Shown piece by piece: positions 1-22,420 of a stretch of 22,420 nt of DNA. Made by a program: the position numbers and the translations under genes. Under the pieces are notes generated by a model. It saw only the letters and a list, made by a program, of their open reading frames with translations. It was not told where the DNA came from and did no database searches. The stretch is from IMG/VR virus record IMGVR_UViG_3300010389_001464, positions 1-22,420 of that record; one strand, given 5' to 3'. Every line of letters begins with the position of its first letter. Position 1 is the stretch's first letter. This DNA comes from a virus.

Positions 1-410
1 TCTCCACCACCTTCCGCCTTGATACACTCTATCTTTTTGGCAGTCAACTTTCCCAACTCACCTCCTTGGAGATGCGTTGCTCCATCCATAGTGTACTGTT
101 CCTGTTGGATTATTTTAGTATCTCCACCAATACCAAAGAAACCATTTTTCTTCACAATAACCTTATCCTTACCCATCACTTGAGGGTCATTGGCACGATA
201 CTGGATACGATATCCATCCTTGTGAGCATCTACCTGATAGGCAGTGTAGTCACCAACAGGCAAGTTGATGATAGGAAGTTGATCTTTATTTAAAAGGTGT
301 CCAAGAATACCCAAGTGAGCAACACCAAAAAAGGTCCCCACAGTGAGTGCTACCCACTTAAATGGAGACCTTGTAGTTGTAGTCTTTAATGTTTTTTGTT
401 TGGGGTCCAT
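1..410 (-). CDS. hypothetical membrane-anchored protein, C-terminus outside window
   Basis: The reading frame opens with ATG at 410 and stays open to base 1, giving 136 codons with the C-terminus cut off by the window edge. The N-terminus is basic and threonine-rich (MDPKQKTLKTTTTR), followed by one hydrophobic segment at about residues 19-38 (WVALTVGTFFGVAHLGILG). The rest is a soluble domain rich in charged and glycine residues. This layout fits an inner-membrane protein with a short cytoplasmic tail and one transmembrane helix. The start overlaps the end of the upstream 57-residue gene by 25 bases, so the two are probably translated together. It is the last gene seen in the late segment that begins near 1439. 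I recognise no enzyme family; similar small membrane proteins are common in cyanomyoviruses, but I cannot assign a role. Confidence 0.7.
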   Translation of the reverse strand, partial: MDPKQKTLKTTTTRSPFKWVALTVGTFFGVAHLGILGHLLNKDQLPIINLPVGDYTAYQVDAHKDGYRIQYRANDPQVMGKDKVIVKKNGFFGIGGDTKIIQQEQYTMDGATHLQGGELGKLTAKKIECIKAEGGG

Positions 411-559
411 AATTTTTTGGAGGAATGAAAAGGTTCCCAGTGCTCCCAGCCATATTTATGAACAAAATAAATGCCCATTATAGGAACAATGATTAGGGCA
501 TATGACATAATGCCAAGTGCCCATGGATTCTCCATCACATGTCTAACAAAAACATTCAT
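386..559 (-). CDS. small membrane protein, 57 aa
   Basis: This is a 57-residue protein with one strongly hydrophobic stretch (LGIMSYALIIVPIMGIYFV, about residues 14-32) and a tryptophan- and histidine-rich, charged C-terminus. The ATG at 559 is preferred because it shares its first base with the TAA stop of the preceding 26-codon gene (TAATG), an arrangement typical of translational coupling. A longer reading from 607 is possible but would run through that small gene in another frame. An internal ATG (MENPWALG) could give a 49-residue form. The end overlaps the next gene by 25 bases. Function unknown; a single-pass membrane peptide in a late gene set. Confidence 0.65.
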   Translation of the reverse strand: MNVFVRHVMENPWALGIMSYALIIVPIMGIYFVHKYGWEHWEPFHSSKKLWTPNKKH

Positions 560-639
560 TACTCTGAAAAAATAGAAACTAAAAAGATAAACACACCAAA
601 CATACAAAAGAAAAACAGTATTCCTAGTTGAACTGCCAT
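559..639 (-). CDS. very small hydrophobic peptide, 26 aa
   Basis: An ATG at 639 opens a 26-codon frame ending in TAA at 561-559. The product (MAVQLGILFFFCMFGVFIFL, then VSIFSE) is almost entirely one transmembrane helix, as in the low-molecular-weight subunits of photosynthetic complexes, although I cannot match it to one. Support comes from the hydrophobic composition, the TAATG junction with the following gene and the 16-base overlap with the preceding one. AAGG lies directly against the ATG, so the Shine-Dalgarno spacing is poor. It may be a real membrane peptide or a translational leader coupling its neighbours. Confidence 0.45.
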   Translation of the reverse strand: MAVQLGILFFFCMFGVFIFLVSIFSE

Positions 640-782
640 CCTTGTTCTAAGTCTTTTAATTCTGAATAATATTCACATGGATATTCCATAGCAATTGGAT
701 CACCATTTATCATCATATCAGTTCTACAAATTCCATTGCCAATTTCCATATGACCAACAATAAAAAGAGTCATTAATAACAT
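624..782 (-). CDS. hypothetical protein, 52 aa
   Basis: The frame begins at ATG 782, four bases after the stop of the holin-like gene, and encodes 52 residues. The first eight residues are hydrophobic (MLLMTLFIVGHM), perhaps the start of a signal or anchor. The rest is acidic (PCEYYSELKDLEQGWQFN), with cysteines in GICR and PCEY. A longer form starting at 905 would lie inside the upstream gene in another frame and is a shadow. A second ATG three codons in (MTLFIVGH) is an alternative start. The end overlaps the 26-residue gene by 16 bases. No family recognised. Confidence 0.55.
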   Translation of the reverse strand: MLLMTLFIVGHMEIGNGICRTDMMINGDPIAMEYPCEYYSELKDLEQGWQFN

Positions 783-786
783 GGGT

Positions 787-1254
787 TTATACCGTAGGCA
801 TGATAGGGGGTTCTTGTTTCTTATCTGGAGCAACACCAGTAATCTGAATTGGTGCTTGTTCAATACGAATAGTTTGAGCAGGTGCAGTTTGTGCTGCAGC
901 AGCAATCAGTTTTTCTAGATCTGCTTTGGAGACACCTCCACCAGCAGCACCCATCTTCATTGTACCATCACCAGATTTCTTTGCAGTCTGAACACCAAAG
1001 GTAGCTAAAACCCCAGTAAAGACAGATGCAATGAAAGTGGGATCAAGTTTCTGCTCAGGGATACCAAGAGCAGCAGGTAATTTAATGTATGCAAGAGTGA
1101 GAATACCACCAGACCAGATAAGAATACCAAGTCTAACCATTGTGCTGATTGCTTCTAACTGACCTTCATGATCATCAGCAGCTGCTTTCAGCTTACCTAT
1201 AAAACCTTTCTTTTTTTCTTCCTCTTTCAGAGGTTCTTTTACTTCTTCTGGCAT
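787..1254 (-). CDS. two-helix membrane protein, holin-like (tentative)
   Basis: The 155-residue product has a highly charged N-terminus (MPEEVKEPLKEEEKKK), two hydrophobic segments at about residues 40-60 (VRLGILIWSGGILTLAYIKL) and 72-90 (TFIASVFTGVLATFGV), a glycine-rich linker, and a proline- and glutamine-rich tail. Short phage proteins with two membrane helices and charged ends often act as holins, which open the inner membrane for the lysozyme at the end of infection. The late promoter box 25 bases upstream fits such timing. The lysozyme-like gene lies far away at 17491-18117, so there is no lysis cassette to confirm this. It could equally be a membrane-anchored structural or host-takeover protein. 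The gene family resembles conserved cyanomyovirus hypothetical proteins. Confidence 0.65.
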   Translation of the reverse strand: MPEEVKEPLKEEEKKKGFIGKLKAAADDHEGQLEAISTMVRLGILIWSGGILTLAYIKLPAALGIPEQKLDPTFIASVFTGVLATFGVQTAKKSGDGTMKMGAAGGGVSKADLEKLIAAAAQTAPAQTIRIEQAPIQITGVAPDKKQEPPIMPTV

Positions 1255-1278
1255 TAGTATAGGATGACATGCAATCCT

Positions 1279-1286
1279 ATTTATTT
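1279..1286 (-). promoter_or_regulatory. putative T4-type late promoter
   Basis: Read on the minus strand the box is AATAAATA (late consensus TATAAATA or NATAAATA). It lies 25 bases upstream of the ATG at 1254, a normal late leader length. The box includes the TAA stop codon of the 41-residue gene, so coding and control sequence are shared. Confidence 0.5.
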
Positions 1287-1406
1287 TTTTAGATCTGGAA
1301 AATAAGTTTTATATAATTCTAATGCTTCTTGATGTCTTCCTTTGTTGGTGAGATTTTTTACTTCTTCCAAAATCCTTTTCTTGAATTCCTCTGAAGGTTC
1401 TGCCAT
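1281..1406 (-). CDS. hypothetical helical protein, 41 aa
   Basis: A 41-residue, very charged protein (MAEPSEEFKKRILEEVKNLT, ending YFPDLKK). The central segment GRHQEALELYKTYF looks like one half of a tetratricopeptide helix pair, and the whole chain is probably two amphipathic helices. The frame can be extended to 1592, but that extension crosses a terminator and the hli gene in another frame. The ATG at 1406, 26 bases after a late promoter box, is therefore the sensible start. No function can be assigned; it is probably a late protein. Confidence 0.6.
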   Translation of the reverse strand: MAEPSEEFKKRILEEVKNLTNKGRHQEALELYKTYFPDLKK

Positions 1407-1431
1407 TATGGGAGAATTCAATGGACTAGGA

Positions 1432-1439
1432 TATTTATT
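1432..1439 (-). promoter_or_regulatory. putative T4-type late promoter
   Basis: The minus-strand box AATAAATA follows directly on the T-run of the terminator at 1440-1461 and sits 26 bases before the ATG at 1406. Together they form a stop-then-restart element that switches the region from early or middle to late transcription. Confidence 0.5.
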
Positions 1440-1461
1440 AAAAAACCCCCTTTCAGGGGGT
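1440..1461 (-). terminator. rho-independent terminator after hli
   Basis: On the minus strand a hairpin ACCCCC-TGAAA-GGGGGT is followed by six T. It lies 18 bases after the stop of the 40-residue hli gene and closes the hli/ferredoxin/peroxiredoxin transcript. Confidence 0.85.
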
Positions 1462-1479
1462 GTATTTACTGTCAGCAAA

Positions 1480-1602
1480 TCACCAAATTCCAGGAATGAG
1501 TTGACCAGTTGTGAGATAGGCACCAACACCAGCAACAAAACCAAGCATTGCCAGACGTGCATTGAGGATCTCTGCCTCAGGGGTGAATCCAAATTTGTCC
1601 AT
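1480..1602 (-). CDS. hli: high-light-inducible protein (Hli), 40 aa
   Basis: A 40-residue protein starting MDKFGFTPEAEILNARLAML and ending LTTGQLIPGIW. It carries the chlorophyll a/b-binding-type helix signature E-x-x-N-A-R-x-A-M-x-G-F (E11 to F22), the hallmark of single-helix Hli/Scp proteins. These bind pigments in the thylakoid membrane and protect photosystems from excess light. Cyanophages carry such genes to keep host photosynthesis working during infection. The start is supported by a strong ribosome site, AAGGAG, seven bases upstream, which overlaps the TAA stop of the preceding gene. A terminator follows directly. It is shorter than the other hli gene at 2886-3089 and differs in sequence, so the two are not a recent duplication. 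Confidence 0.9.
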   Translation of the reverse strand: MDKFGFTPEAEILNARLAMLGFVAGVGAYLTTGQLIPGIW

Positions 1603-1613
1603 TTTAGTTCTCC

Positions 1614-1748
1614 TTAGTAATGTTTGTAAAGTTTAGGGGCAAGGTAAGGACGACTAAAGACTTCTGAAATAGGTAAAGTTTTTAGTTCTTCCTTTTGTTC
1701 TGGAGAAAGGGATCCCCAGCGAAGTTTAGCAAGGATATATTTAAGCAT
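1614..1748 (-). CDS. hypothetical protein, 44 aa
   Basis: An ATG at 1748 overlaps the TGA stop of the peroxiredoxin gene by one base (TGATG), and the 44-codon frame ends in TAA at 1616-1614. The product (MLKYILAKLRWGSLSPEQKE, ending YLAPKLYKHY) is basic and probably helical. The hli ribosome site AAGGAG begins at its stop codon, so the three genes form a tight translational chain. I know no function. The coupling between peroxiredoxin and hli argues that it is a real gene rather than spacer. Confidence 0.6.
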   Translation of the reverse strand: MLKYILAKLRWGSLSPEQKEELKTLPISEVFSRPYLAPKLYKHY

Positions 1749-2272
1749 CAATCTTTACGAGCATAAGTTTTTAGATATTCAAGCACTGTCTGTGGATCAC
1801 TTACTTCATAAGGATCATCAGGACAGTTTCCAACCTTTCCAGGTTCTTCAAAGAGTTGTTCAATCTCACCATCATTAACAACCATTGCATACCTCCAGGA
1901 TCTATGACCAAATCCTAGGTTCGCTTTAGTGACAGACATACCCATAGCATAAGTAAACTCACAGCTACCATCAGGGATAGGTTTGACATTTTTAATTCCT
2001 TGCTGTTTAAACCAAGCATTCATTACAAAAGAATCATTTACAGAGAGGCAGTAAATTTCATCAATACCAAGTGCTTGGAAATCCTCATACATTTCTTCAT
2101 ATCCAGGAAGTTGGAATGTAGAACAGGTAGGAGTGAATGCTCCAGGAAGAGAGAATACAACCACACGCTTGCCAGAGAACAAGTCAGAAGTGGTTACTTC
2201 TTTCCAATAGTATAGGTCAAATTCCTCATCATGGTGACGAGTTTTGAAAGTTACTTCAGGTACTTTGCTCAT
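1748..2272 (-). CDS. peroxiredoxin (Prx5-like, AhpC/TSA fold)
   Basis: The 174-residue product reduces hydrogen peroxide or organic peroxides through a reactive cysteine and probably acts in the cytoplasm. The diagnostic motif PGAFTPTCS (residues 43-51) contains the peroxidatic Cys50 with the conserved Pro and Thr of the active site. SVNDSFVMNAWFKQ and the C-terminal CPDDPYEVSDPQTVLEYLK are typical of the Prx5 group. ATG 2272 is chosen because the only upstream candidate (2293) is a TTG codon inside the preceding gene; the two genes overlap by 17 bases. It lies between ferredoxin and hli, so its probable role is to remove peroxide made when photosynthetic electron flow is disturbed during infection. 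Ferredoxin may supply reducing power indirectly, but that is inference. Confidence 0.88.
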   Translation of the reverse strand: MSKVPEVTFKTRHHDEEFDLYYWKEVTTSDLFSGKRVVVFSLPGAFTPTCSTFQLPGYEEMYEDFQALGIDEIYCLSVNDSFVMNAWFKQQGIKNVKPIPDGSCEFTYAMGMSVTKANLGFGHRSWRYAMVVNDGEIEQLFEEPGKVGNCPDDPYEVSDPQTVLEYLKTYARKD

Positions 2273-2507
2273 TGTTTGGTTTACTTGGTTCAAAAGGTGT
2301 ACGAGTTTTGTTTTTAATTACAATAAAGGCATCACTTTGGTAAGTAGTAGTCCCAAATTGTTTTGCCCATTTAGGATTAGCATCTGGTGGTTGTTTGATA
2401 CCACTGGTAGCAACACCACCAATTTCAATTACAATATCATCACTTGCAGTGTCCCATCCAAGAACACTCATTGCTTTGATTAAAGAATCTTCAGTGAGTA
2501 CAGTCAC
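2256..2507 (-). CDS. hypothetical protein, 83 aa
   Basis: An 83-residue protein that begins at GTG 2507, overlapping the ferredoxin stop by four bases (GTGA). It begins [20 protein letters not shown] and contains a central [20 protein letters not shown]. There is no signal peptide or membrane helix. An internal ATG (MSVLGWDT) is a weaker alternative start. It sits between ferredoxin and peroxiredoxin and overlaps the latter by 17 bases, so the three are co-translated and may belong to one redox function. I do not recognise the family. Confidence 0.65.
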
Positions 2508-2797
2508 AGATTCTCTTCCTGCTCAGTCAGGATGACACAATCAGATGTTGGATATGCAACACAAGTGAGAACATAACCATCTTCCATCTGTTCATCATCA
2601 AGGAAAGACTGTTCACTATTATCTACGGTGCCAGAGATGAGTTTTCCTGCACAAGCTGAGCAAGCACCTGCTTTACACGAAGAAGGAAGATCAACACCTG
2701 CTTCTTCTGCTGCTTCAAGAATATACTGATCATCTGCACATTCAATTTTGGTTTCAGACCCATCAGGGGATTGAAGGGTAACACTAAAGATAGTCAT
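2504..2797 (-). CDS. petF: plant-type [2Fe-2S] ferredoxin
   Basis: A 97-residue soluble ferredoxin that carries single electrons from photosystem I to reductases such as those for NADP, bilins or nitrite. The cluster ligands are visible as C41-x4-C46-x2-C49 ([13 protein letters not shown]) and C79 (VLTCVAYP), the exact spacing of chloroplast and cyanobacterial PetF. The length is normal for the family and the protein is acidic, as expected. Phage ferredoxins of this type are known in cyanomyoviruses and are thought to supply phage-encoded bilin reductases and other host enzymes during infection. The ATG at 2797 shares a base with the TAA of the 28-residue gene upstream (TAATG), so translation is coupled. 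Confidence 0.93.
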
Positions 2798-2883
2798 TAG
2801 TAAGTTTCAGATAATTGGTTTACTGAGTGTGCCAACAAAACAAAGAAGGCAACTGAAGTAATTGTAAAGATAAATGGAGCCAT
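2797..2883 (-). CDS. very small membrane peptide, 28 aa
   Basis: A 28-codon frame ([20 protein letters not shown], then VNQLSETY) lies exactly between the hli stop (2886) and the ferredoxin start (2797, TAATG overlap). Residues 3-19 form one transmembrane helix. The exact fit between two well-supported genes and the stop/start coupling are the case for it being translated. Its size and shape recall small thylakoid complex subunits, but there is no clear match. Its place in a photosynthesis-support cassette makes a thylakoid location plausible. Confidence 0.55.
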
Positions 2884-2885
2884 TG

Positions 2886-3089
2886 TCAAGAGATTCCAAA
2901 GAACAAGTTGCCAGTTAGAGCATAGGACAGAGCTCCTGCTATGATTCCCATCATTGCCCAACGACCATTATACATTTCAGTCATTTGCATGGGAGTCAGA
3001 AGACCTTTACGGTTATACTCTTGGTACACCATCTGGGGTTCTTTTGCCCACATGTTCTGCTGCCCAAACTCATTCTTTGTTACAGTCAT
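2886..3089 (-). CDS. hli: high-light-inducible protein (Hli), 67 aa
   Basis: A 67-residue Hli protein. A hydrophilic N-terminus (MTVTKNEFGQQNMW) leads into the pigment-binding helix with the signature E-M-Y-N-G-R-W-A-M-M-G (about residues 38-48), then IIAGALSYALTG. The Glu/Asn/Arg residues are those that ligate chlorophyll and form the inter-helix salt bridge in this family. It should insert in the thylakoid membrane and dissipate excess energy around damaged photosystems. It is the first gene of the cassette and lies 17 bases downstream of the predicted start of transcription from a near-perfect sigma70 promoter, so early expression by host polymerase is expected. Confidence 0.93.
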   Translation of the reverse strand: MTVTKNEFGQQNMWAKEPQMVYQEYNRKGLLTPMQMTEMYNGRWAMMGIIAGALSYALTGNLFFGIS

Positions 3090-3095
3090 AATACT

Positions 3096-3111
3096 TTGTA
3101 AAGATTTACAA
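3096..3111. repeat. 16-base perfect inverted repeat at the hli promoter
   Basis: TTGTAAA-GA-TTTACAA is a perfect palindrome one base downstream of the -10 box, covering the expected transcription start and the leader of hli. It could be an operator for a repressor or a 5' hairpin in the mRNA. Confidence 0.5.
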
Positions 3112-3112
3112 C

Positions 3113-3141
3113 ATTATATAGCAAAAATAAAGAGGGGTCAA
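3113..3141 (-). promoter_or_regulatory. sigma70-type promoter of hli/ferredoxin/peroxiredoxin unit
   Basis: On the minus strand TTGACC (3141-3136), a 17-base spacer, then TATAAT (3118-3113). The -35 box lies in the loop and descending arm of the preceding terminator hairpin. This matches the host housekeeping consensus, as expected for early cyanophage promoters. Confidence 0.8.
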
Positions 3142-3150
3142 GCCCCTCTT
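3121..3150 (-). terminator. rho-independent terminator
   Basis: AAGAGGGG-CTTGA-CCCCTCTT (3150-3130) followed by TATTTTT ends transcription from the 3432-3800 and 3184-3387 genes. The loop also supplies the -35 box of the next promoter. Confidence 0.8.
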
Positions 3151-3183
3151 GTTATTGTATCATGACAAACTAAGTATGAATAC

Positions 3184-3387
3184 TCAATTAAATTTTTTTA
3201 AAAATTCTCTATTCTTTTTTATAAATCCAGTGCAGTAAGAATTAACATCAATTTGCATTTCATAATGAGCATGAAGATGAATACTTTCAATAATGATTAA
3301 AGATACTAACAAAAGGGTTGGAATCAACCATAATTCATTTGCTAATTTTTTAATACTAAACTTACTTTTAGGAATTAGTTTACTCAT
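3184..3387 (-). CDS. hypothetical membrane protein, 67 aa
   Basis: A 67-residue protein with a basic N-terminus (MSKLIPKSKFSIKK), one hydrophobic segment at about residues 20-36 (LWLIPTLLLVSLIII) and a basic C-terminus with one cysteine (NSYCTGFIKKNREFLKKFN). It is a likely single-pass inner-membrane protein. The ATG lies immediately after the T-run of the terminator at 3391-3413 and has no clear ribosome-binding site, so it is probably expressed weakly by read-through. It could also be a decayed gene. Family unknown. Confidence 0.55.
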   Translation of the reverse strand: MSKLIPKSKFSIKKLANELWLIPTLLLVSLIIIESIHLHAHYEMQIDVNSYCTGFIKKNREFLKKFN

Positions 3388-3390
3388 AAT

Positions 3391-3413
3391 AAAAAGGGGA
3401 CCCTAAGGTCCCC
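3391..3413 (-). terminator. rho-independent terminator after the porin-like gene
   Basis: GGGGACC-TTAG-GGTCCCC (3413-3396) followed by five T, 18 bases beyond the stop of the 3432-3800 gene. The T-run runs directly into the ATG region of the next gene. Confidence 0.85.
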
Positions 3414-3431
3414 AATGTTTATCTGATTAAA

Positions 3432-3800
3432 TCAGAAGCTGTACTTAACACCTGCCTTAGTGCCATAACCACGGTCAACACCAGCAACGCCAGAACCGAC
3501 GAAGCTAATTTCACCATAAACACCCAGTTTTTCAGTAGCAGCAACACTCAGACCTGCCTTACCAGAAGGAACAGTGTCAGCAGCAGCACCATCAGGAGAA
3601 ACTACAGAAGCACCTGCTTGAACGTAGTAACCAAGAACACCCTCAGTGCCCTCATAACCAACGTGGAAGTCAGTGGTAGTGCCAGTGTAATCTGATCCAG
3701 TGAATCCAGAGTTAGCTTCAACATTCACGTATGGACCTGCAAAAGCAGCACCAGCGAAAAGGGGAGCAGCAGCCAGAGCTGCGAATACAGATTTGGTCAT
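3432..3800 (-). CDS. small outer-membrane beta-barrel-like (porin-like) protein
   Basis: A 122-residue precursor with a clear signal peptide (MTKSVFAALAAAPLFAGAAF) and signal peptidase I site AFA-G at about residue 21. The mature part, about 100 residues, alternates hydrophobic and polar residues in short strands separated by glycine- and aspartate-rich turns (YVNVEANSGFTGSDY, FHVGYEG, YVQAGASVV). It ends GYGTKAGVKYSF; a terminal phenylalanine after alternating residues is the usual assembly signal of outer-membrane barrels. The start has GAGGT seven bases upstream. Base composition is visibly richer in G and C than the neighbours, suggesting recent transfer from a host or strong expression. 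A phage-encoded outer-membrane protein next to a surface-glycan operon suggests a role in changing the host surface, such as receptor masking or permeability, but this is inference. Confidence 0.75.
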   Translation of the reverse strand: MTKSVFAALAAAPLFAGAAFAGPYVNVEANSGFTGSDYTGTTTDFHVGYEGTEGVLGYYVQAGASVVSPDGAAADTVPSGKAGLSVAATEKLGVYGEISFVGSGVAGVDRGYGTKAGVKYSF

Positions 3801-3948
3801 TTGAAATACCTCGTAATTTTTTACTTGTGGAATGGTTACCCACAGATGAAAAGAGACTCGACTTGTCTCTGTTGTTCACAAACCAATCAGCGAGTAGTTG
3901 AGGCTTCATAGGTTTGTTGTAGCCTTTTGTAATATTACAAAAGTCCTT
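3801..3948 (-). promoter_or_regulatory. long structured 5' leader of the porin-like gene
   Basis: About 148 bases separate the predicted transcription start from the ATG at 3800, far longer than the other leaders here. Reading in transcription order, it holds a 20-base perfect palindrome (3943-3924), a 6-bp hairpin AGAGAC/GTCTCT followed by TTTT (3870-3849) and a hairpin TGTGG/CCACA (3844-3826). An open frame from 3909 (MKPQLLADWF...) runs through it but has no family resemblance. The leader may regulate translation or transcription attenuation. Confidence 0.45.
3924..3943. repeat. 20-base perfect palindrome in leader
   Basis: Each half reads CTTTTGTAAT, giving a perfect 20-base inverted repeat that begins about six bases after the predicted transcription start. 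It contains TTGTAA/TTACAA half-sites like the palindrome at the hli promoter (3096-3111), but with 2 instead of 4 bases between them. Confidence 0.55.
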
Positions 3949-3950
3949 AA

Positions 3951-3984
3951 TATTTATAGTATATCATTTTTGGAATCTTGTCAA
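3951..3984 (-). promoter_or_regulatory. overlapping sigma70 and late promoters
   Basis: On the minus strand a perfect -35 TTGACA (3984-3979) is followed after 17 bases by TACTAT (3961-3956). The exact late box TATAAATA (3958-3951) overlaps that -10. The TGA inside TTGACA is the stop codon of the last glycan-operon gene. The porin-like gene may thus be transcribed both early and late. Confidence 0.65.
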
Positions 3985-4763
3985 CCAATTAGTGGTTCCC
4001 AAAAACCATAGAATTCATAATCAAGTAATTCTCTAGTGCCCAGTTCTGGAGGTCTATTCTTCCAGAAGTTCATAACACCTTCAACATTTTGTTTATGGAA
4101 TACCTCAATATGATCCTGATGAATACCAGAATCAAAGTCATACCTATAGGTAAACAGAGGCATTGAATATGTTACCCCAGAATTATAAATGATTTCTTCT
4201 GAAGTTGCTCTAGGTTTAATCTTTTGATCCAACCTATACTTGTCACCCTTAATATGATGTTTGAGTAACTTGCCAGCATGGTGTCTTGTAATCACATAGA
4301 ATGCAGCACAGAAGTCATTGATCAATCTTGGGTGAAGATTTGCTCTGAGGTTCTTTGTGCTAGTGATAGCACACTGAAGTACATCCCAGTCATATGGCAT
4401 TGCTGACAGATATCCAGTCCAAGTAAATGGCCAATACTGTACAGTATCAAAGACAATATCATCCTCACAGATAATAATATAATCTAAATCTGTTTCTTCA
4501 TAGAAATATTTGATTGCCTTGAGGTGAGACATTGTGCATCCAAGTTCACCTGGAGTGATTAGTTCAGGAAATCTTCCAGATAAAAATTCAGTTGCATCAT
4601 TATCTCCCCTAGCATCAATACCAGAGATCCTAGTATTCTCAATCTCATAGTAGTCAAACAGACCATTCATGTGGTCTTGTCTGTCTGTTTCAGTGTCTAG
4701 ATTGATCCATAGAACTGGACCCATCCCTTTAAGTTTCTTTTTAATTGTAGAAGTATCTGTCAT
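3981..4763 (-). CDS. GT25-family glycosyltransferase (LPS type)
   Basis: A 260-residue enzyme of the glycosyltransferase 25 type, which adds galactose or other sugars to lipopolysaccharide cores or surface polymers. Visible hallmarks are WINLDTETDRQDHM near residues 19-32, GELGCTMSHLKAI (72-84) and the metal- and nucleotide-sugar-binding CEDDI (99-103). No membrane helix is present, so it acts in the cytoplasm or on the membrane surface. ATG 4763 is preferred: GGGGGAG lies four to five bases upstream and the start overlaps the previous stop as ATGA. The upstream in-frame ATG at 4775 would place this ribosome site inside the gene. It is the last of the 15 operon genes and a distant paralogue of the preceding one. 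The sugar and acceptor cannot be deduced. Confidence 0.85.
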   Translation of the reverse strand: MTDTSTIKKKLKGMGPVLWINLDTETDRQDHMNGLFDYYEIENTRISGIDARGDNDATEFLSGRFPELITPGELGCTMSHLKAIKYFYEETDLDYIIICEDDIVFDTVQYWPFTWTGYLSAMPYDWDVLQCAITSTKNLRANLHPRLINDFCAAFYVITRHHAGKLLKHHIKGDKYRLDQKIKPRATSEEIIYNSGVTYSMPLFTYRYDFDSGIHQDHIEVFHKQNVEGVMNFWKNRPPELGTRELLDYEFYGFWEPLIG

Positions 4764-5404
4764 GGTCTCCCCCATTGTGGATATCTGTGATGCTTTAAGA
4801 AAGTGTAATCCACATTTACCTTTTCAATATCAGAATAACTGTTCCTCTGCCAAGTTAAATGGGGAATTATTACATATGCATTAATCTCTCTATGGGATTC
4901 TGCATAGTGAACATCACAAGGTTTTGTTATATTAATTAGACTATCAATAAATCTATCATATACAGTATGTTTAAATCCAACAGAGTGTGCAGCAAGAGTG
5001 TACTCACACTTGAAGATATGCTCAGACACCTGTTGGAGATTCATACCATGGAAGTGTTGCCCTCCAAGGTACAACATATCCCAGTCTGCTGGAACTTCTG
5101 ATACAACCTCAGAAAATCTAGTCTGTAGATTACTGTCAAATTGAATATCATCTTCCAGCAAAAGAAAATTATCTAAGTTTAATTGCTTTGCATATTTAAT
5201 TGCAAAGAACTGAGACAGTGCACAACCAACTGCACCTTCTTTTATTTCTGGTGGAAAGTCAAGATTCATCTTTGCACCTTCAATACCAGGAATTCTTTCA
5301 ACACTCAAAGAATGTTTTGCAAATTCTTCAGAGGCTTCTTGCCATCTGTCTGGTCTTGAGTCTAGGTTGATACAAAAGATTCTACTAAAATAATCATTGA
5401 GCAT
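4760..5404 (-). CDS. GT25-family glycosyltransferase (LPS type)
   Basis: A 214-residue GT25-like enzyme: IFCINLDSRPDRWQEASE (9-26), EGAVGCALSQFFAIKYA (56-72) and LLLEDDIQFD (81-90) with the acidic EDD that binds the metal and sugar nucleotide. The start at 5404 is supported by GGAGGT seven bases upstream and by the TAATG overlap with the fucosyltransferase stop; a start at 5419 would lie before that ribosome site. It shares the same domain layout as the following gene but only the motifs are clearly alike, so the pair looks like an old duplication or two separate gains. It probably adds one sugar to the glycan built by this operon. Confidence 0.85.
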   Translation of the reverse strand: MLNDYFSRIFCINLDSRPDRWQEASEEFAKHSLSVERIPGIEGAKMNLDFPPEIKEGAVGCALSQFFAIKYAKQLNLDNFLLLEDDIQFDSNLQTRFSEVVSEVPADWDMLYLGGQHFHGMNLQQVSEHIFKCEYTLAAHSVGFKHTVYDRFIDSLINITKPCDVHYAESHREINAYVIIPHLTWQRNSYSDIEKVNVDYTFLKHHRYPQWGRP

Positions 5405-6204
5405 TAGATTACCTCCCATCCATCAAGATAAAGATCTGTTGTGTCATGGTCAGGTAAAGAAGATCCAAACCAAATCTTTGGTGCAATCACCTGCTGACTC
5501 TTAGCTAACCATGCACCCCACCAAGAGAATGAAGAATTTGCTATAACATGATGAGTGCACATGGACATGAAGCACATATCATATTCAGCTGGATTTCCTT
5601 CAGAGATAAAGAATCTATCTGGATCAAATATGCTTTGCATTTTACACCACTTAGGATCATCTGAAAATATAATCACAGGAACATTTGGAAGTTTCTTCAA
5701 TGCCTCCACATAATACTCAATAGGTGGAACTGGATGAAAAGATTGCAGATGCAAATAGTCACCTCTCCTAATATGCAGAGAGATGACTTCTTTTGATTGG
5801 ACTTCCTTCTCTAAAAATTCTTGACAAAAATCTACAATATAATCAGCAAAGGTAAAATCTTTTCTGATATCATCTTCAATATGTTTGAAGTATTTCTCAG
5901 ACTGAAAGTATCCATACAGATCTACATTGTCTTCACAAGTATTGAAAATACTTTCATCAAAATGATATCCAGATTCCTGGAGCATTTTGTTTGGCATAAG
6001 ACCTTTATTATATTTGTCTAAGTCAAATGCATCATAGATACTAGTCTTTGAATTTTTTACATTAGGATCACTAACTCCAAATACATCTTCTGAGGGAATA
6101 CAAAAATCAAATCCTCTATTAGCAGCAATACCTCTTAAAGAAGCATACTGAAACATTTGATTGCCAAGTCTTCCCAGATTTCCTAGTTGATTAAAAGAGA
6201 TCAT
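5404..6204 (-). CDS. alpha-1,2-fucosyltransferase, GT11 family
   Basis: A 266-residue enzyme that transfers L-fucose from GDP-fucose to a sugar acceptor, usually a galactose 2-OH. All three GT11 motifs are seen: GRLGNQMFQYA (11-21), SLHIRRGDYL (142-151) with the H-x-R-R-x-D that binds GDP-fucose, and ANSSFSWWGAWLA (222-234). Its length matches bacterial GT11 enzymes. GDP-fucose is supplied by gmd and the GDP-fucose synthase at the head of the same operon. It overlaps the GT10-like gene by four bases (ATGA). The linkage type is inferred from the family. I am sure of the family and less sure of the acceptor. Confidence 0.92.
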   Translation of the reverse strand: MISFNQLGNLGRLGNQMFQYASLRGIAANRGFDFCIPSEDVFGVSDPNVKNSKTSIYDAFDLDKYNKGLMPNKMLQESGYHFDESIFNTCEDNVDLYGYFQSEKYFKHIEDDIRKDFTFADYIVDFCQEFLEKEVQSKEVISLHIRRGDYLHLQSFHPVPPIEYYVEALKKLPNVPVIIFSDDPKWCKMQSIFDPDRFFISEGNPAEYDMCFMSMCTHHVIANSSFSWWGAWLAKSQQVIAPKIWFGSSLPDHDTTDLYLDGWEVI

Positions 6205-7004
6205 TGCAGGTAATTAGTATAGATAAAATCTTCAAGAACTTCAATCTGTTTTACTCTTTCCAGATTATCTTTGATTGCATCCATTTTACTCTCATAGATT
6301 TCATCAGAGATTTCAAACTCATCAGTCAATTCAATAATACCATCTTTGTTGAAATGATCTGCAATGTCAGGAGATCCCAGATAAACAGGGATAGTACCAG
6401 TAGCAAAACAATCAAGAATCTTCTCTGTGTAATATGATTCATAAACTCCATTCTCAATGACTACAGAGAACATGTAATCACATAGACCTTCTTCCTTAGT
6501 AGCAATCTCATTAAAACCTCTACCATAAAGATCTACCTGATCACCAATCTTTTCCACCCACTGAAGTCTATTCTTCTGACCTTCAGTGAATGCTTTGTTT
6601 GATGAGATCATAGAGATCATCTTAGTCTTCTCATAGATCTTTGGTTCATTAATCCAAAATCCTTGAGCAGGAACCCACTTAAACCTAGAGTCCAAAGCAA
6701 GTAGATCTTTGTCATGAGTAAAGATGTACTTAAACACCTTGAAGTATTCTTCTAGATTGGATTTAATTTCTTCTGTAATGCCAGGGACAACAAACTTAGA
6801 TTCAAGCAACCATCCATACTTAACACCATCAACACCATCAGTAAATGCTTGATTGATGTTTTGGTCAACATATACAGTTTCATCTGCAGACAGATCAAAT
6901 GCCCACTCTACAAACTTAGACTCTTTGCCATGAACAGAATATCCTTTGTTGCCACCAGTAAGATGGGTAAAAGAATTTCCAACTAGATTAATCTTGTACT
7001 TCAT
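6201..7004 (-). CDS. GT10-like fucosyltransferase
   Basis: A 267-residue protein whose C-terminal half carries the alpha-1,3/1,4-fucosyltransferase signature: YMFSVVIEN (177-185), then YYTEKILDCFATGTIPVYLG (191-210), matching F-x-I-x-x-E-N...Y-x-T-E-K-I-x-D-A-F-x-x-G-T-I-P-V-Y of family GT10. The conserved glutamate, lysine and aspartate of the GDP-fucose site are present. There is no signal peptide. It overlaps the preceding gene by 17 bases and the GT11 gene by four. Together with GT11 it gives the phage two unrelated fucosyltransferases, so two fucosyl linkages in one glycan are possible. Related GT10-fold enzymes can use other nucleotide sugars, which tempers the substrate call. Confidence 0.85.
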   Translation of the reverse strand: MKYKINLVGNSFTHLTGGNKGYSVHGKESKFVEWAFDLSADETVYVDQNINQAFTDGVDGVKYGWLLESKFVVPGITEEIKSNLEEYFKVFKYIFTHDKDLLALDSRFKWVPAQGFWINEPKIYEKTKMISMISSNKAFTEGQKNRLQWVEKIGDQVDLYGRGFNEIATKEEGLCDYMFSVVIENGVYESYYTEKILDCFATGTIPVYLGSPDIADHFNKDGIIELTDEFEISDEIYESKMDAIKDNLERVKQIEVLEDFIYTNYLQ

Positions 7005-7845
7005 AATTGATGTAGTTTTTGTCCTTTAAGTTTTTTATTTTGCTTTCAAAGAAAGGGTACATAATCCACTGTGGAGATTTTACCACAATGTCTGGTGTAA
7101 TTTCAAGTGCTGTCCTAAATTTTATTGGACCTTCATATTGATCCATTGCTGCTCCCCAACGAATACCAGGAATTCCTTTCCCCCACTTCTTAATGAATAC
7201 TGACATAGAAGTTTCATGGAACTTCATAGATGTCAAATGATGAATATCATTCCTAACAAATCCAGAATGTTTTTCAATCTCAACAAAATTAAAATCTATT
7301 TTGTTATGAACTCTATGGTGAAGAGGATCATTAACAGAACTAGATTCTCTATTGTAGATCATTTGTCTTAGGAAATAATCACAATCTTGCCAACCTATGT
7401 TGCAGTATCTCTCATCCCAAAGACCAACAGATTTAATTGCATCTACAGTATAACTATGAAATGCATCACCACATCCAGCAGAAATAAAACTATAAGTTTT
7501 ATGATACTCAACTAATGTATCAATGATGTCTTCATTATATTCAACATCATTCTGAGAAAGAATAACAATATCAGAGTCAGGATTATCAACATCTCTGAAT
7601 CCATCTATTAAACACTCATTCCAGTTTCTAGCAAGATGACCAGTGGAAAAGGTTGGTCTTGTATTATTGTTTACTACTTTCACAGAGAGGTTGATATCTT
7701 CTAGCAAGACAGAAACATCTTTGTAGTTATTAACTACTGTGATTTCGTAATCATAATTTTTAATTCCACTTTTCTCAAATGACTTTAGAGTTTTATTCAA
7801 CTCCAAATCATTATCATAAGTTACAAAGTAAACTTTAATTTTCAT
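6988..7845 (-). CDS. glycosyltransferase, GT2-like (GT-A fold)
   Basis: A 285-residue cytoplasmic enzyme with a GT-A start (KVYFVTYDND, EITVVNN), a central LARNWNECLIDG and ILSQNDVEYNED (95-106), where the acidic NDVE region should hold the metal. GLWDERYCNIGWQDCDYFLR lies further on, like the catalytic G-x-x-(D/E)-D of GT2 enzymes. ATG 7845 is chosen because it overlaps the previous stop as ATGA; the in-frame codon at 7854 is TTG. It has no transmembrane segment, so it is not a polymerising synthase. The donor sugar is unknown. Confidence 0.75.
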   Translation of the reverse strand: MKIKVYFVTYDNDLELNKTLKSFEKSGIKNYDYEITVVNNYKDVSVLLEDINLSVKVVNNNTRPTFSTGHLARNWNECLIDGFRDVDNPDSDIVILSQNDVEYNEDIIDTLVEYHKTYSFISAGCGDAFHSYTVDAIKSVGLWDERYCNIGWQDCDYFLRQMIYNRESSSVNDPLHHRVHNKIDFNFVEIEKHSGFVRNDIHHLTSMKFHETSMSVFIKKWGKGIPGIRWGAAMDQYEGPIKFRTALEITPDIVVKSPQWIMYPFFESKIKNLKDKNYINYEVQD

Positions 7846-8570
7846 AGGATGCAAATAGCAGTGTCTTGAACCATATTGTCATGATAATATTCATCATTCC
7901 ATTCTTCAAAGTCCCACTTAACTAGATCAAGTTCTTCATAGAACTGTCTAACTTCCTTGAGTCTGATGTCCCAAACATTATCAATTACAATCAGAGTATC
8001 CTTGTCTGCAACAGACATAGCAACTTCAAAGTCTCTCTTCACCCCTTCATAAGAGTGATCTCCATCAACAAAGATGAGGTCATATCTTCCACCAAAATCT
8101 TTTGATGCTTCCTTTAGAATTGCAATGTTCTTCTCACTAATTTCATCATTAGTATAGTCAACAAAATCACTAAAGGGAAGATCTACTTTATACTTCCAAT
8201 CATCATAATCAGAGTGATGAGGATACCAGTATCTTGCATTGATTCTATCTGAGTGTGGTCTATATGCAATCTGACCATCATAACCACCTTTCCTAATATC
8301 AAAGGAATCAATTACACCATAACCATCTTCACCATACAGTTCATCCATTGCCTCTGCCATGGCATTAGAACTTTCATAGTGCCATGACCCAATTTCAAGA
8401 ACAGTCTTTGCTTCTACCATCTTTACCAGAGTGGCAAGACAATTTCTACAGTGAGTTGAAGCACCTTCATACTTAAACCCTTGGAGGATTCCATTCTCAG
8501 GTCCTTTGTCCACATAATAATTCTTGAACTCATTCTTGATGAATTCAACTTTATTATCATATCCTTTCAT
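7842..8570 (-). CDS. SAM-dependent methyltransferase (Methyltransf_24-like)
   Basis: A 242-residue class I methyltransferase. Motif I, TVLEIGSWHYESSNAM (about 56-71), binds S-adenosylmethionine. RYDLIFVDGDHSYEGVKRDF contains the acidic residues and histidine usual in the cephalosporin-hydroxylase/FkbM-like sugar methyltransferases, followed by TLIVIDNVWD. Such enzymes often O-methylate sugars in surface glycans. ATG 8570 shares a base with the preceding TGA stop (TGATG); the codon before it, TTG at 8573, is less likely. Its place between an SGNH-type protein and a glycosyltransferase supports a glycan-modifying role. The methylated position is unknown. Confidence 0.78.
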   Translation of the reverse strand: MKGYDNKVEFIKNEFKNYYVDKGPENGILQGFKYEGASTHCRNCLATLVKMVEAKTVLEIGSWHYESSNAMAEAMDELYGEDGYGVIDSFDIRKGGYDGQIAYRPHSDRINARYWYPHHSDYDDWKYKVDLPFSDFVDYTNDEISEKNIAILKEASKDFGGRYDLIFVDGDHSYEGVKRDFEVAMSVADKDTLIVIDNVWDIRLKEVRQFYEELDLVKWDFEEWNDEYYHDNMVQDTAICIL

Positions 8571-9214
8571 CAAATTAATCCTCTCTTTTCAAACTCTTCT
8601 AAAATTGTTGGCATTGCTCTTTGAGAAAGATGCATGTGAGATCCTTCCCAATCATCAAGGAAGTCTGGTAAAGTTGTCATATCATCATTAACCATCTTAT
8701 AGAAGATTGAAGCAAACTCAAATCCTTCTCTAACACATGCTAGATGTAGAGCAGTGTTGAATGCAAAGGTGACCCAGTTTCTCTCTTGCTCAGTGCCAAA
8801 AGATGGTCCACCAGTATACTCTTTAGTTGCAGACCAAGAAGCAATAGGACCCCAAATAATAATCTTGACCCCATACTTTTTGTAGTAACTAATTGCATTA
8901 ATATACCTATTGACACATTCTACCACAAGGTCATTGACAGGTTTATCCTGCATCTTTGCCTGTTTGATTAAATGTGCTCTGATGTCAACCTCACCAAAGC
9001 AGAACATCAACTTGTCATCAACACCAAGTTCAATAGAATCAATTAGAGATTCAATGATTGGTTGTTTGTTTGCAATTTGATATGCTGTTGCTGGTCCAAT
9101 TCTATAACTTTTAAATTGGGGAAGAGTATTTGCTGCTGGTTCCGGCCAACATGGTTGCATTGCCTCCTCACCACTAAAGACTGCTGAGTGACTATCACCA
9201 ATACAATGAATCAT
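8570..9214 (-). CDS. SGNH-type hydrolase or acyltransferase-like protein
   Basis: A 214-residue protein that starts with the SGNH block I motif (MIHCIGDSHSAVFSG; Ser8 would be the nucleophile). It has FGEVDIRAH near residue 73 and ends with SHMHLSQRAMP, where a histidine in a D/S-x-x-H-like setting could complete the catalytic pair. SGNH proteins remove or transfer acetyl groups on sugars or hydrolyse esters. In a polysaccharide operon an O-acetyl esterase or O-acetyltransferase domain is plausible. There is no signal peptide, so it acts in the cytoplasm. It overlaps its upstream neighbour by four bases and the methyltransferase by one. The fold call is motif-based and moderate. Confidence 0.65.
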   Translation of the reverse strand: MIHCIGDSHSAVFSGEEAMQPCWPEPAANTLPQFKSYRIGPATAYQIANKQPIIESLIDSIELGVDDKLMFCFGEVDIRAHLIKQAKMQDKPVNDLVVECVNRYINAISYYKKYGVKIIIWGPIASWSATKEYTGGPSFGTEQERNWVTFAFNTALHLACVREGFEFASIFYKMVNDDMTTLPDFLDDWEGSHMHLSQRAMPTILEEFEKRGLI

Positions 9215-10170
9215 TTTAACTTACCAAGAATACTGTCTACAAAATCTACTTCATAAGTGTACCCATCTTCCATACCTATGTTCCAAATATTCTTGTTACC
9301 ATAGATTGTATTGTAGATGGTATGGATACCAAAACCATTCTCAACATACAAGAAATTTTTATTATATTTTTCTCTATAGAGATTCATTTGAATCTCATCA
9401 AAAGAATCATATGATCCCATACTTAATAGTTTATGCCAGTCTTCTGTCTTAATGATAAAAGTACTGGTAGTATAATATGGTTCTGTAAACTTCTTAATGC
9501 TGTATTTGTGCTTTGCAACTAGTCTATCAAGATGCTCTACAATGTAGTCATTCAATAGCACCTGTGCATCTGCACAAATTCTTATAGGGTGAATTCCCTT
9601 TAAGTATGTATCTAACTTAGATACCCCCTCAAAAAATAATGGTGAACTCCAAAAATAAGCATCAATTGTATGTTTATTCAATGAAGTATAATCTGCCCCC
9701 CACAATCCATTCGGCATTTCTTGATCAAGATAACAATTATAAATTGATTTTCTAACTTTTACATCTGTTATAAAGGATTCAACAAATCTATCTGTATGAG
9801 GAATGCCATTAGACAGCATAGGAGTGAGGACAAAGTTATCTTCTTCATCCAATACATCTATGTTTTCAATTATATAATCCCAAACATGATTTGGGATAAA
9901 GCAATCTTCATCTAGCTTAACTGCATACTTGTCTGACTGAAGACATACATTAACTTTCTGCATGTAGTTCAGTTCAACATCAGGGAACTGATAGATCTGA
10001 TGATTAATTCCTTCTAGGTTAGAAGACCAATCATATTCTTTTGTTGCTAGGATATTGAGAAAGATTTTTTCTTTATTCTCTGGTTTAATTTTATTCAGAA
10101 AGTAAGAAGTAATTTCCCAGTATTTCCAAAAGTCCCTTCTATTGTGAGACAGATAGTTAATGGTAATCAT
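9211..10170 (-). CDS. putative glycosyltransferase (GT-A-like), 319 aa
   Basis: A 319-residue protein starting MITINYLSHNRRDFWKYWEI, a GT-A-like opening. KYAVKLDEDCFIPNHVW (81-97) holds a D-x-D (D87, D89) suited to a metal and nucleotide sugar. NGLWGADY and FEGVSKLDTYLKG follow, then an acidic C-terminus. It has no membrane segment. It is similar in style to the family 2 enzymes around it but is not assignable to a numbered family by eye. It overlaps the methyltransferase upstream by four bases and the SGNH gene downstream by four. Donor and acceptor unknown. Confidence 0.6.
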   Translation of the reverse strand: MITINYLSHNRRDFWKYWEITSYFLNKIKPENKEKIFLNILATKEYDWSSNLEGINHQIYQFPDVELNYMQKVNVCLQSDKYAVKLDEDCFIPNHVWDYIIENIDVLDEEDNFVLTPMLSNGIPHTDRFVESFITDVKVRKSIYNCYLDQEMPNGLWGADYTSLNKHTIDAYFWSSPLFFEGVSKLDTYLKGIHPIRICADAQVLLNDYIVEHLDRLVAKHKYSIKKFTEPYYTTSTFIIKTEDWHKLLSMGSYDSFDEIQMNLYREKYNKNFLYVENGFGIHTIYNTIYGNKNIWNIGMEDGYTYEVDFVDSILGKLK

Positions 10171-10850
10171 TGAAGTTTAGACAGATTGACAATATTCAAC
10201 TCATCCTGTTTAAAGGATAATACTCTTTTGAATCCACAGTAATCAAAAAGTTCTTCTACTAATTCTATATCAAAAGTGTGATGATGTACAACCCTTGTTC
10301 TCTCATTGATATCACACAGTTCATAGAACTTAGGATGTCCACCATAACTCCAATCATGGAGTTCTTTTTGCTCTTCAATGTGAGTCTTATCATCCTCACC
10401 AATGTTGGTATTATAATCTTCTATCAAATGTTCTAGTGTTGTCAGTGGTCTCTTTCTATCAAAGCAATATTGATAGTCTGGAATAATAGTAAGAATATAA
10501 CCACCCTCTTTAAGAATATACTTTTCCCACAACTTTAAAGTTTTGATTGGATTAGCAAAATGTTCTATGGCATGTGAAGTAAGAACAAAATCATACTTCT
10601 TTAATTGCTTCAGTTGATCTTCATTAGTGCAATCTACATCATACTGCCTACCAAGATTTCCACCATAGATGTAGTTTGGATCAAAAGACGTTTGAAAGTG
10701 ATTGTCCTTAATGATGTTTCCACCATCAAGGTTCACATAAGGATAGAGGTGCATACCATAATGAGGTTTATCAAACAACTCAGTGGGACCACCAAATTCT
10801 ATTCCAGTCTTCTTCCTTAATGCTCTTACTACTTTTTCAAAGGTTGACAT
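10167..10850 (-). CDS. SAM-dependent methyltransferase-like protein
   Basis: A 227-residue protein with the C-terminal half of a class I methyltransferase: YDFVLTSHAIEHFANPIKTL (motif post I and II, the H-x-I-E-H signature of Methyltransf_11-type enzymes), then LWEKYILKEGGYILTIIPDY (motif III). The glycine-rich motif I is weak, perhaps IEFGGPTELF near residue 17-26, so SAM binding is probable rather than certain. HHHTFDIELVEELFDYCGF near the end is typical of sugar or glycan methyltransferases in polysaccharide loci. It overlaps the upstream gene by 22 bases. Confidence 0.7.
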   Translation of the reverse strand: MSTFEKVVRALRKKTGIEFGGPTELFDKPHYGMHLYPYVNLDGGNIIKDNHFQTSFDPNYIYGGNLGRQYDVDCTNEDQLKQLKKYDFVLTSHAIEHFANPIKTLKLWEKYILKEGGYILTIIPDYQYCFDRKRPLTTLEHLIEDYNTNIGEDDKTHIEEQKELHDWSYGGHPKFYELCDINERTRVVHHHTFDIELVEELFDYCGFKRVLSFKQDELNIVNLSKLQ

Positions 10851-11698
10851 AGTACATTGATATCATAGGGTAATTGTTTTGCTATTCCATACTTCTTTGC
10901 TAAAGGTAAAGAAGGATAGTAAATTAAGTTATTAAATGGTTCAATATCTATAAAAGTATTTTGCTTTCCAATGTGTGGATAAGGAGAGATTATATCTTCT
11001 TCTAAAATAGATTCCTTGGGCAATCTAGTTAGGTAGTAATAAAAAATATCAAGATCTTGATATTTTCCAGAAGGATGTAACTCTGGATTATATTTTAATT
11101 CTAGCAACTGAGTTATGTGATATGGTTCTGTTGCATCATATCCAAGATTAATTTTATTTCCAACTTGAACTCCAACATATCCTGCTGCTGTACATTGATC
11201 ACCTATCTTCATCTCACCATCATGATCATCCTCAAATTGCCAATCAATCTTTTTAAGAACTTCTGACTTAGCAAACCAGAATGGTGCTCTTATATGACTC
11301 TCATGTGGGTATCTCTTGTGCCCATTAAAGATTTGACTTGCACCAAATCCAATCATTGGATGAGAATCTAAAGTATCAACAATATCCTTTAACCAATTGT
11401 CTCTCTTGAGAATTACATCATCTGATATGAAGACAAAGTAATCATAGTCATCTTGATACTTGTAGAAGTAATGCCTATAAGCACCAAATGCTCTGTGTGG
11501 AATATCTCTACCATTCACAATTTTATTATGAATGATCATTCTACCAAACTTATTTTCTAGGTTTGTTGGAACTCCAAGGTAGTCTCTATGAATGATAATC
11601 AAATCATGCTCATACCCTGCCCAACAATTAAAATAAGATGGCCAAAACAAGTCTCCCTGCTTTGCACCACCTAGCATTATGACAGCAACTTTTTTCAT
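10829..11698 (-). CDS. putative glycosyltransferase, 289 aa
   Basis: A 289-residue protein with KVAVIMLGGAKQGDLFWPSY at the N-terminus and DYDYFVFISDDVILKRDNWL (84-103), where D93-D94 could take the place of the D-x-D metal site. HRAFGAYRHYFYKYQDDYD before it is a helix pattern often seen ahead of that site in GT2-like enzymes. The protein is soluble. It starts with an ATGA overlap with the preceding gene. I base the call on the acidic motif and context; the family number and substrate are open. Phage and cyanobacterial polysaccharide clusters often hold such divergent enzymes. Confidence 0.62.
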   Translation of the reverse strand: MKKVAVIMLGGAKQGDLFWPSYFNCWAGYEHDLIIIHRDYLGVPTNLENKFGRMIIHNKIVNGRDIPHRAFGAYRHYFYKYQDDYDYFVFISDDVILKRDNWLKDIVDTLDSHPMIGFGASQIFNGHKRYPHESHIRAPFWFAKSEVLKKIDWQFEDDHDGEMKIGDQCTAAGYVGVQVGNKINLGYDATEPYHITQLLELKYNPELHPSGKYQDLDIFYYYLTRLPKESILEEDIISPYPHIGKQNTFIDIEPFNNLIYYPSLPLAKKYGIAKQLPYDINVLCQPLKK

Positions 11699-12381
11699 TG
11701 TACCATCCTAAGTTTTTGAATAGTTTCTTCTCCAGCAACATTGAATGCAGGATCTTTAAACTTCAATGACTTTACAGTTGAATAAGGATTCATAGAAAAG
11801 TCATACTTATATCTAACTCTCTTTGACCACTCAACATCTTCACCCTGGCAGTGAAGTAGATTATCATCTAAAGGATGATCTTCCATAACCTGCTTCTTAG
11901 CAACCCAATAAGTTCCAGAAATATATTGATACTTAGAAAGATGAGTCATGTCATATGGAATCAAACATTCTCTATTTGGAAGAACAATTGAATCCATGAA
12001 GTTATCATTATGAGGCCAAATAACCCAATCCCTAAACCTAGAATAATCTGGATTAACAAATTTGTTCATGCAGATTTTAAAGTCATCTCCAAACTTTAGA
12101 AATCCTTCATACCAGTCATCCTCAAAGACAACATAGTCATGAGTATAAACTACATTTTCATACCTGGCATTTATTGTAACAATATTTTTCTTTCTAGTAA
12201 TCCACCCAGGTCTAATACTTTCATCAAATGGAATGATGAAAGTATTTTTTCTAGATACCTGACTATTACCAACTATAAGGATTTGATACTCTGGAATATT
12301 CTGTCTTTCAATACTGTCAATTACAAGATTGAGAGATTCATCTGAAGTCCCAGCAGTTATAATTCCAAAGGTAAACTTCAT
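11695..12381 (-). CDS. glycosyltransferase, GT2-like
   Basis: A 228-residue GT-A enzyme: FTFGIITAGTSDESLNLVID at the start, WITRKKNIVTINARYENVV (60-78), YVVFEDDWYEGF (84-94) with an acidic EDD metal site, YWVAKKQVMEDHPLDD, and GEDVEWSKRVR (180-190), the G-E-D-x-E-W catalytic motif of many family 2 transferases. This is one of the clearer GT2-like members of the operon. The enzyme is cytoplasmic and without membrane helices. It overlaps both neighbours by four bases. Which sugar it transfers cannot be read from the sequence. Confidence 0.78.
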   Translation of the reverse strand: MKFTFGIITAGTSDESLNLVIDSIERQNIPEYQILIVGNSQVSRKNTFIIPFDESIRPGWITRKKNIVTINARYENVVYTHDYVVFEDDWYEGFLKFGDDFKICMNKFVNPDYSRFRDWVIWPHNDNFMDSIVLPNRECLIPYDMTHLSKYQYISGTYWVAKKQVMEDHPLDDNLLHCQGEDVEWSKRVRYKYDFSMNPYSTVKSLKFKDPAFNVAGEETIQKLRMVQ

Positions 12382-12842
12382 TTCAGAAATCCAACATAGT
12401 CACTACAAATACCATAGCAGTCATATGCTCTCAAGTCAACAAATTCATCAAGATTCTTATGCCATTCTGGCATCACTATAACAGATCTATTTGTATATGT
12501 TTTGCCTGGATATGTCCAAATCTTATTTTGACTTGTCAAAGTAAAATCATCTTCTTGGTGCCAAAAATAATTAAATCCACTAGTACCAAAAGAAAACTGT
12601 TGGAGTGCCTCAATGTTCTTACAATGAATCCAAAGATGCTCTCTTATAGATCCTAACCAGTACCAAGTGACTGGGTACATTGGTTCATCATGCCCAAGGT
12701 ACAATTTTTCATCTGCCACACTTAACCTAACATCAATCTCCACATCAAAACCTGCTTCAATTGCCTGCAGGATATACTCTGGATTATTTTCCTTTGATGG
12801 ATCTGGTCCATTAATGTTCCCTCTATGGGCAATGAGCTTCAT
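12378..12842 (-). CDS. glycerophosphodiester phosphodiesterase-like protein (GDPD)
   Basis: A 154-residue protein with the GDPD active-site pattern: IAHRGNI (H6-R7), KENNPEYILQAIEAGFDVEIDVRLS (E18-N19; E35-x-D37) and YLGHDEP (H51). It is shorter than the usual 230-300-residue glycerophosphodiesterases, but all N-terminal catalytic residues are present. It may cleave a phosphodiester in a glycan precursor or nucleotide-linked intermediate rather than phospholipid breakdown products. The start at 12842 has GGAG seven bases upstream and a TAATG overlap with the HAD/nucleotidyltransferase gene. The longer frame from 12905 lies inside that gene. Tight coupling to a nucleotidyltransferase suggests a shared pathway. 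Confidence 0.75.
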   Translation of the reverse strand: MKLIAHRGNINGPDPSKENNPEYILQAIEAGFDVEIDVRLSVADEKLYLGHDEPMYPVTWYWLGSIREHLWIHCKNIEALQQFSFGTSGFNYFWHQEDDFTLTSQNKIWTYPGKTYTNRSVIVMPEWHKNLDEFVDLRAYDCYGICSDYVGFLK

Positions 12843-14215
12843 TAGACTTCTCCTTTGTAATGCTCTAAGAAATAGTTCAAATCTTCTGGGGTTCCAATAC
12901 CCCACATACCATCTTTGTCAATGTCTTTGATTCTGATCTTCTTACCATCTTCAATTGCTTCATTGAAAACAGGACAAACATAGAATTCATTATTGACTCT
13001 AATGTTTTTCTCAATCATTTGTTCTGCAAACTTTACATAATCAGAACCGCGTTTCCAGTAATAGATTCCAACAGTTGCATGTTCTGAAATAGGTTTCTTC
13101 TCAGCAACCTCAGACACATAACCATCTTCACCCAACTTAGCATAGGACCATTTGGGGTGAGTTGCTGGGAATGTAATGATACCACCATCAATTCCATCAT
13201 TCTGGAAAGCATAAAGAGTTTCATTACTATCCCACTCAACAAACTGGTCAGAGTTTGCCATTACTAGTGGTTCATCGTTGTTGATGAATTCTTTCGCAAG
13301 TAGAGTGGTACAAGCTGCACCTTCTGTGAGTCCATCAACCTGTACAATGTTGCACCCAGGAGCAATAAGAGGGAGCAGGTAATTAAGGTTGTACTTGTCA
13401 TAGTGTTCTCTCTGTACAATAAATGTGTAATTTGCTTTGATGTTCAGGTTCTCAACAACCACTTGAATCATTGGTTTGCCCTTAACTTCAATCAAAGGTT
13501 TGGGGAAGGTGTATCCCTGACTAGCAAATCTGCTGCCAGCACCTGCCATAGGAATAAGAACATTCATAGTCTTGCTCTCCCATGCAACTTTCTTCTTTGT
13601 GCCATTTAGAATTTTTTTAATCCTATCAATCTTTGCCTGATTAAGATCTTTTCTATTCTCTACAGGAACTAAATGTGCTTTGCTATCTAAAGCACCCTGT
13701 CTACCAATATGACTATCTTCAATAATTACAGTGTCAGCAGGAAGAGCACCCAATGCAGTCATACACTTCCAGTACATTGCTGGGAATGGTTTGTTTCTGA
13801 CTACATCTTCATTGGACACATACATGTCCACAAACTCTAATACTCCTAATCTTAATAAAATGATTTTAACAGTATTCCTAATAGAGTTAGATGCAACTGC
13901 AATCTTGTAACCTGCATCTACAAGTTGCTGGAAGTATCCCATCAACTCATAGTCTTTTGCAACACAGTCATTAAAGATCTTAAGAGTTGCTTCTTGTTTA
14001 TCTTTCCAGATCTTATCATACTGATCTACAGGAAGACTCTTATTCTTGGTGAGAAGTTCTAGTTTTGCTCTAGTGGGGAGACCATCATAGATGCTTACAT
14101 GTTCTTCTCTACTGATAGCATAGTCTTCACCAAGTGCTTGGTTAAGTGCCTCATAATGATAGTCCTTGCTATCAATAAGGACACCATCCAAATCAAAGAT
14201 TACCAGTTTTGTCAT
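12842..14215 (-). CDS. fused HAD phosphatase / sugar nucleotidyltransferase
   Basis: A 457-residue two-domain enzyme. Residues 1-210 are HAD-superfamily, beta-phosphoglucomutase-like: [10 protein letters not shown] with D8 and D10, VASNS (107-111), NKPFP with Lys142, and IIEDSHIG with D167. From about 217, MNVLIPMAGAGSRF, then PKPLIEVKGKPMIQVV (238-253), is the nucleotide-binding signature of NTP sugar transferases; NSDQF and EVAEKKPIS follow. It could dephosphorylate or isomerise a sugar phosphate and activate it as a nucleotide sugar. ATG 14215 sits inside the end of the GDP-fucose synthase gene (23-base overlap); the frame's longer N-terminus is a shadow of that gene. The substrate is unknown. 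The following GDPD-like gene may work with it. Confidence 0.85.
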   Translation of the reverse strand: MTKLVIFDLDGVLIDSKDYHYEALNQALGEDYAISREEHVSIYDGLPTRAKLELLTKNKSLPVDQYDKIWKDKQEATLKIFNDCVAKDYELMGYFQQLVDAGYKIAVASNSIRNTVKIILLRLGVLEFVDMYVSNEDVVRNKPFPAMYWKCMTALGALPADTVIIEDSHIGRQGALDSKAHLVPVENRKDLNQAKIDRIKKILNGTKKKVAWESKTMNVLIPMAGAGSRFASQGYTFPKPLIEVKGKPMIQVVVENLNIKANYTFIVQREHYDKYNLNYLLPLIAPGCNIVQVDGLTEGAACTTLLAKEFINNDEPLVMANSDQFVEWDSNETLYAFQNDGIDGGIITFPATHPKWSYAKLGEDGYVSEVAEKKPISEHATVGIYYWKRGSDYVKFAEQMIEKNIRVNNEFYVCPVFNEAIEDGKKIRIKDIDKDGMWGIGTPEDLNYFLEHYKGEV

Positions 14216-15131
14216 TCTTGTACCATTCGTAAGTATCATAGATGCCTTGACGGATTCCAATCTTAGGACTCCAACCAAGTTGTTTTATTTTGTCCACATT
14301 TAAAACTTTCCTAGGAGTTCCATTTGGTTTGGAAGTATCCCATTTAATCTGTCCCTTATATCCAACAATGATGGAAATAAGTTCAGTAAGTTCTTTAATA
14401 GTTAAATCTTGACCTGTACCAATATTAATGATCTCAGGGTTATTATAAGAAATCATACAATGATAACATGCCTCAGCAAGATCGTCAACATGAAGGAACT
14501 CTCTTTTTGCAGATCCATCTCCCCAACACTCAACATGTGGAGAGTTAGATTCTTTTGCCTCATGAAACTTTCTAATCAAAGCAGGCAAAACATGAGAAGT
14601 TTCTAGATCAAAATTGTCATTCAAACCATAAAGGTTTGTTGGCATCAATGAGATGGCATTAAATCCATATTGTTCTTTGTATGCTTGACACATCTTAATG
14701 CCAGCAATCTTAGCAATGGCATAGGCATCATTAGTGGGTTCTAGAGCACCAGTCATCAACTGATCTTCTGTGATTGGTTGTGTTGCCATCTTGGGATAGA
14801 TGCAGGATGAGCCAAGGAATAGAAGTTTCTTAGTTCCACATCTGTAAGATGCATCAATAATATTTGACTGGATCATCAAGTTGTCATAAATGAATTCTGC
14901 TGGATACATTTTGTTCCCAAGAATTCCACCAACTTTGGCAGCAGCAAGAAAAACATAATCTGGTGCTGCTTGTTTGAAATATGCATCAACTTGTTTTCTA
15001 TCTCTTAGATCACAAGACTCTCTGCAAACCCAATAGATTTTTTCATAACCCTTGCTCTTTAATTTACGAACAATGGCAGATCCAACTAGACCATTGTGTC
15101 CAGCAACAAATATCTTAGATTTACTGTCCAT
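14193..15131 (-). CDS. fcl: GDP-L-fucose synthase
   Basis: A 312-residue epimerase/reductase that converts GDP-4-keto-6-deoxymannose to GDP-L-fucose with NADPH. It has the Rossmann motif [14 protein letters not shown] (8-21), [11 protein letters not shown], the serine site LGSSCIYP (106-113) and the Y-x-x-x-K pair Y137/K141 (AYAIAKIAG). [12 protein letters not shown] and [14 protein letters not shown] are typical of the GER1/WcaG group. Length is normal (about 310-320). ATG 15131 lies 11 bases before the end of gmd; an in-frame upstream start at 15149 would overlap gmd further. It acts directly after Gmd and feeds the two fucosyltransferases downstream. Confidence 0.95.
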
Positions 15132-16128
15132 AAAGTACCATGTCTTCAATCAATTGATCAAATGAAATTTTAGGTTCCCAACCTAATTTTTCCTTTGCCT
15201 TAGTGGCATCACCTAATAAGGTTTCTACTTCAGCAGGTCTGAAGTATTTAGGATCTACCTTTACCACCACATTGTTGGTGTAAGTATCAATTCCAATTTC
15301 ATTTAATCCTTCACCTTCCCATGCAATATTCATTCCAAAGTATGGTGCTGTCTTTTCAACAAACTCTCTGACTGAGTGTTGTTCACCAGTTGCAATCACA
15401 TAGTCCTCAGGTTCATCTTGCTGGAGCATCAACCACATTGCTTCAACATAATCCTTAGCATGTCCCCAGTCTCTCATAGCATTGAGGTTGCCAAGATACA
15501 GTTTGCTTTGCAGTCCAGAAGAGATCATAGAAAAACCTCTAGTGATTTTTCTGGTTACAAAAGTTTCACCTCTCCTTGGAGACTCATGGTTAAACAGAAT
15601 TCCAGAACTAGCGTGCATTCCATATGATTCACGATAGTTTTTGACAATCCAATATCCATAGAGTTTAGCAACTCCATAAGGAGATCTTGGATAGAATGGT
15701 GTTGTTTCTTTTTGTGGAACTTCTTGAACTAGACCATACAATTCACTTGTAGATGCCTGGTAAATACGAACATCATCTTCCATACCAAGAAGACGTACTG
15801 CCTCAAGAATACGAAGAGTTCCAAGTGCATCTGTTTGTCCAGTATATTCTGGCATTTCAAAAGACACCTTTACATGACTTTGAGCACCAAGATTATAAAT
15901 CTCTTCTGGTTTTACCTTTTGAATGACCTTAACAATATTTGTAGAGTCTGTTAGATCACCATAGTGAAGATGAATTCTTTCATAGATGTGGTCAATTCTA
16001 TGAGTATTAATTAGAGAAGATCTCCTAACAATACCATGAACTTCATAACCTTTCTCAAGCAGTAACTCTGCAAGATAAGATCCATCCTGTCCAGTGATAC
16101 CAGTAATTAATGCTTTCTTTAATCTCAT
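15121..16128 (-). CDS. gmd: GDP-mannose 4,6-dehydratase
   Basis: A 335-residue short-chain dehydrogenase/reductase that makes GDP-4-keto-6-deoxy-D-mannose, the first step from GDP-mannose to GDP-fucose. It shows the NADP-binding [16 protein letters not shown] (8-23), RRSS (35-38), STSELYG (126-132, with the catalytic Ser/Thr and Glu) and Y151-GVA-K155. [16 protein letters not shown] and [15 protein letters not shown] complete the family pattern. Length is slightly short of bacterial Gmd (about 350-370) but the core is intact. GDP-mannose must come from the host, as no mannose-activating enzyme is visible here. It is the first gene of the operon, with a promoter fused to a terminator just upstream and only a weak ribosome site. 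Confidence 0.96.
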
Positions 16129-16148
16129 TACAGAATAATATTTTTTAT

Positions 16149-16177
16149 ATTATACAAAAAAAGAGAGGTTTATGCAA
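16149..16177 (-). promoter_or_regulatory. promoter of the glycan operon
   Basis: On the minus strand TATAAT (16154-16149) is preceded after 17 bases by TTGCAT (16177-16172), a weak -35 box lying in the loop and arm of the terminator hairpin. Transcription would begin about 14 bases before the gmd ATG, leaving almost no leader. Confidence 0.55.
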
Positions 16178-16184
16178 CCTCTCT
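16156..16184 (-). terminator. rho-independent terminator before gmd
   Basis: AGAGAGGTT-GCATA-AACCTCTCT (9 bp, 16184-16162) followed by seven T. It closes the tRNA-containing transcript and could act as an attenuator for read-through into gmd. Confidence 0.85.
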
Positions 16185-16187
16185 CTT

Positions 16188-16387
16188 CATGTAGGTATGC
16201 AGGCTCGCCACCAATTCTTTGACTGGAAATTGGAAACCAGGCGGGAGTTAGATCCCATCCGCACCACTTGCTTTTAGGAAGCAAGAAACCTAAGGGGTCA
16301 TATGACTCCACCAGGATTTTTAAAGTCTCTCCATGACTGAAGGGGGGGTTTCCCGACCAGGGTGCTTTTAGAGTCTTCCCAAGACTA
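16188..16387 (-). ncRNA. candidate structured RNA upstream of gmd
   Basis: No convincing gene lies in these 200 bases between tRNA-Met and the gmd terminator, but the minus strand is full of stems. These are AGTCTT/AAGACT (16386-16372), GGG-AAA-CCC, the near-palindrome around GTCATATGAC, CTTGCTT/AAGCAAG, GGGA/TCCC, and a two-part stem CGCC/GGCG enclosing CCAATT/AATTGG (16233-16211). A block of the form GACTyTAAAA...CCTGGT occurs twice, and CTAAAAGCA twice. A terminator follows directly. Weinberg and colleagues described two structured RNA classes, wcaG and manA, in cyanophages and marine DNA, the former before exopolysaccharide genes. This position fits, but I could not test the match. It may be a riboswitch-like element controlling gmd or a free-standing RNA. 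Confidence 0.55.
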
Positions 16388-16460
16388 TGCTCCCTGTGAG
16401 GATCGAACTCACCTCAGGCGAATTATGAGTTCGCTGCATTCACCAGATTGCTAAAGGAGC
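16388..16460 (-). tRNA. tRNA-Met (CAT) or lysidine-type tRNA-Ile
   Basis: A 73-base cloverleaf: acceptor GCTCCTT/AGGGAGC, D stem GCA/TGC, anticodon stem GCGAA/TTCGC with loop CTCATAA (anticodon CAT), and T stem GTGAG/CTCAC with loop TTCGATC. CCA is not encoded. The CAT anticodon fits elongator methionine; a modified tRNA-Ile reading AUA is possible, though the neighbouring tRNA already has the TAT anticodon for AUA. Confidence 0.88.
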
Positions 16461-16484
16461 ATTTGCTATTTGCGAATAGCAAAT
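16461..16484. repeat. perfect hairpin filling the spacer between two tRNAs
   Basis: ATTTGCTATT-TGCG-AATAGCAAAT is a 10-bp perfect inverted repeat occupying exactly the spacer between tRNA-Ile and tRNA-Met. It shares only the discriminator base of tRNA-Ile. No T-run follows, so it is not a terminator; it may guide processing of the tRNA precursor. Confidence 0.6.
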
Positions 16485-16555
16485 AGGAGTACTGAGAGTT
16501 GAACTCAGACTACCCCGTTATAAGCAGGGCGCTCTAACCATTAAGCTATACTCCC
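16484..16555 (-). tRNA. tRNA-Ile (TAT)
   Basis: A 72-base cloverleaf: acceptor GGGAGTA/TACTCCT (one G-U pair), D arm GCTTAATGGTTAGAGC, anticodon stem CCCTG/CGGGG with loop CTTATAA (anticodon TAT, codon AUA), and T arm CTGAG-TTCAACT-CTCAG. CCA is not encoded. A tRNA for AUA suits an AT-rich phage in a host where this codon is rare; the benefit is inferred. Confidence 0.88.
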
Positions 16556-16561
16556 ATCCAG

Positions 16562-16762
16562 TTAAGGGGCATCAGTATTATACTCAGTGTATATCTTTAA
16601 CCACTCTTCAGTCTCTTCATCATATGGAACCATTACTGCATCACCATACTCACTGGTAATTACAAATGATTCTCCACCTTCAACTCTGTCCATTAAGTTA
16701 TCAAAATCTTCTTGAAATTCTTCTACAGTAAATTTCTGAAGATCACCAATTTCTTTTTTCAT
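16562..16762 (-). CDS. Phd/YefM-like antitoxin
   Basis: A 66-residue acidic protein, MKKEIGDLQKFTVEEFQEDF, then NLMDRVEGGESFVITSEYGD. This matches the Phd/YefM pattern: a short strand, a helix ending in L-x-D-R-V-E-x-G-E, F-V-I-T, and a strand of the D-A-V-M-V-P type. Such proteins fold as dimers that bind DNA with the N-terminal part and neutralise a RelE- or Doc-type toxin with the C-terminal tail. No toxin gene is seen next to it. The preceding 51-residue gene, which overlaps it by 20 bases, is not a known toxin. It may block a host toxin, regulate phage genes, or pair with an unrecognised partner. ATG 16762 is chosen because the frame upstream of it lies inside the previous gene. Confidence 0.65.
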   Translation of the reverse strand: MKKEIGDLQKFTVEEFQEDFDNLMDRVEGGESFVITSEYGDAVMVPYDEETEEWLKIYTEYNTDAP

Positions 16763-16898
16763 TAAAAAACTCATCCAAAGGATCCTTTTTGGTTTTGATA
16801 ATGGCACATGCTCTTTTGTAGAACATGTTATCTGTATTCCCAGAGGCTTCAAAAGTCTCTTTAATTTTTACCCAATTTTGATAGGTATGGTCATCCAT
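16743..16898 (-). CDS. hypothetical protein, 51 aa
   Basis: A 51-residue basic protein (MDDHTYQNWVKIKETFEASG, later MFYKRACAIIKTKKDPLDEF) that starts 19 bases after a late-like promoter box. Its end overlaps the antitoxin-like gene by 20 bases. Probably two or three helices; no known toxin or DNA-binding motif. The coupling with the Phd-like gene makes it the best candidate partner, but nothing in the sequence shows toxicity. Confidence 0.6.
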   Translation of the reverse strand: MDDHTYQNWVKIKETFEASGNTDNMFYKRACAIIKTKKDPLDEFFNEKRNW

Positions 16899-16911
16899 TT
16901 TTTGGTCCCAT

Positions 16912-16928
16912 GGTATAATTTATATACC
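16912..16928. promoter_or_regulatory. late-like promoter box inside an inverted repeat
   Basis: The minus strand reads GGTATA-TAAAT-TATACC, a perfect 6-bp inverted repeat, and contains TATAAATT (16924-16917), one base off the late box TATAAATA. It lies 19 bases before the ATG at 16898. It may be a late promoter, an operator for the Phd-like protein, or both. Confidence 0.4.
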
Positions 16929-16950
16929 AAAATAACCATCTCTTAACAAT

Positions 16951-17106
16951 TCAATATTTGTTAAGATGATCCTCCAACCTATGCAAAAGTCCCTCCATCT
17001 TTGGCATGTCAGGTATCTCTAGATTAGAGACATACAAGTATTCATCCAAAGCAATTGTTAACAATTCAACATCACCTTTGGAAAGATTTGGGGAATCCCA
17101 GTTCAT
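16951..17106 (-). CDS. hypothetical protein, 51 aa
   Basis: A 51-residue acidic, helical protein (MNWDSPNLSKGDVELLTIAL, ending LHRLEDHLNKY). The ATG at 17106 overlaps the stop of the cysteine-rich gene by four bases (ATGA). A GGTGATG-VELLTIALDEYL helix followed by PKMEGLLHRLEDHLNK suggests two amphipathic helices. Function unknown. Confidence 0.6.
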   Translation of the reverse strand: MNWDSPNLSKGDVELLTIALDEYLYVSNLEIPDMPKMEGLLHRLEDHLNKY

Positions 17107-17354
17107 TTAATTTCAAACTCCAGTTTTCTAATTTTGCGATTTTTTCTTGATTCTTGGAAAGCAAGATCATCTTTACTCAGGACAGAATTGCTTTCCTTCT
17201 TTTTTATATTACTCAAGATCTCAACTAATGTCAAGTCTCTTGCTGAGATGGTCTCTCCTTTTATTGTAGTTAAGTTATCACACCCACAGCACTTAGTCTT
17301 GGATGGGTGTGCGTGCAACACGTTGTTGCAATTCTTGCATAAGATTGTAGTCAT
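17103..17354 (-). CDS. cysteine-rich small protein, possible zinc ribbon
   Basis: An 83-residue protein whose N-terminus carries C6-x2-C9 and C22-C23-x-C25 (LCKNCNNVLHAHPSKTKCCG), the layout of a small zinc ribbon. A lysine- and arginine-rich helical C-terminus follows (KNRKIRKLEFEIK). Such phage proteins often bind nucleic acid or the host transcription machinery, but no specific family is evident. It is the first protein gene after tRNA-Gly and is expected to be read early from the strong promoter at 17466-17494. Confidence 0.65.
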   Translation of the reverse strand: MTTILCKNCNNVLHAHPSKTKCCGCDNLTTIKGETISARDLTLVEILSNIKKKESNSVLSKDDLAFQESRKNRKIRKLEFEIK

Positions 17355-17382
17355 TGTTCTGCATAGATTGTTGTTTTAATAA

Positions 17383-17453
17383 AGCGAGTAACGGGATTCG
17401 AACCCGTGACACCAACTTGGAAGGATGGGATGTTACCACTACACCATACTCGC
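17383..17453 (-). tRNA. tRNA-Gly (TCC)
   Basis: A 71-base cloverleaf: acceptor GCGAGTA/TACTCGC, D arm GTGT-AGTGGTA-ACAT, anticodon loop CTTCCAA (anticodon TCC), and T arm ACGGG-TTCGAAT-CCCGT. The anticodon stem CCATC/GTTGG has one T-T mismatch. CCA is not encoded. It begins about six bases after the predicted transcription start. Confidence 0.92.
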
Positions 17454-17458
17454 AGGTA

Positions 17459-17480
17459 TGTGAGAATTATACATCTCACA
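17459..17480. repeat. inverted repeat enclosing the -10 box
   Basis: TGTGAGA-N8-TCTCACA is a perfect 7-bp inverted repeat whose spacer holds the TATAAT of the tRNA-Gly promoter. Its position suggests an operator; a protein bound here would block polymerase. Confidence 0.55.
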
Positions 17481-17494
17481 AATTCAATTGTCAA
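17466..17494 (-). promoter_or_regulatory. perfect sigma70 promoter of the tRNA-Gly unit
   Basis: TTGACA (17494-17489), 17 bases, TATAAT (17471-17466) on the minus strand, an exact consensus. The TGA within the -35 is the stop codon of the lysozyme-like gene. It should be a strong early promoter for host RNA polymerase. Confidence 0.85.
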
Positions 17495-18117
17495 GCAAAG
17501 ACTAACTTTTTAGTATAGTCATATGCATAGGTTTCTCTGGGACCTTTGATACCCCAACCTAACCAATAATAAGCAGCAACCATATACTGGTGAACTGGTT
17601 GTCCATGACCTTCAAATTCTGGTAGAACTTTCTGGAAAGAATACTCATTGATCATGTAACTTACTTGACCCTCTAGAGAAGATGGATCACAATCATACTT
17701 CTTACAGAATCTACCTAACCCCAGATAGCGGTTTGTAGAGGTCCACTGAATGAGCCCATAACCACCGCTATAGCAACGATTGTAAGGAACTCTAGCACCT
17801 CCCTCACAAATATTGGCATGGAAATTACTTTCCTGCTTAATGTTTCCAAGAATTGTTGCAAGGGCATTCCTATCAGAGATCTTTGTTCTTGCTTGGAGTT
17901 GTTCTAGGACATACTTCTCATTGTCATTACATCCAGGACACTTCCAAGACTTTTCCTCTACTTCAATCTCTTTAACAGAATTTGGATCTACAAGTCCAAC
18001 AACTGGTTCTACAATTTGTGGTGGTGGATCAATTTCTGTTATCTTTGGATAAATCCCCTTTGCACAAGCTGCAAATGGAATAGAAAGAAGTAAAGGTAAA
18101 AATAGTTTTTTAAACAT
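17491..18117 (-). CDS. secreted tail-lysozyme-like protein (possible lipoprotein)
   Basis: A 208-residue protein with an N-terminal export signal (MFKKLFLPLLLSIPFAACAK), where FAAC-18 could be a lipobox, then a proline-rich linker (about 24-58). A catalytic domain follows with NALATILGNIKQESNFHANI (84-103; Glu96 is the likely catalytic acid), GGYGLIQWTSTNRY and QYMVAAYYWLGWGIKG. This pattern matches the phage tail-lysozyme domain, related to peptidoglycan hydrolases. Six cysteines in the exported part (C60, C63 and later) suggest disulfides and a periplasmic site. It could weaken the cell wall at lysis or act from the virion. The F at lipobox position -3 is unusual, so plain secretion is also possible. 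Confidence 0.82.
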   Translation of the reverse strand: MFKKLFLPLLLSIPFAACAKGIYPKITEIDPPPQIVEPVVGLVDPNSVKEIEVEEKSWKCPGCNDNEKYVLEQLQARTKISDRNALATILGNIKQESNFHANICEGGARVPYNRCYSGGYGLIQWTSTNRYLGLGRFCKKYDCDPSSLEGQVSYMINEYSFQKVLPEFEGHGQPVHQYMVAAYYWLGWGIKGPRETYAYDYTKKLVFA

Positions 18118-18178
18118 TAAAATTAATTGAATTCAACATCCAAATCAAATCGCACTTGTTTGGCACAGTTTGTGATAT

Positions 18179-18367
18179 TTAGGCAAAGTCTTCTAGGTAG
18201 ATTAAAGATAGAACATCAAATTCTTCTTTATTGACAACCCAATCTCTAATCTCATCATACAGTGAAATTGCATCATGAACTCTACCTTCTGCACATAAAT
18301 CATGCATTCTATCAATTACATCATCTATAACTTGGCTACAAGTCTCGTGGATCTGAGTTGAACTCAT
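18179..18367 (-). CDS. hypothetical helical protein, 62 aa
   Basis: A 62-residue acidic protein (MSSTQIHETCSQVIDDVIDR, then LCAEGRVHDAISLYDEIRDW) that is almost all helix. GRVHDAISLYDEI resembles the GRHQEALELYKTY of the 41-residue gene at 1281-1406, both like a half tetratricopeptide unit. AGGA lies six bases before the ATG at 18367. The start lies within the end of the GIY-YIG gene (32-base overlap), and the longer frame upstream is a shadow of that gene. No function known. Confidence 0.6.
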   Translation of the reverse strand: MSSTQIHETCSQVIDDVIDRMHDLCAEGRVHDAISLYDEIRDWVVNKEEFDVLSLIYLEDFA

Positions 18368-18782
18368 AGTAGTCCTTCCTAAAATACCTTGATAGAATGT
18401 TGCTATTGTAGTACTTAGGAATACCATTGTCAAGTGATTCTGTCAGAACATTGTTCACAAATAGTTGTCTGGTCTCCTCATAGTTAGTTTTACCAACTGT
18501 CTTGTGGAGAGATAGAATAGTTCTTTTGAACTTATCCTTCCCAAACTTCTTTACATCATCTTTGAGTTCTGGACAAGATCCATAGTAGGATTTCCAATCA
18601 CTTTCTGACTTAACTTTTCTAGACTTACCCTTAGGTTTTCTAAAAGACCAAAAATACTTTCTTCCAATGTAGCTCCTAGAAGTTTCAGGGCATTCAATAA
18701 GATACACAAAACCAAAAAAGTCCTGTATGTCAGATGAATCAAAAACTTCCCCATTATAAACCCAAGGGTTTTCATAGCTCAT
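18336..18782 (-). CDS. GIY-YIG-like nuclease
   Basis: A 148-residue protein whose N-terminal half fits the GIY-YIG nuclease fold: GFVYLIECPETSRSYIGRKY (24-43), where GFVY and YIG stand for the two name-giving strands. A basic stretch (SFRKPKGKSRKVK) and ESDWKSYYGSCPELKDDVKKFG follow, the usual C-terminal extension in T4-like Seg-type and related phage nucleases. NYEETRQLFVNN may supply the metal-binding glutamate. Such proteins act as homing endonucleases or repair nucleases. No intron or split gene is seen around it, so it would be a free-standing endonuclease. A late box lies 24 bases upstream. Confidence 0.72.
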   Translation of the reverse strand: MSYENPWVYNGEVFDSSDIQDFFGFVYLIECPETSRSYIGRKYFWSFRKPKGKSRKVKSESDWKSYYGSCPELKDDVKKFGKDKFKRTILSLHKTVGKTNYEETRQLFVNNVLTESLDNGIPKYYNSNILSRYFRKDYYEFNSDPRDL

Positions 18783-18805
18783 ATATCTTCAATATTATGA
18801 GCTAT

Positions 18806-18813
18806 TATTTATC
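18806..18813 (-). promoter_or_regulatory. putative late promoter
   Basis: Minus-strand GATAAATA matches the NATAAATA late box and lies 24 bases before the ATG at 18782. Confidence 0.5.
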
Positions 18814-18834
18814 TTGAACCCTTACAGAGTTATT

Positions 18835-18978
18835 CTACTGACCCTTCTTTGCCTTGTCAACCTTTTCTTTGTTGTCCCTGATCTTATCAATCAGGGCATT
18901 GAGCTTAGCCCTCTTGGCAACCTCAGAGGGTCTCCTGCCCCTCCTAGGTGCCTCTGGTGGGGTCAATTCCTCGTTCAT
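18835..18978 (-). CDS. small basic protein, 47 aa
   Basis: A 47-residue protein with an acidic-proline start (MNEELTPPEAPRRGRRPSEV) and a lysine-rich helical end (NKEKVDKAKKGQ). Its ATG overlaps the preceding stop by four bases (GGATGA) and GGAAGG precedes it closely. The RRGRRP stretch could contact DNA or act as an AT-hook-like element, but no family is certain. It is co-expressed with the repeat-containing late protein. Confidence 0.62.
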   Translation of the reverse strand: MNEELTPPEAPRRGRRPSEVAKRAKLNALIDKIRDNKEKVDKAKKGQ

Positions 18979-19721
18979 CCTTCCACCCCATATCTACGGT
19001 CTGACTTGGAAGTATCCATTCTTTCCTTTGCCTGCTTTGTAGCAGTTGCATACATTACAGACTTGGCTCTATCACCATATCTCTGTTTGAAGTCTTTAGC
19101 AGACTTCTTCATGCCCTTGACAAGTCTTTCCTTCTCTTTCTTTTCAGTAGCATCAAGTGCTCTTTCATCAAGAGTATCTTCTCTCATCCAGCGAGGGACA
19201 GTATTATCCTTCACTTTTTTCATGTCAGCAATTGCTTTCTCATTATTTTCCTTTCTCTTCTTCATATCTGTTTCTAGATATGAATTATCTTTTGCCTCAC
19301 TTTGAGTTCTTTCTTTTGCTCTTCTCTTAGCAACACCAGCATAGATGGCAGATGCTTGTCTTGCCTTCTCTTTTGCTCTGTCAGTATCACCAGCAACTGC
19401 AGCCTTTCTTCTCTCATTGTCTGCTTTTTGTGATGCAGTGAGAGCAAGGTTTGCAGAGATCTCATCAATCTGCTCACCTTCTGGTTCAAAGGAATCTGCC
19501 ATGCCAGCAATGTGCTTGCCCTTTGACTTCTTATCTTCTCTACTTGCAGATCTTGCTTCAGAATCTGCATATTTTTTAGCAACCTTTGCATCCATTCTAT
19601 CAGACTTACCTGCTCTTCTTTCTTGAGCAGCAAGGCGTCTCATTTCCTTTTCATCATCACTCATTCTTTCATCAAGTTGAGTTTGATAGATTGTTAGGTA
19701 TGCTTCCTGTAAACTATTCAT
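18975..19721 (-). CDS. late coiled-coil protein with repeated blocks, possible structural or core protein
   Basis: A 248-residue, strongly charged, alanine- and lysine-rich protein, almost all helix. Three blocks begin in the same way: QLDERMSDDEKEMRRLAA (16-33), QIDEISANLALTASQKA and TLDERALDATEKKEKERL. They look like diverged copies of one element. Near the end, FKQRYGDRAKSVMYATATKQ is a motif I associate with several late virion proteins of marine T4-like phages. The exact late promoter 22 bases upstream supports late expression. A prohead core, scaffold or internal protein is a fair guess; nothing proves it. ATG 19721 is used; the in-frame codon at 19730 is not ATG. Confidence 0.72.
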   Translation of the reverse strand: MNSLQEAYLTIYQTQLDERMSDDEKEMRRLAAQERRAGKSDRMDAKVAKKYADSEARSASREDKKSKGKHIAGMADSFEPEGEQIDEISANLALTASQKADNERRKAAVAGDTDRAKEKARQASAIYAGVAKRRAKERTQSEAKDNSYLETDMKKRKENNEKAIADMKKVKDNTVPRWMREDTLDERALDATEKKEKERLVKGMKKSAKDFKQRYGDRAKSVMYATATKQAKERMDTSKSDRRYGVEG

Positions 19722-19742
19722 GACGCACAAAGACTTTAGAAT

Positions 19743-19750
19743 TATTTATA
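19743..19750 (-). promoter_or_regulatory. late promoter, exact consensus
   Basis: Minus-strand TATAAATA directly follows the T-run of the nrdB terminator and lies 22 bases before ATG 19721. It should be read by the phage late sigma factor complex. Confidence 0.7.
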
Positions 19751-19775
19751 AAAAAAGAGGGGCATTGCCCCTCTC
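19750..19775 (-). terminator. rho-independent terminator after nrdB
   Basis: GAGGGG-CAATG-CCCCTC with seven following T, beginning at the nrdB stop codon. It ends the nrdAB transcript. Confidence 0.9.
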
Positions 19776-19776
19776 C

Positions 19777-20922
19777 TCAAAGTTGGAAACCTGCAAAGGT
19801 ATCCTTCTTTAGATCTTGTTTAATTCCACCAACCACATAAGATTCAACCTCTGTTTCTTGTGGAGCAACCTGAAGTCCTTTAGATGAAATCCAGTGCTCT
19901 GTCCAAGGAAGAGGATTATTCTTTGCAGGAATATCATAGATTGGTTTTAAACCAATGGACTTCATCCTACGATTAGCAATCCATTCAACATAATTGTTGA
20001 GCAGTTTATCATTCAAACCAATCATGGAACCATCTTTGAAAAGATACTGTGCCCATGCCTTCTCTTCATCAACACATTTCTTAAATGCTGATGTTACCCA
20101 ATCTTGTTCCTCTTTAACAATCTGCTGCATCTCTGGGTCATCCCCTTCACGCCATTTGTTGAGGATGTTTTGAGTAATGACAAGATGCTGGTTTTCGTCT
20201 CTGGCGATGAGAGAGATGATTTTAGCGGATCCTTCCATAAGTTTGAGTTCACCAAACGCAAACGAGCAAGCGAACGAGACATAGAACCTGATACCTTCGA
20301 GAATATTGACATTGGCAACAGCGCGATAGAGTTTTCTTTTGAGTTCTTTACGATTGTCCTTGAAGTAACCTGCACCTTCTTGTGCATGTCTCCAGTCATC
20401 AGTATTACCGTATTGTTGTGCAGCTTGAATGAAATCATTGTATGCACCGGTTACCGAAGCGGCACGACTTACGATCTTGTCATCATCAAGGATATGATCA
20501 AAAACCTCTCCTGGATCGGAGTATACATTCTTGATGATGTAGGTGTAAGAACGACTATGGATCATCTCCATGAATCCCCAAACCTCCATGCACGCTTCCA
20601 GTTCAGGAAGTGAGCAGTAAGGCATGAATGCCATGCCAGGACCACGACCCTGAACAGAATCCAACATGATCTGATACTTCAGGTTAGAAGTGAAGATATG
20701 TTTTTGTTCTGGACGAAGTGATTGATAATCACCACGATCTTTTTGGAGGGAGACCTCTTCGGGTCTCCAGAAGTATCCGAGTTGTTGTTGGGTTAGTTTA
20801 TCAAATACTGGATACTTGTAGTGATCATAACGCTGCAAACCCAGTGGTTGACCGAAAAACATTGGTTGTTTACGGGTATCAACATCGGTGCTGGTGTTGA
20901 ATACGGTCATTCCTTCTACCAT
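19777..20922 (-). CDS. nrdB: ribonucleotide reductase class I, beta subunit
   Basis: A 381-residue iron protein that houses the tyrosyl radical and, with NrdA, converts ribonucleotides to deoxyribonucleotides for phage DNA synthesis. Ligands are visible: D88 (IMLDSVQG), E119-x-x-H122 (MEMIHSRSYTYII) with the radical tyrosine Y126 four residues on, a glutamate in NILEGIRFYVSF and E-x-x-H in LIARDENQHL. This matches Escherichia coli D84, E115, H118, Y122, E204, E238 and H241. Length is close to T4 NrdB (388). ATG 20922 has AAGGAG eight bases upstream, so a start at 20994 inside nrdA is rejected. It is separated from nrdA by 19 bases and shares its transcript. Confidence 0.96.
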   Translation of the reverse strand: MVEGMTVFNTSTDVDTRKQPMFFGQPLGLQRYDHYKYPVFDKLTQQQLGYFWRPEEVSLQKDRGDYQSLRPEQKHIFTSNLKYQIMLDSVQGRGPGMAFMPYCSLPELEACMEVWGFMEMIHSRSYTYIIKNVYSDPGEVFDHILDDDKIVSRAASVTGAYNDFIQAAQQYGNTDDWRHAQEGAGYFKDNRKELKRKLYRAVANVNILEGIRFYVSFACSFAFGELKLMEGSAKIISLIARDENQHLVITQNILNKWREGDDPEMQQIVKEEQDWVTSAFKKCVDEEKAWAQYLFKDGSMIGLNDKLLNNYVEWIANRRMKSIGLKPIYDIPAKNNPLPWTEHWISSKGLQVAPQETEVESYVVGGIKQDLKKDTFAGFQL

Positions 20923-20941
20923 TTGAAACTCCTTTTCGTTA

Positions 20942-22420
20942 CTAGATTTTACAGCTTTCACAATCATCCTCACTGGATTCCATAATTTGTTCAAGTAATT
21001 TGTTTAGTTGATCCTTAGTCGTTTCCTCCTTTACTTCATCAGTCTTGTTGTCGTAAGTATTCTGATAATAAGAAGTCTTCCAACCATACTTATAAGTTCT
21101 CAGAAGATCTTGTGCCATTACTGAAGTGGGGACTTCGTTATCTGGGTAGTTTTCTGGATTGTAACTCCAGTTTCCAGAGATGGCTTGGTCAAAGAACTTT
21201 TGCATGACTGCGACCACATTAATATAGCCGCGATTGTCAGGCATATCCCAGAGTAGAGTGTAACTATTCTTAAGGGATCCATATTGAGGAACAATCTGTT
21301 TAAGAGGCCCTTTCTTTGACTTCTTAATGGACAGGTATCCTCTAGGTGGTTCAATTCCGTTTGTTGCGTTTGACACAACGGAACTGCTCTCTGAAGGCAT
21401 CTGTGCGGACAGTGTGCTGTGTCTGAGACCATACTCCAAGATAGATGCTCTAAGACCTTCCCAATCATGCGATAACTCCTGAGAGGTAATCTCGTCTACA
21501 TCTTTCTTGTATGTATCAATTGGAAGAATACCATCAGCATACTTTGTACGACCAAAGTTTTCACACCAGCCTTTCTCTTTTGCAAGTTGATTAGATGCTT
21601 TCAGGAGGTAATACTGGAAGGCTTCGGATAGTCCATGAACTGCATCCCATGCCTCTTGATCGCCGTAATTAAATCCAAGCTTAGCAAGATAGTGAGCAAG
21701 TCCGATAAAACCGATTCCAAGCGATCTACGTGCCTTTGTAGCAATCTCTGCAGCAGCAATAGGATACTTCTGATAATCAATCAATTCCTCAAGACCACGA
21801 ACAGAAAGATCGCAAAGTTCTTCCAGTTCTTCATCAGACTTCACCTTACCAACATTGATAGCAGAGAGGATGCAAAGAGCAATTTCTCCGTTCGTATCAT
21901 CAATGTGCTGAAGAGGATAGGTAGGCAGAGTAATTTCTTGGCAAAGATTACTCATCTCAACTTTATCCTTAAAGGATGAGTGAGAGTTGCAGTGGTCGAT
22001 GTTCATGATGTAGATACGACCAGTCTCTGCTCTCTCCTTCAGAAGGTCCAGAATGAGTCCTTGAGCTCGGACAGTCTTTCTTGGAATAGATGAATCTCGT
22101 TCATAACCCACATATAACTCGTCAAATCGATCAGTGCCAAAAGCATCATACAAACCAGGAACATCGTGGGGAGAGAAGAGTGAGACTTCTTCGTCTTTGA
22201 TAAAACGCTCATAGAACAGTTTGCTGATTTGGATAGAATAATCTAGTTTACGAACACGATTATCTTCTGTGCCTTTGTTGTTCTTCAGAACAATAATGTC
22301 TTCTATTTCTTGGTGCCAGATTGGGAAGTGGACAGTTGCTGATCCACCTCTGATGCCATTTTGAGTGCAGCATCTGACAGTTGCTTCAAACTTTTTGAGG
22401 AATGGGACAACACCTGTGTG
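20942..22420 (-). CDS. nrdA: ribonucleotide reductase class I, alpha subunit (5' end outside window)
   Basis: The frame is open from the window edge to TAG at 20942, giving the C-terminal 492 residues of the catalytic subunit (E. coli NrdA has 761). Conserved parts are the CCTQNGIRGGSATVHFPIWH and LKNNKGTEDNRVRKLDY segments, and the active-site block EMSNLCQEITLPTYP with the radical cysteine and glutamate. The C-terminal swinging tail ends CESCKI, a C-x2-C thiol pair re-reduced by glutaredoxin or thioredoxin. The N-terminal ATP-cone and substrate-specificity parts are missing from view. It supplies deoxyribonucleotides together with NrdB. The apparent start at 22153 is an in-frame TTG, not the real start. 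Confidence 0.96.
   Translation of the reverse strand, partial: HTGVVPFLKKFEATVRCCTQNGIRGGSATVHFPIWHQEIEDIIVLKNNKGTEDNRVRKLDYSIQISKLFYERFIKDEEVSLFSPHDVPGLYDAFGTDRFDELYVGYERDSSIPRKTVRAQGLILDLLKERAETGRIYIMNIDHCNSHSSFKDKVEMSNLCQEITLPTYPLQHIDDTNGEIALCILSAINVGKVKSDEELEELCDLSVRGLEELIDYQKYPIAAAEIATKARRSLGIGFIGLAHYLAKLGFNYGDQEAWDAVHGLSEAFQYYLLKASNQLAKEKGWCENFGRTKYADGILPIDTYKKDVDEITSQELSHDWEGLRASILEYGLRHSTLSAQMPSESSSVVSNATNGIEPPRGYLSIKKSKKGPLKQIVPQYGSLKNSYTLLWDMPDNRGYINVVAVMQKFFDQAISGNWSYNPENYPDNEVPTSVMAQDLLRTYKYGWKTSYYQNTYDNKTDEVKEETTKDQLNKLLEQIMESSEDDCESCKI

Follow-up and report, generated by a model that had tools for sequence, protein, structure and literature searches.

The wcaG RNA (RF01761) dates from 2010 and is still an orphan riboswitch candidate; Weinberg et al. 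2010 (PMC2864571) rate it as a probable one, located ahead of exopolysaccharide or high-light genes. RNA-based antitermination is represented by EAR, the epsC motif of Bacillus exopolysaccharide operons, and by put of phage HK022 (PMC8955417). A further cyanophage RNA, manA (RF01745), adjoins tRNAs and lies 370 nt after wcaG in S-CREM1. Riboswitches of the preQ1-I and SAM-II/V families are short stem-loops whose A-rich tail folds back and pairs with the loop.

The window analysed here is a stretch of viral DNA of 22,420 nucleotides (IMG/VR record IMGVR_UViG_3300010389_001464, positions 1 to 22,420), and the closest named relatives of the region described below are T4-like Synechococcus phages (Kyanoviridae). 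It carries a full-length, high-scoring wcaG RNA, which shows the family traits of a cyanophage context and a gmd gene directly downstream, the latter being followed by a GDP-fucose synthase gene. Different from the wcaG RNA as modelled, this RNA is preceded by two additional pseudoknot modules that are contained in no Rfam model, and the reading of wcaG as a potential 5' UTR would not apply to promoter-derived mRNA, as a terminator and a promoter intervene. The locus resembles EAR in placing a structured RNA near a terminator that borders a polysaccharide operon, and put in placing one near a terminator in a phage early transcript, but it matches neither in sequence nor in Rfam. The modules share with preQ1-I and SAM-II/V the short stem-loop and the A-rich tail paired into the loop; they differ in having no Rfam match even at E 10, an invariant GG in the loop and two to three pseudoknot pairs, and in occurring in tandem copies at gene 3' ends. 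As for manA, which the first-pass annotation had named as a candidate for the same RNA, no match was found in 16100-16480 even at E 10, and since the S-CREM1 manA sequence contains no module, the module was also rejected as a part of manA.

Organization of the locus

The region occupies the gene-free gap between tRNA-Met and gmd (Table 1). Its repeats and hairpins had been noted in the first-pass annotation, and they are indeed present: the stems, for which a minimum of five had been given, are the stem and the 3' hairpin of each of the two modules, the three stems of wcaG and the terminator, which as described there precedes a fucose-pathway gene. The repeated block is real as well, with the copies GACTCTAAAAGCACCCTGGT (16375-16356) and GACTTTAAAAATCCTGGT (16327-16310), and CTAAAAGCA at 16371-16363 recurs inside wcaG (on the plus strand, TGCTTTTAG at 16363-16371 and 16269-16277). 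Module A directly adjoins the 3' end of tRNA-Met; the first two bases of its 3' hairpin, which is short and varies among relatives, also belong to the match of the module model.

Table 1. Features of the tRNA-Met to gmd gap and of the neighbouring genes
Feature	Position	Strand	Basis
tRNA-Met (CAT)	16387..16461	minus	ARAGORN; Rfam tRNA 52 bits
Module A, long-tail: P1 AGUC/GACU, loop UUGGGAA, tail CUAAAAGCACC, CUGGU	16353..16386	minus	model R1, 49.0 bits (copy belonged to the R1 seed)
Module A 3' hairpin, CGGG-AAA-CCC..	16342..16355	minus	sequence and relatives
Module B, short-tail: P1 AGUC/GACU, loop AUGGAGA, tail UUAAAAAUC, CUGGU	16307..16338	minus	model R1, 45.8 bits (copy belonged to the R1 seed)
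Module B 3' hairpin, GGAGUCAUAUGACCCC	16294..16309	minus	palindrome 16294-16309
wcaG RNA (RF01761), full length, model 1-98	16197..16293	minus	97.7 bits, cut-off 42
Intrinsic terminator, GAGAGAGGUUGCAUAAACCUCUCUUUUUUU	16153..16193	minus	inverted repeat and T-run; fold; same place in 93 wcaG relatives
Promoter: -35 TTGCAT (16177-16172), 17-nt spacer, -10 TATAAT (16154-16149)	16149..16177	minus	sequence
gmd, GDP-mannose 4,6-dehydratase, first gene in the sugar operon downstream	15121..16128	minus	PF16363, 519 bits
wcaG/fcl-type GDP-fucose synthase gene, second operon gene	14193..15149	minus	PF01370, 218 bits

The product of the second operon gene is, by sequence resemblance, presumably a GDP-fucose synthase rather than another epimerase. 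A long run of sugar genes on the minus strand (3981-16128), with gmd, an epimerase, a HAD and nucleotidyltransferase fusion and a GT11 fucosyltransferase (5407-6204), probably serves surface glycan modification. On the other side, just upstream of a tRNA pair, a small ORF (16565-16747, minus) resembles Phd/YefM antitoxins (E 4e-5, below the curated cut-off); Phd-like antitoxins also lie near wcaG or modules in several named phages. Matches below the cut-off to RF04354 (Plastid-ycf2 5'UTR) repeatedly fall antisense to phage tRNA genes (window 16387-16460, plus; loci L122, L124, L125, L126 and L128), and this model may represent a reversed tRNA.

Taken together, positions 16387-16153 of the minus strand very probably encode a single composite RNA, about 235 nt long, made up of two H-type pseudoknot modules, wcaG and an intrinsic terminator. 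Because this composite starts at the end of tRNA-Met and ends before the gmd gene's own promoter, its arrangement in the sequence makes it highly probable that it forms the 3' end of the tRNA/early unit lying upstream rather than a 5' leader for gmd mRNA made from the promoter. Messages initiated there would lack the RNA, since the terminator and a full promoter separate wcaG from gmd. Transcripts reading through from upstream would still contain wcaG despite the terminator and promoter, both in the window and in its relatives.

Structure of the upstream modules

The 94 bases between tRNA-Met and wcaG (16387-16294) have no match in Rfam 15, even at E 10. They hold two copies of a module of about 45 nt, consisting of a 4-bp stem (P1), a 7-nt loop with an invariant GG, a UAAAA tail, a loop-pairing strand, CUGGU and a GG...CCC hairpin. 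Loop and tail were compared in 232 distinct module sequences, which were collected by a finder whose only demands are four Watson-Crick pairs in P1, GG at positions 3-4 of the loop and CTGGT[CG]G past an A-rich tail. Loop position 2 and the third base before CUGGU (L2-t3), whose pairing is not demanded, are Watson-Crick partners in all 232 sequences (C-G in 146, U-A in 86). By tail length the copies split into two discrete classes. In the long class (n=120, mostly with 11-nt tails) loop position 5 and the fourth base before CUGGU (L5-t4), again not required to pair by the finder, are Watson-Crick partners in 120 of 120 (A-U 53, G-C 53, U-A 14), while in the short class (n=112, mostly with 9-nt tails) both positions are A in every copy. 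The GG of the loop is kept in 232 of 248 matches when the finder does not demand it. An alignment of 86 sequences, in which the P1 columns are paired by construction and the two pseudoknot pairs are not, gave a covariation score of 0.489 as compared to 0.148 for shuffles and at most 0.088 with slid partners. As the L2-t3 and L5-t4 pairs covary without having been required, the module is, on this comparative evidence, an H-type pseudoknot. The window has one copy of either class, the first long and the second short, with U16381-A16363 (L2-t3) and G16378-C16364 (L5-t4) in module A and U16333-A16317 (L2-t3) in module B.

Two other explanations of the loop were discarded. Plain GG-CC pairing of the loop to CCUGGU is broken by ACUGGU variants, whereas the L2-t3 and L5-t4 rules never fail. 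CsrA-type sites (ANGGA in loops), suggested by the GGA-rich loops, do not fit either, as the long-tail class has no ANGGA and the GG lies inside the covarying pseudoknot.

Occurrence of modules and of wcaG

Module repeats are present singly or paired in many cyanophages. Requiring one pseudoknot pair in addition, the finder returned 461 matches in cyanophage contigs totalling 2.57 Mb (303 viral loci, some of them collected by module patterns), as opposed to 16 matches in Markov-shuffled sequence. For loci collected by wcaG sequence alone and with 400 nt of upstream sequence present, a module lies within 400 nt upstream of 76 of 91 wcaG RNAs (one module in 40, two in 36) but in none of 279 control windows. 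All 21 cyanophage genomes picked for likeness to the region carry one to three modules each, mostly about 18 nt before wcaG; modules are absent from seven cyanophages taken without such preselection, of which Syn9 alone has a wcaG match above the cut-off. The layout of the window recurs in isolates such as S-SM2 and Bellamy. The wcaG model has no match in 14 control genomes. A bacterial origin of the module was rejected: 84,980 species genomes yielded 60 pattern matches, about as many as expected by chance, and the structure is kept in only one of them, a Rhodobacteraceae MAG contig that is cyanophage-like. The association with 76 of 91 wcaG RNAs and the empty bacterial genomes thus identify the module, by its distribution, as a cyanophage RNA that travels with wcaG.

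Neither Rfam 15 nor the open-access literature searched describes the module, its association with wcaG or the terminator-promoter layout; as far as these sources go, it is these parts that are new, wcaG itself being already known. Of the suggestions in the first-pass annotation, wcaG is right for 16293-16197, and a new class is partly right for 16387-16294, with its covarying pseudoknot pairs and no Rfam match. The Rfam comparison and the covariation analysis proposed there were carried out, and the idea of a structured RNA withstood both.

wcaG and the terminator-promoter hybrid

The wcaG match (E = 6.6e-18, Rfam covariance model) comprises a first hairpin, a GCGGAUGGG..CUCCCGC hairpin and a last hairpin. 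In the last hairpin of the window CUGG is complementary to the loop sequence CCAG, and in 175 of 211 copies from relatives (58 when shuffled) the loop exactly complements the four bases preceding UUUC, with CUGG/CCAG, CCAG/CUGG, CCUG/CAGG, CAGG/CCUG, CUAG/CUAG and CGAG/CUCG all being found. Complementarity is weaker in the first hairpin, where UUAGG on the 5' side faces CCUAA in the window loop and three bases match in 112 of 226 copies (41 when shuffled). The Rfam structure line of wcaG does not include the complementarity of the last hairpin; that of the wcaG loops may already be drawn in a figure of Weinberg et al. 2010, whose text treats wcaG only briefly.

An intrinsic terminator follows within 90 nt of wcaG in 87 of 95 copies but in only 16 of 285 control segments, and with longer loops allowed 93 terminators are found, which begin 10-26 nt after wcaG. 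In 61 of these 93 the hairpin contains a TTGNNN box with a TATAAT-like box behind it, and the spacing is 17 nt in 59 of the 61. The window conforms to this design, with TTGCAT inside the terminator hairpin and ahead of the gmd start at 16128. A classical antiterminator switch, in which aptamer and terminator pairing exclude each other, is not supported, because there is no conserved helix between wcaG and the terminator: the duplex energy of wcaG with its own terminator arm (-9.99) equals that of swapped pairs (-9.64 to -10.18), and no pairing goes beyond chance.

A second hybrid of this kind, unaccompanied by wcaG, lies at about 3070-3190 (minus) of the window, with GAGGGGCTTGACCCCTCTTTATTTTTGCTATATAATG and a -35 box TTGACC in the hairpin. 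Related CTTGACACCCC...TATATAAT units recur in relatives, and the terminator-promoter hybrid is therefore a general promoter design of these phages.

Gene context

Clusters of modules (n=207) start at the 3' ends of genes, as compared to 36% for random positions: 24 adjoin a tRNA, 174 have an ORF stop no more than 60 nt away, in 108 cases with the stop codon inside the module, and 9 have neither. The composite thus takes up the stretch from the end of the upstream gene to the terminator. The genes upstream of wcaG belong to at least 22 families. Downstream, the first ORF past wcaG, as classified by sequence motifs, is of nucleotide-sugar type in 64 of 97 cases (epimerase 22, gmd 16, cytidylyltransferase-like 15, other sugar genes 7, cupin isomerase-like 4) and of another type in 33. 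Other neighbours in named phages include tRNA-Met (S-CREM1), ferrochelatase (S-H38) and a 2OG-Fe oxygenase (Syn1).

Isolated modules are found between other genes and have no terminator. In 86% of the 85 modules that have no wcaG behind them, 32 of which represent one orthologous gene family, the ATG of an ORF of at least 30 aa follows within 40 nt (control 31.5%), and in 51% within 12 nt (control 11%), often as CCCC-UU-AUG behind a hairpin with GGGAG.

Possible functions of the composite

What, then, would such an RNA do at the end of one transcription unit and immediately before the next? Our first but tentative choice is that the composite controls read-through from upstream into the nucleotide-sugar operon. 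It would act in cis on RNA polymerase that comes from upstream, setting the frequency with which the terminator is passed, either in the manner of put and EAR or gated by a ligand, so that the downstream gene would be served both by its own early promoter and by regulated read-through. The sugar-type genes, lying behind so many different upstream genes, favour a relation of the RNA to what is downstream, and together with the tight coupling of terminator to wcaG they favour the view that read-through into the sugar operon is what it affects. The -35 box in the terminator hairpin with its almost constant spacer, the full-length wcaG match, the covarying pseudoknots and the co-occurrence of module and wcaG are also in line with this proposal. 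Then again, as no antiterminator helix is conserved, it would require a polymerase-binding or protein-mediated effect, there is no Rfam match to EAR, and isolated modules exist without a terminator. Moreover, sugar operons may share a hypervariable site, in which case the downstream link could be synteny.

A second possibility, which we rank below read-through control, is that the modules and wcaG shield the 3' end of the tRNA/short-ORF transcript upstream from exonucleases, or define that end, or that tRNA processing sets them free as a stable RNA of about 235 nt with a role elsewhere. Stacked pseudoknots are typical exonuclease blocks. The position of the first modules, only 9 of 207 of which follow neither tRNA nor stop, agrees with such a role, as does the terminator that comes after almost every wcaG, usually together with a new promoter. 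It would leave unexplained, however, both the downstream nucleotide-sugar genes and the existence of two alternative conserved module classes.

Ranked third, and in our view unlikely, is a metabolite riboswitch, in which wcaG with or without the modules would bind a nucleotide sugar or another metabolite and control the terminator or the translation of gmd. The rating by Weinberg et al. 2010 (PMC2864571), the sugar genes and the adjoining terminator speak for it. Yet the anatomical premise of the nucleotide-sugar sensor proposed in the first-pass annotation is weakened, because in the window as in most copies the terminator and a -35/-10 promoter (17-nt spacing in 59 copies) separate wcaG from the gene. 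Complementarity to the terminator is no better than in swapped pairs, and one third of the downstream genes, such as tRNA-Met, ferrochelatase and oxygenases, are not sugar genes.

It is improbable that the module is an intercistronic translation element whose 3' hairpin would mask or expose the GGAG/GGGA ribosome site of the ORF that follows. The closely following ATGs of modules without wcaG suggest it, but a third of these cases (32) belong to one orthologous family, short intergenic gaps are usual in compact phage genomes, and only isolated modules fit, wcaG being what follows in the window. A chance origin of the hairpins and repeats in the intergenic gap, for which nothing speaks beyond the shortness of the repeats, is refuted by the E-value of wcaG, the covariation of the modules and their conserved position.

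Whichever of these applies, wcaG usually comes with one or two pseudoknot modules that lie outside its Rfam model, and it fronts a terminator-promoter hybrid rather than being a plain leader. The proper object for tests is thus the whole composite, assayed for termination and 3' ends, and not the 98-nt wcaG core alone, assayed for a ligand; the near-perfect covariation of loop and tail supplies the exact point mutations for such tests.

The 3' hairpin of the module, GGAGUCA..GACCC, is also found behind 53 wcaG-type first hairpins, always after GUGGU, where it replaces the usual wcaG hairpin GCGGAU..CCCGC (134 copies). This suggests that heads and 3' hairpins have been exchanged between modules and wcaG. 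Modules and wcaG might even be interchangeable units of one undescribed modular RNA that acts directly on RNA polymerase, each unit being a pseudoknotted head ending in UGGU/GUGGY with a swappable 3' hairpin and standing in tandem at gene ends. We consider this doubtful; if true, it would amount to a viral antitermination system made of RNA only, linking host-modifying sugar operons to the tRNA/early unit.

Two further arrangements were seen among the relatives. In loci L143, L149, L010 and L193, wcaG-type first hairpins, single or in tandem, occur without the last wcaG hairpin and are followed by the GGAGUCA..GACCC hairpin. In L155, L163, L180 and L181, after tRNA-Met, another conserved structured stretch, GTGGTGGAGCTAAGTGC..CGAATATACCCCGCAGGATAAGGGTTAAGCCTGCTGGTGCGGACATCTGC, lies past a module and a wcaG-type hairpin.
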